A stretch of 64,000 nt of DNA, from assembly GCA_947499635.1 (NCBI GenBank), contig CANMPD010000001.1:434001-498000 (forward strand), in the 5' to 3' direction. Position 1 is the first letter of the stretch; every line of letters begins with the position of its first letter. The position numbers and the translations under genes are program-made. This document shows, in pieces, positions 1-64,000 of this stretch. The DNA comes from an uncultured Paracoccaceae bacterium (GTDB lineage Bacteria > Pseudomonadota > Alphaproteobacteria > Rhodobacterales > Rhodobacteraceae). The notes under the pieces were generated by a model. That model was not told the DNA's origin. It saw only the letters and a program-made list of their open reading frames with translations, and did no database searches.

Positions 1-398
1 CCCCAGCACCTGTATCACGCGCGATCCCACTTTACCCCAATGAGACACCTGAATTGCGGGCTAAGATCAACTTCTGGGCTGATCATTATGAGGTTCCACG
101 CAGCTTAGTTCACCGCTTAGCTATTCGTGAAAGCACACACCGCCCAACAGCCATAAACCGTCCATATTATGGCCTGCTACAAATCTTACCAGCCACGGCG
201 CGTTCCATGGGATTTCAAGGGCAACCAACAGATTTGCTCGATGCGGATACCAACCTAAAATATGCGGTGAGATATCTGCGCGGGGCCTGGCTGATTTCAG
301 ATGGTTCACAAGACCAAGCAGTCAAGCATTATTCACGCGGGTATTGGCACGAGGCAAAACGCCGCGGGATGCTCAAGGAAACAGGCTTGGTCCCCTAG
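1..398 (+). CDS. Lytic transglycosylase, SLT domain (5' end missing)
   Basis: The reading frame is open to the left window edge, so the N-terminus, including any signal peptide, is missing; about 131 residues remain. The visible part is the C-terminal half of an SLT (goose-lysozyme-like) domain: the catalytic-Glu neighbourhood IRESTHRPTA, then the YGLLQILPATAR motif typical of soluble lytic transglycosylases, then a helix ending in an HYSRGYW segment. Such enzymes cleave the MurNAc-GlcNAc bond of peptidoglycan in the periplasm and form 1,6-anhydro products. The gene ends 53 bases before a bidirectional terminator shared with convergent tig. The function is secure; the subfamily cannot be told from this fragment. 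Confidence 0.85.
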   Translation, partial: PAPVSRAIPLYPNETPELRAKINFWADHYEVPRSLVHRLAIRESTHRPTAINRPYYGLLQILPATARSMGFQGQPTDLLDADTNLKYAVRYLRGAWLISDGSQDQAVKHYSRGYWHEAKRRGMLKETGLVP

Positions 399-450
399 GG
401 CAGGTTCGGCGCTCTTTCCCTAGCGTATTTCTTCTTCGTTATAGTACACA

Positions 451-483
451 AAAGGCCGCCCCCAAAATAGGGAGCGGCCTTTC
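451..483. terminator. Bidirectional rho-independent terminator
   Basis: A GC-rich stem (AAAGGCCGC with a short CCCC/GGGA extension, against GCGGCCTTT) with an A-rich loop lies between the convergent transglycosylase and tig genes. A and T runs on both flanks let it work in both directions. Confidence 0.8.
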
Positions 484-516
484 GTATAATCAGCTTTCTA
501 AGATACGCAGAGCGAC

Positions 517-1848
517 TTATTCGTCGTCCAGCGCCTCAACTGCTTTTTCCAAATCGTCTTTGGATACTTCTTTTTCAGTCACAGCCGCTTTTTCAAACAC
601 AAGGTCGATAACTTTGTCTTCGAATAGTGGCGCACGCAGCTGTTGCTGCATCTGCGCATTCTGTTGAATGAACTCAAAGAACTGACGTTCTTGACCTGGA
701 TACTGGCGAGCTTGTGCCATAATCGCTTGAGTCATTTCTGCATCCGTTACTTCAACTTCAGCTTTCTGACCCATTTCTGCGAGCAACAAACCTAGGCGCA
801 CGCGGCGTTCGGCCAATGTTGTGTGCTCATCAGTTGTTTCGATCTCAGGGTGGTCGTGACCTTCCACTTCTGGGTTCTCTTCGTGCCACAGCTGATGTGC
901 AATCTGCTTAGCTTCTGCTTCTACCAGCGAGGGCGGCAGATCGAAGGACACCAGACCATCCAACGCGTCAAGTGCAGCGCGTTTCATCACCTGACGTGCA
1001 GCACCGGCATATTCCGCTTCAAGGCGCTCAGTGATTTGACCCTTCAGACCTTCAAGATCTTCGGCACCGAATTTTTTAGCCAGCTCATCATCAATCTCAG
1101 CAGCCTTAGGCGCTTTGACTTCTTTGATTGTGCATTTGAACAGAGCTTCTTTGCCTGCCAAATGTTCTGCACCGTACTCTTCAGGGAAAGACACGTTCAC
1201 GTCTTTTGCTTCACCGGCCTTAGTGCCAACCAGCTGCTCTTCAAAGCCTGGGATGAATGAGTTGGACCCCAAAACCAGTGGATAGTCCTCGCCAGCGCCG
1301 CCTTCGAACTCTTCACCGTCAACAGAGCCAACAAAATCGATCACAACCTGATCGCCATCTTCCGCAACAGCATCGCCTTCGCGCGCTTCGAAATCTTTAG
1401 CGTTTTCCGCCAGAGATGTAAGGGCGTCGGTCACGGCAGCCTCTTCAGGCTTTACAACCAATTTCTCAAGAGCAACGCCGGAAACATCAACTTCAGGGAT
1501 CTCAGGCAGAGCTTCATAGCTCAGAGCAACTTCAACGTCGTCGCCGTCTTTCCAATCTTCATTGGTCATCTGAACGTCAGGTTGCATGGCAGGACGGTCA
1601 CCGCTGTCTTCAAAGTGCTTGTTCATCGCACCATCGACAGATTCTTGCATGACCTCGCCCATAACGCGTGGGCCGAATTGTTTTTTCAACATGGCCATCG
1701 GCACTTTGCCCTTGCGGAAGCCTTTCATTTCGACTTCAGGCTGTGCTTCAACCAATTTAGCATTCACTTTTTCATTCAGCTCCGCAGCCGTAATAGTGAT
1801 TGCATAGGCGCGTTTCAGACCTTCGTTCAGCGTCTCAGTAACCTGCAT
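517..1848 (-). CDS. tig: Trigger factor, ribosome-associated chaperone
   Basis: The protein has 443 residues, the usual size for the family. The N-terminal ribosome-docking domain carries the signature GFRKGKVP near residue 45. The FKBP-type prolyl isomerase domain follows ([20 protein letters not shown] near residue 165), and a long helical C-terminal chaperone domain ends in an acidic tail. Trigger factor binds nascent chains at the ribosome exit tunnel and delays misfolding. The frame stays open 24 codons further upstream, but the start at 1848 is preferred: it has a GGGGA ribosome binding site and begins [10 protein letters not shown], as in other members. It is transcribed alone, convergent with the upstream transglycosylase. 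Confidence 0.96.
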
Positions 1849-2318
1849 GTTATTCCCCATAGAGATTCGGGGCGTGCGCGCAGGCAGCACCCCAGCCAAT
1901 TTGTGGCCTTCTATTGTCACAAGCCGCTCGGTGCAAGAGGGTTGTGCGCCAGATCGTGCTCAACACAAAGATAGTTCCCGCAAATCGGCTATTTTTGACG
2001 TCAAATTGCCTTCAACCGCGTCATACGCCTTTGGGGAGATATAACAACCAGTCGTGACAACAAGCCAACACATCTGAACCATGGCATCACTCGTTTGAAA
2101 GCTCGTACATTCCAACAATCAACAACTAAACTGCAATTAGGTACTTCTACTTTCTTCATCCATACAATCCAATCAATGCCACACACTTATAAAACCCAAT
2201 AAACCTACGTAAATACAGCATGATAGAACCAGGATAGAAGTCACTTTCACCCTCGCCTTATAGGGGTATTAACAAATTCGGCTTAGCTTACATTTGATTC
2301 TGCGACATGGAGAGCTTC
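1849..2318. other. Intergenic region between tig and the chemoreceptor gene
   Basis: About 470 bases separate two divergent genes and must hold both promoters. I see no RNA gene and no coding pattern; the short frames here lack ribosome sites. A GGAGAG ribosome binding site at 2309-2314 decides the chemoreceptor start. Confidence 0.5.
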
Positions 2319-4499
2319 ATGAAACTGCGTTTAGTGATGATTATGGTAATCGGGCCCTTTTGCCTGCTCAGCGCTTACCTGATCTATACCGAGATTCAAA
2401 CCCAGCGCGGCTTTTACGACCGTGCACATCTCACCACCCTCAAATCCGAGGAAGGTGCAGTATTGGGCAGCCTTGCGCATGAACTTCAGAAAGAACGCGG
2501 TTATTCGGCGGGTCATGTTGCCTCTGGTGGAAAAAACTTTTCTCGTGAATTGGCTGATCAACGTAAGCAGACAGATGCCGCAATCGATGCGATGAAAGCG
2601 CGTATTGACCTATTGGCAACATCACACCCCGTTCAATACGAAGATCTGCAACATCACCTTGTCGACCTTCCAGAAGAACGCAAAACCATCGATGCGATTA
2701 ACACTACGGTACCTCAACTTGCGAGGTTTTATACGGAAGCTATAAATGACCTCCTTGATATGTCCGGTCCGTCCGGCGCGACCAACGCTCAAGAACGCAT
2801 GAACACACTATTGCAGGCACGTGCGTTAGTTGCCGCAGCCAAAGAACAAGCTGGTCTTGAACGCGCTATGGGCGCAACAGGTCTTGGTGGCGGATTTCAC
2901 ATCGCTATTCACAATCGTTATGCTGGCCTTGGCGGAGCAATGACTGCAATGTTACACGAAGCAGCTGTTTTGATTGACGGTGGTGCTTGGGGGGAATGGG
3001 AAGGACAGTTAAAGTCAGAAGAGGCCTATAACGACCTGATCGCAGCTCGGATAAAAATATACCAAGGCATCGAAACCGGTGATTACGAGGATATGACAGC
3101 GGGAAAATGGTTCCAGATTTCAACCCGCTGGATTGATTTACTTCGCGCACGCGAGGTGGCTCTCATCGAAGAAATCACATCACTGACCCACGATGTAGAA
3201 ACCGCAGCGAATACTGTATATATCCGACTTTCAATCATTGCATTCACCGCGACGGTGACCGCCCTCATCATCGCAATTGGTAGCTTTGAATACATGATTG
3301 CGCGCATCAAAAATCTAACCAATGTCGTTGCAGGCTTTGCACGTGGCGAATTTGATATATGGATCAAGGGTATCGAAGGCAAAGATGAAATCAGTCGTAT
3401 GGCTTTTGCAATCTATAAATTTAAGCAAGAGACCCTATCTATGCGTCGCAATGCAGAAACCCTCGAACAAGAGCAGATTGAGCGTAAAGAGGAACAAGAT
3501 TACGTCGTTAACCGCATCCGTAATGGGTTGGGTCAATTGGCAAAGGGTAATTTAACGACCCGTTTTTCAGAAAATTTTCCAACGGAATACGAAGCCTTAC
3601 GTGATGATTTCAACACGGCAGTACATCAATTGAATGATGTGATGGTTAAACTCGTCGAAACATCCGAAAGTATCAAAGGCGGCGCTGCGGAAATCAAACA
3701 AGCCTCTGACGATCTATCGAACAGAACGGAATCTCAAGCCGCCACTCTTGAAGAAACCTCCGCAGCGCTTGAAGAAATTACAAATACTGTACGTTCCGCT
3801 GCTGAAGGTGCACGTAATGCACAAAGCACCACCGAAGAAGCCCGTGACGAAGCGACGACAAGCGGTGTCGTGGTACAAGAAGCTGTAAAAGCGATGGCCG
3901 ACATTGAGCATTCGTCTACAAAAATCGCGCAAATTATCAGCGTCATCGACGATATTGCGTTCCAAACGAACTTACTCGCTTTGAATGCTGGTGTCGAAGC
4001 CGCCCGCGCAGGAGAAGCTGGACGAGGATTCGCGGTTGTCGCTTCTGAAGTGCGCAGCCTTGCTCAACGTTCCTCAGATGCTGCCATGGAAATCAAGACT
4101 TTGATCAACACAAGCTCCCAACAAGTGGCCAGCGGTGTGGATTTGGTTAACAAAACCGGTGTGGCGTTGGAAAGTATTGTCACACGTGTGGGTCATATCT
4201 CGTCGCTGGTGACCTCAATCGCTCAAGGCGCCGCCGAACAATCAACAGGGCTAGGAGACGTAAACACAGGTGTTGTGCAACTTGATAAAGTCACGCAACA
4301 AAACGCCGCTATGGTTGAAGAAGCCACAGCTGCCAGCCACCTTTTGGACACGAATGCAAGCCAACTCAATGAATTAGTCTACGGATTTGATATAGACTTT
4401 AATAGAGACGACTTATCCAAACAAATAGATGCTCATGACACGATCCCGTCAGAAGCAAACACAGAGGAATTGGATCCACCGCTGGCGATAGCCGGATAG
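2319..4499 (+). CDS. Methyl-accepting chemotaxis protein with NIT-type sensor domain
   Basis: A 726-residue inner-membrane chemoreceptor. It has a transmembrane segment at the N-terminus, a periplasmic helical domain of about 280 residues starting with an [11 protein letters not shown] motif typical of nitrate/nitrite-sensing (NIT, PF08376) domains, a second transmembrane segment near residues 305-325, and two HAMP-like stretches. The signalling domain has the near-invariant hairpin tip [20 protein letters not shown]. It would report ligand binding to CheA through CheW. No pentapeptide CheR-tether is seen at the C-terminus (ends DPPLAIAG). The ATG at 2319 follows a GGAGAG site by four bases and is preferred to the ATG at 2307. 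No che genes are nearby, so it is an orphan receptor. The ligand is inferred from the domain only. Confidence 0.92.
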
Positions 4500-4579
4500 A
4501 AGTAGCGCAGCAACGATCTATGTAATTGTTTCAATTGCTCACACACTCAGCCAAAAATTCACCGAGTGGCAATACTTTC

Positions 4580-4604
4580 GTAACAATTACCTCTCAATTG
4601 TAAC
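4580..4604. promoter_or_regulatory. Imperfect inverted repeat upstream of the bufferin operon
   Basis: Arms GTAACAATT and AATTGTAAC flank a 7-base spacer, with one internal mismatch. It lies about 200 bases upstream of bufA, in the 307-base gap after the chemoreceptor gene. It may be a regulator site or chance; no known consensus is matched. Confidence 0.25.
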
Positions 4605-4685
4605 ACCAGGGATGTAAGATTCAGGTGGGACATATGAAGATTATAACGTATCGCTCTGAAAATAAATAATTTTCCCACACAGACA

Positions 4686-4727
4686 CCTCACGTAAACTAA
4701 CGCGATCGTGAGGCACGCGACCGTGAG
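4686..4727. promoter_or_regulatory. Nested inverted and direct repeats upstream of bufA
   Basis: CCTCACG (4686-4692) and CGTGAGG (4707-4713) form a 7-bp inverted repeat with a 14-base spacer. CGCGATCGTGAG (4701-4712) is repeated in direct orientation as CGCGACCGTGAG (4716-4727), 15 bases on. They lie 80-120 bases before the bufA start, where promoter and operator are expected. The binding protein is unknown. Confidence 0.35.
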
Positions 4728-4806
4728 TTTGTCTTGGCCGTTCTTTCGGCTAAGGTTAACTTACAACGACTTGACCGACCTACCACTAAATAGGAGAACT
4801 AAAGTT

Positions 4807-5112
4807 ATGTCTAACACACACAAAACTCTCGCCGTAATGGGTGCCGTCGCTGCGGCTCTTACTGCAGTTGCAAGCACCGACGCAGCAGCACAATCCAAAG
4901 AAAAGTGCTACGGTATCTCACTTGCTGGCCAAAACGATTGTGCGGCAGGTCCTGGTACAACATGCGCAGGTACATCAACTGTTGATTACCAAGGTAACGC
5001 GTGGACACTGGTTGATGCGGGTACTTGCGCGACACTTGAGTTGCCTGCAAGCGCAGACGGTTCTGCACGAAATGGATCTCTTGAGCCACTTGCTCGCGAC
5101 GTGCCAGCATAA
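4807..5112 (+). CDS. bufA: Bufferin-type metallophore precursor (DUF2282, BufA1 family)
   Basis: A small secreted protein of 101 residues. Residues 1-28 form a Sec signal peptide ending in an Ala-rich stretch (likely cut after AAA-28). The mature part carries the DUF2282/BufA1 pattern: four cysteines at 34, 45, 53 and 74 in [17 protein letters not shown] and DAGTC. In characterised members, DUF692 enzymes convert core cysteines to thiooxazole-type groups and the peptide binds copper in the periplasm. The start at 4807 follows an AGGAGA site by nine bases; the longer frame upstream lacks one. It leads an operon with its maturase genes, and a hairpin terminator lies 33 bases after the stop. The family is assigned with confidence; metal specificity is inferred. 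Confidence 0.93.
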
Positions 5113-5144
5113 TCCTTTTAGGATTGAAATAATCCATAAACGTT

Positions 5145-5171
5145 ATCTGGGCATCACAATGCCCAGATTTT
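5145..5171 (+). terminator. Terminator-like hairpin between bufA and bufB
   Basis: A perfect 10-bp stem (ATCTGGGCAT against ATGCCCAGAT), a 4-base loop and a short T run. It sits inside the operon, after the precursor gene and before the maturase gene, so it would make transcripts of the precursor more abundant than those of the enzymes. Confidence 0.75.
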
Positions 5172-5187
5172 CAGATAAAAATATACT

Positions 5188-5203
5188 CATGTTATATAAC
5201 ATG
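5188..5203. promoter_or_regulatory. Perfect 16-bp palindrome CATGTTATATAACATG before bufB
   Basis: An uninterrupted palindrome 50 bases upstream of bufB and 17 bases after the hairpin terminator. Its core TGTTATATAACA resembles alphaproteobacterial Zur (zinc uptake regulator) boxes. It could be the operator of a second promoter serving bufBCD. The Zur link is a resemblance by eye only. Confidence 0.45.
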
Positions 5204-5252
5204 TTAGTTTTATCACCGACGAAACTCTAAATTAATAGAGGGGACTGTCACA

Positions 5253-6116
5253 ATGTTTGATCGATCCAGCCTCGGACAACTGCCGAATGGCGCGGGTGTG
5301 GGCTACAAACCCCAGCATTTCTCAGATATCGAAGCGGATGCTGGAACGGTTCGCTGGCTTGAAATCCATGCTGAAAACTACATGGGTGATGGTGGGCGGC
5401 CTTTAGCCCAATTGCGCCACTTACGCGAAAGTTTTCCTATCTCAGTCCATGGTGTCGGTTTATCAATTGGCGGCGAAGGATCACTGGACAAGGATCATCT
5501 CGCACGGTTAAAAAATCTTGTGCGATGGATTGAACCAGCAAGCTTTTCAGAACACCTAGCTTGGTCAACACACGACAGTCACTTTTTCAACGACCTGCTC
5601 CCCCTACCCTACACCGACCAAACACTAGAGCGTGTGTGCGACCACATAGATCAGGTTCAGAGTACTGTCGGCCAACAAATGCTGCTTGAAAACCCCTCAA
5701 GCTACCTCGCGTTTGCGGAAAGCACATGGGAAGAACCAGCCTTTATGGCTGAGATTGCCAAACGCACGGGCTGTGGGTTGCTTTTGGATGTGAATAATGT
5801 CTTCATCTCGGCGACAAATTTACATTATAGCCCTCAAGCTTACATCGATGCCTACAAACTCGATTGCGTTGGTGAAATCCACCTTGGCGGCCACGACGAG
5901 GATGAAGATGATCATGGACATCCCCTGTTGATCGACAGTCATGGCTGTGAAGTTGTCGACCCAGTCTGGGCGTTATTGGATTATACTCTGGCGCAATCTG
6001 GTTCAAAGCCATTGCTGATCGAATGGGATACAGACGTACCTGAGTGGTCCGTCCTGAGACAGGAAGCATCACGCGCAACCGCAGCGTTGAACCAATTCCA
6101 ACTGGCGGCTCAATGA
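5253..6116 (+). CDS. bufB: MNIO-family bufferin maturase (DUF692)
   Basis: A 287-residue cytoplasmic TIM-barrel enzyme of the DUF692 family, now called multinuclear non-heme iron oxidative enzymes. Candidate metal ligands stand in the usual order: HAEN (near 35), SVHGVGLS, SEHLAW, LLENPSSYL, LLLDVNNVF, EIHLGGHDED and LLIEWD. The family installs thiooxazole or related modifications on cysteines of partner peptides using iron and oxygen, so the substrate here is presumably the adjacent bufA product. A GAGGGGAC ribosome site precedes the ATG. The stop overlaps the bufC start as ATGA, which suggests translational coupling. Confidence 0.95.
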   Translation: MFDRSSLGQLPNGAGVGYKPQHFSDIEADAGTVRWLEIHAENYMGDGGRPLAQLRHLRESFPISVHGVGLSIGGEGSLDKDHLARLKNLVRWIEPASFSEHLAWSTHDSHFFNDLLPLPYTDQTLERVCDHIDQVQSTVGQQMLLENPSSYLAFAESTWEEPAFMAEIAKRTGCGLLLDVNNVFISATNLHYSPQAYIDAYKLDCVGEIHLGGHDEDEDDHGHPLLIDSHGCEVVDPVWALLDYTLAQSGSKPLLIEWDTDVPEWSVLRQEASRATAALNQFQLAAQ

Positions 6117-6898
6117 CACAGACCAATGCATCTCACACTGTTGCCGTTTCACAAGCGGAATTCACAGCAGCAATGCGTGATGCACGTCTGGATATTCCAG
6201 CAGGCTTGATTGATGCTGAGCATCATCCTGCAGGGCGGCGCTTTTCAGTTTACCGAAATAATGTCGCAGTTTCTCTACGTGAAGCATTGCACACAGGTTT
6301 CCCTATAATTGCAAAGCTCTTAGGGCCGCAAAATATGGATGGGCTTGCAGGTATCTTCTTGCGCGCGCATCCACCAAAATCACCTTTAATGATGCATTAT
6401 GGCGACGAATTTCCAGAGTTTCTCGCCAATATGCAACAACTTAGTCATTTGGGATATCTCCCTGATATAGCACGGCTCGAGCTTGCTTTGCGTCGTAGCT
6501 ATCATGCTAAAGATGTGGCACCTCTCGCTCCGGAAGCACTTGCGCAGTTGTCTGCTGACGAGTTAATGGAGGCAAAGTTTGAACTAGCCCCTGCTGCGAT
6601 GGTTTTAAATTCGCTCTGGCCTATCTACGATATTTGGCGCATTAATACCCAAGATGATGCTCCAAAACCAACGAATACCGCTCAAGACGTGTTGATCGTG
6701 CGCAACGGTTTTGATCCAGTACCGCACTTGTTACCGGTTGGAGGAGTTGCTTTTTTCAACGCCCTACAACGCGGCGAATGCCTAAGCGACGCGAATAATG
6801 CTGCCAATAAAGAAACACCCGAGTTTGACCTTGGTGCCACACTCACACTTATGATTTCGGGCAATGCCCTCACGAAAATAAAGGGACTACATCCATGA
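6113..6898 (+). CDS. bufC: Bufferin maturation partner (DUF2063, BufC/HvfC-like)
   Basis: A 261-residue protein with an N-terminal DUF2063 domain: the FSVYRNNVAVSLREAL and GFPIIAKLLG segments near residues 42-70 are characteristic. The C-terminal half is divergent and alpha/beta-like. In MNIO systems this protein is the maturase partner and is thought to recruit the precursor peptide. The ATG at 6113 overlaps the bufB stop by four bases. The frame extends further upstream inside bufB, but the overlapping ATGA is the usual arrangement. It also overlaps bufD by ATGA. Confidence 0.92.
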   Translation: MTQTNASHTVAVSQAEFTAAMRDARLDIPAGLIDAEHHPAGRRFSVYRNNVAVSLREALHTGFPIIAKLLGPQNMDGLAGIFLRAHPPKSPLMMHYGDEFPEFLANMQQLSHLGYLPDIARLELALRRSYHAKDVAPLAPEALAQLSADELMEAKFELAPAAMVLNSLWPIYDIWRINTQDDAPKPTNTAQDVLIVRNGFDPVPHLLPVGGVAFFNALQRGECLSDANNAANKETPEFDLGATLTLMISGNALTKIKGLHP

Positions 6899-7449
6899 AT
6901 GCTCTGTTCAATCTACACAATGCAATCTTTGCATGGGTTGAGAAAATCGGTGATACGGTTATGCCAATCTTTGCCCGTTTCACCTTTGGAGCGGTTCTAC
7001 TGTTCTACTACTGGAACTCTGGCCTGACTAAGCTTGGCGATGGTATTCTAGGTATCTTCAAACCATCCATTGGGGCGTATTCACAGATTTTCCCAAAGAA
7101 GCTCGAGGCTGCAGGTTACGATATCTCACAGTTTGGTTTCTTCGAATGGATTGTGGTGATGGCTGGGACATACGCGGAATTTATTCTGCCTCTGCTTATT
7201 ATCATCGGGCTGGCAACACGTCTTGCAGCAATAGGGATGATTGGCTTTGTAGTTGTCCAATCCCTTACCGATGTGTACGGACACCATGCCACAGATGTAA
7301 AAACCTTAGGTATGTGGTTTGATCGTTTATCCGATAGTGTGATCATGGATCAGCGGTTATTGTGGGTTTTTGTTCTCGCTTATATTGTCTTCAAAGGTGC
7401 CGGCGCCCTGTCGGTTGATAAGCAAATCTGCAAGCGCATGAACCATTAA
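6895..7449 (+). CDS. bufD: DoxX-family membrane protein of the bufferin operon
   Basis: A 184-residue inner-membrane protein of the DoxX family with about four transmembrane helices (near residues 24-45, 80-105, 108-130 and 150-170). DoxX proteins commonly close bufferin operons; their role is not settled, and redox support or membrane handling of the peptide has been suggested. It starts inside the bufC stop (ATGA) and is followed 28 bases later by a strong terminator, so it is the last gene of the operon. Confidence 0.9.
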   Translation: MNALFNLHNAIFAWVEKIGDTVMPIFARFTFGAVLLFYYWNSGLTKLGDGILGIFKPSIGAYSQIFPKKLEAAGYDISQFGFFEWIVVMAGTYAEFILPLLIIIGLATRLAAIGMIGFVVVQSLTDVYGHHATDVKTLGMWFDRLSDSVIMDQRLLWVFVLAYIVFKGAGALSVDKQICKRMNH

Positions 7450-7477
7450 TACGCGTACACCGATAATTTGTTACATT

Positions 7478-7512
7478 AAAAAGGTGCCTCAGTTAAACTG
7501 AGGCACCTTTTT
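7478..7512. terminator. Strong bidirectional terminator
   Basis: A 16-bp perfect stem (AAAAAGGTGCCTCAGT and its complement) with a 3-base loop, A run before and T run after. It ends the bufferin operon on the plus strand and the ArsC-like gene on the minus strand, and just touches the stop codon of the latter. Confidence 0.92.
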
Positions 7513-7834
7513 AATTTACGTCAACATTAAGGGCGGATTTAATATCGCTCCCCCACCCCAAGTACAATACCCCATCAGCTTCGATCAGTGGTCGCTTCAT
7601 TAGGGTAGGATGCATTGTCAACAACTCAAGCGGCGGGATCTTACGCTCATCCTCATCCAAATTTCGCCAGGTCGTTGAGCGGGTATTAACCAGTTTGTCT
7701 GAAAACTGCGCAAAAGCACGCTCAAGCAGCGCTGAAGGAATTCCATCCACACGCAAATCGACAAGCTCTGCACTTTTTAATGATTTCAGTACCTTACGAC
7801 AACTATCACATGTTTTTATACCGTAGACTTTCAT
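7511..7834 (-). CDS. ArsC/Spx-family reductase-like protein (YffB-like)
   Basis: A 107-residue thioredoxin-fold protein of the ArsC/Spx family. It has the N-terminal CDSC motif (residues 9-12) in MKVYGIKTCDSCRK and the KRPLI loop near residue 80, typical of the YffB subgroup. Members are glutathione- or thiol-dependent reductases of uncertain substrate; arsenate reduction is not established for this subgroup. It is a single gene, divergent from the cold shock gene and convergent with the bufferin operon. Its closeness to the metal operon may be chance. Confidence 0.85.
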   Translation of the reverse strand: MKVYGIKTCDSCRKVLKSLKSAELVDLRVDGIPSALLERAFAQFSDKLVNTRSTTWRNLDEDERKIPPLELLTMHPTLMKRPLIEADGVLYLGWGSDIKSALNVDVN

Positions 7835-8034
7835 TTAAACCTCACTCTCCATAAAAGCCTCGCACACTTTATGGTAGAATTTCTTCATTTTCCTTTGCAT
7901 TTTTCAGCCCTCATGCCAAACTGGATTAAGGTCATAACGCACTGCGACATACGCAAAATTAAATGCATTTTGACTTATAGCGAGAGCAAATACTTTGAGC
8001 ACCCTCAAAGTGAAGTAAGAAGGAGACACGGGAC

Positions 8035-8241
8035 ATGGCAAGCGGCACCGTGAAATGGTTCAATACCACCAAGGGTTATGGCTTTATCGAGCCTGACGAA
8101 GGCGGGAAAGATGTATTTGTGCATATTTCCGCAGTTGAACGATCTGGCCTCACTGGCTTGGCTGACAATCAGAAAGTTGGATATGAACTGTCCGAAGGAC
8201 GCGATGGCCGCCAGATGGCAAGCGATATCAAAGCAATCTGA
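8035..8241 (+). CDS. Cold shock protein, CspA family
   Basis: A 68-residue single cold-shock domain with both RNA-binding motifs: KGYGFIEPD (RNP1) and DVFVHISAV (RNP2). It binds single-stranded RNA and melts secondary structure. The start follows an AAGGAGA site by nine bases (ending CACGGGAC). The 200-base leader upstream is long for such a gene and could carry a cold-responsive structure, as in other csp genes, but no specific fold was identified. Confidence 0.95.
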   Translation: MASGTVKWFNTTKGYGFIEPDEGGKDVFVHISAVERSGLTGLADNQKVGYELSEGRDGRQMASDIKAI

Positions 8242-8374
8242 TCTCGATAAATAGTATTTACCACTTTGACCGAGAATTATACTGCGCCCGGATTACAATG
8301 TCGGGCACAGTCGAAGATAGATCTCGCTGATTGTAATAGCAATCGTAGGCAGTGTGGTTCTAAAACTAGGGCCT

Positions 8375-8857
8375 CTATCGTAATTTACGTAAATATTCGA
8401 CTTGTTCACAAACAGGCGCTTCACTGCGCAACATGTGCCGGCCGACCTCACGCCAATCCTGCATATTCAAATCAGGAAAATATGCGTCAGCTTCTAAAAC
8501 CTCTAATGCAACCTCTGTAATGACCAACCGGTCGGCAAAGGGTAACATTGAACGATAAATACCTGCACCACCGATACCATATAGTCGCGTATAACCGCGC
8601 AAACGTGCATGACTGATCGCATCCTCAATAGACGACACCGATACCTCAGCAGTACAAGGGCTAGAGGTAACCACAATATTTAATCTATTTTTCAGCGGCT
8701 TAACAGGTAAACTCTCCCAAGTTTTCCGTCCCATAATAATAGTACCGCCCATAGTCTCGCGCTGAAAATTCTTCAAATCCTCAGGTGCAAACCATGGAAT
8801 ATCATTGTCTTTTCCAATCGCGCTATTACGCGCCCGTGCAACAATTAGTGAAATCAT
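8375..8857 (-). CDS. folA: Dihydrofolate reductase
   Basis: A 160-residue enzyme reducing dihydrofolate to tetrahydrofolate with NADPH. Visible are the N-terminal MISLIVARARNSAIGKDNDI segment, the substrate loop IPWFAPEDLKNFQ, the cofactor motif IMGRKTWESLP and the GGAGIY glycine loop. It lies nine bases downstream of thyA on the same strand, a classic pairing because thymidylate synthase produces the dihydrofolate it recycles. Confidence 0.97.
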   Translation of the reverse strand: MISLIVARARNSAIGKDNDIPWFAPEDLKNFQRETMGGTIIMGRKTWESLPVKPLKNRLNIVVTSSPCTAEVSVSSIEDAISHARLRGYTRLYGIGGAGIYRSMLPFADRLVITEVALEVLEADAYFPDLNMQDWREVGRHMLRSEAPVCEQVEYLRKLR

Positions 8858-8866
8858 AATCGTAAC

Positions 8867-9646
8867 CTATACTGCGACTGGTGCCTTAATTGTAGGATCA
8901 GGGTCGTAACCAGTGATTTCAAAATCATCATATTTGAAGTCAAAGATGTCCTTAACCTGCCGTTTGAACCCAAGCTGCGGTAGCGTCTTTGGTGTACGAC
9001 TAAGAAGCTGTTTTACTTGATCATAGTGGTTCGAATAGATGTGCGCGTCGCCCAATGTGTGGACAAATGTACCAGCCTGATAGCCGGTCACATGCGCCAA
9101 CATCTCAAGTAACAAGGCATATGAAGCAATATTAAACGGAACCCCTAAGAACATATCCGCGGAACGTTGATATAGCTGTAGGTGTAGCTTGCCACCCAAT
9201 ACCTTAACCTGCCAAAGTGTATGGCATGGTGGCAATGCCATTTGTGGCACATCCACAGGGTTCCACGCCGATACAACCATACGACGACTGTCCGGCGCCG
9301 TCTTGATCTGGTCAACCAGATTTACAATCTGATCCACGCCACCGAAATCGCGCCATTGCCGTCCATAAACCGGCCCTAAGTCACCCGTTTCGTCTGCCCA
9401 CTCATCCCAGATCGTTACTTTGTTATCTTGCAGATACCGAATATTTGTATCGCCAGATAAAAACCAAAGAAGTTCATGAATGATCGAACGCAGGTGCAAT
9501 TTTTTTGTTGTTACCAATGGGAAACCTGCACTCAGATCATATCGCTGTTGCATCCCAAAACAAGAAGTTGTCCCCGTACCGGTTCGGTCCGTCGTCTCGA
9601 TCCCTGTGTCCAGAATATATTGCAACGCGTCGTGATATTGCTGCAT
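8867..9646 (-). CDS. thyA: Thymidylate synthase
   Basis: A 259-residue ThyA that methylates dUMP to dTMP using methylene-tetrahydrofolate. The catalytic cysteine is in [10 protein letters not shown], and the conserved [19 protein letters not shown] block follows. The start [10 protein letters not shown] at 9646 has an AAAGGGG site; the frame is open 36 codons further, but that extension does not resemble the family. It forms an operon with folA. Confidence 0.97.
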
Positions 9647-9813
9647 TCTATGCCCCTTTGCGCCTGTGCTTGCTCTGTCATACCGTCTGATACGCGTTAG
9701 TCCAAGCCCGTCAATGATCTTACTGGCCACTAAAGGTGCAAGGGCGCTCGACATTGTTGCGAAGCACAGTCAGAATGCGGCGGAAACATTATCTTGAGGC
9801 AAGGATTGAAAAC

Positions 9814-10242
9814 ATGGCTTTAAAATATCTCCACACAATGGTGCGTGTAAAAGATTTGGAAAAATCTATGGCTTTCTACAAACTACTAGGTCTGCAAGAG
9901 ACCAAACGTATGGAAAGTGAAAAAGGGCGCTTTTCATTAATTTTCATGGCGGCTCCAGGTCAAGAGGACACCCCCGTAGAACTTACCTATAACTGGGACG
10001 GTGATGATCAATTGCCTTCGGATAGCCGCCACTTTGGACATCTAGCCTACGAAGTAGATGATATCTATGCGACGTGCCAATTCTTGATGGACAACGGAGT
10101 GACAATCAATCGCCCACCTCGTGATGGTTACATGGCGTTTGTACGCTCACCAGACAACATCTCGGTTGAACTCTTGCAAGCAGGTGAGCGGCTTCAGCCT
10201 GCCGAACCATGGGCAAGCATGGAAAACACTGGTAGCTGGTAA
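9814..10242 (+). CDS. gloA: Lactoylglutathione lyase (glyoxalase I)
   Basis: A 142-residue vicinal-oxygen-chelate protein with two babab modules. The four metal ligands are visible: His in YLHTMVRV, Glu in PVELTYNW, His in FGHLAYEV and Glu in ISVELLQ. It converts the hemithioacetal of methylglyoxal and glutathione to lactoylglutathione. The start at 9814 has AAGGA upstream. It is divergent from thyA-folA, with 167 bases between the starts. Confidence 0.93.
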   Translation: MALKYLHTMVRVKDLEKSMAFYKLLGLQETKRMESEKGRFSLIFMAAPGQEDTPVELTYNWDGDDQLPSDSRHFGHLAYEVDDIYATCQFLMDNGVTINRPPRDGYMAFVRSPDNISVELLQAGERLQPAEPWASMENTGSW

Positions 10243-10256
10243 GTCACACCCCAATA

Positions 10257-10298
10257 AAGCCCTGTGCTTGCGATAAAGAGCATCTTTGTGCAGGGCTT
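10257..10298 (+). terminator. Possible terminator after gloA
   Basis: Arms AAGCCCTG and CAGGGCTT, with an inner AAAGA/TCTTT hairpin, 15 bases after the gloA stop. There is no clean T run, so the call is tentative. Confidence 0.4.
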
Positions 10299-10417
10299 AT
10301 AGTAGATATCAGCCGACATTTGGCGATATCTATTCTATTGTAGACAAATAGATAAGAGAGCTGAAAATGGTCTCTGGCAGCCACCCCGTCATTTTTTGAC
10401 GTTCATGGTGCCAAAAT

Positions 10418-10434
10418 GGTCACATTCTGTGACC
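10418..10434. promoter_or_regulatory. Perfect inverted repeat in a convergent gap
   Basis: GGTCACA-TTC-TGTGACC is a perfect 7-3-7 repeat. It lies between the 3' ends of gloA and the MarR gene, a 341-base stretch with no gene that I can see. A second hairpin, GAACGGG/CCCGTTC at 10551-10570, follows and lacks a T run. Neither is explained by the flanking genes; a small RNA with its own promoter is one option. Confidence 0.4.
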
Positions 10435-10583
10435 TCCCTATAACAACGGCATCGTAACCTATGGTGCAGACTTCGTTTACAGGGCGACAAAACAACATTC
10501 ATTTAACTTAGGGCATCCCAAACTAAAGGGTATATTGAACTGTCTTGGGTGAACGGGCAGTTTCCCGTTCTTGGCAGCATATC

Positions 10584-11081
10584 TTAGTAAATGTAGCGGA
10601 TCTGGTCTGACCAGTAACGCTCCATCCGTTTCAGCGAGGCTGTAATATCCTCGATCCCTTCGGCGCTAATCACACCTTTGGTCTCAAGCCCCTCTGCATG
10701 TCGTGAGAATAGTGAAGCGACAATATCGCGCACTTCACGGCCCCGAGGCGTCAAACGAACCCGCACGGAGCGGCGATCGATTTCACAGCGTTGATGGTGC
10801 ATATAGCCCATCTCAACCAGCTTTTTTAAGTTATAGCTGACATTGCTGCCTTGATAGTACCCACGGGACTTTAGTTCCCCTGCCGTCACTTCATTGTCGC
10901 CAATGTTGAACAGCAACAAAGCTTGTACCGCGTTAATGTCTAAGACACCTACGCGTTCAAACTCATCCTTGACTACATCCAGCAATAGGCGGTGCAAACG
11001 CTCCACCATTCCCAGTGCATCAAGATAACCAGTCATGAACCCTTTGTGGTCCGTCTGGCTGAAAGGTCGTTCCATACTCAT
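10584..11081 (-). CDS. MarR-family winged-helix regulator (LdtR-like)
   Basis: A 165-residue MarR-type dimeric repressor. The recognition region is GYYQGSNVSYNLKKLVEMGY, followed by a wing with CEIDRRSVRVRLT; N- and C-terminal helices supply the dimer interface. The N-terminal wording (GYLDALGMVERLHRLLLDVV) recalls the LdtR group of alphaproteobacteria, which is tied to cell-wall L,D-transpeptidases, but no such gene is nearby. A GGAGA site precedes the ATG at 11081. It lies 78 bases downstream of sdhE on the same strand. Confidence 0.85.
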   Translation of the reverse strand: MSMERPFSQTDHKGFMTGYLDALGMVERLHRLLLDVVKDEFERVGVLDINAVQALLLFNIGDNEVTAGELKSRGYYQGSNVSYNLKKLVEMGYMHHQRCEIDRRSVRVRLTPRGREVRDIVASLFSRHAEGLETKGVISAEGIEDITASLKRMERYWSDQIRYIY

Positions 11082-11159
11082 CCAGCATCTCCGAATCGAA
11101 ATTGCTTATGCCTTAAGATGCGAGATAATCCCCAAGAATGAGTTAAGCCGAATTTTCTT

Positions 11160-11461
11160 TTATTTTTGGAAGGTTTGTGCGATTTTATTAACCAACTCAA
11201 CTAGGGGGGATGGTGGTGCAACCTGACCGGTCACCCACTGATACAAATCCTGGTCATTTTCACTCAGAAGTTGATCATACAGGTCTAAATCTACGTCACT
11301 CATGATTTCTAGCTGATTTTCCGCAAAAGCAATCAGCAGAATATCCATTTCTTTAATGCCCCGCCGCATCGAACGCATTTTCAGGCGTTTGATACGGATA
11401 GGGCGACCTTCATTTGTTGGCGCGACTTCACGTAGTCGATTACCGTCAAAAAATGCGTTGC

Positions 11462-11465
<4 letters not shown>
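11160..11465 (-). CDS. sdhE: Succinate dehydrogenase assembly factor SdhE
   Basis: A 101-residue SdhE/Sdh5 (PF03937) protein that helps attach FAD to the flavoprotein subunit of succinate dehydrogenase. The conserved RRGIKEMDILL segment, holding the RGxxE motif, and the acidic LSENDQDLYQWVTGQ stretch are present. It starts with GTG inside the stop of the upstream XRE gene (GTGA overlap), so it is probably translationally coupled. No sdh genes are in the window. Confidence 0.93.
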
Positions 11466-13267
<1,802 letters not shown>

Positions 13268-13303
13268 CGGCGAAACAGTTCGCTGCGTGATGCGCGGCAA
13301 CGA

Positions 13304-13332
13304 ACACTCCGGTGCTATTGGCACCGGAGTGT
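13304..13332 (+). terminator. Rho-independent terminator after the aminotransferase gene
   Basis: A 12-bp perfect stem (ACACTCCGGTGC and complement) with a 5-base loop, followed by an A/T-rich tract. Confidence 0.8.
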
Positions 13333-13440
13333 ATTATTTATTCTTACATATCCATTTATTGTGCACAGTTTCGACTTCCACTTGCCTATGGTGTGCAGAT
13401 CATTAGCTTAACCTACAAGCCTTTAGCGTCGCGAGTTCCC

Positions 13441-13848
13441 ATGTCCCCTTCCCTGCCAGAGTACTATTTCCGTATCCGTGAAAATGGAGCCCTTGTGTTT
13501 CGCTTGGACACTGAGAACCGCAACCGTAGGATCGAAATGGATCAAATAGCGGTTGTTCATCTCAAACGTGGTGACATCAAACCCCACGGAGATCGCATCC
13601 TCAGCCCAAATGACCTAACGGCGATCCGCGCTTGGATGCAGGAGCGCACCACACTGGTCGAACGCCGTGAGGTCGACGACATTTTACGTACAGTGGATCA
13701 TTTGAATCTCACCGCTCAATGGGTTCAAAGCCGCGCAACAGATGATCAACTTGATCAGGTAACCGATACGCTTTTGATGGCGATGCATGATCTGCGCCAA
13801 GTTTTGGTGCGTAAAAAATCAGACCGTTTGAGCGCAAGTAAGAGCTGA
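13441..13848 (+). CDS. Conserved-looking hypothetical protein
   Basis: A 135-residue soluble protein I do not recognise by name. It begins MSPSLPEYYFRIRENGALVF, a compact beta-rich start (residues 5-35), followed by charged helices (WMQERTTLVERREVDDILRT) and a C-terminal amphipathic helix. No signal peptide or membrane segment is seen. The start at 13441 is chosen from protein character; the ribosome site is poor. It stands alone between the aminotransferase terminator and the convergent NicO gene. Coding character is good; the function is unknown. Confidence 0.7.
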   Translation: MSPSLPEYYFRIRENGALVFRLDTENRNRRIEMDQIAVVHLKRGDIKPHGDRILSPNDLTAIRAWMQERTTLVERREVDDILRTVDHLNLTAQWVQSRATDDQLDQVTDTLLMAMHDLRQVLVRKKSDRLSASKS

Positions 13849-13939
13849 GATCGGCATTCTTAATACCTCTGTTTCGTTTTCGATCTTGTTTCCGAATGCG
13901 AGGCATGCAGAGGTGCCGACATATACAGGGCGGCTGGAT

Positions 13940-14986
13940 CTAAAGTGCAGTTACCAGCAAAGACAAGCAGATCCACACCACCAACGCGCCGGCACCCAAC
14001 TCAATCATGGCCACCAGACGCCGCAAGCCCGTTGCCGCCAAGGTCTGTAAAAGCCCTCCGCGTAGGCCCACAGCCGCAACAGCAACCCCAGTGGTAATCA
14101 TCGCCGTCCCCAACCCCATCGAAAGAGCTCCTAAAACGCCGGCACCTAAAATTCCCATGCGCCAGGTGAGCAGCAATAGGAAGATTGCCCCAGTACAAGG
14201 CCGAATTGCGATCGTCACGATCAACGCCAATGCATCTCGAACGGATGTCAGTTCCTGAACCTCTTCCAGTGTGGGTCCATGGCGGTGACCGCAACTTTCA
14301 CACACGCCTGATGAATGCGAATGACCGTTTTCATGCGTGTGATTGTGACCCGAAGCGTGGCTTTGGTGAGTCTTCACATTTTGAGTGTTTCGTAAGGTCA
14401 ACAACCGCCGCGCGCCACGTAATGCCAGATACATCCCCACAAGCGCCATCAAACCATAAGATAAAGGTGCCAGCCAATGTTCAGCAGCCTGCGTAATCTC
14501 GCTTCGGGTCCATCCTAATCCCCAAGCTGTCCCTGCGACAAGCACAATGGCTGTGCAAGCCTGTGCCAAAGAAGCCGCAAAGGAAATCGCCACAAGCCGA
14601 ATAACAGCCACGCGTTGCCCCAAAGCATAACCGCCAATAACAATCTTACCATGTCCCGGACCCGCGGCATGAAAGAGACCATAAGCGAAACTTATACTAC
14701 AAAGACCGAGTAAGGCCCCTGGTTCGCCCGCACGCAAGGCACGCAGCGCCACAGCCAGTGCAGTTTGTGCCTCACGTTGACCTGCTGCAGCCCAAATACG
14801 TAAATCAACCAACCCACCAAACGCAAAGAGCCACACGGCAAGCCCAACCACACCAAACGCGACTCCGCCCAGCAACAATGCCAATAATCTGCGTCCAAAT
14901 TGCGATACGACGACCGATGCCTCTTCTGTTTTGGTATGAGGCGTCATGCAGTCGCCATGCAGTTTAACTTGGGACGTTTGTGTCAT
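13940..14986 (-). CDS. NicO/RcnA-type nickel-cobalt exporter
   Basis: A 348-residue inner-membrane protein with about six to seven helices. It has the NicO signature FHAAGPGHGK near residue 105 and a histidine-rich cytoplasmic loop (HASGHNHTHENGHSHSS, then CESCGHRHG) near residues 210-240 that can bind Ni, Co or Zn. RcnA-like members export nickel and cobalt; other members import. A second helix bundle (ALIVTIAIRPCTGAIFLLL) completes the fold. It overlaps the DUF1007 gene by one base (TAATG), so the two are expressed together. The transport direction is inferred. Confidence 0.88.
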   Translation of the reverse strand: MTQTSQVKLHGDCMTPHTKTEEASVVVSQFGRRLLALLLGGVAFGVVGLAVWLFAFGGLVDLRIWAAAGQREAQTALAVALRALRAGEPGALLGLCSISFAYGLFHAAGPGHGKIVIGGYALGQRVAVIRLVAISFAASLAQACTAIVLVAGTAWGLGWTRSEITQAAEHWLAPLSYGLMALVGMYLALRGARRLLTLRNTQNVKTHQSHASGHNHTHENGHSHSSGVCESCGHRHGPTLEEVQELTSVRDALALIVTIAIRPCTGAIFLLLLTWRMGILGAGVLGALSMGLGTAMITTGVAVAAVGLRGGLLQTLAATGLRRLVAMIELGAGALVVWICLSLLVTAL

Positions 14987-15705
14987 TACGTGTCCTTACA
15001 GTGCAAGTGCACGACTGCTGCAAAGGCTTCTCCGACTTCAGGGTAAGCCGCCTCGACCTGATCTTGCGGCGTTGCATACAACAGCTCCTCGACCTTGGAA
15101 TAAGCCGCATTCAAGTCTGGTTGCGTAACTTGTACAGAGCAATTTTGGCCGGTGTTATCTTGATTTGTGCGATCTTGCCCATTCATCGCTGCAATCTGTG
15201 CCTGCTTCAATTCATATGAAGAGTAATAACCCGGGTCGTAGGCTTTTATCTGCAATTGATCCGCAGAGATGGGTGTATCCAACAGGCGGCGGTGCCGAGA
15301 GATGATCTGACCATTCGCCACTGTGACACCCAAATCCTGCGGTTTTCCCAAAGCAATCGGTCCTGCCGCATTCTTAGTTGTGGTCACATAAAGGTCTCCA
15401 TTGAATTCTGCATCCCACTGCAGATCGAACCCCTGCAACTGCCCTAATTCACCTGAAGTGAGTTGACCGTCAAAATCACTATCCAGCCCACGTTCTTCCA
15501 ATATAACAAGGGAATAGAAATCATCATAAGCCCAGGTCACATCCACGGCAACCAACTGTCCTTGCGCATCGATCTCGAGCATCAATGACGTATCAATGAA
15601 CACGTGTGGGTGTGCATGAGTGGGCGATATAGCAAAACATAGGGCTGCAGCCGTATATGCCAAACGTATCCCAAGCTTACGAACATTCGAAAAAGGTTTT
15701 TTCAT
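14986..15705 (-). CDS. DUF1007 periplasmic metal-related protein
   Basis: A 239-residue exported protein. The signal peptide runs to about residue 31, ending THA, so the mature protein begins HPHVFIDTS, the hallmark of DUF1007. A free N-terminal His followed by a second His could form a metal site. The protein also contains DSDFDGQLTSGEL, which resembles an EF-hand-like calcium loop. The ATG at 15705 is preferred to the TTG at 15711. It pairs with the NicO exporter, as DUF1007 genes often do, suggesting delivery of divalent metal to or from the transporter. Confidence 0.87.
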   Translation of the reverse strand: MKKPFSNVRKLGIRLAYTAAALCFAISPTHAHPHVFIDTSLMLEIDAQGQLVAVDVTWAYDDFYSLVILEERGLDSDFDGQLTSGELGQLQGFDLQWDAEFNGDLYVTTTKNAAGPIALGKPQDLGVTVANGQIISRHRRLLDTPISADQLQIKAYDPGYYSSYELKQAQIAAMNGQDRTNQDNTGQNCSVQVTQPDLNAAYSKVEELLYATPQDQVEAAYPEVGEAFAAVVHLHCKDT

Positions 15706-15713
15706 ATTCAAAA

Positions 15714-15730
15714 CGTAAACTTATGTTACG
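15714..15730. promoter_or_regulatory. Inverted repeat CGTAA-N7-TTACG at the DUF1007 start
   Basis: A 17-bp element beginning nine bases upstream of the DUF1007 ATG at 15705. Arms are 5 bp. Its position would let a bound repressor block the gene. It only partly resembles zinc-regulator boxes. Confidence 0.3.
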
Positions 15731-16000
15731 CGCCAAGCAATGCCTCTCCATGAGAATAAAATCAAACTCTGTTGAACCGACAGCCAACCAGCAGAATTGC
15801 GCTGGTTGAACCTTATTTCTCCCAGCTAACGAGGCAAAAATCGATATTGTTCTGGATCTATACCGGTCCCTCGAAACGCCTGTCATCCTCGTATTTAGCG
15901 GTTAAATCGCCAAAGCATCCCAAGACGGTGTCGAGAATCCGAGACACCCCCTTTCCCCGCGTCACAACATCGGCCATACTAAGAGAAATAGTACTATAAT

Positions 16001-17971
16001 ATGAGCAGCATAATGGCCGATGATCTTTTGAACTCCGCCCCAGTCGAGACCTATGACGCCTCCTCCATTGAAGTGTTGGAAGGGCTAGAGCCCGTCCGCC
16101 AGCGTCCTGGTATGTATATCGGCGGCACAGATGAGCGCGCGCTGCACCATATGGTGGCTGAAATCCTCGACAACTCGATGGATGAAGCCGTCGCGGGCCA
16201 CGCCAATCGCATCGAGGTCGAATTGCACGCGGATTACTCCGTCACCGTGCGTGACAATGGACGCGGCATTCCAATTGACCCACACCCTAAGTTCCCCGAG
16301 AAATCCGCACTCGAAGTGATCTTGTGCACTCTACATGCGGGCGGTAAGTTTTCAGGCAAAGCCTATCAAACATCAGGTGGTTTGCATGGCGTGGGTTCGT
16401 CAGTCGTAAACGCACTGTCTGACGTTATGGTTGTTCAAGTTGCTAAGAATAAAGAACTATTTGAACAAAGCTTTTCACGTGGCATCCCACAAGGCCCTGT
16501 TTCAAAGATCGGCGCGGCTCCCAATCGGCGCGGCACATCCGTGACATTTCACGCAGATGAACAAATCTTTGGCTCTCATAAGTTCAAGCCCAAACGCCTG
16601 ATGACGTTGGTGCGTTCAAAGGCCTATCTGTTCTCGGGCGTTGAAATTCGTTGGAAATCGGCCATCGACGACAAGGAAACTCCGCTTGAGGCCACGTTTC
16701 ATTTTCCTGGCGGCCTTCGCGATTACCTCAGTGAGGTGCTTGGAAAAGCTTCCATTTATGCTGAGGCACCGTTCGCAGGTAAAGTCGAATTCAGCGAAAA
16801 GTTCGGCCAGCCCGGATATGTTGAATGGGCGATCAACTGGACACCTTCGCGCGATGGCTTCACACAATCCTATTGTAATACAGTCCCCACCCCAGAGGGC
16901 GGAACCCATGTCGCAGGTTTTTGGGCGGCAATCCTTAAAGGCGTCAAAGCTTATGGCGAATTGGTTGGGAATAAAAAGGCCAGCCAAATTACCCGCGATG
17001 ACTTGATGGCTGGCGGCTGCGCGTTGGTGTCGTGTTTCATCGCGGACCCTGCCTTTGTCGGACAAACCAAAGACCGACTGTCGTCGGAATCCGCCACAAA
17101 GATGGTCGAAAATTCGGTTCGTGACCACTTTGACAACTGGTTGGCCGCCGATACCAAATCTGCAGGCGCTATCCTTGATTTCCTTATTCTGCGCGCCGAA
17201 GAGCGCCTGCGACGTAAGCAGGAAAAGGAAACCCAACGTAAATCAGCAACCAAAAAGCTGCGCCTGCCCGGAAAACTGACGGATTGCACATCTAAAGACC
17301 GTTCAGGCACCGAGTTGTTTATCGTCGAGGGAGACTCGGCCGGTGGATCGGGTAAAGGCGCACGTAAACGTGAAACCCAAGCCTTGTTGCCGCTTAAGGG
17401 AAAGATCCTCAACGTACTGGGTGCAGCATCAAATAAACTATCATCAAATGCAGAGATCCGTGATCTATGCGAGGCACTGGGTGTCGGCGTCGGAACCAAG
17501 TTCAACATTGATGACCTCCGGTATGATAAAATTATCATCATGACGGATGCGGATGTCGACGGCGCACATATCGCCGCCCTGTTGATGACTTTCTTTTTCA
17601 CCCAAATGCGCCCCTTAATCGACCAAGGCCATTTATATCTGGCCTGCCCCCCCCTGTTCCGTCTGAGCCAAGGTGCAAAACGCGTCTATTGTCTGGATGA
17701 GGCTGAACGCGATATGTGGATGGAAAAAGGGCTCGGTGGTAAAGGCAAAATCGACGTGTCTCGTTTTAAGGGACTGGGTGAAATGGATGCCAAAGACCTC
17801 AAAGAAACCACGATGGATCCCAAAACCCGTAAACTCATCCGCGTTACAATTGACGAGGATGAGCCGGGGGAAACCGGTGATTTGGTCGAACGTCTGATGG
17901 GTAAGAAACCGGAATTACGCTTTCAATACATCCAAGAAAATGCGAAATTCGTCGAAGAATTAGACCTATAG
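16001..17971 (+). CDS. parE: DNA topoisomerase IV subunit B
   Basis: A 656-residue type IIA topoisomerase ATPase subunit. It has the GHKL ATPase motifs (EILDNSMDEA, VRDNGRGIP, GGLHGVGSSVVNAL), a transducer domain, and a TOPRIM domain with VEGDSAGG and TDADVDGAHIAALL. Its length and the RRKQEKETQRKSATKKLRLPGKL linker fit ParE rather than GyrB. With ParC it decatenates daughter chromosomes. Starts at 16001 and 16013 (MADDLL) are both possible and neither has a strong ribosome site. parC is not in the window. Confidence 0.95.
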   Translation: MSSIMADDLLNSAPVETYDASSIEVLEGLEPVRQRPGMYIGGTDERALHHMVAEILDNSMDEAVAGHANRIEVELHADYSVTVRDNGRGIPIDPHPKFPEKSALEVILCTLHAGGKFSGKAYQTSGGLHGVGSSVVNALSDVMVVQVAKNKELFEQSFSRGIPQGPVSKIGAAPNRRGTSVTFHADEQIFGSHKFKPKRLMTLVRSKAYLFSGVEIRWKSAIDDKETPLEATFHFPGGLRDYLSEVLGKASIYAEAPFAGKVEFSEKFGQPGYVEWAINWTPSRDGFTQSYCNTVPTPEGGTHVAGFWAAILKGVKAYGELVGNKKASQITRDDLMAGGCALVSCFIADPAFVGQTKDRLSSESATKMVENSVRDHFDNWLAADTKSAGAILDFLILRAEERLRRKQEKETQRKSATKKLRLPGKLTDCTSKDRSGTELFIVEGDSAGGSGKGARKRETQALLPLKGKILNVLGAASNKLSSNAEIRDLCEALGVGVGTKFNIDDLRYDKIIIMTDADVDGAHIAALLMTFFFTQMRPLIDQGHLYLACPPLFRLSQGAKRVYCLDEAERDMWMEKGLGGKGKIDVSRFKGLGEMDAKDLKETTMDPKTRKLIRVTIDEDEPGETGDLVERLMGKKPELRFQYIQENAKFVEELDL

Positions 17972-18177
17972 GCAAAGGCCACTGCCGTTCCTGCACAGGC
18001 CCTGTGAAGCCATACACCAGCGTGGTATGTCATGTTCTTTCGCGGTAAAAACAGCCCTAAACACCAAAACACGGGCTTACGAGGCGTTTCTACACGGGCT
18101 TATTCCAGATTCCCTCTGGCTTTTAACCCAATAGCAGGGTATCCGCGCATCAACCTCATATCTAAAGGCAGATACTC

Positions 18178-19998
18178 ATGGACCTGCGCAATATTGCGAT
18201 CATCGCGCACGTTGACCACGGTAAAACAACCCTAGTTGACGAGCTACTTAAACAATCCGGCGCGTTTCGCGAGAACCAAGCCGTTGCAGAACGTGCTATG
18301 GACAGCAACGATTTGGAGCGCGAGCGCGGGATTACCATCCTCGCCAAGGCGACTTCGGTTGAATGGAACAATACCCGTATCAACATCGTCGACACGCCCG
18401 GCCACGCCGACTTTGGTGGCGAAGTTGAGCGGATCCTGTCCATGGTGGACGGTGTTGTCCTTTTGGTTGATGCTGCCGAAGGCCCAATGCCGCAAACCAA
18501 ATTTGTGACGTCCAAAGCCCTTGCATTAGGCCTACGTCCAATTGTTGTTGTGAACAAAGTCGACAAGCCCGATGGTGAACCTGACCGCGCTTTGGACGAG
18601 TGCTTTGATCTGTTTGCCAACCTTGGCGCCAACGACGAACAACTTGATTTCCCAACCATGTACGCATCTGGCCGGTCTGGCTGGGCGGATATGTCATTAG
18701 ACGGGCCGCGCAAAGATCTGTCCGCGCTGTTTGACCTGATTGTTGAACATGTCCCCGCACCTAAGCAGCTTGAAGCGATGGACAAGCCATTCAGCATGCT
18801 GGCGACCACCCTCGGTGCTGACCCCTTCATGGGCCGTATCCTGACAGGCCGCGTTGAAAGTGGTACTTTGAAAGCCGGTGATAGCCTCAAGGCTTTGTCG
18901 CGTGACGGCAAGCTCATCGAAAACTTTCGCTGCACTAAAATTTTGGCCTTCCGTGGCCTAGGCCAACAGGCGATCGATCTTGCCGAAGCGGGGGATATTG
19001 TTTCCATCGCAGGTATGTCCGAAGCAACCGTAGCCGACACATTGCTGGCCCCGTCGCTGGACACTCCGCTGCCAGCGCAACCGATTGATCCACCAACCAT
19101 CACAGTCACCTTTGGTATCAACGACAGCCCATTGGCCGGTCGCGATGGTAAAAAGGTACAATCACGCGTCATTCGTGATCGCCTGATGAAGGAAGCAGAA
19201 TCAAACGTTGCAATCAAAATCACCGACACGCCAGGCGGTGAAGCGTTTGAAGTTGCCGGTCGTGGCGAATTGCAAATGGGTGTTTTGATCGAAAACATGC
19301 GCCGCGAAGGGTTTGAATTATCAATCTCTCGTCCTCAGGTTCTATTTACCGAGGAAAACGGCCAGCGTATGGAACCCGTTGAAGAGGCAACTATTGACGT
19401 TGATGACGAGTATTCAGGTGTTGTCATCGAAAAACTGACTGGCCACCGCAAAGGTGACTTGGTCGAGATGAAACCAGCTGGCGCCGGGAAAACTCGTATC
19501 ATCGTGCACGTGCCGTCACGTGGTCTGATCGGCTATCACGGCGAATTCCTAACGGACACACGCGGTACTGGCGTATTGAACCGTGTTTTCCACGGTTGGA
19601 CACCACACAAGGGCAATATCCCTGGTCGTCGCGCTGGCGTTTTGATCTCAATGGAAAACGGGACGTCTGTCGCATTCGCACTTTGGAACCTCGAAGATCG
19701 CGGCAAAATGATGATTGGTGCACAAGAGGACGTTTACACAGGTATGATCATCGGCGAACACAGCCGTGAAAACGATCTGGAAGTGAACCCGCTGAAAGGT
19801 AAGAAACTGACAAACGTACGTGCGTCAGGTACCGATGATGCCGTTCGCTTGACAACACCTATGACACTGTCTCTGGAAGAAGCCATTGCATACATCGACA
19901 ACGATGAACTGGTTGAAGTGACACCCAATAATGTACGCCTGCGCAAACGTTATCTGGACCCTCACGAGCGTAAGCGCATGGCAAAGACGAACTCTTAA
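18178..19998 (+). CDS. typA: Ribosome-binding GTPase TypA/BipA
   Basis: A 606-residue translational GTPase. G motifs are [10 protein letters not shown] (G1), RERGITI (G2), VDTPGHADF (G3) and VVNKVDKPD (G4). EF-G-like domains II, III and V follow, then the BipA-specific C-terminal domain ([20 protein letters not shown]). It acts on the ribosome in 50S assembly and stress or low-temperature growth. It is a monocistronic gene ended by a perfect palindromic terminator. Confidence 0.96.
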
Positions 19999-20024
19999 TC
20001 ACAGAGACTCATCCGTTTATTAAG

Positions 20025-20050
20025 AAAAGGCCGCCCATGGGCGGCCTTTT
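20025..20050. terminator. Bidirectional terminator, perfect 26-base palindrome
   Basis: AAAAGGCCGCCC and its exact complement meet with no spacer. It serves typA and the convergent acidic hypothetical gene. Confidence 0.9.
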
Positions 20051-20071
20051 GGCTATTCTGGATAAGCTCTG

Positions 20072-20575
20072 CTACAGACGTAAATCTACAATCTTTGTAT
20101 CTGAGGCCAATCCCGCTTCTTCTAAACGCAACGCCAATAGATCTTTCAACGTTTCAGCAGAAGTATCTTCGACCTCATCTGTTTCATCAGTCTCTTCAGA
20201 TGCTGATAGTTCTTCTAAGACGGAAGTCAAAACTTCGAGTGCAGCTTCATCTACACCGCTCGTATCATCTTCAGTTTCAGTATCTGCCGGCGGAGGTGGC
20301 GGTGGAGGCCGCGTACCTGCTTGTTCCGCTAATCCTTTTGCATCAACCCCATATTCCGAAAGAACTGCTGCCAACTCTTCGGTTGGTGCAATACCTAAAT
20401 CGGAAATGCCTGAGACAATAGATGATGCATCATCATCGCTTAAATCTTCTAGATCATAATCTGACAGAAGAGCATCAAGGCCTTCTGTCTGCTCATCAGT
20501 CATCGCTTCTTCTTGAACTTGAGACATCTGCGGCATCATAGCTGCCGGCATCATCCCATTGACCGAATTCATCAT
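20072..20575 (-). CDS. Acidic, proline-rich hypothetical protein
   Basis: A 167-residue, strongly acidic protein I do not recognise. It opens with a Met-rich stretch (MMNSVNGMMPAAMMPQM) and has helical acidic blocks (LLSDYDLEDLSDDDASSIV, then IAPTEELAAVLSEYGVDAKG), a run of seven prolines near residue 97, a second acidic low-complexity zone, and a helical C-terminus (ETLKDLLALRLEEAGL). It has no signal peptide and no cysteine. The start is uncertain: ATGs at 20575 or 20572 have a weak GGAA site and a longer frame begins at 20662. The layout resembles short proteobacterial Met/Pro-rich proteins with EF-hand-like repeats, but no complete calcium loop is seen. Confidence 0.65.
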   Translation of the reverse strand: MMNSVNGMMPAAMMPQMSQVQEEAMTDEQTEGLDALLSDYDLEDLSDDDASSIVSGISDLGIAPTEELAAVLSEYGVDAKGLAEQAGTRPPPPPPPADTETEDDTSGVDEAALEVLTSVLEELSASEETDETDEVEDTSAETLKDLLALRLEEAGLASDTKIVDLRL

Positions 20576-20905
20576 TTCGCGTTCCACTTCTATAGATACA
20601 GCCAAAATCGAACTGTGATAGGAACCTATTGCGACGACGCCTTGGAAAAGCTTACCACTCAAACAAAAAAATCAAATTGATAGTTATATTTTTACTGAAA
20701 ATTAACATCTGAAAACACGTTTGCAGAGCTACATAAAATGTGCCCCGTTCCAAACTCAATATCGATCCAATTGAAAAGTATCACGACAGCAGGCATCATT
20801 TCCGTCGCTCTAAAAGCAACTAAATTCCCAATATCATGATTTTATTTTCCAGTTACAGCTGCGCACAATTTTTTGATTCGCAAATGTATGTGGTCTCAGA
20901 TTGTA

Positions 20906-20932
20906 AAAAAGGGCCGCGAAAGCGCGACCCTT
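20906..20932 (-). terminator. Terminator of the DUF1330 / alaS side
   Basis: Read on the minus strand: a 10-bp stem (AAGGGTCGCG with CGCGGCCCTT, one G-T pair), a 4-base loop and six T. It lies 33 bases after the DUF1330 stop. Confidence 0.88.
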
Positions 20933-20964
20933 AATAATATATAATCGTCTCAGATCCGGATGAT

Positions 20965-21252
20965 CTATGTAGATGTTTCAACAACCATCAGCTCACGCTC
21001 CGATGCGCCTTTGGCAAAAGATAGCGCTTCTTGATATTCTGGGCTGTTATAACACGCGACAGCTGCATCCACACTCTCAAATTCGGCAACAACATTACGC
21101 GGGCGTTCCCGACCTTCAAGCTGCACAAACCGCCCTCCGCGCGCAATAAAACGACCACCGTGCTTGGCAATCGCAGGCCCAGCCAGTTCAGCATATTTCC
21201 CATATGCATCAGCGTCAGTCACAGTAACATGTCCAATCCAAAGTGCAGGCAT
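20965..21252 (-). CDS. DUF1330 domain protein
   Basis: A 95-residue dimeric alpha-beta barrel protein of the DUF1330 family, with AYGKYAELAGPAIAKHGGRF and the C-terminal YNSPEYQEALSFAKGASER typical of it. The biochemical role is unknown. The ATG at 21252 is preferred to the GTG one codon earlier because of its distance from GGGAG. It is 26 bases downstream of alaS and probably shares its transcript. Confidence 0.88.
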   Translation of the reverse strand: MPALWIGHVTVTDADAYGKYAELAGPAIAKHGGRFIARGGRFVQLEGRERPRNVVAEFESVDAAVACYNSPEYQEALSFAKGASERELMVVETST

Positions 21253-21278
21253 CACGTATCTCCCGTTTGTTTAATATC

Positions 21279-23930
21279 TCAACCAGCCAGCATATCTTCA
21301 GCTGCTTTCAGAGCAGCCTCTGCGCCGGAAAAATCCTTGCCGCCACCTTGTGCCATGTCAGGTCGACCGCCGCCGCCCTTACCGCCAACAGCAGGAACTG
21401 CAACTTTCAACACATCAACAGCTGAGATTTCACCAGTCAAATCATCAGTCACACCCGCTGCAACCGCAACTTTACCGTCATCCTCTGCTATTAGTAAAAT
21501 AATGCCGGAACCGATATTTTGCTTATGGGCGTCGATCAATCCACGAAGATCCTTGCCAGACACACCTTGTAACGCTTGGCCTAGGAACGTCTTTCCATTG
21601 ATATCCTTGGTTTCCACAGCCCCACCAGAGCCACCACCCATCGCAACCTGCTGCTTCAGGTTTGAGATTTCATTTTGCAAAAACTTCCGCTCGTCCATCA
21701 TCGCTTTCAGGCGATCAATCACTTCACTCGGCGGCGCTTTCATCGCACTGGCAATATCTGCCATCCGAACAGCTTCGCCTTGTAAATGCGCAAAGGCTGC
21801 AGCCCCCGTCAATGCTTCGATCCGGCGCACACCAGCCGATGACGCACTGTCGCCCAATATGACAAAGGTCCCGATATCACCAGTCTGCTTCACATGCGTT
21901 CCGCCACAAAGTTCGATGGAATAGGTTTGCCCATCTGTACCTTTGCCAGTCGGCGCACGCCCCATAGACACGACACGCACTTCGTCGCCATACTTCTCGC
22001 CAAATAACGCCTGAGCACCAAGAGCACGTGCATCATCAGGCGTCATGATCCGGGTATTCACTGCAGTATTCTGGCGAATAAAATCGTTTACTTCTATCGC
22101 CACTTTAGCAAGTTCTTCGCCAGTCATCGCCTTGTTATGGCTGAAATCAAATCTCAAACGGTCATCGGCATTAAGAGATCCTTTTTGCGCCACATGCTCT
22201 CCTAGTGCATTGCGAAGCGCCTCATGCAAAAGGTGAGTGGCGGAGTGGTTGGCACGTATCTGTCCCCTGCGCACATGGTCGACTTCCATGACCGCTCCGA
22301 CACCTGTCGTGATTACACCTTCGGTGATCTCGGCCAAATGGAGGAATACACCTTCGACCTTTTTAGTGTCCGTCACACGCGCCGCACCACCTTCAACGGT
22401 CAAGATCCCAGAATCGCCTACCTGACCGCCACTTTCCCCATAAAACGGGGTTTGGTTTGTAATAATTTGAACCTGATCGCCGACTGTCGCCGTCTCAATA
22501 CGGGCACCCTCTTGTATCAGGGCGATAATTTGTCCTTCTGCGCGCTCGGTCTCATAACCTAGGAATTCGGTTGTGCCAAATTCATCGACAATGTCGAAAT
22601 AGACCTTCACATCTGCGGCTTCACCCAGGCCAGTGCCACCAGCGCGAGATTTTTCCTTTTGTGCCTTCATCGCAGCATCAAAGCCCTGCGTGTCGACATT
22701 AATTTCTTTTGCCCGCAGTGCGTCTTGGGTCAGATCAAGTGGAAAACCAAACGTATCATACAGTTTAAACGCGGTTTCGCCCGAGAGTGTATCTCCCTGC
22801 CCTAAATCACCCGTAACATCATCCAGCAGTTTCAAACCGCGGTCCAAAGTCTTGAGAAAACGCGTTTCTTCCTGTTCGAATGTCTCTTCGATCAACGCTT
22901 GCCCTTGACCTAACTCAGGATAGGCCGCTCCCATTTGACTGACCAGTGCAGGTACAAGTTTATGCATCACCGGGTCAGATGCGCCCAGCAGTGACGCATG
23001 TCGCATAGCACGACGCATGATACGACGTAAAACATAGCCACGGCCTTCGTTCGAGGGCAACACCCCTTCCGCAATCAAGAATGAACACGAACGTAAATGA
23101 TCTGCGATAACGCGGTGATGTACGTTTTGATCACCAAACGGCTCACTGCCCGTCACATTCGCCGAAGCCTCGATAAGGCTTTTGAACAGATCCGTTTCAT
23201 AGTTGTCATGTGTGCCCTGCAAAAGCGCTGCTATACGCTCAAGGCCCATACCCGTGTCGATAGACTGCATGTCCAAATCAACCATGGATCCATCAGCGAA
23301 CCGCTCGTTTTGCATGAAAACAAGGTTCCAAATCTCGATAAAACGGTCACCATCTTCTTCGGGAGAGCCGGGAGGACCACCCCAAATATGATCACCGTGA
23401 TCATAGAAAATTTCCGTACACGGCCCACATGGTCCCGTGTCACCCATCTGCCAAAAATTATCCGATGTCGCGATGCGGATGATCCGTTCTTCAGGTACCC
23501 CAACTTTCTTCCAAATTTCAAATGCTTCGTCATCCGTGTGATAAACCGTGGTATATAGTTTATCTTTTGGGATATCGAACTCACCGGTGATCAATTCCCA
23601 TGCAAAAGAGATCGCATCTTCTTTGAAATAATCCCCGAATGAGAAATTCCCAAGCATCTCGAAAAATGTATGGTGGCGTGCAGTATAACCTACATTGTCG
23701 AGGTCATTGTGCTTACCGCCTGCACGGACACATTTTTGCGCGGATGTAGCACGCACGTAATCACGGCGATCAACGCCAGTGAAACAGTTCTTAAACTGTA
23801 CCATACCCGAGTTTGTGAACATCAACGTCGGATCGTTGCGTGGCACCAATGGGCTAGAGGCAACAACCTCGTGCCCTTGTTTCCCATAGTAATTCAAAAA
23901 TGTAGACCGGATGTCGTTCAAACTGGGCAT
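21279..23930 (-). CDS. alaS: Alanyl-tRNA synthetase
   Basis: An 883-residue class II synthetase. The catalytic core carries [15 protein letters not shown] and [20 protein letters not shown]. The editing domain has the zinc motifs [11 protein letters not shown] and [13 protein letters not shown]. The C-terminal DHHA1-type domain ends in a glycine-rich segment ([17 protein letters not shown]). It charges tRNA-Ala and removes misactivated Ser and Gly. The start at 23930 ([15 protein letters not shown]) matches the family; 24 further codons are open but unlikely. The order recA, MOSC gene, alaS on one strand suggests a loose operon. Confidence 0.97.
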
Positions 23931-24017
23931 CGTGAGACGGCTTTCTGCGTGATATGTAACAGTCTCTAGCGGTTTATCGCGCCAGCGAAAGGCTGTCCAC
24001 ATATCAAAGCATCTCGG

Positions 24018-24587
24018 CTAATAAGTAACGTCGACAATCTCGCCTGTTTGCTCAACAATATCTCCATTTCGGATGGTGCCACCCTGATGTATCGCACACA
24101 TCAGCCCCCGCAGCCGCAAATGCCGATATTCTGGAATATTTACCCAATCCTTAGCATCTGCCCCATAACGCGCTTTCCACTTCACACAGGCGTCGTTAAA
24201 GACCTCCGTCACACGTAAAAGGCTTGTCCCAACGCGTAGGAGACTGCCATTGGGAATATTTTTCTCTGTCATATCGAGATCAAGAATAAACGTATCGCCA
24301 GGGTGGATCGTATTCTCGCGGTCTAGCCACACCAAATCCATTACCCGTTTTGGTAAAATACAAACTTGTAACCCAGGATGCGGGCGACCATCAGGCAAGC
24401 GAAGCCAAGGGCGCGTGGCCCATCGTTCACCCGGGATGCCCTGATCTGATGTCAACGTGATCTCGTCGACAAAGCGGCGCTGGTTATAGTCTGGACGCAG
24501 ACATAACATCGAAACAGCCGCACCCGATTTAGGTGCGGCTAAAATATGCGGAAGACCCGCATTCAATTCGTCTAAGGTTGCGTGCAA
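24018..24587 (-). CDS. MOSC domain protein
   Basis: A 189-residue protein of the MOSC (molybdenum cofactor sulfurase C-terminal) superfamily. Visible are the KRVMDLVWLDRE strand-helix unit, the Cys-containing EVFNDACVKWKARYG, and the closing GLMCAIHQGGTIRNGD. MOSC proteins carry sulfur on a cysteine or handle molybdenum cofactor; this stand-alone form has no assigned substrate. It starts three bases after the recA stop, so the two are cotranscribed, though recA and MOSC have no obvious joint role. Confidence 0.85.
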   Translation of the reverse strand: MHATLDELNAGLPHILAAPKSGAAVSMLCLRPDYNQRRFVDEITLTSDQGIPGERWATRPWLRLPDGRPHPGLQVCILPKRVMDLVWLDRENTIHPGDTFILDLDMTEKNIPNGSLLRVGTSLLRVTEVFNDACVKWKARYGADAKDWVNIPEYRHLRLRGLMCAIHQGGTIRNGDIVEQTGEIVDVTY

Positions 24588-24590
24588 AGG

Positions 24591-25664
24591 TTAGCCTTCG
24601 AATAGAACATCGTCGTCTTTATCTTCGGGAGGCATGTCAAACTCAAGCCCATGCGCCGCCCGTATTTTATCTTCGATTTCCAAAGCAACACGAGAATGTT
24701 CACGCAGATATGTTTTGGCGTTTTCACGCCCCTGCCCGATACGTTCATCCCCGTAAGAAAACCAAGCCCCAGCTTTGTTTACCACACTCGCGGCAACGCC
24801 AAGATCCAACAGCTCGCCCATTTTTGAAATCCCTTCACCATACATGATGTCGAATTCCACTTGTTTGAACGGTGGCGCAACTTTGTTCTTCACGACTTTC
24901 ACACGAGTCGCATTCCCGACAATTTCATCGCGATCTTTAACAGCACCAATCCGGCGAATATCCAACCGAACGGATGAGTAGAACTTTAACGCATTACCGC
25001 CAGTCGTTGTTTCTGGCGAACCAAACATAACGCCGATCTTCATACGGATCTGGTTAATAAAAATAACCATACATCTCGAGCGACTGATCGAGCCTGTCAA
25101 TTTGCGCATCGCTTGGCTCATCAAACGTGCTTGGACCCCAACACTGCTGTCACCCATGTCACCTTCGAGTTCTGATTTCGGTGTCAGAGCTGCGACCGAG
25201 TCAACAATAACCATATTTACGGCACCAGAACGCACAAGCGTATCAGTAATTTCCAGCGCTTGCTCTCCGGTGTCCGGCTGTGAAATCAACAGCTCGTCAA
25301 GGTTCACCCCAAGCTTCGCCGCATATTGTGGGTCCAGCGCATGTTCCGCATCAACAAAGGCGCAAACACCGCCTTTTTTCTGCTGCTCTGCGATACAATG
25401 CAACGTCAGCGTGGTTTTACCGGAACTTTCAGGCCCATAAATTTCAATAATCCGGCCCATGGGTAAGCCGCCGATCCCCAAAGCAATATCAAGACCGAGA
25501 GATCCGGTCGAGCTCGCCTCGATCTCTTGGAGGGCTTTACCCTCCCCCAACTTCATGATTGAGCCTTTGCCAAACTGTCGCTCAATCTGCGCAAGAGCGC
25601 TATCCAGCGCCTTTTGCTTATCGCCGCTTTTCTTGTCGTCCTTCATGGTCAATAGATCCGCCAT
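24591..25664 (-). CDS. recA: Recombinase RecA
   Basis: A 357-residue RecA with Walker [10 protein letters not shown] near residue 73, the MAW region, Walker [11 protein letters not shown], the loop [20 protein letters not shown], and an acidic C-terminus ([13 protein letters not shown]). It forms filaments on single-stranded DNA, pairs homologous strands and triggers LexA self-cleavage. The start [10 protein letters not shown] is at 25664; nine upstream codons are open but atypical. Two near-consensus LexA boxes lie 57-104 bases upstream. Confidence 0.98.
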
Positions 25665-25720
25665 AATCCTGTGTCCTTCTCTATGTGTCACACCCAGAGG
25701 CTGACGACAATAACTGCTTT

Positions 25721-25768
25721 GTTTTCCTTTTGTTCCTTATGAAGCAATTGCGAGAACAAAGCAAGAAT
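25721..25768. promoter_or_regulatory. Two near-consensus LexA (SOS) boxes at recA
   Basis: Alphaproteobacterial LexA binds GTTC-N7-GTTC. Here GTTT-TCCTTTT-GTTC (25721-25735) and GAAC-AAAGCAA-GAAT (25754-25768, the reverse-complement form) each have one mismatch. Both are in the recA promoter region. Confidence 0.65.
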
Positions 25769-25857
25769 ATCTATATAAAAATAAGAACTGTCATCATGGT
25801 TAAGGAATAGTTTATCCTAAGAGGGATATTTTCATTATTCGCGGATAGTTTACGCTT

Positions 25858-26475
25858 ATGCTGGTCTTCTACAAAGCGCGCCTTGTCATTTTGTCTGTTC
25901 CCAAAACGGGAACCACATCCCTGCAAGCGGCCCTACAGCCTTATGCTGACATGGCGATCACCGATCCGCCGATTTTAAAGCACGCGCCGCTGTATCGTTA
26001 CAATCGCTGGATTCGTCCGATGTTCAAGCAGGTCTGCAATGTAGAACTCGAGGTAGCAGCCCTGATGCGTGAGCCTGTTGATTGGTTAAGCAGTTGGTAT
26101 CGATTTCGACAACGCCCTCACCTAGATGGAAAACCCACATCAACGAAAGACATTACATTTGACACATTCGTACGCGATTACTGTCGGGGTGAGCGCCCTG
26201 CTTACGCTGATGTCGGAAGCCAAGCAAAATTTCTAGAACCCCAACCCAATGGCTGTAAAGTTGATCACTTGTTTTCTTACGAGCACATCGACACCTATCA
26301 CAGCTTCCTTAAGCAACGTTTGGATATCGATTTCGAATTGCCCCAGAAAAACGTCAGCCCCAGATTGGACCAATCTATGCTGACATTATCAGAGAAAACT
26401 GCCGCAATCTATCGCCGAAAGTTTGCCGCGGATTTCGATCTCTATGCGTCACTACCTGCAGATAACTGTTCTTGA
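25858..26475 (+). CDS. Sulfotransferase-like protein
   Basis: A 205-residue cytoplasmic protein. It has a PAPS-binding 5'-phosphosulfate loop, LSVPKTGTTSLQAAL (near residues 12-26), and a 3'-phosphate motif region, MREPVDWLSSWYRF, as in the sulfotransferase superfamily. Such genes are often mislabelled gamma-glutamyl kinase in this group; no amino-acid-kinase motif is present. The acceptor is unknown. Its last 34 bases overlap the 3' end of convergent cckA, so the two transcripts are antisense at their ends. Confidence 0.75.
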   Translation: MLVFYKARLVILSVPKTGTTSLQAALQPYADMAITDPPILKHAPLYRYNRWIRPMFKQVCNVELEVAALMREPVDWLSSWYRFRQRPHLDGKPTSTKDITFDTFVRDYCRGERPAYADVGSQAKFLEPQPNGCKVDHLFSYEHIDTYHSFLKQRLDIDFELPQKNVSPRLDQSMLTLSEKTAAIYRRKFAADFDLYASLPADNCS

Positions 26476-28772
26476 ACTGTTTCTGTCAATTCACTCAGTG
26501 AGAACGGCTTGGGGAGGAAGACTGAATTGGGAACAGGTTCCTCGCTCTCGCTAAAGGCTCCTTCGGAATAGCCTGACACAAAAACGACACGCGTGCCTGG
26601 TCGTTCTTTGAGCGCCTCGCGCACCCAACTGGGGCCATCCATGCCCGGCATGACGACATCAGTTACGAACACATCGACGTCTAGTGCATCATCAGACAGT
26701 ACATCCAACGCATCTTCGGCGGATTCAGCTTCAAGAACCGTATAACCGCGCATGCGTAACGCCCGTGATGCAAAGGCACGAACAGGGGCTTCGTCTTCAA
26801 CCAATAGAATAACACCTTCGCCGTGCTTGGCTGTTGCAGCCTTGTTGGCCTCAATTTTGCTCACGACAGGTTCAGCAGGCTCATCCACTTGTGTATACAC
26901 AGGGAAGAAGAGCGTGAACGTCGTTCCGCGGTTTTGTACTGAATCTACAAAGATATATCCGCCAGTCTGCTTAATAATGCCGTAAGCCGTAGACAGGCCA
27001 AGTCCCGTACCTTCGCCCGTGCGTTTCGTCGTATAGAAAGGTTCGAATACTTTTTGCAAACGGTCTGGAGGTATCCCGACACCTTCGTCACTCACTCTGA
27101 TCGTCACCCACTCACCAGGTGGGATAACTGCTCGGTTGCGTTCTAGTGGCGTATCCAGCGTAAGGGTTTCGGTTTCGATCCGAATTTCCCCACCTTGCGG
27201 CATCGCATCACGTGCATTCACAACCAAATTCATCAAAACCTGTTCGAGTTGACGCTTATCTGCGCGGATCGCACGAATAAGTGGATCATGGCTCAGTGTT
27301 AAGGTCACACGTTCGCCAACAAGACGATTCAAAAGATGTGTCAGGTCTGACAAAGTATCTCGAATATCCAAAGTTTCGGGCAACAGTGTTTGTTTACGAG
27401 AGAACGCCAAAAGTTGACTAACGAGTGCCGCCGCACGGTTGGCATTCTCGTGGATCTGAATCAAATCACCGTAATCTTGGTCGCGTTGATCATGGCGCAG
27501 CAACAGCAAATCACAATGCCCAGAAATCGCTGTTAAAAGGTTATTGAAATCATGCGCAACGCCGCCTGCTAACTGTCCAATCGCCTGCATTTTTTGGCTT
27601 TGGACAAATTGCGCCTCAAGGGTCTTTAACTCGGTCGCGTCGTTTAACACAGCAATGATTGTCGTACCTTCGTCTTGAACAACCCGTGTTAAAGTCACCT
27701 GTACAAAAACTTCTTTATCTTTGCGCGACAAACGCAAAAATTCTGATTTATGTGGTGCTAGCCCAAGCGCTGTTTCTTTGAACCAGTCCGACATCGGACG
27801 TCCAAGGCCTTCCATAAGCTGGCCCAAATGAACGTCTTTAAAATCCTCTAATCCCAATAAATTCATACACATGAGGTTTACAGCAAGGATCTGACCTTCA
27901 GGATTCAATCGTAACATCGGGACCGGCAGCGTATCAAAGCCGGTTTGCGGTCCAGTTGAAATTGGTTTGGAAGGTAGGAAATATAACTCACTGCGACCTT
28001 GATCTCGTTTATGAGCCGAGACAAGAACATCCACCGGCCCAGATTTCGACACCAAGGTGCTCATTTGGCCATCTCGTGCTGGCCCAGCCGGAAATAGCTG
28101 CTTAAGCGTCTTCACGCGCCCGCCGATAAGATTGCGTGACGCTTCGTTCATAAACAGAACGGCCCCATTCCTACCGATTTGGATCATTGGAATAGATACG
28201 ATTTCAGTGGGTCGCGTCGATGCAATCCGCTCAATCACATCTTCAACACGCCATAGATAATTTCCCGGCGTCATTTCATGCACGGACAGTCGGACATGTC
28301 CTCGACGTGTGACAACATCTTCACTCGCCGCCCCTTCATTTTGCGCTTTACTTTGAAGGCGGAACAAAACGGCTGAAGGATTTGCCAAAATGGATCTCAA
28401 AGTTGCCGCTAATGTATCTGCAACCGAATGTTCAAAGCGGCTCAACGCCATCGGGTTAAAGGCGTGAATACCCCCATCTGTATCCGTGATAAAACACGGA
28501 GAGGCATCCTTTTCTATGAACCCTTTAAGCAGGCTCGTCACCAGACCGCGCGCTTCAGACTTGCGATGCGTTTGAAACGCAACAAGTCCGGTCACAACCG
28601 ACAACGTAAGACCAACAGCGGTCATTCCACGTGCAGCCCCGGGCGGGATATTCAACAACCATGCACATAAGATCAAAGCCACAGCTACTGACAAAATAGC
28701 AAGTATACGAATTTGATCTGAAGTTTGGCCCCGAACAGCAGGAAACGAAAAAGGAGAGCGACGACCGATCAT
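26442..28772 (-). CDS. cckA: CckA hybrid histidine kinase/phosphatase
   Basis: A 776-residue membrane kinase. Two transmembrane helices lie near residues 24-42 and 50-67, followed by PAS-like sensor domains. The HisKA box MQAIGQLAGGVAHDFNNLL has its phosphorylated His near residue 406. The HATPase has NLVVNARDAMPQGG, DEGVGIPPD and GEGTGLGLSTAYGI. The C-terminal receiver has Asp in VFVTDVVMPGMDG. This architecture and the GGVAHDFNNLLTAISGHCDLLL wording (given here from 409 on) are those of CckA, which sends phosphate through ChpT (also in the window) to CtrA. In Rhodobacteraceae the pathway governs motility, gene transfer agents and cell-cycle-linked traits. A CtrA-type box lies upstream. Confidence 0.93.
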   Translation of the reverse strand: MIGRRSPFSFPAVRGQTSDQIRILAILSVAVALILCAWLLNIPPGAARGMTAVGLTLSVVTGLVAFQTHRKSEARGLVTSLLKGFIEKDASPCFITDTDGGIHAFNPMALSRFEHSVADTLAATLRSILANPSAVLFRLQSKAQNEGAASEDVVTRRGHVRLSVHEMTPGNYLWRVEDVIERIASTRPTEIVSIPMIQIGRNGAVLFMNEASRNLIGGRVKTLKQLFPAGPARDGQMSTLVSKSGPVDVLVSAHKRDQGRSELYFLPSKPISTGPQTGFDTLPVPMLRLNPEGQILAVNLMCMNLLGLEDFKDVHLGQLMEGLGRPMSDWFKETALGLAPHKSEFLRLSRKDKEVFVQVTLTRVVQDEGTTIIAVLNDATELKTLEAQFVQSQKMQAIGQLAGGVAHDFNNLLTAISGHCDLLLLRHDQRDQDYGDLIQIHENANRAAALVSQLLAFSRKQTLLPETLDIRDTLSDLTHLLNRLVGERVTLTLSHDPLIRAIRADKRQLEQVLMNLVVNARDAMPQGGEIRIETETLTLDTPLERNRAVIPPGEWVTIRVSDEGVGIPPDRLQKVFEPFYTTKRTGEGTGLGLSTAYGIIKQTGGYIFVDSVQNRGTTFTLFFPVYTQVDEPAEPVVSKIEANKAATAKHGEGVILLVEDEAPVRAFASRALRMRGYTVLEAESAEDALDVLSDDALDVDVFVTDVVMPGMDGPSWVREALKERPGTRVVFVSGYSEGAFSESEEPVPNSVFLPKPFSLSELTETVQEQLSAGSDA

Positions 28773-28820
28773 TACGGCTCCGTAAAATTTTATTGTTTTG
28801 CACTATCGCAATGAAACTGG

Positions 28821-28835
28821 TTAAGTTTGCGTTAA
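28821..28835 (-). promoter_or_regulatory. CtrA box upstream of cckA
   Basis: On the minus strand the sequence reads TTAACGCAAACTTAACC, a full TTAA-N7-TTAAC match, about 50 bases before the cckA start codon. Position and match suggest that CtrA controls its own upstream kinase gene. The rest of the 284-base gap up to 29056 shows nothing else. Confidence 0.6.
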
Positions 28836-29056
28836 GCTTCACACAATCCTTTACCAAATTCCGTTAATTAATAAGTGATCTGCGTTTTTCAAATCGCAAC
28901 ACGTGATATCATTTGTGCCCCATGCGCACACCAAGCATTTGGCTCACAGGCCCACCCCAGCTTACGACACATGACCCATCGTCTCGTGCAATATAGGTCC
29001 ATCCTTTATTAACGGGTTCATCTCATGACATCCTACACGATGATTTACTCAGTTTC

Positions 29057-30229
29057 TCAATTCTTGCGAAGAACGGCGCAATAAAATCCGTCACCACCCT
29101 CCAAGGGGGTAAAGTGGTGATCTGAAAGTAATAAGAACGCCTTGTTATGATGCAAAAAACTCTCAACCTGACGCTCATTTTCGCGCTGAAAGAGAGAGCA
29201 TGTCGCATAAACGAGGTGCCCTTGAGGTCTGACAAATATCGACGCTTGATCTAACACCTGTTGCTGCAACTGAACAACTTGGTCAAACTTTTCCTCGTCC
29301 AGCAACCATTTACCTTGTGGATCGCGCCGCCAGGATCCGCTGCCTGAACAGGGTGCATCAACGAGAACAGTATCAAACTGCGCCTCTTCTTGGGTTATGT
29401 TTTCAAGTGATACTTGCTTTACAGACGCGCCAGCTCGTGTAGCTCTTGGTTGCAGGTCTTTCATTCTGCGCACATCGACGTCATGCGCATAAAAATCACC
29501 ACGGACGCGCCCCGCCACAGCTAAGACCTTACCGCCTGCGCCCGCACAGAAATCAAGGAGCTTTTCGCCCGTTTCTAACGGAACTAAGTCTGCAACCGCT
29601 TGAGATGATGCATCTTGCAGCTCCACCTCACCATTTAAGAACAGCGGTGACCTCCGGATTTTCCGCTCTCCTTCCAAAACCTGGACTGCGGACGGGGACA
29701 ATGGGCTGCTTTTCCCTATTATCCCTTCGTCAGCCAATGAGGCAATCGCGTCATCGCGGTTCAATTTGGATAGGTTTACCCGGAGATAAATCGGTGCTCT
29801 GCTTCTTAAAGTATGAGCAATGGCTGCAGCTTTATCATCATAAGACCGAACCAATTCAGGCCAAATCCAATCAGGAAAATCAGCGCCCTCGCCGGCCACG
29901 AAACCATCCTTAACACCCGAGTTATGCTCGTCATCACTCAGTTTAACCGGTGCGTAACGATCTGACCCAAAGACTGTGTCTGTGTCTTGTCCGGACGCGC
30001 GAACGTAACCCAACAAAAGCGCACGCCCTGTTTGGCCACCGCCAATCTCAGAAAAGCTGTGCTTATTCCGGAGCACATCATATACAATGTCCCCGATTGC
30101 AGCCCTGTCTTTTGACCCAGCATAGCGGTTTTTACGCCCCCAGCTTGCAAGGGCGCGATCCGCGAGCTCTCCTGAGTGGATAGAGTCAATGACGTCAATC
30201 GCGGCGTTGATCCGTGCTGCTGGTGTCAT
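29057..30229 (-). CDS. RsmB/NOP-family RNA cytosine-C5 methyltransferase
   Basis: A 390-residue protein. The N-terminal NusB-like helical domain (residues 1-140) contains RKNRYAGSKDRAAIGDIVYD. The SAM-dependent domain has LLDFCAGAGGKVLAVAG (motif I), the proton-handling DAPCSGSGSWRRDPQGKW, and the catalytic cysteine in VYATCSLFQREN. It would methylate cytosine in rRNA. The start at 30229 follows a GGAGAG site; 34 upstream codons are open but lack support. The exact target position is not certain. Confidence 0.9.
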   Translation of the reverse strand: MTPAARINAAIDVIDSIHSGELADRALASWGRKNRYAGSKDRAAIGDIVYDVLRNKHSFSEIGGGQTGRALLLGYVRASGQDTDTVFGSDRYAPVKLSDDEHNSGVKDGFVAGEGADFPDWIWPELVRSYDDKAAAIAHTLRSRAPIYLRVNLSKLNRDDAIASLADEGIIGKSSPLSPSAVQVLEGERKIRRSPLFLNGEVELQDASSQAVADLVPLETGEKLLDFCAGAGGKVLAVAGRVRGDFYAHDVDVRRMKDLQPRATRAGASVKQVSLENITQEEAQFDTVLVDAPCSGSGSWRRDPQGKWLLDEEKFDQVVQLQQQVLDQASIFVRPQGHLVYATCSLFQRENERQVESFLHHNKAFLLLSDHHFTPLEGGDGFYCAVLRKN

Positions 30230-30574
30230 AGTTGTCTGCTCTCCGACACTAAATATTTGCGTTAAACCGTCAGGTGACGTTACCGTTTTATGAACACACA
30301 AGAGATCTTGCCTGATCTGCGTACATTCCATCAGCCCGCAGATTTGGAGCGCTTAAGGTCACAATCGCATATCCATATTCGGGCTGCTCAGCTCCCACAA
30401 GCATCAAAGCCATGCGGGAGCCTCCTATTCTAGTTCAAAATTGGCTACCCAATATGAACCGCTCAGACATCACACCATCTATAGATACGTGCAAAGAACT
30501 CGAATTGCAACCTAAGCGTGTAAAGTGAATGCCGCCGTATCAATTAATGGAACGAAGCACCCACTTCTACCCTC
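30230..30574. other. Intergenic region with compound hairpin
   Basis: A 345-base gap between guaB (ends 30575) and the methyltransferase start. It holds a nested hairpin at 30391-30421 (GCTCCC/GGGAGC outside GCAT/ATGC) without a T run. It may be an RNA structure or processing site. No coding frame is convincing. Confidence 0.3.
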
Positions 30575-32032
<1,458 letters not shown>

Positions 32033-32284
32033 TTATGCACAAGCCCGTTTGACGGTCACCCTATGGCACAGTTGCAGGAGATGGAAAAGAGGCCGGATGA
32101 TTTTTCTTACCTAATTCAGTCAACAACCGCCGATAAGCGATACGGTTACATCAAAAATCATCTAAATCGCGGCGCACATGCATCAAATGACGCAGCTACC
32201 GCCTCAGATGACGCTGCTTGCCTTTCCTCTGACAAAAAGAGACATATGTTCTGCATCAAAGACAGATACAAAGAGGCAAATGTG

Positions 32285-34342
32285 ATGAGTGAAGACCTAA
32301 CAGTCGATCCCTTGGTTGTGTTCACCCCTTCGGGCAAACGCGGCCGTTTTCCGGCTGGGACGCCTGTGCTCACCGCTGCGCGTCAACTTGGTGTCGATCT
32401 CGATTCGGTCTGTGGTGGGCGCGGGATTTGTTCAAAATGTCAGATCACCCCGTCTTACGGCGAGTTCTCAAAACTTGGCGTGACTGTTGCTGACACAGCC
32501 TTAAGTGCATGGAACAAAGTTGAACAACGCTACCAAGACAAACGGGGGCTCATAGAAGGTCGCCGCCTCGGGTGTCAGGCCCAAATCCAAAGCGATATCG
32601 TCATTGATGTCCCCCCTGAAAGCCAGGTCCACCGCCAAGTGGTACGCAAACGCGCCGAAGTGCGTGACATCACCATGAACCCCGCAATTCGTTTATTCTA
32701 TGTTGAGGTCGAAGAACCTGACATGCACAAACCCTCAGGGGATTTAGAGCGTCTCATTTCAGCCATCCAAACCCAGTGGGGGATCAAGGATGTGCAAGGT
32801 AATCTGCGAATACTTCAGCAACTACAGCCAATCCTACGTAAAGGCGAATGGAAGGTGACGGTTGCGCTCCACATACCAGATGATGCAGGCCCTGCCCGTC
32901 TTATTCATGTTTGGCCTGGCTATAGCGACACAAAGATTTATGGCCTTGCTGTTGATCTGGGCTCAACCACCATTGCGGCGCATCTATGTGATCTGAAATC
33001 CGGCGACGTTGTCGCCTCATCCGGCATCATGAATCCACAAATTCGCTTTGGTGAAGATCTCATGAGCAGAGTCTCCTATGCGATGATGAACAAGGGTGGT
33101 GACCAAGAAATGACCCGCGCAGTTCGTGAGGGCATGAACGCTTTGTTTGCACAAATCGCCGATGCGGCGCAGGTGGATGTCTCGCAGATTATGGATCTCG
33201 TCGTGGTCTGTAATCCCGTAATGCATCATTTGTTCCTTGGCATTGATCCGTTTGAGTTAGGTCAAGCGCCCTTTGCGCTCGCTACATCGGATGCTTTGTC
33301 TTTGCAGGCAGCCGAATTGGGTCTGAATTTACATCCCGATGCCGGGCTTTACCTACTGCCGTGTATCGCCGGCCACGTTGGTGCCGATGCCGCGGCTGTC
33401 GCCTTGTCTGAGAGTCCAAACACATCAGAAGATCTCGTTCTGGTTGTCGACGTCGGAACCAACGCCGAAATTCTGCTTGGGAATACAGAAAAGACACTCG
33501 CGTGCTCATCCCCAACAGGCCCAGCGTTTGAAGGTGCACAGATCACATCCGGTCAACGTGCCGCCCCTGGCGCGATCGAGCGCGTCGAAATAAACCCTGA
33601 CACAAAAGAGCCGCGCTTTCGTGTGATCGGCTCTGACATTTGGTCGGACCAAGACGGGTTTGATAAAACCGTTGCTACAACAGGAATCACCGGTATCTGC
33701 GGGTCAGGCATTATCGAAGCCATCGCGGAAATGCGTCTCGCGGGCGTGCTAGACCCATCCGGTTTAATCGGATCAGCCGAACAAACCGGAAGCCCACGTT
33801 GTATAGCAGATGGCCGCACCAATTCTTACGTGCTGTGGGATGGATCTGCAGATGGCGGCCCTGTGATTACAGTTACGAATCCAGACATTCGTGCAATCCA
33901 AATGGCCAAGGCCGCCCTCTACTCAGGCGCCCGGTTACTGATGGATAAGTTCGGCGTAGATACAGTGGATCGCGTCGTGCTCGCCGGCGCTTTTGGTGCA
34001 CATATTTCGGCAAAACACGCAATGGTTCTCGGCATGATCCCAGACTGCGAGCTCGACAAGGTCTCGAGTGCAGGTAACGCGGCTGGAACCGGCGCGCGTA
34101 TTGCTCTCTTGAACACCAAAGCGCGCCGCGACATCGAGACCACTGTACGAGAAATTGAGAAAATCGAAACGGCTGTAGAACCAAGGTTTCAAGAACATTT
34201 TGTCAATGCGTCAGCAATCCCTAACTCGGCGGAACCATTTCCAATCCTTGAGACTCTCGTGACCTTACCAAACGTAAACTTTAACACAAGCAGCGGCGAC
34301 GCGGGCAGCACTGGCGGGCGCCGACGTAGACGGCGCAGTTGA
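32285..34342 (+). CDS. ASKHA-domain ferredoxin, RamA-like corrinoid activator
   Basis: A 685-residue protein. Residues 1-100 form a 2Fe-2S ferredoxin domain with cysteines in SVCGGRGICSKCQ and a later RRLGCQAQ. A linker and a large ASKHA ATPase part follow (GLAVDLGSTTIAAHL, LVVDVGTNAEILLG, GICGSGIIEAIAEMRLAG, VVLAGAFGAHIS). Such proteins use ATP to reduce inactive Co(II) corrinoids of methyltransferases to Co(I). No corrinoid protein or methyltransferase gene is adjacent in this window. The C-terminus is unusual: Ser/Gly-rich then six arginines. The start at 32285 has AGAGG upstream; 87 further open codons look non-coding. Confidence 0.88.
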   Translation: MSEDLTVDPLVVFTPSGKRGRFPAGTPVLTAARQLGVDLDSVCGGRGICSKCQITPSYGEFSKLGVTVADTALSAWNKVEQRYQDKRGLIEGRRLGCQAQIQSDIVIDVPPESQVHRQVVRKRAEVRDITMNPAIRLFYVEVEEPDMHKPSGDLERLISAIQTQWGIKDVQGNLRILQQLQPILRKGEWKVTVALHIPDDAGPARLIHVWPGYSDTKIYGLAVDLGSTTIAAHLCDLKSGDVVASSGIMNPQIRFGEDLMSRVSYAMMNKGGDQEMTRAVREGMNALFAQIADAAQVDVSQIMDLVVVCNPVMHHLFLGIDPFELGQAPFALATSDALSLQAAELGLNLHPDAGLYLLPCIAGHVGADAAAVALSESPNTSEDLVLVVDVGTNAEILLGNTEKTLACSSPTGPAFEGAQITSGQRAAPGAIERVEINPDTKEPRFRVIGSDIWSDQDGFDKTVATTGITGICGSGIIEAIAEMRLAGVLDPSGLIGSAEQTGSPRCIADGRTNSYVLWDGSADGGPVITVTNPDIRAIQMAKAALYSGARLLMDKFGVDTVDRVVLAGAFGAHISAKHAMVLGMIPDCELDKVSSAGNAAGTGARIALLNTKARRDIETTVREIEKIETAVEPRFQEHFVNASAIPNSAEPFPILETLVTLPNVNFNTSSGDAGSTGGRRRRRRS

Positions 34343-34393
34343 CGCAATCTGGCGCTTGACCTTGGGAGGCTTATTAGATAGCCAGCCCTCGTT

Positions 34394-34468
34394 GCGGGTA
34401 TCGTATAGTGGTTATTACATGGGCTTCCCAAGCCTAGGAGGCGGGTTCGATTCCCGCTACCCGCTCCA
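34394..34468 (+). tRNA. tRNA-Gly (anticodon CCC)
   Basis: A 75-base tRNA with encoded CCA. The acceptor stem is GCGGGTA with TACCCGC and the discriminator is T, as expected for glycine. The anticodon stem is TGGGC/GCCTA with loop TTCCCAA, giving CCC. The T arm GCGGG-TTCGATT-CCCGC is intact. It lies 51 bases after the ASKHA stop. Confidence 0.95.
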
Positions 34469-34809
34469 TCATTCAAGAACCTAAATACTGTTGGCTTCGC
34501 CGTACCTGATGCTACTGGGCACTGTGGCATATGCCTCGCCGTAGCAACCAATGCGGAGATCTAATAAATCTCGAAAATTTTAGGTTAGATAAGTTCGGTG
34601 CAGCACGTGGATCAATACACGCTCCACACCGAAAAAGATCAGAGAGCCTTGTAATATCAAGGGTCTTTTCTACAGTTCCTAGGCCAAAGCCACCACTCAC
34701 GGAACTTTTATACAATTGCACGACTTGGTGAAATGATAACAGTCGTGATTTCCTTACCTTCACATTTTATTAAACAGTATTTAGCCTTTTCACCCTACTG
34801 CGACAACTA
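34469..34809. other. Gene-poor stretch after tRNA-Gly
   Basis: 341 bases between tRNA-Gly and the 3' end of the LuxR gene. A hairpin at 34643-34666 (AGAGCCTTG/CAAGGGTCT, one mismatch) is followed by TTTTC and may terminate the tRNA transcript. No integrase or tRNA-end duplicate is seen. Confidence 0.3.
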
Positions 34810-35571
34810 TCACGTGTGGTAATCAGCAGTGTACATCTGATTGTGGAGCGCTGCCTTCAAAACAGCCTGAGCCGTTGTTTCCACGCTCAAAGACTCACGA
34901 GCAAGGCGCAGGTGTTTTTCAATGGTCGCCACAGTTAAACCCAACAAAAGCGCAATGTCTTGGGTCGTTTTACCATCACCAACCCATTGTAGGACTTCAC
35001 GCTGTCTGCGCGTCAAATTTCGATTTGGAGCCTGAAACGGTAACGTCATAATTTTGAGGTGCACGACATTATTTATCAAAGTAATCTCATCACCAAATTC
35101 TTGCCAAATCTCATCAACTTCTTGCTGAGAAACCCCTTCTTTCGCAGCAAGAGAAATGGCGCCTTTAAAGCGTGTGCTACTCGAATTAAAGCTTATCGTG
35201 TATCCGGCAGTTAACCCCATTTTCCGGTTAAACGATAAGACGTTTTGCTCCGTCTCACTCAACTGGCCAGAATTTTCACGATCCAGTACCGAGGCCCAGC
35301 TACGTGCACCTTCGTTATTGAGTGCCCACTCCATTAATGGTGCATTATGGTACATGCCGGTACTGAAAAACGCTTGCAGATATTCTCTTGGGTGGTTGCT
35401 CAGTACCACAAAATCATCTGGGTCCCCGAGAGATGTCTTCGTCTTGAACATCGTATACCCGTACAAGAGACGGCCAAACCCGTACTCTGCCATCTTTTCG
35501 AGATGCGCAGGCCAAAGGTCTTCGAGACTTACTTGGCACGTCACACTATGGAGATATTCGTTAACCGTCAC
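34810..35571 (-). CDS. LuxR-family regulator with autoinducer-binding domain (LuxR solo)
   Basis: A 253-residue quorum-type regulator. The N-terminal autoinducer-binding domain covers residues 15-165, and a GerE-type HTH follows (LTRRQREVLQWVGDGKTTQD, then TVATIEKHLRLARESL). No luxI-like synthase is in the window. In the ligand pocket the usual Trp, Tyr and Asp-Pro positions read as Tyr (REYLQ), Phe (AFF) and Ala-Pro (HNAP), so the acyl-homoserine-lactone-contacting Asp seems lost. It starts with GTG, overlapping the aroQ stop as GTGA, with AGGAG eight bases upstream. It may sense another ligand or none. Confidence 0.85.
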   Translation of the reverse strand: MTVNEYLHSVTCQVSLEDLWPAHLEKMAEYGFGRLLYGYTMFKTKTSLGDPDDFVVLSNHPREYLQAFFSTGMYHNAPLMEWALNNEGARSWASVLDRENSGQLSETEQNVLSFNRKMGLTAGYTISFNSSSTRFKGAISLAAKEGVSQQEVDEIWQEFGDEITLINNVVHLKIMTLPFQAPNRNLTRRQREVLQWVGDGKTTQDIALLLGLTVATIEKHLRLARESLSVETTAQAVLKAALHNQMYTADYHT

Positions 35572-36017
35572 TCGACGGTCTCCTGATCAAACCGCGCAAC
35601 AAGCGCGTCAATTGCCATATAATATCCGAGACTGCCAAAGCCGCATATTTGCCCAATCGCCGCCCTTGCCAGATAGGAGCGATGGCGAAAATCTTCCCGT
35701 GCATGGATATTGGATAAATGAACCTCGACAGTTGGAATTTCAACGGAAAACACAGCATCCATTAGCGCAATTGAGCTATGCGTATAAGCTCCTGCGTTTA
35801 GAATAATGCCTTGATGTCTTCCTCTGGCCGCGTGGATTTGGTCAATCAGAGCACCTTCATGATTTGATTGAAAGCACGTAATCTCAGTTGCTTTTTCTTT
35901 GCCATAAGCAACACAGCCATCTTGGATCATATCCAATGTCTCTGCGCCATATACTTCAGGCTGCCGTGTCCCTAACAAATTAAGGTTAGGCCCGTTCAAC
36001 AACAGAATACTATTCAT
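35568..36017 (-). CDS. aroQ: 3-dehydroquinate dehydratase, type II
   Basis: A 149-residue type II dehydroquinase of the shikimate pathway. It shows the N-terminal ILLLNGPNLNLLGTRQPEVYG with the catalytic Tyr, the FQSNHEGALID loop, and LNAGAYTHSSIALMDA, then EVHLSNIHARE with the catalytic His. It forms dodecamers. Its stop overlaps the start of a LuxR gene, an unusual coupling of a biosynthetic gene with a quorum-type regulator. Confidence 0.96.
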   Translation of the reverse strand: MNSILLLNGPNLNLLGTRQPEVYGAETLDMIQDGCVAYGKEKATEITCFQSNHEGALIDQIHAARGRHQGIILNAGAYTHSSIALMDAVFSVEIPTVEVHLSNIHAREDFRHRSYLARAAIGQICGFGSLGYYMAIDALVARFDQETVE

Positions 36018-36380
36018 TGCGCTGTCTCGTTTTGTATGGATCGCTTAGTTTGGAGTGTTTCGAATATTCTATAGTCTATCTGCATTCAAAACAGCACTCC
36101 ACAGCTCTTGTTCATAAGGTCAAACGACCTGACGCCAACAAGTGTCACATTACAACATATTTGTCCGCTGTCGAAAGCCTTAATCTGAGCCAAAACACCC
36201 AACCTGTGACTAAAATAACTGTCCTGTCTATGTGAGACATAAACGACCGTTACGCAGATCTGTAAAATTCCACTCCAATTGGATGCTTTCTTTGCCACTA
36301 TTGTAACACAATGCAAAGACTCTTTGCGGCAAAATCACGGCGAATTCATGTAAGCCAGATTACAATAGGACATAAAACAG
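36018..36380. other. Intergenic region with GCAAAG-ACT-CTTTGC palindrome
   Basis: 363 bases between divergent aroQ and the crotonase gene. A perfect 6-3-6 inverted repeat is at 36313-36327, 54 bases before the crotonase start. It faintly recalls the TTTGCAAA-type sites of short-chain fatty acid regulators in this group. No gene or RNA is seen otherwise. Confidence 0.35.
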
Positions 36381-37094
36381 ATGGAATGGTTGACCCTACA
36401 TCAGCATGACGGAGCGGTAACAGAGCTTCAACTTGGGCATGGTCCAATGAATGCTCTCACCACCGATTTCTTGTTGGATGTTCGGCAAACAATTCAAGCT
36501 CTAGATTCAGATCCAGATGTAAATGCTATTCTTCTCAGCAGCCCTTTTGCTGATTTTTGTGTCGGAGTTACCCCTGAAACCCTTAAGACTCTCGACCAAA
36601 CGGCTGCTGTGGCCCTGGAAACTGCTTTAAATCAATTATTTTTGACACTCTACGCCTGCGATACCCCCACTATTGTTGCCGTCCGTGGACGCGTCAGCGG
36701 AGAGGGCATGTTTTTCGTTCTGGCCAGCGATCTCAGAGTGTCGCACGCCCGCGCGAGGTTTGAATTATCACAGATCAACCAAGGAACAGGATTTCCGCGC
36801 GCGCTTATGGAGATTGCAAAAGCAAGCTTAAGCAGTAACACACAGCGCCGCCTTATGTTGACCGGCCAAGATATCGGACCAATCGCAGCACGAAATGCGG
36901 ATTTCATCGAAATTATCGCCGATGATTACGCAGACCTCGAACGTTACAGCTTGACCGAAGCGCGCAAACTCGCGGCCCTGCCGCAAGACGCGTATCGTGA
37001 AATTAAACATGAACTGCGCAAAGACGTAATAAGCAGTATCACGAAACAAATTGCCACATCCAAAGACGATCCCGGCACCACAAGAGTAGCATAG
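36381..37094 (+). CDS. Enoyl-CoA hydratase/isomerase family protein, altered active site
   Basis: A 237-residue crotonase-fold protein, somewhat short for the family (usually about 255-260). The fold markers are present (NALTTDFLLDVRQTIQALDS, then ILLSSPFADFCVGV and VRGRVSGEGMFFVLASDLRV). By comparison with rat enoyl-CoA hydratase, both catalytic glutamates appear changed: Glu144 aligns with Phe (GMFFVLASD) and Glu164 with Gln (FELSQI). It is therefore probably not a classical hydratase. It is a single gene, and its substrate is unknown. The alignment was made by eye. Confidence 0.8.
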   Translation: MEWLTLHQHDGAVTELQLGHGPMNALTTDFLLDVRQTIQALDSDPDVNAILLSSPFADFCVGVTPETLKTLDQTAAVALETALNQLFLTLYACDTPTIVAVRGRVSGEGMFFVLASDLRVSHARARFELSQINQGTGFPRALMEIAKASLSSNTQRRLMLTGQDIGPIAARNADFIEIIADDYADLERYSLTEARKLAALPQDAYREIKHELRKDVISSITKQIATSKDDPGTTRVA

Positions 37095-37160
37095 AGCAAT
37101 CAATACTCTTGAATCTGTAGGCCTCTACAGAAAACCGCGCATTATAACATCCTAAAGACA

Positions 37161-37190
37161 AAAGCCCGACACGAATGCGCCGGGCTCTTT
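37161..37190. terminator. Bidirectional terminator between the crotonase gene and tsf
   Basis: Arms AAAGCCCG and CGGGCTCTTT around a 12-base loop, with A and T tracts outside, between two convergent genes. Confidence 0.7.
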
Positions 37191-37224
37191 ATATTCAGAA
37201 GATGTCGTTCAAAAGCGCCTTGGC

Positions 37225-38100
37225 TTATCCCTTAGCTGCTTTTGCAACTTCAGCTGCGAAATCTTCTTTTTCAACTTCGATGCCTTCGCCAACTTCAACG
37301 CGAACGAAACCAGTAATTGTAGCACCAGCTTCTTTCGCAGCCGCTTCAACAGTCAGGTCAGGGTTCACAACGAAAGCTTGATTCAGCAGTGTAGACTCGG
37401 CTACGAATTTCTTCATACGACCAACGATCATCTTCTCAATGACCTGCTCAGGCTTGCCGGATTCACGTGCGATATCCATTTGAACCTGACGCTCTTTGTC
37501 AACGATGGCTTGATCCATGTCTGCTTCAGACAGGGCCGCAGGGTTCACAGCTGCGATGTGCATTGCAACCTGTTTACCAAATGCTTCGTCGCCGCCGTCC
37601 ATAGCAACCAAAACGCCGATTTTACCCATGCCTGCGACAACCGCATTGTGAACATAAGATACAACGGTACCACCCTCGAGAGACTCCATACGACGCAGGG
37701 TCATGTTCTCGCCGATTGTTGCGATTTTAGCGGACAATGTATCCGCAACAGATTTACCGCCCATGTCCGCAGCTGCAAGAGCTTGAACATCCGAAACAGT
37801 CAAAGCCGCTTTTGCGATGCCTGCAACCATTTCTTGGAATTCACTGTTTTTACCAACAAAGTCGGTCTCAGAGTTGACCTCAACAGCAACACCTTTGCCA
37901 CCGTCAACGACAACAGCCACAAGACCTTCTGCTGCGGTACGGCCAGATTTTTTAGCTGCTTTTGCGAGACCTTTGGTGCGCAGCCAATCAACTGCTGCTT
38001 CCATGTCGCCGTCGTTTTCAACTAGCGCTTTTTTCGCGTCCATCATGCCTGCGCCGGTGGATTCGCGCAGTTCTTTCACCATTGATGCTGTGATTGCCAT
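37225..38100 (-). CDS. tsf: Elongation factor Ts
   Basis: A 291-residue nucleotide exchange factor for EF-Tu. It has the N-terminal UBA-like module ([20 protein letters not shown]), the core [16 protein letters not shown] and [20 protein letters not shown], and a C-terminal coiled domain. It lies 74 bases downstream of rpsB, the conserved rpsB-tsf order. A hairpin sits between the two. Confidence 0.97.
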
Positions 38101-38130
38101 CTCGGGCTCTCCTCAAGTCAAATGCGATTT

Positions 38131-38151
38131 GGGGCAGATCTACCCTGCCCC
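38131..38151 (-). other. Hairpin between rpsB and tsf
   Basis: A 7-bp GGGGCAG/CTGCCCC stem with a 7-base loop and no T run. It more likely modulates or processes the transcript than fully terminates it. Confidence 0.4.
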
Positions 38152-38174
38152 ACATGTCAATTCGATGACAACGA

Positions 38175-38942
38175 TTAAGCTTCTGCGGTTTCCGCCACAG
38201 CTTCTTCGGTTGGGGCGTCTTCCAACGCACCCAAATCAACGCCAGCGGCGCCAAGCTGTGCAGACATACCGTCGAGTGCCGCGCGTGCAACCAGATCACA
38301 GTACAGCGAGATCGCACGAGCCGCGTCATCGTTGCCTGGGATAATGTAATCAATGCCATCTGGTGGGCAGTTGGTGTCGACAACAGCAACAACTGGAATC
38401 CCCAGTTTGTTTGCTTCGGCGATTGCCAGCGCTTCTTTTTTCACGTCGATTACAAAGAGCAGATCAGGAACACCGCCCATTTCGGCGATACCGCCCAACG
38501 AGGCTTGCAGTTTCTGCTGGTCACGTTCCATGCCCAGACGTTCTTTTTTGGTCAGGCCTTCGGCGCCGGTTACCATGCGCTCGTCGATCTCTTTCAAACG
38601 CTGGATGGACTGTGAAACAGTTTTCCAGTTGGTCAAAGTGCCACCCAACCAACGGTGGTTCATGTAGTACTGAGCGGATTTCTCAGCGGCGTCAGCGATA
38701 GGCGCTGCGGCTTGACGCTTGGTACCAACGAACAGAACGCGGCCACCTTTGGCAACGGTGTCGCGCACAACGTTCAGCGCCTGATCCAGCATTGGAACAG
38801 TTTGCGTCAGATCCATAATGTGGATGCCGTTACGTGAACCGTAGATGAACGGTGCCATACGTGGGTTCCAGCGCTGTGTCTGGTGACCAAAGTGTACGCC
38901 AGCCTCAAGCAACTGACGCATGGAGAACTCAGGAAGAGCCAT
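38175..38942 (-). CDS. rpsB: 30S ribosomal protein S2
   Basis: A 255-residue S2. Family blocks are [43 protein letters not shown] and [17 protein letters not shown]. The start [10 protein letters not shown] at 38942 is the usual one; 24 open codons upstream are leader. The C-terminus is Ala/Glu-rich. It is the first gene of the rpsB-tsf operon. Confidence 0.97.
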
Positions 38943-39121
38943 GCTATTATCCTTTTCCGGTTTAATCCTCGGCGGGGGTTCAGACACGTTTATATCCAAC
39001 CGGCGGTCTGCCAAGGATGTCTCCCTTAATCAGACCCAACCCCACCTGCGGGTTTCGATGTCGCGCGTATAAGTCACCTTTGAGCTAATCGCAAGTGCAA
39101 AGCCCACAATTACTGTGTGTT

Positions 39122-39952
39122 TTATGGGTGTTTTGAGAGTTTCTTATACCCAGCTAGCACCAAACGCGCACTTTGAGCTGCCATAGCTTTACGATCTGTA
39201 AATTCAGCCGTGGACAGAGGTGGGTGATATAACACCTCGACCTGCCCTTGAGACTTGGTGGCCAATACTTTGATAAAATGAGCACCAAAGCTCATACTGC
39301 CCCACCATCCGTAATGGCGTTGTTCAAGATCGCCTGATGGGTGAAACACAATAGAGATCGGTTGCACCCACATTGTCTGTGTCAGCGCTGAATTACACAC
39401 TGCGGAGAACAATGTTGATTTAAAGGGTAGAACCCTTTGTCCATCTGTCGACGTCCCTTCTGGGAAAAACACTAACCTGTGCCGTGACAACAACCGCTTG
39501 GTCAACATATCGCGCTGCACGCGTGCATGTCTTGGATTACGATCGATAAACACGGTCCCGGTTGCACGTGCGAGCCAGCCAATACCAGGCCAGCCTGCAA
39601 CTTCGGATTTGGACACGAAATAGACCGGAGCGGCGGAGTTTAAGATGAAAATATCCAACCACGATGAATGGTTCGCAACAAAAGCTCCGGCATGAGGCAT
39701 AACTGCGCCATGGCGCATAACGCGCAAGCCAATAATGCGCAGCGCATTGCGACACACAAAAACTGTGAGCCACGGTGTTACCGGACGGGAGTGCCCAAAG
39801 ACTGGTCGTTCTACTAGACGCAACAGCAGCATTAAGATCAAACCACCAAAGACCAGCACAGCCAACGCGCTTCCACGTATAACTACGCGACACCATCCCC
39901 CCAAAGACATGGGCACAGCAGCAGGTGGCGGTACCTCACTCTCCCATCTCAC
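39122..39952 (-). CDS. olsA: Lyso-ornithine lipid O-acyltransferase (PlsC-like)
   Basis: A 276-residue membrane-anchored acyltransferase. A transmembrane helix lies near residues 28-46. The PlsC motifs are NHSSWLD (HX4D catalytic pair) and FFPEGTSTDG. Next to olsB it most likely adds the second acyl chain to lyso-ornithine lipid; it could also acylate lysophosphatidate. The GTG start overlaps the olsB stop (GTGA); MSLGG 14 codons downstream is an alternative. It is the second gene of a two-gene operon. Confidence 0.9.
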   Translation of the reverse strand: MRWESEVPPPAAVPMSLGGWCRVVIRGSALAVLVFGGLILMLLLRLVERPVFGHSRPVTPWLTVFVCRNALRIIGLRVMRHGAVMPHAGAFVANHSSWLDIFILNSAAPVYFVSKSEVAGWPGIGWLARATGTVFIDRNPRHARVQRDMLTKRLLSRHRLVFFPEGTSTDGQRVLPFKSTLFSAVCNSALTQTMWVQPISIVFHPSGDLEQRHYGWWGSMSFGAHFIKVLATKSQGQVEVLYHPPLSTAEFTDRKAMAAQSARLVLAGYKKLSKHP

Positions 39953-40713
39953 GACAAACCGCCTCCGGGTTGCGTATAGCGCCGGCTTTGGCGATCAGTC
40001 ATCTGCGCTGTATCCAGGATAAGAAACACATCTGTGGTGTTAAAGTCGTGGTCAATGTAAGCCCCCTCACCAACGCAACCACCCAAACGCAAGTAGGCTT
40101 TGATCAAGGCAGGTGTTTCCAGCATGGCTTGCTTTCGGTTCAATTGATCATATGGTATTAAATTCATGTTTTGCAATATCTTAGATCGCACCCTTAAGGT
40201 CTCTGGTGCAAGATGGCGATGATGTAAAATAGAAAGCGTATTAGACAATTTCCCCACATCTGTTCCATGAAACGATGCAACTCCAAACAGTATTTCTATA
40301 TCATGTTTCGCAACGTATTCCGCCAAGCCAGACCAAAGACAATGCATCGCTGCGCCACCACGATAGTCGGGATGAATACAGGAACGCCCTAACTCAAGCA
40401 ATTTACGTCCACTGCTTCGCAATCGCGTAAGGTCGTATTCACTTTCTGAATAGAACCGTCCTGCTTGCAGGGCTTGTTCTTCCCGCATCAAACGGTAGAC
40501 GCCCACGATACGCCCCTCAGCCTCATCGCGCACGACCATATGCTCAAAATATGGATCAAACGAGTCACACTCTAATTTTGCCTCGTGATCGACTAAAACT
40601 CCACCTCCACCGAGTTCTTCTACAAAGACTTGATAGCGAAGGCGCTGTGCCTCACGTAACTCTTGTTCGTGATGAGCAATCTTAACACTAAACCTCGCAA
40701 GGTTGTCGGTCAT
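39949..40713 (-). CDS. olsB: L-ornithine N(alpha)-acyltransferase (OlsB)
   Basis: A 254-residue GNAT-fold acyltransferase that transfers a 3-hydroxyacyl chain from acyl-ACP to ornithine, the first step of phosphorus-free ornithine lipids. Motifs are LRYQVFVEELGGGG, IVGVYRLMR, LELGRSCIHPDYRGG and FGVASFHGTDV. The fold is related to LuxI, but the size and the HPDYRGG motif identify OlsB. It forms an operon with olsA. No PhoB box was recognised upstream, although the pathway is often phosphate-regulated. Confidence 0.92.
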   Translation of the reverse strand: MTDNLARFSVKIAHHEQELREAQRLRYQVFVEELGGGGVLVDHEAKLECDSFDPYFEHMVVRDEAEGRIVGVYRLMREEQALQAGRFYSESEYDLTRLRSSGRKLLELGRSCIHPDYRGGAAMHCLWSGLAEYVAKHDIEILFGVASFHGTDVGKLSNTLSILHHRHLAPETLRVRSKILQNMNLIPYDQLNRKQAMLETPALIKAYLRLGGCVGEGAYIDHDFNTTDVFLILDTAQMTDRQSRRYTQPGGGLS

Positions 40714-40832
40714 GTTTCGTCCTAATTTTTCTTATTTTCATATAGATACTGCAACTTTAGCAAGAACAGCACCTCGTGGCACGTCTTGACAAAGTTCACA
40801 CCAGCGAGAGCATATTAACCTTTTATAAACCA

Positions 40833-41018
40833 TTATTGAGGATTAAATACCGGGATCAGGGCGACACGTTCGCCATCAATAACAAGCTTGCCTTGGTCAC
40901 GAAAATTAACAGTGACTTTGCCGCCAATATTTGACTGGACTTGCCCAATGTCCCATTCAGGATGATCAGGGTGACGGACATACATGCCAGGTGCCAAAAT
41001 TGCATTCAGGTCGTTCAT
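40833..41018 (-). CDS. DUF3553 protein
   Basis: A 61-residue SH3-like small protein (VRHPDHPEWDIGQVQSNIGG, then KVTVNFRDQGKLVI) of the DUF3553 family, similar to the RNA-polymerase-binding CarD/UvrD-tail type of beta barrel. Function is unknown. It is divergent from chpT with only 28 bases between the start codons, so the promoters must overlap. Confidence 0.85.
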   Translation of the reverse strand: MNDLNAILAPGMYVRHPDHPEWDIGQVQSNIGGKVTVNFRDQGKLVIDGERVALIPVFNPQ

Positions 41019-41046
41019 TTCAAATGGCCTATACCGGAGGAACTAC

Positions 41047-41643
41047 ATGACCGTAGATAACGCCAATCTCGCAGCATTGGTAGGGTCGCGGATCTGCCAC
41101 GATTTGATCAGCCCCGTCGGCGCAATTAACAACGGTCTTGAACTGTTGGGAATGGCAGGTGCGATGGATGGCCCCGAACTTGAATTGATCTCAGACAGCG
41201 TCAACAATGCCAATGCCCGCATTCGCTTTTTTCGTATCGCTTTTGGCGCGGCCGGCGAACAGGAACTGGGACGCGCCGAAGTGATCAGTGTTCTAGAGGA
41301 CCTCAACAAAGGGGGACGCGTTCAATACAACTGGTCCATTGAGACCGCCAGCCTTCGCAAAAGTGTCCGCCTCGCTTTTCTTGCTGGATTGTGTCTTGAG
41401 GCAGCCCTGCCCTATGGTGGCAGCATTCAGATTACATATGACGAAAATCGTTGGCTGCTTGTCGGAACTGGTCGTCGGATCAATATAGATGAATTAGTCT
41501 GGGAAAGCCTTGTCTCTGGTGATCATCCGACAGATTTAACACCTGCTTTGGTTCAATTCGCGATGTTGCCACAACTGGCCGCTGAAGCTGGTCGTAAAAT
41601 CGCCTTTGAAGCAACCGACGAGGCGGTCACAATCAAATTCTAA
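41047..41643 (+). CDS. chpT: Histidine phosphotransferase ChpT
   Basis: A 198-residue phosphotransferase. The phosphorylated His is in GSRICHDLISPVGAINNGLE (residues 11-30). A degenerate HATPase-like C-terminal domain follows and lacks nucleotide-binding boxes, as in ChpT. It takes phosphate from CckA, encoded about 12 kb away in this window, and passes it to CtrA and CpdR. The ATG at 41047 has a GGAGG site. A strong terminator ends the gene. Confidence 0.92.
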   Translation: MTVDNANLAALVGSRICHDLISPVGAINNGLELLGMAGAMDGPELELISDSVNNANARIRFFRIAFGAAGEQELGRAEVISVLEDLNKGGRVQYNWSIETASLRKSVRLAFLAGLCLEAALPYGGSIQITYDENRWLLVGTGRRINIDELVWESLVSGDHPTDLTPALVQFAMLPQLAAEAGRKIAFEATDEAVTIKF

Positions 41644-41644
41644 A

Positions 41645-41683
41645 AAACAGGGCATCCCATGATATATGAGATGCCCTGTTTAA
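41645..41683. terminator. Bidirectional terminator between chpT and proA
   Basis: A 12-bp stem (AAACAGGGCATC with its complement), extended by CAT/ATG inside, directly after the chpT stop. Confidence 0.85.
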
Positions 41684-41704
41684 TTTACTCGTGCCTCTTA
41701 CCGA

Positions 41705-42970
41705 TTACGAGCGAACAGCCCCGTCCCCACGCACGAGATACTTAAAGCTCGTGAGTTGCATGGCCCCAACCGGGCCGCGCGCGTGCATTTTACCCGTTGC
41801 GATACCGATCTCAGCGCCCATCCCAAACTCTCCACCGTCGGCGAATTGAGTGGACGCGTTGTGCATCAAAATCGCACTATCAAGCTTGGCAAAGAATTGC
41901 CCAACAGCAGCGTCATCTTCGGTAATGATACAATCTGTGTGCTGTGAATGGTGTTGGCGAATATATTCAATCGCCTCATCAATGTCAGCAACTTGCCGTG
42001 CCGCAATAATGCTGTCGAGATACTCTTTGCCCCAATCGTCATTGGTTGCTGCGATCATGCCTTCGGGTCCAGGCAGACCGGCAACGGCACGGATCTCAAC
42101 TGATTTGTCCGCCAGTGCAGTCAAAACGGCCTTGCCCACCGTTTCAGCAATATCTTGGTGGATCAAAAGACATTCTGCCGCACCACAAATACCAGTACGG
42201 CGCGTCTTGGCATTCACGACGATATCCAAGGCTTTTTGAGGATCGGCATCTTTGTCGAGATAAATGTGAACGATCCCCTCAAGGTGGGCAAAAACCGGCA
42301 CCCGTGCTTCGCGTTGAACCAGTCCAACCAGCCCTTTGCCACCGCGCGGAACAATCACATCTACATAATCTGTCATCGCCAGCAGTTCTTGCACTGCAGC
42401 ACGATCACGGGTGGGCACAAGTTGCACTGCGTCAGCAGGCAAATCTGCGGCTTCAAGTCCCTGAACCAAACAGGCATGAATAGCCTGTGCAGAATGAAAA
42501 CTTTCGGAACCGCCGCGTAAAATCACTGCATTGCCGGACTTAAGACATAACGCCCCCGCATCCGCAGTGACATTGGGGCGGCTCTCATAGATCACACCAA
42601 TGACGCCAAGTGGTGTGCGTACACGTTGTATCTTTAGTCCCGTAGGCTGTTGCCACTCTTCGAGAACCGTACCGACAGGATCATCTTGACCTGCAACAGC
42701 ACGCAGCCCGTCTACGATACCTTGAATCCGACTTTCATCTAACAACAGTCGATCCATCATCGCATCTGACAGACCTTTTGCGCGACCAAAATCTAAATCT
42801 TTGGCGTTGCTGGCTATAATTTGCGCCCGTGTCGCCCAAACTGCGTCAGCTGAGGCCAACAGAGCCGCCTCTTTTTGTTTGGATGTGGCAGTGGCCAAAA
42901 TCTGTGACGCCGCTTTGGCACGTTGGCCAATATCGGTCATTACTGTGGAAATATCATCACTCTGTGTCAT
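41705..42970 (-). CDS. proA: Gamma-glutamyl phosphate reductase
   Basis: A 421-residue aldehyde-dehydrogenase-fold enzyme that reduces gamma-glutamyl phosphate to glutamate semialdehyde in proline synthesis. It has the cofactor region [16 protein letters not shown] and the catalytic cysteine in [14 protein letters not shown]. It is the third gene of an obgE-proB-proA cluster; the gap to proB is 64 bases. Confidence 0.96.
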
Positions 42971-43034
42971 ATCTTGCCCTTTACTTGAGGCTTAGCCAGT
43001 CAAAACTGGTATCTTTGTCGCGTGGAAGATCGGC

Positions 43035-45199
<2,165 letters not shown>

Positions 45200-45252
45200 T
45201 TAACTGAATTTGCACCCTGCCTCAAGCCTGAGCAGACGGATACATTAAATGA

Positions 45253-45284
45253 AAACGGGCACCTCCAAAATAGGGTGCCCGTTT
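45253..45284 (-). terminator. Terminator after the GNAT gene
   Basis: An 11-bp stem AAACGGGCACC/GGTGCCCGTTT with a 10-base loop, 25 bases after the GNAT stop on the minus strand and before the obgE promoter. Confidence 0.85.
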
Positions 45285-45308
45285 GGAAGACTAATTTCGC
45301 CCTACACC

Positions 45309-45857
45309 TTACAGTTTATGACTATACGTCCATGTCGGGACATTCGCATCGCGCGCAACCGAAAAGACTTCGGCATCACCAAGATACTCAAAACCGCAAT
45401 GCGTCAGAACACGGGCTGATGCCGGATTATCCTGAAATGCCGTAGCAAACATCGCACTGTCTTTAAAAGGGTTCGCATCAACCAACAGCTTAACTGCTTC
45501 GGACGCAAGGCCGGTGTTCCAAAACGGCGGTGCAATCCAAAAACCAACCTCCGACTGGGCACGATCCATGCGTTTTAGACTTATGACACCGGCGAGTTCT
45601 GGTGCGCCATCGCATGTCCCATCAATCGCCCAGATGTATTCGCCCTCTTCTGCTTTCATTGCACGTGCAACAAATGCCTCGGATGCTCCAGGTGGTAACG
45701 GATGTGGAATGCGCGTTGTCATACGCGCAACACGTTTGTCGCCGGCGTAATAAGAAATAAGTCCCGCATCAGACACACGCAAAGGACGCAACACAAAGCG
45801 ATCAGCTTTGATCATCATCTGTTGATCAGCGTGTTGCAATTTCTGACCTTCTTTCAT
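45309..45857 (-). CDS. GNAT acetyltransferase, RimJ/RimL type
   Basis: A 182-residue acetyl-CoA-dependent N-acetyltransferase. It shows FVLRPLRVSDAGLISYYAGD, the VGFWIAPPFWNTGLASEAVK acetyl-CoA region and the NPASARVLTHCGFEYLG motif of the RimJ/L group. The substrate (protein N-terminus or small amine) is unknown. The start at 45857 has an excellent AGGAGG site nine bases upstream, which rules out the longer frame. It sits between rpmA and obgE. Confidence 0.9.
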   Translation of the reverse strand: MKEGQKLQHADQQMMIKADRFVLRPLRVSDAGLISYYAGDKRVARMTTRIPHPLPPGASEAFVARAMKAEEGEYIWAIDGTCDGAPELAGVISLKRMDRAQSEVGFWIAPPFWNTGLASEAVKLLVDANPFKDSAMFATAFQDNPASARVLTHCGFEYLGDAEVFSVARDANVPTWTYSHKL

Positions 45858-45966
45858 CTCGTTACTCCTCCTTCGTGGATGCAAAATACACCCTTGAACA
45901 TTAAACCAAACAACGCACGTATCGAGGCTCCCCTCCTCAAAACTTTGGCGTCGCCAAAATAACAGA

Positions 45967-45992
45967 GAGGACCGGTTACCTAACCGATCCTC
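45967..45992 (-). terminator. Probable terminator of rplU-rpmA
   Basis: A GAGGA-C-CGGTT stem with one mismatch and a 4-base loop; a T-rich tract follows on the minus strand, 32 bases after rpmA. Confidence 0.6.
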
Positions 45993-46023
45993 CCTAAGAT
46001 TTCTTTACCTTTTTAGGTTCGGT

Positions 46024-46293
46024 TTATTCAGCGGCCTCCGCCACTGGCAGAACCGAAATAAAGGTACGGCCTTTCAGGCCTTTATGAAAGGTAACAGCGC
46101 CATCAACAGTTGCAAAGATTGTGTGATCTTTGCCAAGACCTACGCCTTCGCCTGGCCAAAATTTGGTCCCGCGTTGACGAACGATGATATTACCTGCGAT
46201 GGCCGCTTGACCACCATAAAGTTTCACACCGAGGCGACGACCAATAGAGTCGCGACCGTTGCGGGAGGAACCACCAGCTTTTTTATGTGCCAT
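46024..46293 (-). CDS. rpmA: 50S ribosomal protein L27
   Basis: An 89-residue L27 with the standard N-terminus [20 protein letters not shown] reaching toward the peptidyl transferase centre, so no Firmicutes-type cleaved leader is present. It lies 11 bases after rplU in the conserved rplU-rpmA order. Confidence 0.97.
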
Positions 46294-46304
46294 TCTCTAT
46301 CTCC

Positions 46305-46868
46305 TTAGCCCTGAGCCAGCTCTTTAGCTTGCTCAACCCACTCGGGTTTAATTTTAATGGCGTCGATAGCAGCAATTGCATCTTCCGACAAGGCTGCGAT
46401 GTCAGCAAAGCTGGTCAGGCCAGCTGCTTCAAGTTTCGCAGCCGCAGCAGGACCAACACCAGTCAACTGGGTCAGATCATCAGAACCGGTTGCAGCAGAC
46501 GACGCGGATGCCGCAGCTTTGCCAGTTGCAACTTTAACACCTGTCGCATCTGCACCAGATGTCAGAATGTCAGTGATCTTAACCAAAGTCAGTTTCTGAC
46601 GGTGACCGACAGTCCGCTTGGATGAGTGCTTACGACGACGTTTGACAAAGTTAATAACCTTATCGCCTTTGACTTGGTCAACAACTTCGGCCTGAACCGC
46701 GGCACCTTCGACCAAAGGTGCACCAACGACAGGTGCGTCGCCGCCCAGCATTAGAATGTCATTGAATTGGATAGTTTCGCCGGCATCTGCAACCAGTTTT
46801 TCCACGCGGAGAATGTCACCCGCTTGTACTTTATACTGTTTGCCGCCAGTCTTGAGAACTGCGAACAT
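46305..46868 (-). CDS. rplU: 50S ribosomal protein L21 with helix-hairpin-helix tail
   Basis: A 187-residue L21. Residues 1-104 are the normal ribosomal protein (MFAVLKTGGKQYKVQAGDIL, then KRRRKHSSKRTVGHRQK). An Ala/Ser-rich linker of about 25 residues follows, then a helix-hairpin-helix-like domain (LTQLTGVGPAAAAKLEAAGL, then SFADIAALSEDAI). Usual L21 is about 103 residues, so the tail nearly doubles it. Such tails occur in this bacterial family; their job on the ribosome is unknown. The downstream rpmA and promoter arrangement are ordinary. Confidence 0.95.
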   Translation of the reverse strand: MFAVLKTGGKQYKVQAGDILRVEKLVADAGETIQFNDILMLGGDAPVVGAPLVEGAAVQAEVVDQVKGDKVINFVKRRRKHSSKRTVGHRQKLTLVKITDILTSGADATGVKVATGKAAASASSAATGSDDLTQLTGVGPAAAAKLEAAGLTSFADIAALSEDAIAAIDAIKIKPEWVEQAKELAQG

Positions 46869-47068
46869 GTCAGTGTTCCTTTGTTACCCGCATTCTATGG
46901 TCCCCAACCAGCTTGGGCGTTTTGGCCAGCAATCCCTGACCACCTCGAACAGCGCGCCCGATAGGGCTGTATGATATAGATGACCCGGCACAGAGAATCC
47001 AAGCCGAGATGGGCGCTTATCCATATTTATCTAAGATCTGTCAAGCCCCACTCAGATATAGAACGATC

Positions 47069-47956
47069 CTACAGGTCTTCTCCTACGACGAGATCTGCCA
47101 AACGATAAGCTAAGACCTCAAACAACTCGGCCTGCAACGCGTATTGAACGTGGTTCAACTGCCGATATAGCTGCTGCATCAGCGGATGTGCCAAAGCGTC
47201 GGAATAAATCAACAAATCGTCTTCGCTGAAGCCCTGATAGGTGTAGGCATTACTGGCAAGGTTTCCCTCTTGAATGGACCGGCGCAACTGCGGTTCACTT
47301 TCTTTTAATGCGGCCCGCAGTGTGTCTTCATCAACTGTTATCTCTAGGATACCTGCCGCTTGTGCAGCCAACATGAAACGCACCTGCAGATCGTGGATCG
47401 ATGTAACCGAGAGATCATCAACATCTATGGCACGTGACATCTTGAGGAAAATTTCAAGCTTTGGATCACCATCCCTCACCATCTGCGAAACAATACGCGT
47501 ACCAGCCTCTCGTGTGACGACGCCGTCTTGCACATCATGAGAGGCATTTTCGGCACGCACCAAACGCTGACCAATCTCAGAGCTATAAAATGCCTGCGCA
47601 TATTCCACTGCCTCAGGATCTAGCCTGTCTTGCAAGGTTGTCACGACCGCCTCGCGCATCTTCTCCTTGTCAAAGACAGCGCGGATCGTGTTTTGCCACT
47701 GCGAGCCTAACTTGTTGGGATCAATCCCGATCATTCGCGGCGCGAAGTCGGCCGAATGCACGATCGTTTCCACAGCAACGTCAAACCCCGTCACATCAAG
47801 AAACGTCTCGACCTGCCTCCGGTCTAGCGGTGCTGCCGCACTGTTTACAGCAGACATTACAAGTAAAACTATTGCACCAGACAATGCGACAAACATCGCA
47901 AATACTGTTCGAAGAATACGCGCCGTTGGCGTCGAAAAATTTGCAGCAAAAATCAT
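47069..47956 (-). CDS. DUF2059 exported protein
   Basis: A 295-residue secreted or membrane-tethered protein. A hydrophobic N-terminal segment (residues 14-36) ends SAAAPLDRR and is probably a signal peptide cut near residue 41. Two DUF2059-like helical repeats follow (EYAQAFYSSEIGQRLVRAEN and LLIYSDALAHPLMQQLYRQ). The function is unknown. It is a single gene, and an 18-bp motif shared with the xre/aminotransferase region lies about 125 bases upstream. Confidence 0.8.
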   Translation of the reverse strand: MIFAANFSTPTARILRTVFAMFVALSGAIVLLVMSAVNSAAAPLDRRQVETFLDVTGFDVAVETIVHSADFAPRMIGIDPNKLGSQWQNTIRAVFDKEKMREAVVTTLQDRLDPEAVEYAQAFYSSEIGQRLVRAENASHDVQDGVVTREAGTRIVSQMVRDGDPKLEIFLKMSRAIDVDDLSVTSIHDLQVRFMLAAQAAGILEITVDEDTLRAALKESEPQLRRSIQEGNLASNAYTYQGFSEDDLLIYSDALAHPLMQQLYRQLNHVQYALQAELFEVLAYRLADLVVGEDL

Positions 47957-48079
47957 ATCCTGAGCCTATGCGATCAAACACGGTTAAGTAAATAATTTTC
48001 GTTTTCACTTAACAAACTCTTGCTCACGAAAACGTTCCTTATCGAAAGCGCCTTCATTTGGTTGCTCGTTTCCATTCAC

Positions 48080-48097
48080 CTTTTGCGTCGGATATAT
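48080..48097. repeat. 18-bp motif CTTTTGCGTCGGATATAT, copy 2
   Basis: Identical to 11980-11997. It stands between the MarR gene end and the DUF2059 start, at nearly the same distance from the minus-strand gene (124 versus 120 bases) and in the same orientation as the first copy relative to xre. Confidence 0.4.
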
Positions 48098-48135
48098 GTC
48101 GAGGCCGTTTGACAGTTTGAAAACGTCGGGCTGGC

Positions 48136-48606
48136 CTATTTCTGGAGCGGCAGGCCTAAATCTACGTCAAGCAAGCGACGCAATTCCTCGATCGAACTCA
48201 AACCGGTACGGTTGACATATTCGGTTTCGGCCACCTCAAGTGCTTTTCGCGCATCATTGACCAGCTGCATCCCCATCGTCGTCATCGAAATTTGCTTCTG
48301 ATTACGTTTCGCAGGATTAGTGTCCAATGAGAGGAACCCCTGATCTTGCAAATCAGTCGTCGTGCGATAAACCGCTTGCCGGGTTATGCCCAATCGTTCA
48401 GCAACCTTGCTTGCTTGTGTCTGACCGCAATCGAGACTTGCGAAAAAGGACAAATGCGACACTGTCAGCGCATCATACCCTTGGCGCTTTAAGATGTTTA
48501 GCACACTTTGATATATCCAACGAGTTCCAGATTGCATGAGTAAACTCAACGCCGGTTGAGAAACTGCTGGACTTGTAAACTTTGTTGACAATAATTCTGA
48601 CCCCAC
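48136..48606 (-). CDS. MarR-family regulator of the divergent membrane-protein genes
   Basis: A MarR-type winged helix protein of up to 156 residues. The HTH reads QASKVAERLGITRQAVYRTT, and a wing with NPAKRNQKQISM follows. The start is uncertain. The listed GTG at 48606 places one palindromic operator inside the coding region; a TTG at 48591 after AGGTGGGG or the ATG at 48537 are alternatives. It is divergent from two small membrane proteins, and two inverted repeats lie between, so it probably represses both directions until a small ligand binds. Confidence 0.82.
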   Translation of the reverse strand: MGSELLSTKFTSPAVSQPALSLLMQSGTRWIYQSVLNILKRQGYDALTVSHLSFFASLDCGQTQASKVAERLGITRQAVYRTTTDLQDQGFLSLDTNPAKRNQKQISMTTMGMQLVNDARKALEVAETEYVNRTGLSSIEELRRLLDVDLGLPLQK

Positions 48607-48628
48607 CTACTTGTAAACATAGTTTACA
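48573..48628. promoter_or_regulatory. Two palindromic operators of the MarR divergon
   Basis: Site 1 (48573-48591) is TTGTAAAC-TTT-GTTGACAA with one mismatch. Site 2 (48612-48628) is TGTAAAC-ATA-GTTTACA, perfect. The centres are 38 bp apart, and both share the GTAAAC-N3-GTTTAC core. They sit just before the divergent start codons, as expected for an autoregulated MarR protein. Confidence 0.75.
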
Positions 48629-48642
48629 TAGTGGAGACATCC

Positions 48643-49050
48643 ATGAATAGCCTAAAAATTGCACTTCGCTTGAACGCCATGAGTTGCATCAGCTTTGGCC
48701 TTCTTGGCTTTTTGATACCGGCTCGTATTTCAACCTTCCTAGGAGATCCACCTGTCTCACTGCTTCAAGCTCTCGGAGCCGTCCTGATTGTAAATGGATT
48801 ACACCTAATTATAGCCTCCTCCCGTACAACTCTGAAGGAATGGGAGGTTGTCTATTTTTCCTTGGGGGATCTCGTGTGGTGGCTGGGGTCAAACTTTCTG
48901 ATTTCTGCAAATGTTTGGATAACCACGCCCGTAGGAGCAATCACCATGTTTGTAATTGCGCTTGGCGTCGCGGTTATTGGGGTGATGCAAATTTGGCTAA
49001 TGGCCACTCTCAAAAAACAACGTTCAAGCGCCAACACTGGACCATCATAA
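48643..49050 (+). CDS. Small four-helix membrane protein
   Basis: A 135-residue inner-membrane protein with four predicted helices (near residues 14-30, 42-60, 70-90 and 97-120). I do not recognise its family. The start at 48643 follows GGAGA by five bases; an in-frame ATG four codons earlier overlaps that site and is less likely. It is the first gene downstream of the two MarR operators and is followed 17 bases later by a second membrane protein, so the two form an operon. Confidence 0.75.
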   Translation: MNSLKIALRLNAMSCISFGLLGFLIPARISTFLGDPPVSLLQALGAVLIVNGLHLIIASSRTTLKEWEVVYFSLGDLVWWLGSNFLISANVWITTPVGAITMFVIALGVAVIGVMQIWLMATLKKQRSSANTGPS

Positions 49051-49067
49051 AGGCGTCTTACTGGTCA

Positions 49068-49436
49068 ATGCCCAAGTGGGTTTTGGTCTGGCTTTGCTTG
49101 CTAAATCTCTACTTTTTGATGTCAGTTCTTTTCTGGCCTGACCGTCTATCTGCTGTTGTTCTAATTGGATATGTCGCGACGGGGCCCCTTCTCGCCGCGC
49201 AGATTACTTTTGACGGAGGGCTTCGCCGGATCTTAGGCTTAGCACACCTTATCCCTTGGGTTCCCTTATTGATCTGGCTGACACTATATGGCGGCGATCA
49301 TCTTTACAAACATGGTCTCATTATCTTGCTAGGGATCTGTGTCGCTTTTGACATATTTGATGTCTGGCGCTTTTGGCGAGGGGACCGAAAGCCATTCAGT
49401 CAGCAACGGCCAAAACTCAAGCCCTCAAGTATTTGA
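49068..49436 (+). CDS. Small membrane protein, second gene of the MarR divergon
   Basis: A 122-residue membrane protein with about four helices (WVLVWLCLLNLYFLMSVLF at the N-terminus, then LSAVVLIGYVATGPLLAA, LAHLIPWVPLLIWLTLYG and HGLIILLGICVAFDIFDVW) and a basic C-terminus. The family is unknown. The start ATG at 49068 lacks a close ribosome site and may rely on coupling to the upstream gene. Size and topology resemble its partner, so they may form a complex. Confidence 0.7.
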   Translation: MPKWVLVWLCLLNLYFLMSVLFWPDRLSAVVLIGYVATGPLLAAQITFDGGLRRILGLAHLIPWVPLLIWLTLYGGDHLYKHGLIILLGICVAFDIFDVWRFWRGDRKPFSQQRPKLKPSSI

Positions 49437-49542
49437 AGGCCACCTCCTGCTATATTCCGTCGTCTCTCGCTTTGAAATGCCCGTAAAAGCACCTCATACC
49501 ATAAACACATACCGGCAGAGCTGTGGGTTTCTATAAAATTCC

Positions 49543-50424
49543 CTATGTTCTATTTGGTCTAACAGCAACATAGACAGCGGCAGCAAGGATCAAAAGAAAT
49601 CCAACATAAGCAAGCGAGTTGGGCAGCGTCGCGAACAAAATTAGATCAAACCCAACAGCCCAAATCAAACCCGTAAAGTCAAAAGGCGCAAGTGTACTCA
49701 CCGGCGTGCGCGCAACTGCCTCGCTTGAGGCAATATGACCTGCGCCACCTAGAATTCCTGCAAGAGCAAGCCAACCGAAAATGGGCCAATTCAACTCAAC
49801 CCAGCCAAAAGGTAACGTAAGCAGACCAACCAACGCTGAAATAATTGCAAAGAAGAACGCAATTGCAGATGCGCTTTCCGTTTCAGTCATCTTTTTTATG
49901 TGAACTCTAACAAAGGCCATCGTCAGCGCATAGCCAAGCGCCGCCGTAACGCCGATCCATGCTCCCTTTCCTGCACTTTCAAGAGCATCCCATAACAAAA
50001 TGATCACCCCCAGAAATCCAAGAGCCACGCATATAAGCAGCGACTTTTCTATCTTTTCATTTAGCAACAACGCAGCAAGAGGTAACGTGAGTACTGGTGC
50101 AAGATAGGCAATAGCCTGTGCATTCGCTACAGGAAGATAAGCTAGCGAAACAAACGAAAGGGACATTGAGAAAGCCCCAAATAGGCTGCGTATCACATGT
50201 AACCGTGGATATCTGGGTTTTAGTCCATAAGGAAAGCGCCCTAAACACCACACATAAAAGCATATTGGGATTAGCGCTAAAGCCGAGCGCCAAAACATGA
50301 TCTGTCCAACGGGAACAGTTTTTGATGCTCCGTGAACCGCCGCAGACATCGCTGCCATAAGGAAAACTGACATCAATCGAAGTAAAATGCCTGAAACTCT
50401 AGCTCTTTCCATTTGAACAATCAT
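49543..50424 (-). CDS. EamA/DMT-family transporter
   Basis: A 293-residue inner-membrane protein with ten helices in two EamA repeats (GQIMFWRSALALIPICFYVW, AIAYLAPVLTLPLAALLLNE, GWLALAGILGGAGHIASSEA, VSTLAPFDFTGLIWAVGFD). Members export amino acids, metabolites or drugs; the substrate here is unknown. The start at 50424 has GGTGGA five bases upstream and is preferred to the 11-codon longer frame. It is a single gene. Confidence 0.88.
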   Translation of the reverse strand: MIVQMERARVSGILLRLMSVFLMAAMSAAVHGASKTVPVGQIMFWRSALALIPICFYVWCLGRFPYGLKPRYPRLHVIRSLFGAFSMSLSFVSLAYLPVANAQAIAYLAPVLTLPLAALLLNEKIEKSLLICVALGFLGVIILLWDALESAGKGAWIGVTAALGYALTMAFVRVHIKKMTETESASAIAFFFAIISALVGLLTLPFGWVELNWPIFGWLALAGILGGAGHIASSEAVARTPVSTLAPFDFTGLIWAVGFDLILFATLPNSLAYVGFLLILAAAVYVAVRPNRT

Positions 50425-50754
50425 CAAAATCCACCATTGATGATAGCGATAACACACCCTTCACGACAGCAATGTGTCATTACTCAAATTGGGCACGAGA
50501 ACGATCATTCGTACATGTCACAACATCGGACAGGCAAAAGAAAAGCAAAACGACTGCTGAATTCTTAAAACTGATTTTACAATCACGAATTAGCATTGGG
50601 TAGTGGGTCACTTTCAGAAAATTCTAGTGGATTCGATGATCGGTGAGGGGCCGGAGCGACCGAATGAGACAGCTTAAAAGTATGTGCGAATACCTTAAGC
50701 TCGGAAAGTTTGCTTCGCAGTTTTGCATTGCAGCATCGGGACGTTCAGCCGGAT

Positions 50755-51140
50755 CTACTTACTACCAGAGGACTCCATGCGAAGAAGGCCTTTCAGATCG
50801 TTTTCTGCGTCACGCCAGAGATATGCATCGCCATATTGCCCCTCTAGGAGATCAGCATTCAATCCTGAACCACTACCAGTAGGCAGTCGAGCGAGCAGCA
50901 CAATCCTCAAGTTCAAGTTTCCTGCATGTCGATAATAGCTGCCGTATTGACCATCCAACCGATCAGCATCACGTGCCTTTGCGCATATTATTGAGGTAGT
51001 CCCGTATCGCGACTTAAGGGTCGCGCCATGGCCTCGTCCAGCACCCCCAGTGGGCCTTTGTGCAGATCTTGGTCCGCCAATGCCTTAAGGACGAGATAGA
51101 GTTGCTTGCGGTATGTAATGTTCTTTGGATCAAATACCAT
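50755..51140 (-). pseudogene. Possible decayed gene with frameshift
   Basis: In an otherwise gene-free 0.8 kb, the minus strand shows a 50-codon open frame at 50988-51140 (MVFDPKNITYRKQLYLVLKA at its start). If one base is skipped near its stop, reading continues into a second open frame down to 50755. That part holds two related segments, DRLDGQYGSYY and DLLEGQYGDAY. This suggests a broken protein-coding gene of unknown family. The flanking DNA 50458-50754 and 51141-51249 shows nothing I can name. It is a weak call, resting on conceptual translation by eye. Confidence 0.3.
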
Positions 51141-51249
51141 AAATACATTTACAGAGCGAATGCCCTATTCAAGAGAGCCCGAATTTCGAACACCATAAAC
51201 CACCTTATCATTCAAAGTGTTAGAGGGGTTATTAAATCAAATAAGGTGT

Positions 51250-51339
51250 TGGCGGAGAGACAGGGATTCGAACCCTGGGTCCCCGTAAAGGGACAACGGT
51301 TTTCGAGACCGCCCCGTTCGACCACTCCGGCACCTCTCC
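51250..51339 (-). tRNA. tRNA-Ser (anticodon CGA)
   Basis: A 90-base class II tRNA with encoded CCA. The acceptor is GGAGAGG against TCTCTCC and the discriminator is G, as usual for serine. The anticodon loop CTCGAAA gives CGA (reads UCG). There is a long variable arm, and the T arm is CAGGG-TTCGAAT-CCCTG. Integrase remnants start 62 bases beyond its 5' end. Confidence 0.96.
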
Positions 51340-51401
51340 ACATATTGATTTCATTAGACTTTTCCAAAAGAGGCTGCAACACGAAATCACGGTTTCAAAG
51401 G

Positions 51402-51625
51402 TTACTGAGTCGTTTTGTTTTCATTTCGTTTCGCCTGGGCAGGTTTTGCCTGTGCTTCGCCCATCGCTTCACCAGCGTATTTATCAAACATTTCGGACGT
51501 GAGGTGTCCGGTAACCGATGCACCAGCGCGCCCAACCGTCACGCCAAGTTCACTTGCTCGGTGTATCTGAAGCCATGAAGCTTATACTTCTCTTCGATCC
51601 CTGCAGCCTTATTCAAATTCTCGAT
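51402..51625 (-). pseudogene. Tyrosine-recombinase (integrase) C-terminal remnant
   Basis: Minus-strand reading gives KLHGFRYT, the integrase box II HxxR region. After a one-base frameshift near 51558 it continues ASELGVTVGRAGASVTGHLT, then SEMFDKYAGEAM and a stop at 51402. GHLT and FDKY match the third catalytic His and the nucleophilic Tyr of tyrosine recombinases. The N-terminal half is absent. Only a degraded 3' end remains, next to tRNA-Ser, the kind of place where such elements integrate. It was found by manual translation; no search was made. Confidence 0.65.
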
Positions 51626-51891
51626 GCGAAACCTCGAAGATCGACATGTTTTTCAAGATGAGCACGAAATGAATACAAAGAACTCGAAAACATTTTCAAC
51701 GGCACTTTTCCTATTGGAAAGTCATACTTGATGGTTTTTCGTCATGGGTCGAGCTCTTGCGTAAAGAGCTGCTTTTCGGTGGCGAAAACCCTCTCTTTCC
51801 CGCCCTAGAACGCAAATCGACCGATGGACAATTCAACTTCATATCTCTGTCGCGAATACCATATTCTAATCCGCAAAAATCACTCAAGTAA
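51621..51891 (+). pseudogene. Second tyrosine-recombinase remnant, opposite strand
   Basis: The plus strand reads NLEDRHVFQDEHEMNTKNSK, TFSTALF, then after frameshifts PIGKSYLMVFRH and WVELLRKELLFGGENPLFPA, ending IPYSNPQKSLK and a stop at 51891. This wording matches the catalytic domain of a roseobacter integrase group (KTK..KTF..FFPVG, LRTELLFG.DDPLFPAT, GLPYFNPHSFR). At least two frameshifts and an internal deletion are needed to join the parts, so it cannot work. It lies head to head with the remnant on the other strand, from a different integrase type. Confidence 0.6.
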
Positions 51892-52128
51892 TCCGAACGG
51901 CCTGCACATGATACGGCTCCCTAGTTACACGCCGCACAGTTGAGCAAAACAATGGGGTACTTGTTAAGCGACTTAACGGGTGAAGGAATCTTCGACGTAT
52001 CATTTCACTTAAGCGTAAGATACGGGCGCTCGATACGATGGTCTAGCGATACTTTATTAAGCACAACCTATGACTTGTCAGCTCTCTCGCTGGTAATGAC
52101 CTTTGGATGATTGACAGCGCCACCAGCA
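51892..52128. other. Gene-free leader before the peptide operon
   Basis: No gene or RNA is seen. A GCTGGT (52089) / ACCAGC (52122) pair of half-sites flanks 27 bases. With the palindrome that follows, this is probably the promoter region of the operon starting at 52188. Confidence 0.3.
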
Positions 52129-52153
52129 ATGAACCATTATTATATTGGTTCAT
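52129..52153. promoter_or_regulatory. 25-bp palindromic operator candidate
   Basis: ATGAACCA-N9-TGGTTCAT with perfect 8-bp arms and an A/T-only spacer, 34 bases before the first ABC gene. The adjacent GntR/FCD regulator at the end of the operon is the natural candidate to bind it. The ACCA...TGGT order is the reverse of the usual FadR-type half-sites, so this is not certain. Confidence 0.6.
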
Positions 52154-52187
52154 CACTGATAGTTCATGCATTGGAGACCCAACGCAA

Positions 52188-53213
52188 ATGTCGCTGCAAG
52201 TTGATTTAAACGCCCCAAACCGTGCACACACCACACCATTGATGTCGCTGAATAATTTAATTCTGCGATTTAAAGGTCAAACGAACGACGTCATTGATGG
52301 CGTCAACTTGACTGTGAAATCTGGTGAAGTCCTCTGCGTCGTTGGTGAATCTGGTTGTGGAAAAAGCGTATCAGCAATGGCACTCATGGGCTTACTACCT
52401 ATAGATTCAACACATATTTCTTCAGGTAAATTAGATATTTGTGGCAACCACATAGATTTATCACAGACGTGTTTGCCTTCTGAAATGCGTGGCAACAGCG
52501 TCGCTATGATATTTCAAGAACCGATGACATCTCTCAACCCCGCCTTCACCATAGGCAACCAAATTGAAGAGGCGATCAGACGCCACATCACGGACACTCA
52601 AACCAACGTACGTACCCGCGCATTAGACATGTTACAACGTGTAGGGATCGCCAACCCTGAACAACGACTACACGAATACCCGCACCAATTATCCGGTGGT
52701 ATGAGGCAGCGCGTCATGATCGCCATGGCGCTAGCCAATGATCCAAAGGTCTTGATCGCAGATGAGCCGACGACTGCCCTTGATGTAACGATACAGGCTC
52801 AGATTTTGGATTTGATCCGTGATCTGCGCGACGAGACTGGTATGGGGACGATTATGATTACTCATGATTTGGGTGTGGTTGCCGAAATCGCCGACACTGT
52901 TGCCGTGATGTATGGCGGTCAAGTCGTAGAACAAGGGGCTGTTACTGAGGTATTCAACGATCCGCAGCATCCCTACACAATCGGCTTGATGAGTGCGATG
53001 CCTCAGCTTGATTCACCTGGCACACGGCTGACCCTTGTTCCCGGGACAGTGCCAACAGTTGCTAACATGCCGTCTGGGTGCAGGTTTCGCACCCGTTGTG
53101 CTTTTGCTGCCAAAACTTGCGAAATGCGCCCGCCGCTTGCGGCAATAACACAAAGCCATGGTGTCGCCTGCCACTACGCCCCTCTTGAGGCGAACTTATC
53201 GGTATCATCATGA
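52188..53213 (+). CDS. Peptide ABC transporter ATP-binding protein (DppD/OppD type)
   Basis: A 341-residue ABC ATPase. Walker A is GESGCGKS (near residue 54), the signature is [10 protein letters not shown], Walker B is KVLIADEP, and the switch His is in MITHDLGVV. The C-terminal oligopeptide-transporter zinc/iron-cluster-type region ([16 protein letters not shown], with cysteines) marks the peptide family. The start at 52188 has GGAGA ten bases upstream; the longer frame covers the palindromic operator and is unlikely. It is the first gene of an eight-gene operon and overlaps the next by ATGA. Confidence 0.92.
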
Positions 53214-54319
53214 AGGCAGACATTATCCTTGAAGCCGTTAACGTAACCAAACATTTCAGCGGCGCTAACAGTTGGTTCTCTCAGGAACCAACTGTTCAAG
53301 CTGTCGACAATGTCTCATTACGTGTCCGTCGTGGCGAGACTTTCGCTATCGTTGGTGAAAGCGGATGTGGCAAATCTACTTTGGCGCGGGTATTGATGCG
53401 CCTGTTGTCTCCGACATCCGGCAATGTGTTATTTGACAAACGCGACGTCAGCGCCGCCAGCGGGAGCGCCTTGCAAGCGCTACGCCGAAAGATGCAATTC
53501 ATTTTCCAAGACCCCTTTTCATCACTGAACCCACGCATGTCTGTCGGCAAACTGGTGGGTGAACCTCTTGAGGTGCACGCTCCCGAACTGAGCGCACAAC
53601 AACGCCGCGACCGGGTTGCAGACTTGCTGCACAAAGTTGGGTTGCGTGCAGAATATGCCGGACGTTACCCACATGAATTCAGCGGCGGACAAAGGCAGCG
53701 TATTGGTATTGCTCGTGCACTTGCATCTGGGCCGAAACTTATCATCGGGGACGAACCGGTCTCTGCGTTAGATGTCTCGGTACAGGCACAAGTGATCAAT
53801 TTGCTGGGCGACCTTTCTCGCGACATGGGGCTTACGCTTGTCATTATTGCCCATGATCTGGGGGTTATTCGCCACATGAGCGACCGAGTCGCTGTGATGT
53901 ATTTAGGCCGGATTGTTGAAAGCGGGCCAACCGAGGAAGTCTACACGAACCCGCGCCACCCCTACACACGGGCGCTACTGGCATCGATCCCAGCAATGGG
54001 CAGCAAATCTGACGGCAAGACCCCGACCGTCCTGGGAGAAATGCCAAGCCCCACGGCGCCACCTCCCGGATGTCGCTTTCACACGCGCTGCCCCCATGTA
54101 CAGGCGAAATGTAAAACAGACACGCCTAATCTCCACTCTGCCAATATCAATGATCACCAAGTCGCCTGCCACTTCTGGGAGGCATTTCCCGATCCCCCCC
54201 CGCTGACCCCGTCTCCACCAAAAACCAAGGCCGTAGAAGCCCGGTTCGCCCTTTACCGTGCCGCGGTAGAGGGCGGGACCGTCACTTATAAAAACCATCA
54301 ACCGACAGAGAGGCCCTGA
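53210..54319 (+). CDS. Peptide ABC transporter ATP-binding protein (DppF/OppF type)
   Basis: A 369-residue partner ATPase. Walker A is GESGCGKST, the signature EFSGGQRQRIG, Walker B KLIIGDEP, with IIAHDLGVIRHMSDRVAVMY and the cysteine-bearing CRFHTRCPHVQAKC. About 40 extra C-terminal residues, rich in Pro and Thr (PPPLTPSPPKTK), exceed the usual DppF end. It pairs with the preceding ATPase to power import through the two permeases. It starts within the previous stop and ends three bases before the binding-protein gene. Confidence 0.92.
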   Translation: MKADIILEAVNVTKHFSGANSWFSQEPTVQAVDNVSLRVRRGETFAIVGESGCGKSTLARVLMRLLSPTSGNVLFDKRDVSAASGSALQALRRKMQFIFQDPFSSLNPRMSVGKLVGEPLEVHAPELSAQQRRDRVADLLHKVGLRAEYAGRYPHEFSGGQRQRIGIARALASGPKLIIGDEPVSALDVSVQAQVINLLGDLSRDMGLTLVIIAHDLGVIRHMSDRVAVMYLGRIVESGPTEEVYTNPRHPYTRALLASIPAMGSKSDGKTPTVLGEMPSPTAPPPGCRFHTRCPHVQAKCKTDTPNLHSANINDHQVACHFWEAFPDPPPLTPSPPKTKAVEARFALYRAAVEGGTVTYKNHQPTERP

Positions 54320-54322
54320 TAT

Positions 54323-55843
54323 ATGTCACACCTAAAAACTGCCATGATCACGGCGCTGCTGAGTACGAGTATGCTTGGCGTCGCCCCTGCTATGGCCAAA
54401 GATCTACGTATTGCACTGCAATCGGACGCAGATGTGCTCGATCCTGATCAATCCCGTACATTTGTGGGCCGGATCGTTTATGCTTCTATGTGCGATAAGC
54501 TGGTCGATATTACGCCAGACTTGGAAATCATCCCGCAACTGGCCACGTCTTGGAGCACCTCGGATGATGGGACCATCATCACAATGCAGTTGCGCGAAGG
54601 TGTTGTATTCCACGACGGCACCCCCTTTAATGCACAGGCCGTCGCTGCAAATATCGAGCGTTCTCAGACGATGGATGAATCCCGTCGCAAGTCCGAATTA
54701 AAGTCGATCGATACAACGAAAGTGACGGGTGAGTATGAAATAGAGCTCCACCTCACTGGTGCGGATGCCACGCTGATGGCACAACTGGCCGACCGCGCCG
54801 GAATGATGATCTCGCCAACAGCTGCCTCTGCTGCAGGGGCTGATTTTGGCCTCAACCCCGTCTGTTCAGGCGCATTCAGCTTTACCGAACGCGTCGCCCA
54901 AGACAAAATCGTCCTGTCCAAATTCCCTGATTATTGGAATGCCGATGCAATCAATTTTGACAGCGTCACATTCCTACCAATCCCGGACACAACGGTTCGG
55001 CTAGCCAACCTGCAATCTGGCGACATCGATATGTTGGAACGCTTGGCTGCAACCGATTTAACACAGGCAAATAGTGACAACAGCATCATTGTCGATAGTG
55101 CCGTGTCACTGGGTTATCAAGCGATCACCCTCAACATAAACAACGGAGAAAAAGGCGATAACCCTTGGGGCAATGACAAACGTCTACGTCAGGCACTCAG
55201 TTATGCTATCGACCGCGAAGCCTTGAACCAAGTGGTGTTCGATGGCGCATTCGCGCCCGGCAATCAATCCTTCCCATCCACCTCGCCTTGGTACAACACA
55301 GAGCTGCCCCTAGAACCCGCCAACATCGACAAAGCCAAGGCGCTTTTGACCGAAGCAGGTTACCCTGACGGCATCGCGCTCGAGGTCCAGGTTCCCAACT
55401 CAACCGAGCCACTCGCCGTGATGCAGGTCGTCCAAGCCATGGCCGCACAAGCCGGTATTGACATATCCTTGACCTCCAAGGAATTCGCGACCTTGTTGTC
55501 AGATCAGTCCGCCGGCGACTATTACGCAAGCCAAATCGGGTGGTCGGGTCGAGTGGACCCGGATGGTAACAACCACCCATTTGTCACAACAGATGGTGGG
55601 ATCAATGACAGCAAGTTCTCGGATCCGAAAATGGACGCGTTGTTGAACGCGGCACGCGTTGCCCCCAGCATCGGCGAACGCAAGGCACTGTATGATGAAG
55701 CAACCGCTTTAATGCTTGACGAGTTGCCGCGTGTTTTCTTGTACCATGTAAACTGGCTCTGGGCTTACAACAAGAATATCAAAGGCTTCACGCCTTACCC
55801 AGATGGCATGATCCGTTTGGAAGGAGTCACTTGGGAAGAATGA
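54323..55843 (+). CDS. Periplasmic peptide-binding protein (SBP family 5)
   Basis: A 506-residue solute-binding protein. The signal peptide (MSHLKTAMITALLSTSMLGV) ends AMA-26 with no lipobox cysteine, so it is a free periplasmic protein. Family 5 markers are DPDQSRTFVGRIVYASMCD, FHDGTPFNAQAV, and RLRQALSYAIDREALNQVVF. These proteins deliver di/oligopeptides, glutathione or opines. The downstream gamma-glutamyltransferase suggests a gamma-glutamyl compound, but the ligand cannot be read from sequence. Confidence 0.93.
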   Translation: MSHLKTAMITALLSTSMLGVAPAMAKDLRIALQSDADVLDPDQSRTFVGRIVYASMCDKLVDITPDLEIIPQLATSWSTSDDGTIITMQLREGVVFHDGTPFNAQAVAANIERSQTMDESRRKSELKSIDTTKVTGEYEIELHLTGADATLMAQLADRAGMMISPTAASAAGADFGLNPVCSGAFSFTERVAQDKIVLSKFPDYWNADAINFDSVTFLPIPDTTVRLANLQSGDIDMLERLAATDLTQANSDNSIIVDSAVSLGYQAITLNINNGEKGDNPWGNDKRLRQALSYAIDREALNQVVFDGAFAPGNQSFPSTSPWYNTELPLEPANIDKAKALLTEAGYPDGIALEVQVPNSTEPLAVMQVVQAMAAQAGIDISLTSKEFATLLSDQSAGDYYASQIGWSGRVDPDGNNHPFVTTDGGINDSKFSDPKMDALLNAARVAPSIGERKALYDEATALMLDELPRVFLYHVNWLWAYNKNIKGFTPYPDGMIRLEGVTWEE

Positions 55844-55912
55844 TTCATCCAGCCCGCGCAGTCATCGTTGCGCGGGTATTTTCTTCTCGACCTTTTCTTC
55901 AAGGAGCCTGAC

Positions 55913-56857
55913 ATGCTGCCGTTTTTGCTGCGCCGTATTGTGATCGCATTGCCCACAATCGTGCTGATATCGGTCTTTGTGTTTGCGATGCAAAAACTGT
56001 TGCCGGGTGATCCATTGCTGGTCCTGGCTGGCGAAGAGCGCGACCCAGAAACCTTGGCATTCCTGCGTGAGAAATATCGCCTGAATGATCCGATCTGGAT
56101 GCAATATCTGGCATGGATTCGTAATGCCTTGCAGGGCGACTTGGGGATATCTTTACGTACAAACCAACCGGTAACCGAACTGATGGCACAAAAGCTGCCT
56201 GTTACAATTCAACTCGCAATCATGTCGATGATCTTCGCCTTAGTTATTGGCATCCCTGCAGGTATCCTGTCGGCCGTTAAAAAGGGCACAACGACGGATT
56301 ACATTGCCAATATCGTGGCGCTGTCAGGCTTGTCGATCCCTAATTTCTGGCTCGGCATCATGCTCATTTTACTGGTCTCGGTAAAATGGCAACTGTTGCC
56401 TGCCTCCGGGTATGTGCCGCTGTCCGAGGATTTCGGGCAATCCATTCGCACTATGCTGATGCCTTCATTCGTGCTTGGAACCGCCCTCGCCGCCACTTTA
56501 ATGCGCCACACGCGGTCCTCAATGTTAAGCGTTCTAAGTACAGATTACGTACGCACTGCGCGTGCCAAGGGGCTAACGGAACGGATCGTGATCTTAAAAC
56601 ATGCCTTGCGTAACGCGTTGACTCCCATAGTGACATTGACGGCGTTGTTATTCGGAGAACTTGTCGCAGGCGCTGTCCTGACCGAGCAGATTTTTACTAT
56701 TCCCGGTTTCGGAAAACTGATCGTGGACGCAGTGTTCAACCGGGATTATGCCGTGGTGCAAGGTATTGTCCTCGTCACTGCAGTGGGATTCATCTTTATG
56801 AACCTCTTTGCTGACGCAATGTATTACGTTCTCAATCCGCGCCTCAAAGGGCAATAA
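55913..56857 (+). CDS. Peptide ABC transporter permease (DppB type)
   Basis: A 314-residue inner-membrane permease with six helices. The N-terminus MLPFLLRRIVIALPTIVLIS and the QKLLPGDPLLVLAGEE segment are typical of DppB. The EAA loop reads YVRTARAKGLTERIVILKHA. The start at 55913 has an AAGGAG site; a longer frame by 15 codons is unlikely. The gap to the binding-protein gene is 69 bases, the largest inside the operon. Confidence 0.92.
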   Translation: MLPFLLRRIVIALPTIVLISVFVFAMQKLLPGDPLLVLAGEERDPETLAFLREKYRLNDPIWMQYLAWIRNALQGDLGISLRTNQPVTELMAQKLPVTIQLAIMSMIFALVIGIPAGILSAVKKGTTTDYIANIVALSGLSIPNFWLGIMLILLVSVKWQLLPASGYVPLSEDFGQSIRTMLMPSFVLGTALAATLMRHTRSSMLSVLSTDYVRTARAKGLTERIVILKHALRNALTPIVTLTALLFGELVAGAVLTEQIFTIPGFGKLIVDAVFNRDYAVVQGIVLVTAVGFIFMNLFADAMYYVLNPRLKGQ

Positions 56858-56858
56858 T

Positions 56859-57752
56859 ATGACAGACAACGCCCTTACACAGACCACAAATCGCTCTGGC
56901 GAACCAATCCTAGCCGCAAAACCTGAAAACCGTGTTTGGAAAAAATTTCGCCGCCACAAAAGCGCGATGGTTGGCGGATTTCTTGTCACGTTTTTCGTGC
57001 TCATCGCCCTCGCCGCTCCAATTCTGCCAATCTCGGATCCAGCTGCAACAGATTGGGGCGCGGTGCGCAAACCACCAAGCATGGCACATTGGATGGGCAC
57101 TGATGAAATTGGCCGTGATGTCATGTCACGCTTGATTTGGGGCGCACAGGCGTCGCTTTTGGCAGGTGTGGTCTCGGTTAGTCTCGCAGTTTCGATTGGG
57201 GTACCACTGGGTGTCATTGCTGGCTACTTTGGAGGATGGGCCGACGCGGTAATTTCGCGCTGTACTGACGCGCTTTTGGCGGCGCCTTTTCTCATCCTCG
57301 CCATTGCCCTTGCTGCGTTTCTAGGACCGTCCCTGACCAACGCAATGATTGCAATCGGCATCTCAGCGACACCGATTTTCATCCGCTTAACACGCGGACA
57401 AGTCATTAACATCAAATCAGAAGATTATGTTGACAGCGCCCGTGCCATTGGTTTGCCCACGCCCCGTATTTTAAGCCGCTATATCCTGCCCAACGTGCTG
57501 CCACCAATCCTTGTGCAAGCGACACTAACCATTGCAACGGCAATTATCGCCGAAGCTTCCCTGTCTTTTCTTGGCCTTGGCCAACAGCCCCCCGAACCCA
57601 GTTGGGGATCGATGCTCAACACCGCCAAGAACTTTCTCACTCAAGCCCGATGGATGGCCTTATGGCCGGGCATATCAATTTTTCTCGTTGTGCTTGGTTT
57701 TAATCTTTTGGGCGACGGGCTGCGCGACGCCCTCGACCCGCGCGAACTTTAA
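56859..57752 (+). CDS. Peptide ABC transporter permease (DppC type)
   Basis: A 297-residue permease with a cytoplasmic N-terminal tail of about 45 residues, six helices, the DppC mark MGTDEIGRDVMSRLIWGAQ, and the EAA loop YVDSARAIGLPTPRILSRYI. It ends LLGDGLRDALDPREL, as members usually do. The start is one base after the previous stop. Together with the DppB-type protein it forms the transmembrane channel. Confidence 0.93.
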   Translation: MTDNALTQTTNRSGEPILAAKPENRVWKKFRRHKSAMVGGFLVTFFVLIALAAPILPISDPAATDWGAVRKPPSMAHWMGTDEIGRDVMSRLIWGAQASLLAGVVSVSLAVSIGVPLGVIAGYFGGWADAVISRCTDALLAAPFLILAIALAAFLGPSLTNAMIAIGISATPIFIRLTRGQVINIKSEDYVDSARAIGLPTPRILSRYILPNVLPPILVQATLTIATAIIAEASLSFLGLGQQPPEPSWGSMLNTAKNFLTQARWMALWPGISIFLVVLGFNLLGDGLRDALDPREL

Positions 57753-57764
57753 TTTGGAGACCTC

Positions 57765-59546
57765 ATGTCCGATTTCACAACCCGCCCCGAGATAAGAGGC
57801 ACCTTCGGAGTCGCCACATCAACGCACTGGATTGCCTCGTCTGTGGGCATGAGTATTCTGGAAAAAGGCGGCAACGCTTTTGATGCGGCTGTTGCAACCG
57901 CGCTGACCTTACAAGTGGTTGAGCCGCATTTGAACGGCCCTGCCGGCGATATGCCCGCGATCTTTTATTCAGCGAAAACTGGCAAGGTTGAGGTCCTGTG
58001 CGCGCAAGGTGTCGCGCCCAAGGCCGCAACCGTTGCGCATTACAAGTCCCAAAATCTGACACTTGTTCCCGGCTCAGGCCTGTTGGCCACAGTGGTGCCC
58101 GGCGCGTTTGACGGCTGGATGCTCATGCTACGCGATCACGGGACGATGACGATACGCGAGGTGATGCAACCAGCCATCGACTACGCTCGCGATGGACATC
58201 CGATGCTGCCGCGTGTTGCTAATACAATTGCTGGGTTGGCGGATTTCTTTGCCCAAGAATGGCCAACCTCTGCTGCCGTCTGGACACCAAACGGCAGCGC
58301 GCCAAAAGCGCAGGCCCTGTTCAAAAACCCCGACCTTGCCGCAACCTATGATCTATTGGCCGCAAGCCAGGGCGACACGCGCGAAGCCCAGATCGACGCC
58401 GCTCGTGCCCAATGGAGAACAGGTTTTGTCGCAGATGCGATTTTCGACTACCTCAAGGACGCGCATGTAATGGATGTCTCAGAAGCGAAACATTCCGCCG
58501 TCCTTGCCCCGTCTGATATGGCAGATTGGCGCGCGAATTACGAAGCTCCGCTGTCCTATGAATACCATGGTTGGACAGTCCACAAAACCCAACCTTGGTC
58601 GCAGGGCCCTGTCCTGTTACAGGCTCTGGCGATCCTGAAGGGCATTGATCTCGCATCCATGGACCCCAACGGAACTGAATTTGTACACACGGTCATCGAG
58701 GCGATGAAGCTGGCCTATGCAGATCGCGAGGCCTATTATGGCGACCCTAACTTCAGCGACGTCCCGATGGAGATCCTGCTGAGCGAGGCCTATAATACCG
58801 AACGCCGCAAACTGATCAGTGGCCAAGCCTCGACCGAGCAACGACCAGGGCGCGTGCCCGGGTTTGAAGCATTGGCAGATGCTTACATCGAACGTGCGGC
58901 CCGGGATTTCAATATTGGTGACGTCGCCGCACAAGAGCCAACTATGTCACATCTGACAGAAAAACGTGGCGATACAGTGCATCTCGACATCATCGACCGC
59001 TGGGGCAATATGGTGGCTGCCACACCGTCTGGAGGTTGGCTCCAAAGCTCGCCAGTTATCCCTGGCCTCGGCTTCCCGCTCAATTCGCGCGCACAGATGT
59101 ACTGGCTAGAGGATGGTTTACCGACCTCACTCGTTCCTGGCAGCCGCCCCCGCACCACGCTCACGCCCAGCCTAGCCGAAAAAGACGGCATGCAGCTGGT
59201 ATTCGGCACACCCGGCGGTGACCAACAAGACCAATGGCAATTGATCTGGTTCCTGCGCTTTGTGCATTTTGGCATTAGCCTCCAGGACGGCATGGATGCC
59301 CCTTTGTTTCATTCCATGCATTTCCAAGGTTCCTTCTTCCCGCGTGAAGTCAAGCCCGCAGAAATGATGATCGAACCCAATATTGGTGAACAGACTATCG
59401 CAGAATTGCGTGAACGCGGCCATAAGGTGACTGTGGCCGAGCCTTGGAGCGTTGGTCGACTGACCGCAGCCATGCGTGAACCCAACGGCATGTTACGCGC
59501 GGCCGCGACTCCGCGCTTGATGCAAGCCTACGCGGTTGGCCGATGA
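57765..59546 (+). CDS. Gamma-glutamyltransferase family protein
   Basis: A 593-residue Ntn-hydrolase proenzyme of the GGT superfamily. The conserved N-terminal part reads MSILEKGGNAFDAAVATALT, then LNGPAGDMPAIFY. Autocleavage is expected before the Thr in KRGDTVHLDIIDRWGNMVAA, giving large and small subunits. PSGGWLQSSPVIPGLGFPLN and PGSRPRTTLTPSL follow. No signal peptide is seen (starts MSDFTTRPE), so it acts in the cytoplasm on imported substrate. The classic GGT glutamate-carboxylate-binding Arg is not obvious, so acylase or amidase activity on other amides is possible. Confidence 0.88.
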   Translation: MSDFTTRPEIRGTFGVATSTHWIASSVGMSILEKGGNAFDAAVATALTLQVVEPHLNGPAGDMPAIFYSAKTGKVEVLCAQGVAPKAATVAHYKSQNLTLVPGSGLLATVVPGAFDGWMLMLRDHGTMTIREVMQPAIDYARDGHPMLPRVANTIAGLADFFAQEWPTSAAVWTPNGSAPKAQALFKNPDLAATYDLLAASQGDTREAQIDAARAQWRTGFVADAIFDYLKDAHVMDVSEAKHSAVLAPSDMADWRANYEAPLSYEYHGWTVHKTQPWSQGPVLLQALAILKGIDLASMDPNGTEFVHTVIEAMKLAYADREAYYGDPNFSDVPMEILLSEAYNTERRKLISGQASTEQRPGRVPGFEALADAYIERAARDFNIGDVAAQEPTMSHLTEKRGDTVHLDIIDRWGNMVAATPSGGWLQSSPVIPGLGFPLNSRAQMYWLEDGLPTSLVPGSRPRTTLTPSLAEKDGMQLVFGTPGGDQQDQWQLIWFLRFVHFGISLQDGMDAPLFHSMHFQGSFFPREVKPAEMMIEPNIGEQTIAELRERGHKVTVAEPWSVGRLTAAMREPNGMLRAAATPRLMQAYAVGR

Positions 59547-60292
59547 CCTATTCGCTAATCGCAAAAGACGCTGACGGCAGTATTGGTGTAATCGTGGCCA
59601 GCAAGTTTTTCGCCTGCGGTGCGGTCGTACCCTTTGTGTCTGGCAGCGTCGCAGTTGCAAGTCAGGCCTTTTGTAATCCGGTCTGGGGCACAGAAGGACG
59701 TGACCGGATGATGGCTGGCGCAGGGGCCCAAGAAGTTCTTAATGATCTTGTTGCACGCGACAACGGGCATAGGATCCGGCAAGCTCATATGATGGACAGC
59801 CAAGGCAACTTTGCAGCCTACACCGGCGCAGATTGCGTCGAATGGGCTGGGCAGATCTTGGACGATGGACATTCGGTTGCAGGCAACATGCTGGCTGGCC
59901 CTCGTGTGATCCAAGCGACCTCCGAAGCATATCTTGCCAACTCCTCCCTTCCCTTTGCCGAACGTCTCATTATTGCCATGGCCGCCGGTGAAGCAGCAGG
60001 CGGCGACAAACGTGGCAGGCAAGCTGCGGGGCTTATTATTCACAAAGGCGAGGCTCATCCCTGGTTAGACTTACGTGCAGATGATCATGCTGATCCTTTG
60101 AACGAACTCTCGCGGCTCTGGGAGGTCGCACAGGAGCGTTATGTACATTTCGCCAAAGGCATGCCATCCGCAAAACGGTTTTCAGGCCACCCAACTCGTG
60201 ATGGTATTGATGCGGACATAAAAGCTGCCGAAGCACGTCGCGTAGCAGACGGTCGTCCCAGCCGCTCGTATGCTGTAGAGCTTGAGCAATGA
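59543..60292 (+). CDS. DUF1028 Ntn-hydrolase-like protein
   Basis: A 249-residue DUF1028 protein (MTYSLIAKDADGSIGVIVAS, VAVASQAFCNPVWGTEGR, VAGNMLAGPRVIQA). The family has the Ntn-hydrolase fold and is repeatedly found with peptide transporters and amidohydrolases, but has no firmly shown reaction. It overlaps the GGT gene by ATGA, so both products are made in step and may act on the same compound. No signal peptide is seen. Confidence 0.88.
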   Translation: MTYSLIAKDADGSIGVIVASKFFACGAVVPFVSGSVAVASQAFCNPVWGTEGRDRMMAGAGAQEVLNDLVARDNGHRIRQAHMMDSQGNFAAYTGADCVEWAGQILDDGHSVAGNMLAGPRVIQATSEAYLANSSLPFAERLIIAMAAGEAAGGDKRGRQAAGLIIHKGEAHPWLDLRADDHADPLNELSRLWEVAQERYVHFAKGMPSAKRFSGHPTRDGIDADIKAAEARRVADGRPSRSYAVELEQ

Positions 60293-60344
60293 CGACGATT
60301 AACCTAATAGTCCGCCTGTCGCACATAGGCCGGCTGAGATTAGT

Positions 60345-61046
60345 ATGACTGTTATGCCCACGAAACACCCCACCGCACAAGTTCGCGACAGGGTATTAGA
60401 CCTTATCAAAGCTGGTGATATCGATCCTGATGGCAGGTTACCGACAGAACGGGCACTTGCCGATAGATTTGGTATTGGTCGGCGCTTTGTACGACAGGCA
60501 TTGGACACGCTTGAAGCAGAGGGACTTGTCTGGCGCAAGCAAGGCAAAGGCACCTTCGCAGGGCAACCTTCAGACCCAATGGGGGACTTGGCGGCGCGGA
60601 TAACCGGTGAAACCAATGCTCTTGAGGTTATGGAGGCGCGTCTTTGTATTGAACCAGAACTGGCGGCGTTATGCGCTCAAAGAATGAGCCCAGACGAAAT
60701 TGCGCGCCTACGGACATTGGCGCAACGACAGTTGGAGGCTACCGATGCACAGGCGATTGAACTGTGGGACGGCTCCCTCCACCGCTTAATTGCGCAATGC
60801 GCGCGCAATCGGCCGTTGTTAATGGCGTTCTCTCTGCTTGATAAGATCCGTTCCAATCCAAACTGGGTACATCTGCGATCCAAAAGCCGAGATGGTGCAT
60901 CGCTGCAAGTTACCCATAATGAACACCTCGCCATAATAGATGCAATTGCTGCAGGTCACGCAGATGTCGCACGCACAGCCATGCGTGATCATCTTGAAAC
61001 ACGTTTTTCGGCGCTTCAGGGCGATTTAGACAAAGCGGAACAATGA
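60345..61046 (+). CDS. GntR/FCD-family regulator of the peptide operon
   Basis: A 233-residue FadR-type regulator. The winged HTH is LPTERALADRFGIGRRFVRQ, then ALDTLEAEGLVWRKQGKGTF. A C-terminal all-helical FCD ligand-binding domain follows, with metal-ligand-like residues (ELWDGSLHRLIAQC, THNEHLAIIDAI, MRDHLETRF). It would sense a small carboxylate derived from the imported compound. It is the last gene of the operon, 52 bases after DUF1028; ATG at 60345 or 60354. The palindrome at 52129 is its likely target. Confidence 0.9.
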   Translation: MTVMPTKHPTAQVRDRVLDLIKAGDIDPDGRLPTERALADRFGIGRRFVRQALDTLEAEGLVWRKQGKGTFAGQPSDPMGDLAARITGETNALEVMEARLCIEPELAALCAQRMSPDEIARLRTLAQRQLEATDAQAIELWDGSLHRLIAQCARNRPLLMAFSLLDKIRSNPNWVHLRSKSRDGASLQVTHNEHLAIIDAIAAGHADVARTAMRDHLETRFSALQGDLDKAEQ

Positions 61047-61123
61047 AATAGCAAGACAGTCTTCGTAGCCGCTGCGCCGAGAGCCGCTTGGTATAAGTTT
61101 ATAATACAATCATCAGCCTTGTT

Positions 61124-63643
61124 TTATAGAGCAAATGCTTGAAGCCTTGAGTGAATTTTTTCCCAGGCAGCGACGAGAGTCGTAACATCAGGAAATTCAT
61201 TTTCTGGGGCTGTTTCAATTTTTAGCAATTCCTCATACAGCTCAGAGAACTCTAGGACCGCGGCAGATCCCGCGAGGCGATGTGCTTCTTGCCGCATAGA
61301 AAGCGTCATTTCGGAGGCATTGGCGAGCATAAGACAGAATTCAGACATTTCGTGGCACAAGCCTGTTATAAACTCTTGGGCTTTGTCGGCGCCGAGCGTT
61401 GTAAAAAACCTGTCCAATGCATCGTCGTTATCTACAGTTATGGGCAACGCTGTCTTTTTCGACGAACGTGACGCGTTTTTATGAGCGAACTGAGAAAGAA
61501 TTGCGCGTAATGCTTCTTGTTGCACCGGCTTTGTGACCACATCCGCAAAGCCTGCTGCCTTGATCCGGTTAAGTTCCGCTTTAGCAGCATGCGCTGTTAC
61601 CGCAACGATATTTGTATCCTGTGTAACCCCAAGATCCCGCGCTTGACGCAATAATGCGATGCCATCCACATCGGGCATCGAAATATCCGTCAATACTAAA
61701 TCAAACGTGCGCTGTTTTAAGAGTTCCAATCCCTGTGCACCACCTGATGCATCGACAACCTCGCAGCCCAGATCTCGCAACATTTGTGACAGCAACAGAC
61801 GGTTAATTTCATTATCTTCCACCACTAATATACGGTGTTGCTGCTCTACATTATCGACGGTCTGTAAGAAGGATTTCGTTTGCGCAGGTTCATCTGCCTT
61901 GGTTGCGGCAACAAACTGAAGTGAAAGGGTCACGGTAAATGTACTCCCCTCTCCCAATATGCTGTCACAATGGACCGTTCCCCCCATATCTGTGACCAAC
62001 CCTTTCACGATCGCAAGACCAAGACCCGTTCCTTCTTGGATGCGACCATAACTTCCGTCTAAAGTCACAAAATCATCAAAAATCCGCTCCAGGTCATCTT
62101 CTGCGATCCCTTTTCCGGTGTCTGCAATGGTTATCTCGACACCGCCTGTCTGGCGTAAGACATCAACAGAGATTGCGCCGTCGTTGGTAAATTTCAACGC
62201 ATTGCCAATTAAATTAAGCAATACCTTCTGTATGCTATGTCTTTGCCCTTGAACAAAAATACCTGTCCCTATCTGGCAATAAAAACTTATCTCGTTCCCA
62301 TTCGCCAAGGCATTTGCATGCTGACTTGTCACCAGATCTTGCACAAGTTGGCATAGGTCGAAAACCTGTACTTCTTCTGGTTCGGCGTTGGCTTTGAGGC
62401 GCGATAATTGCAAAACATCATTGACATGTTTCAACAGCAAATCGCCAGATACGCGCATGGCGGAAAGATAAATTTGGTTTTCTTGTGTTTGCGGGCGTTT
62501 CGCTAAAAGATCCAGAGATCCGATAATTCCGTTGAGCGGCGTGCGCATCTCATGGCTCATCACCGTGAGAAGTTGATCTTTAGCTCGCTCACCCGCCATT
62601 GCATCATCACGCGCACGTCTAAGCTCTTCCTCGGATTGAAGAAGATGGGAAATATCGCGCACATAGGCGACCCATACGGTGGTTTCACCTTTATCGATTG
62701 ATCGACTGGCAGACAGAGAAATTTCAACCGGAAAAGCCTCACCGTTGAGACGATGACCCGTCGACCTGAGGCGACCATCTTCTTGATTGGCCAAACGTTC
62801 TTGCGCAAATAGCCACGCAACAGCATCTCTGGGCGGGGCTTCACTGTCGAATACAAGCTGCGACAATTCGATGCCCAAGGCATCAGCTTGTGTGTAACCA
62901 AACATCTCTTCGGCAGCTATGTTAAATGTCCATATTTTCCCAAACTCGTCAGCCAGAATAATAGCGTCCAACGACGCAGAGATCATGGTTTGTACCCGCG
63001 CTGCGTCTTGGACGGTTTGTTCTGTTAAACTCTGTCCACGGCGATATAGATAAATCAGTACCAAAATCGTTGCCGAAAGAGAAACGACCAATATCACCAA
63101 CACCGCAGATAGATGTGCAAAAAGATGGTGAAGCTGTACACGTTGACGATTGGCAATCGCCGCTTGTAGCTCAACACCCTCCAGTGCGATTTCCCGAACT
63201 TCGTGTCTATTTTTTAAGATTAATGCGGTGAGCTGTGGCAAACTGTTGAGCAAGATATCATCGCTGGCATCAATCAGCTGGACTTGCGCGTCTAACCCTT
63301 CATTCAAATGCGCAAGGAATACTCCATTTTCCCCATCCTGCAGCCTAGCGTAAAGCCCACTCTCTGCGTAAGTTCTGATACGACTGTAATAAATGTCGAA
63401 TTGCTGGCGTACATGAGCGAGATCCCCCGAGGTTTCAGCCTCCAACACTGCAGAATAATACTTCAGATAGTCAACTTCGGCCTGAGCGAGTGTCCACTGA
63501 ATATTATCGGTCGCTGCAGTCGACAGCCTTTCCAAGCCCTGACGCAGTTCTAGGCCTAACCAAAGCGAGCGCCCAACAAGGCCGACGAACATCGCAATTG
63601 CGCAAAAAGCAACCCAACGCAGGATATGATCTTTGGTATTCAT
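61124..63643 (-). CDS. TorS-like hybrid histidine kinase (PAS-HisKA-HATPase-REC-Hpt)
   Basis: An 839-residue membrane kinase. Transmembrane helices near residues 10-28 and 175-197 enclose a helical periplasmic sensor. A PAS domain follows (TMISASLDAIILADEFGKIW). HisKA reads LLTVMSHEMRTPLNGIIGSL. The HATPase has NLIGNALKFTNDG, DTGKGIAEDD and GTGLGLAIVKGLV. The receiver has Asp in FDLVLTDISMPDVDG, and the C-terminal Hpt domain has His in MRQEAHRLAGSAAVLEF. The full phosphorelay is in one chain; the final response regulator is not in the window. It lies 32 bases downstream of a molybdopterin-oxidoreductase-like gene and is likely cotranscribed. Confidence 0.92.
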   Translation of the reverse strand: MNTKDHILRWVAFCAIAMFVGLVGRSLWLGLELRQGLERLSTAATDNIQWTLAQAEVDYLKYYSAVLEAETSGDLAHVRQQFDIYYSRIRTYAESGLYARLQDGENGVFLAHLNEGLDAQVQLIDASDDILLNSLPQLTALILKNRHEVREIALEGVELQAAIANRQRVQLHHLFAHLSAVLVILVVSLSATILVLIYLYRRGQSLTEQTVQDAARVQTMISASLDAIILADEFGKIWTFNIAAEEMFGYTQADALGIELSQLVFDSEAPPRDAVAWLFAQERLANQEDGRLRSTGHRLNGEAFPVEISLSASRSIDKGETTVWVAYVRDISHLLQSEEELRRARDDAMAGERAKDQLLTVMSHEMRTPLNGIIGSLDLLAKRPQTQENQIYLSAMRVSGDLLLKHVNDVLQLSRLKANAEPEEVQVFDLCQLVQDLVTSQHANALANGNEISFYCQIGTGIFVQGQRHSIQKVLLNLIGNALKFTNDGAISVDVLRQTGGVEITIADTGKGIAEDDLERIFDDFVTLDGSYGRIQEGTGLGLAIVKGLVTDMGGTVHCDSILGEGSTFTVTLSLQFVAATKADEPAQTKSFLQTVDNVEQQHRILVVEDNEINRLLLSQMLRDLGCEVVDASGGAQGLELLKQRTFDLVLTDISMPDVDGIALLRQARDLGVTQDTNIVAVTAHAAKAELNRIKAAGFADVVTKPVQQEALRAILSQFAHKNASRSSKKTALPITVDNDDALDRFFTTLGADKAQEFITGLCHEMSEFCLMLANASEMTLSMRQEAHRLAGSAAVLEFSELYEELLKIETAPENEFPDVTTLVAAWEKIHSRLQAFAL

Positions 63644-63675
63644 AAACCGACACTATAGGTCATAATAGTATAGGT

Positions 63676-64000
63676 CTATTGAACAGATAACCTATGTAAT
63701 TGCCAAATGCTTTGTGTGTATACTTTTTCCGTACGATATTCGGTCGCAAAATCATATGGGTAAACAATCCAAAGTGGTCCCTTGTCTCTCAAAGACATCA
63801 TGGTTCCGTTTCTCTCATATGCAACCATCGGTGCATTGGCAGTGATTTCATCCAAATCAATTTCAACTGCATATTCATTCACAGCATGCGCACGGATCGT
63901 CCCCGAAGTCACACCAGAGCGGTCTATTAATTCTGCCAAGGGAACACCTACAAAATGCTGCAACCCTTCGGTCCAGATGGTGGTTGTTTCAAAGTCCATA
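63676..64000 (-). CDS. Molybdopterin-oxidoreductase-like (SuoX fold) protein, 5' end missing
   Basis: The last 107 codons of a protein continuing past the right edge. The reading is open to the end and starts inside the fold (FETTTIWTEGLQHFVGVPLA, then GPLWIVYPYDF near the C-terminus). These phrases are typical of small exported proteins of the oxidoreductase molybdopterin-binding domain family that pair with a PAS hybrid kinase in proteobacteria. It may be the periplasmic sensor partner of the downstream kinase. Cofactor ligands cannot be judged from this fragment. Confidence 0.7.
   Translation of the reverse strand, partial: MDFETTTIWTEGLQHFVGVPLAELIDRSGVTSGTIRAHAVNEYAVEIDLDEITANAPMVAYERNGTMMSLRDKGPLWIVYPYDFATEYRTEKVYTQSIWQLHRLSVQ

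Follow-up and report, generated by a model that had tools for sequence, protein, structure and literature searches.

The locus described here raises the question of which regulator switches on a bufferin operon in this bacterium. Bufferins form a large, recently recognized class of copper-binding RiPPs, and the genes for one of them lie in the window, by which we mean the whole 64,000-nucleotide stretch of DNA that was analyzed. Our favored reading, which we consider reasonably probable, is that this is a Buf1 bufferin operon whose transcription, both in this bacterium and in the majority of the 139 genera tested, proceeds from a sigma-70-type promoter activated by CenR at two tandem sites, and not by SigF/NrsF. 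The gene cluster itself is a textbook Buf1 bufferin operon, known in kind. The new part is the link between CenR and bufferins, a prediction made from sequence, and it is because of this predicted link, not because of the genes, that we count the operon as a variant.

An earlier note on this DNA had read positions 4807 to 7449 as a complete bufABCD operon, and coordinates, families, and gene order all agree with that reading (Table 1). Translation and Pfam bear out the 101-residue DUF2282 precursor with its four Cys residues; both of the ATGA overlaps that were said to join bufB, bufC, and bufD were located (6113-6116 for bufB/bufC and 6895-6898 for bufC/bufD); and each family scored above its cut-off with the DUF692, DUF2063, and DUF2282 models that the note had proposed for a search. 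BufB also passed the curated threshold for bufferin maturases (NCBIfam MNIO_BufB, NF050167; 367.1 bits, cut-off 310). The families and their order are those of the published Buf1 cluster, and BufC folds like MNIO partners, which together with the BufB score upholds the bufferin (MNIO RiPP) interpretation (PMC12452194). In Caulobacter vibrioides/crescentus, the Buf1 operon (CCNA_03363-03366) likewise clusters a DUF2282 precursor, a DUF692 enzyme, a partner, and a DoxX-family protein. The locus also resembles those of HvfA and fontiphorin, the captophorins/oxazolins, in combining an MNIO with a DUF2063 partner; in those systems, precursor Cys residues are converted to 5-thiooxazoles (PMC13097082). 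However, the HvfA and fontiphorin precursors carry EGKCG repeats, whereas BufA of the window has a DUF2282 core, and the NCBIfam Hvf models for BufC and BufD, as well as the BufA2 model for BufA, all scored below their cut-offs. The genome contains a single MNIO match and a single DUF2282 match, and an Rfam scan returned nothing except two tRNAs.

Table 1. Features of the bufferin locus, with positions counted from the first letter of the window
Feature	Position	Strand	Description
CenR-type site 1 (TAACGCGATCGTGAG)	4698-4712	+	Score 10.9, rank 10 of 127,972 window positions; conserved among relatives
CenR-type site 2 (GCACGCGACCGTGAG)	4713-4727	+	Exactly 15 nt below site 1; score 10.1, rank 19 of 127,972
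Inferred -35 (TTTGTC)	4728-4733	+	Inferred from the 17-nt spacer to the -10
Inferred -10 (TAAGGT)	4751-4756	+	TAnnnT 24 or 25 nt after the box
bufA	4807-5112	+	DUF2282 (Buf1) precursor, 101 aa, Cys 34/45/53/74; Pfam PF10048, 85.5 bits, cut-off 22.4
Hairpin bufA/bufB	5145-5168	+	10-bp stem, 4-nt loop
bufB	5253-6116	+	MNIO (DUF692) bufferin maturase, 287 aa; PF05114 (MbnB_TglH_ChrH), 339.9 bits, cut-off 25
bufC	6113-6898	+	MNIO partner protein, 261 aa; DUF2063 at residues 14-104, 85.5 bits, cut-off 27.2
bufD	6895-7449	+	DoxX-family membrane protein, 184 aa; PF07681, 32.3 bits, cut-off 23.6

The precursor is highly regular among relatives. The Cys spacing 11/8/21 was found in 119 of 119 relatives' precursors, a set that had been preselected by a less strict spacing pattern; exactly four Cys residues are present in 117 of these precursors and five in 2. 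According to the Buf1 model in the literature, modification falls on the central Cys residues, and the outer pair forms a disulfide (PMC12452194, section 14). The bufferin product is given as a thiooxazole in Table 1 of the same paper, and related MNIO/partner systems also yield a thiooxazole (PMC13097082). By analogy, BufA would be synthesized with an export signal (with its hydrophobic N terminus and DAAA-Q, it looks by eye like a Sec signal), BufB and BufC would oxidize the central Cys 45 and Cys 53, probably to thiooxazoles, and Cys 34 and Cys 74 would pair as a disulfide. The exported peptide may then take up excess copper in the periplasm, with BufD as a putative accessory membrane protein. 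This picture of a periplasmic copper sponge is drawn from the Caulobacter Buf1, which chelates copper and supports better growth in copper excess (PMC12452194), and we infer that BufA is likewise modified and binds copper in the window's bacterium.

A sequence search matched BufB to the MNIO structures 3bww and 8hci and to MbnB, and at the limits applied, sequence searches with BufA and BufC found no relative in the PDB. A model of BufC built from 30 sequences (pLDDT 89.6) matched the folds of three PDB chains at E <=0.001, namely chain A of 8hci (273 columns) and of 8hi7, both from the TglHI complex, and 3dee, which is NGO1945 (219 columns). Chain A of this complex is presumably TglI, and both TglI and NGO1945 have been described as MNIO partner proteins (PMC12452194). 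BufC may thus be viewed as a partner with a DUF2063 domain and an RRE-type domain, the latter proposed from the fold matches alone.

Relatives of BufB are present in 30 of 41 related genomes, including 18/18 genomes of the genus, and the DUF2282 precursor was found in 140 of the 198 sampled genera of the family. The operon is not a chance assembly, because a bufC relative occurs at 104/104 and a bufD relative at 100/104 of the loci that were collected through BufB searches. The description of this organism as a marine-type bacterium holds as well, its genus including Tritonibacter species. One of these, Tritonibacter mobilis, was formerly named Epibacterium mobile. DoxX, DUF692, and DUF2282 are not named in the main text of a proteomics study of E. 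mobile (PMC6308992).

The evidence on regulation comes from the DNA upstream of bufA. The 147 upstream regions collected were collapsed to 119 distinct ones, and a box profile was made from 48 representatives. The box CGTGA-N2-CACG-N4-CGTGA, with up to 3 mismatches, occurs in 105 of the 119 distinct regions (approximately 1.5 in shuffles), and together with its left flank it comprises two 15-bp units, TGACGCnnnCGTGAn and nCACGnnnnCGTGAn. In 86/119 regions, a TAnnnT hexamer lies 24 or 25 nt beyond the box, and in the window the tandem sites directly adjoin the inferred -35. A sigma-70 consensus scan of positions 4400-8100 gave 3 sites versus 5.8 expected, none of them above bufA, which left the inferred promoter uncalled.

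Further copies of the double box were also sought. When 150 of the preliminary candidates in each genome were scored with the profile (150 of 1109 in genome G000), the bufA site ranked first in 15 of the 16 genus genomes, although the profile was built partly from the same bufA sites that it ranks. Among the 150 candidates scored in the window's own genome, the next match scored 14.2 bits versus 23.2 bits for the bufA site, and neither a second double box of similar score nor a wider double-box regulon was found. Allowing no more than 2 mismatches, we found 28 matches to the box in this genome, bufA included, and the control gave 23. TSACGCNNNYGTGA gave 7 matches at 6 places (control 3), none of them clearly at a known CenR target. 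The secondary box matches that were inspected fall in unrelated genomic places. In genome G014, where the bufA site did not rank first, bufB lies at a contig end.

Which protein binds this box? In R. sphaeroides, 31 CenR sites were defined by ChIP-seq combined with RNA-seq (PMC9275681, section 11), and 28 of the 31 sit immediately above the -35 element, oriented with transcription. We used these 31 published sites as the scoring matrix; their own median score is 10.5, and the two window sites (10.9 and 10.1) score like them. In the 119 upstream regions, pairs of sites that both score at least 7 occur 74 times at a spacing of 15 and 0-6 times at each other spacing from 8 to 25. The reversed matrix produced 0 pairs, and 20 column-permuted matrices produced 1 at most. 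A second published site comes from S. meliloti, where the CenR-dependent srlA has a dyad, TCAC-N6-GTGA, centered at -42 beside the -35; the promoter is less active when the dyad is mutated, and gel-shift results point to a class II activator (PMC9561847). On the R. sphaeroides matrix, the srlA repeat reaches 12.3. If transcription begins 7 nt downstream of the -10, the second buf site is centered 43.5 nt upstream of the start in 55 regions and 44.5 nt upstream in 31. The bufA promoter is like the CenR-activated promoters of R. sphaeroides (PMC9275681) and S. meliloti srlA (PMC9561847) in having a site of this form (TGA-N8-TGA, TCAC-N6-GTGA) immediately above the -35, and unlike them in having a tandem pair at exactly 15 nt with a bufferin operon downstream. 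From this likeness we infer that CenR, of the CenK-CenR envelope two-component system, would bind the tandem sites at 4698-4727 and activate the sigma-70-type promoter; the copper-buffering RiPP is probably switched on here by CenK-CenR.

The alternative that survives best is that the operon is indeed a bufferin operon, but one in which the tandem box is recognized by a different OmpR-type response regulator whose specificity is similar to that of CenR. We regard this as unlikely, although it has points in its favor. The genome encodes eight OmpR-type regulators above the family cut-off, direct repeats are often used by regulators of this type, and tolQ gave CenR no support. The CenR targets in R. 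sphaeroides include envelope genes such as dsbC, together with msrA, and also tolQ (PMC9275681); in the genus, tolQ upstream regions have sites scoring at least 9 in 4 of 12 genomes, at varying positions, with no site at a fixed position. Bufferin genes themselves are absent from the published R. sphaeroides CenR regulon table (PMC9275681). On the other hand, the box fits two separate published sets of CenR sites, and a site of this kind precedes the cenR-like gene in the genus. This gene, L229:1048-1731 in the window's genome, encodes Asp residues at D11-D13, D51, and D56 by R. sphaeroides CenR numbering; PhoB (L225) shares the Asp at position 56 and differs in having Glu at position 12. Orthologs of the cenR-like gene are present in 15 of 19 relatives at E 1e-70. 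The motif ACACG-N4-CGTGA[AG] is found 82-98 nt above it in 11 of 12 genomes of the genus, where it resembles the site at R. sphaeroides cenR (PMC9275681), and the window's own genome has retained one arm of it. Judged by these features, L229:1048-1731 represents the putative cenR of the genus, and CenR remains our preferred candidate for the protein that binds the box.

A second alternative concerns the product and not the regulator: the main role of the peptide might lie outside copper buffering, for example with another metal or in protecting the envelope from oxidative damage. The predicted regulator would fit such a role, as in R. sphaeroides CenR controls dsbC and other envelope genes, plus msrA (PMC9275681), and in their discussion the bufferin authors suggest that the roles of some clusters extend beyond copper (PMC12452194). 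We nevertheless think it distinctly improbable, as BufA has a canonical Buf1 core with four Cys residues at the standard spacing, and the Caulobacter Buf1 acts on copper (PMC12452194).

The remaining alternative derives from Caulobacter, where copper induces the Buf1 operon as part of the SigF/NrsF regulon (PMC8224329; SigF and NrsF in PMC3511200). This is the sole case of bufferin control described in the papers examined. GTAACC occurs once in the SigF paper (PMC3511200). Unlike the Caulobacter operon, that of the window belongs to a genome with no match to NrsF, the partner of SigF, and has two CenR-type sites instead; across the family, NrsF was matched in 29/198 genera. GTAAC-N17-CGA[AC], which we take to be the form of the SigF-type promoter motif, is absent above bufA of the window.

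The two modes of control were compared across the family with one genome per genus, covering 139 of the 140 DUF2282-positive genera (G131 was dropped because of a contig edge, and the first of two precursor genes was taken in G024). A CenR-type pair with both scores at least 5, a threshold chosen after the data had been seen, is present in 80/139 bufA upstream regions (shuffles 0.0); stricter thresholds gave 70/139 at 6 or above (shuffles 0.2) and 60/139 at 7 or above (shuffles 0.0). The SigF-type motif is present in 13/139 (shuffles 0.25). NrsF was counted as adjacent to bufA, by eye, when the two were on the same contig within 5 kb. In the 16 genera with NrsF beside bufA, the SigF-type motif occurs in 11 and the pair in 1 (G137, in an unusual place); in the 123 genera where NrsF is not beside bufA, the motif occurs in 2 and the pair in 79. 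The division is similar when NrsF is sought anywhere in the genome: 12 genera with the motif and 3 with the pair out of 23 that have NrsF, and 1 and 77, respectively, out of 116 that do not. Fisher values for adjacency are 5e-11 and 9e-6, which are not strict probabilities because the genera are related. Neither motif was found in 48/139 genera, and both were found in G198 and G137. That a SigF-type ECF sigma factor controls the operon of the window, with an anti-sigma factor too diverged to be detected, has the published Caulobacter case and the 13 motif-bearing genera behind it but is highly improbable, given that both NrsF and the SigF-type motif went unmatched here and a TAnnnT -10 at a fixed distance was found instead.

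With regulation by CenR as the preferred reading, we lean towards a broader view: in most of the sampled bufferin-bearing genera of the family, the operon would be wired to CenK-CenR through tandem CenR sites and not to a metal-stress sigma factor, copper buffering would be part of envelope maintenance, and CenK may sense copper-type damage in the periplasm. To our knowledge, no copper signal for CenK has been described. If this view is true, copper tolerance would be tied to the two-component system by which this group controls its cell shape and division. A partial literature search found no report in which CenR, CenK, or CenKR appear together with DUF692, DUF2282, or bufferins. The presence of the predicted regulator site in 80 of the 139 sampled genera opens the bufferin switch of these bacteria to a direct test; should CenR prove the wrong regulator, an ordinary bufferin operon and an unexplained conserved box remain.

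Other elements of the locus were considered as well. In the 5' leader, hairpins are only moderately enriched: stems of at least 4 occur in 67 of 84 leaders (shuffles 30.7) and stems of at least 6 in 2 (shuffles 2.6). The palindrome CATGTTATATAACATG (5188-5203) was considered as a Zur box and rejected, as its spacing did not fit the one that we assume for such boxes. The 140-nt gap between bufA and bufB (5113-5252), in which this palindrome lies, has a folding z-score of -4.43. The simplest reading of its hairpin is a partial terminator or 3' stabilizer that would lift the bufA message over that of bufB, so that precursor message would probably exceed enzyme message. A perfect stem of at least 7 is present in 67 of the 103 relatives' gaps that are at least 30 nt long, versus 4.9 in shuffles, and the stem sequences vary widely among loci.

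The 101-residue DUF2282 precursor BufA ends in a conserved tail, GSLExLxRDLPA-like (window 5072-5109), which lies beyond the DUF2282 domain. By loose pattern matching, such a tail was found in 108 of the 119 precursors, and it is absent from several relatives that carry the SigF-type motif (GTAAC-N17-CGA[AC]) above bufA. The tail may serve in recognition or in stability. Downstream of it, the gap between bufA and bufB contains a perfect palindrome, CATGTTATATAACATG (window 5188-5203), for which only 0.02 occurrences are expected in the window even with two mismatches allowed. At locus L054 of a relative's genome (G024), a tandem pair of bufA-like precursor genes precedes a single bufB.

The chemoreceptor gene lies directly upstream of the buf promoter, and the ArsC-family gene is convergent with bufD. 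A second metal-handling pair, encoding a NicO-family transporter and a DUF1007 protein, is located a few kilobases from the buf operon.

Genes neighboring the buf operon in the window
Feature	Position	Strand	Evidence
Chemoreceptor: NIT domain (nitrate/nitrite-sensing), HAMP and MCP signal domain	2307-4499	+	domain matches
ArsC-family protein	7511-7834	-	48.8 bits
NicO-family transporter with His-rich loop, and DUF1007 protein	13940-15711	-	

Elsewhere in the window's genome, in L235, a very strong CenR-type site (score 15.2; position ~1500, minus strand) is situated 54 nt upstream of a gene for an RND efflux adaptor, making this gene a possible further CenR target. Finally, a buf locus 76% identical to that of the window, with the roseobacter-type box present, was found on contig L163, labelled Nocardioides marinus; this record is probably mislabelled or contaminated.
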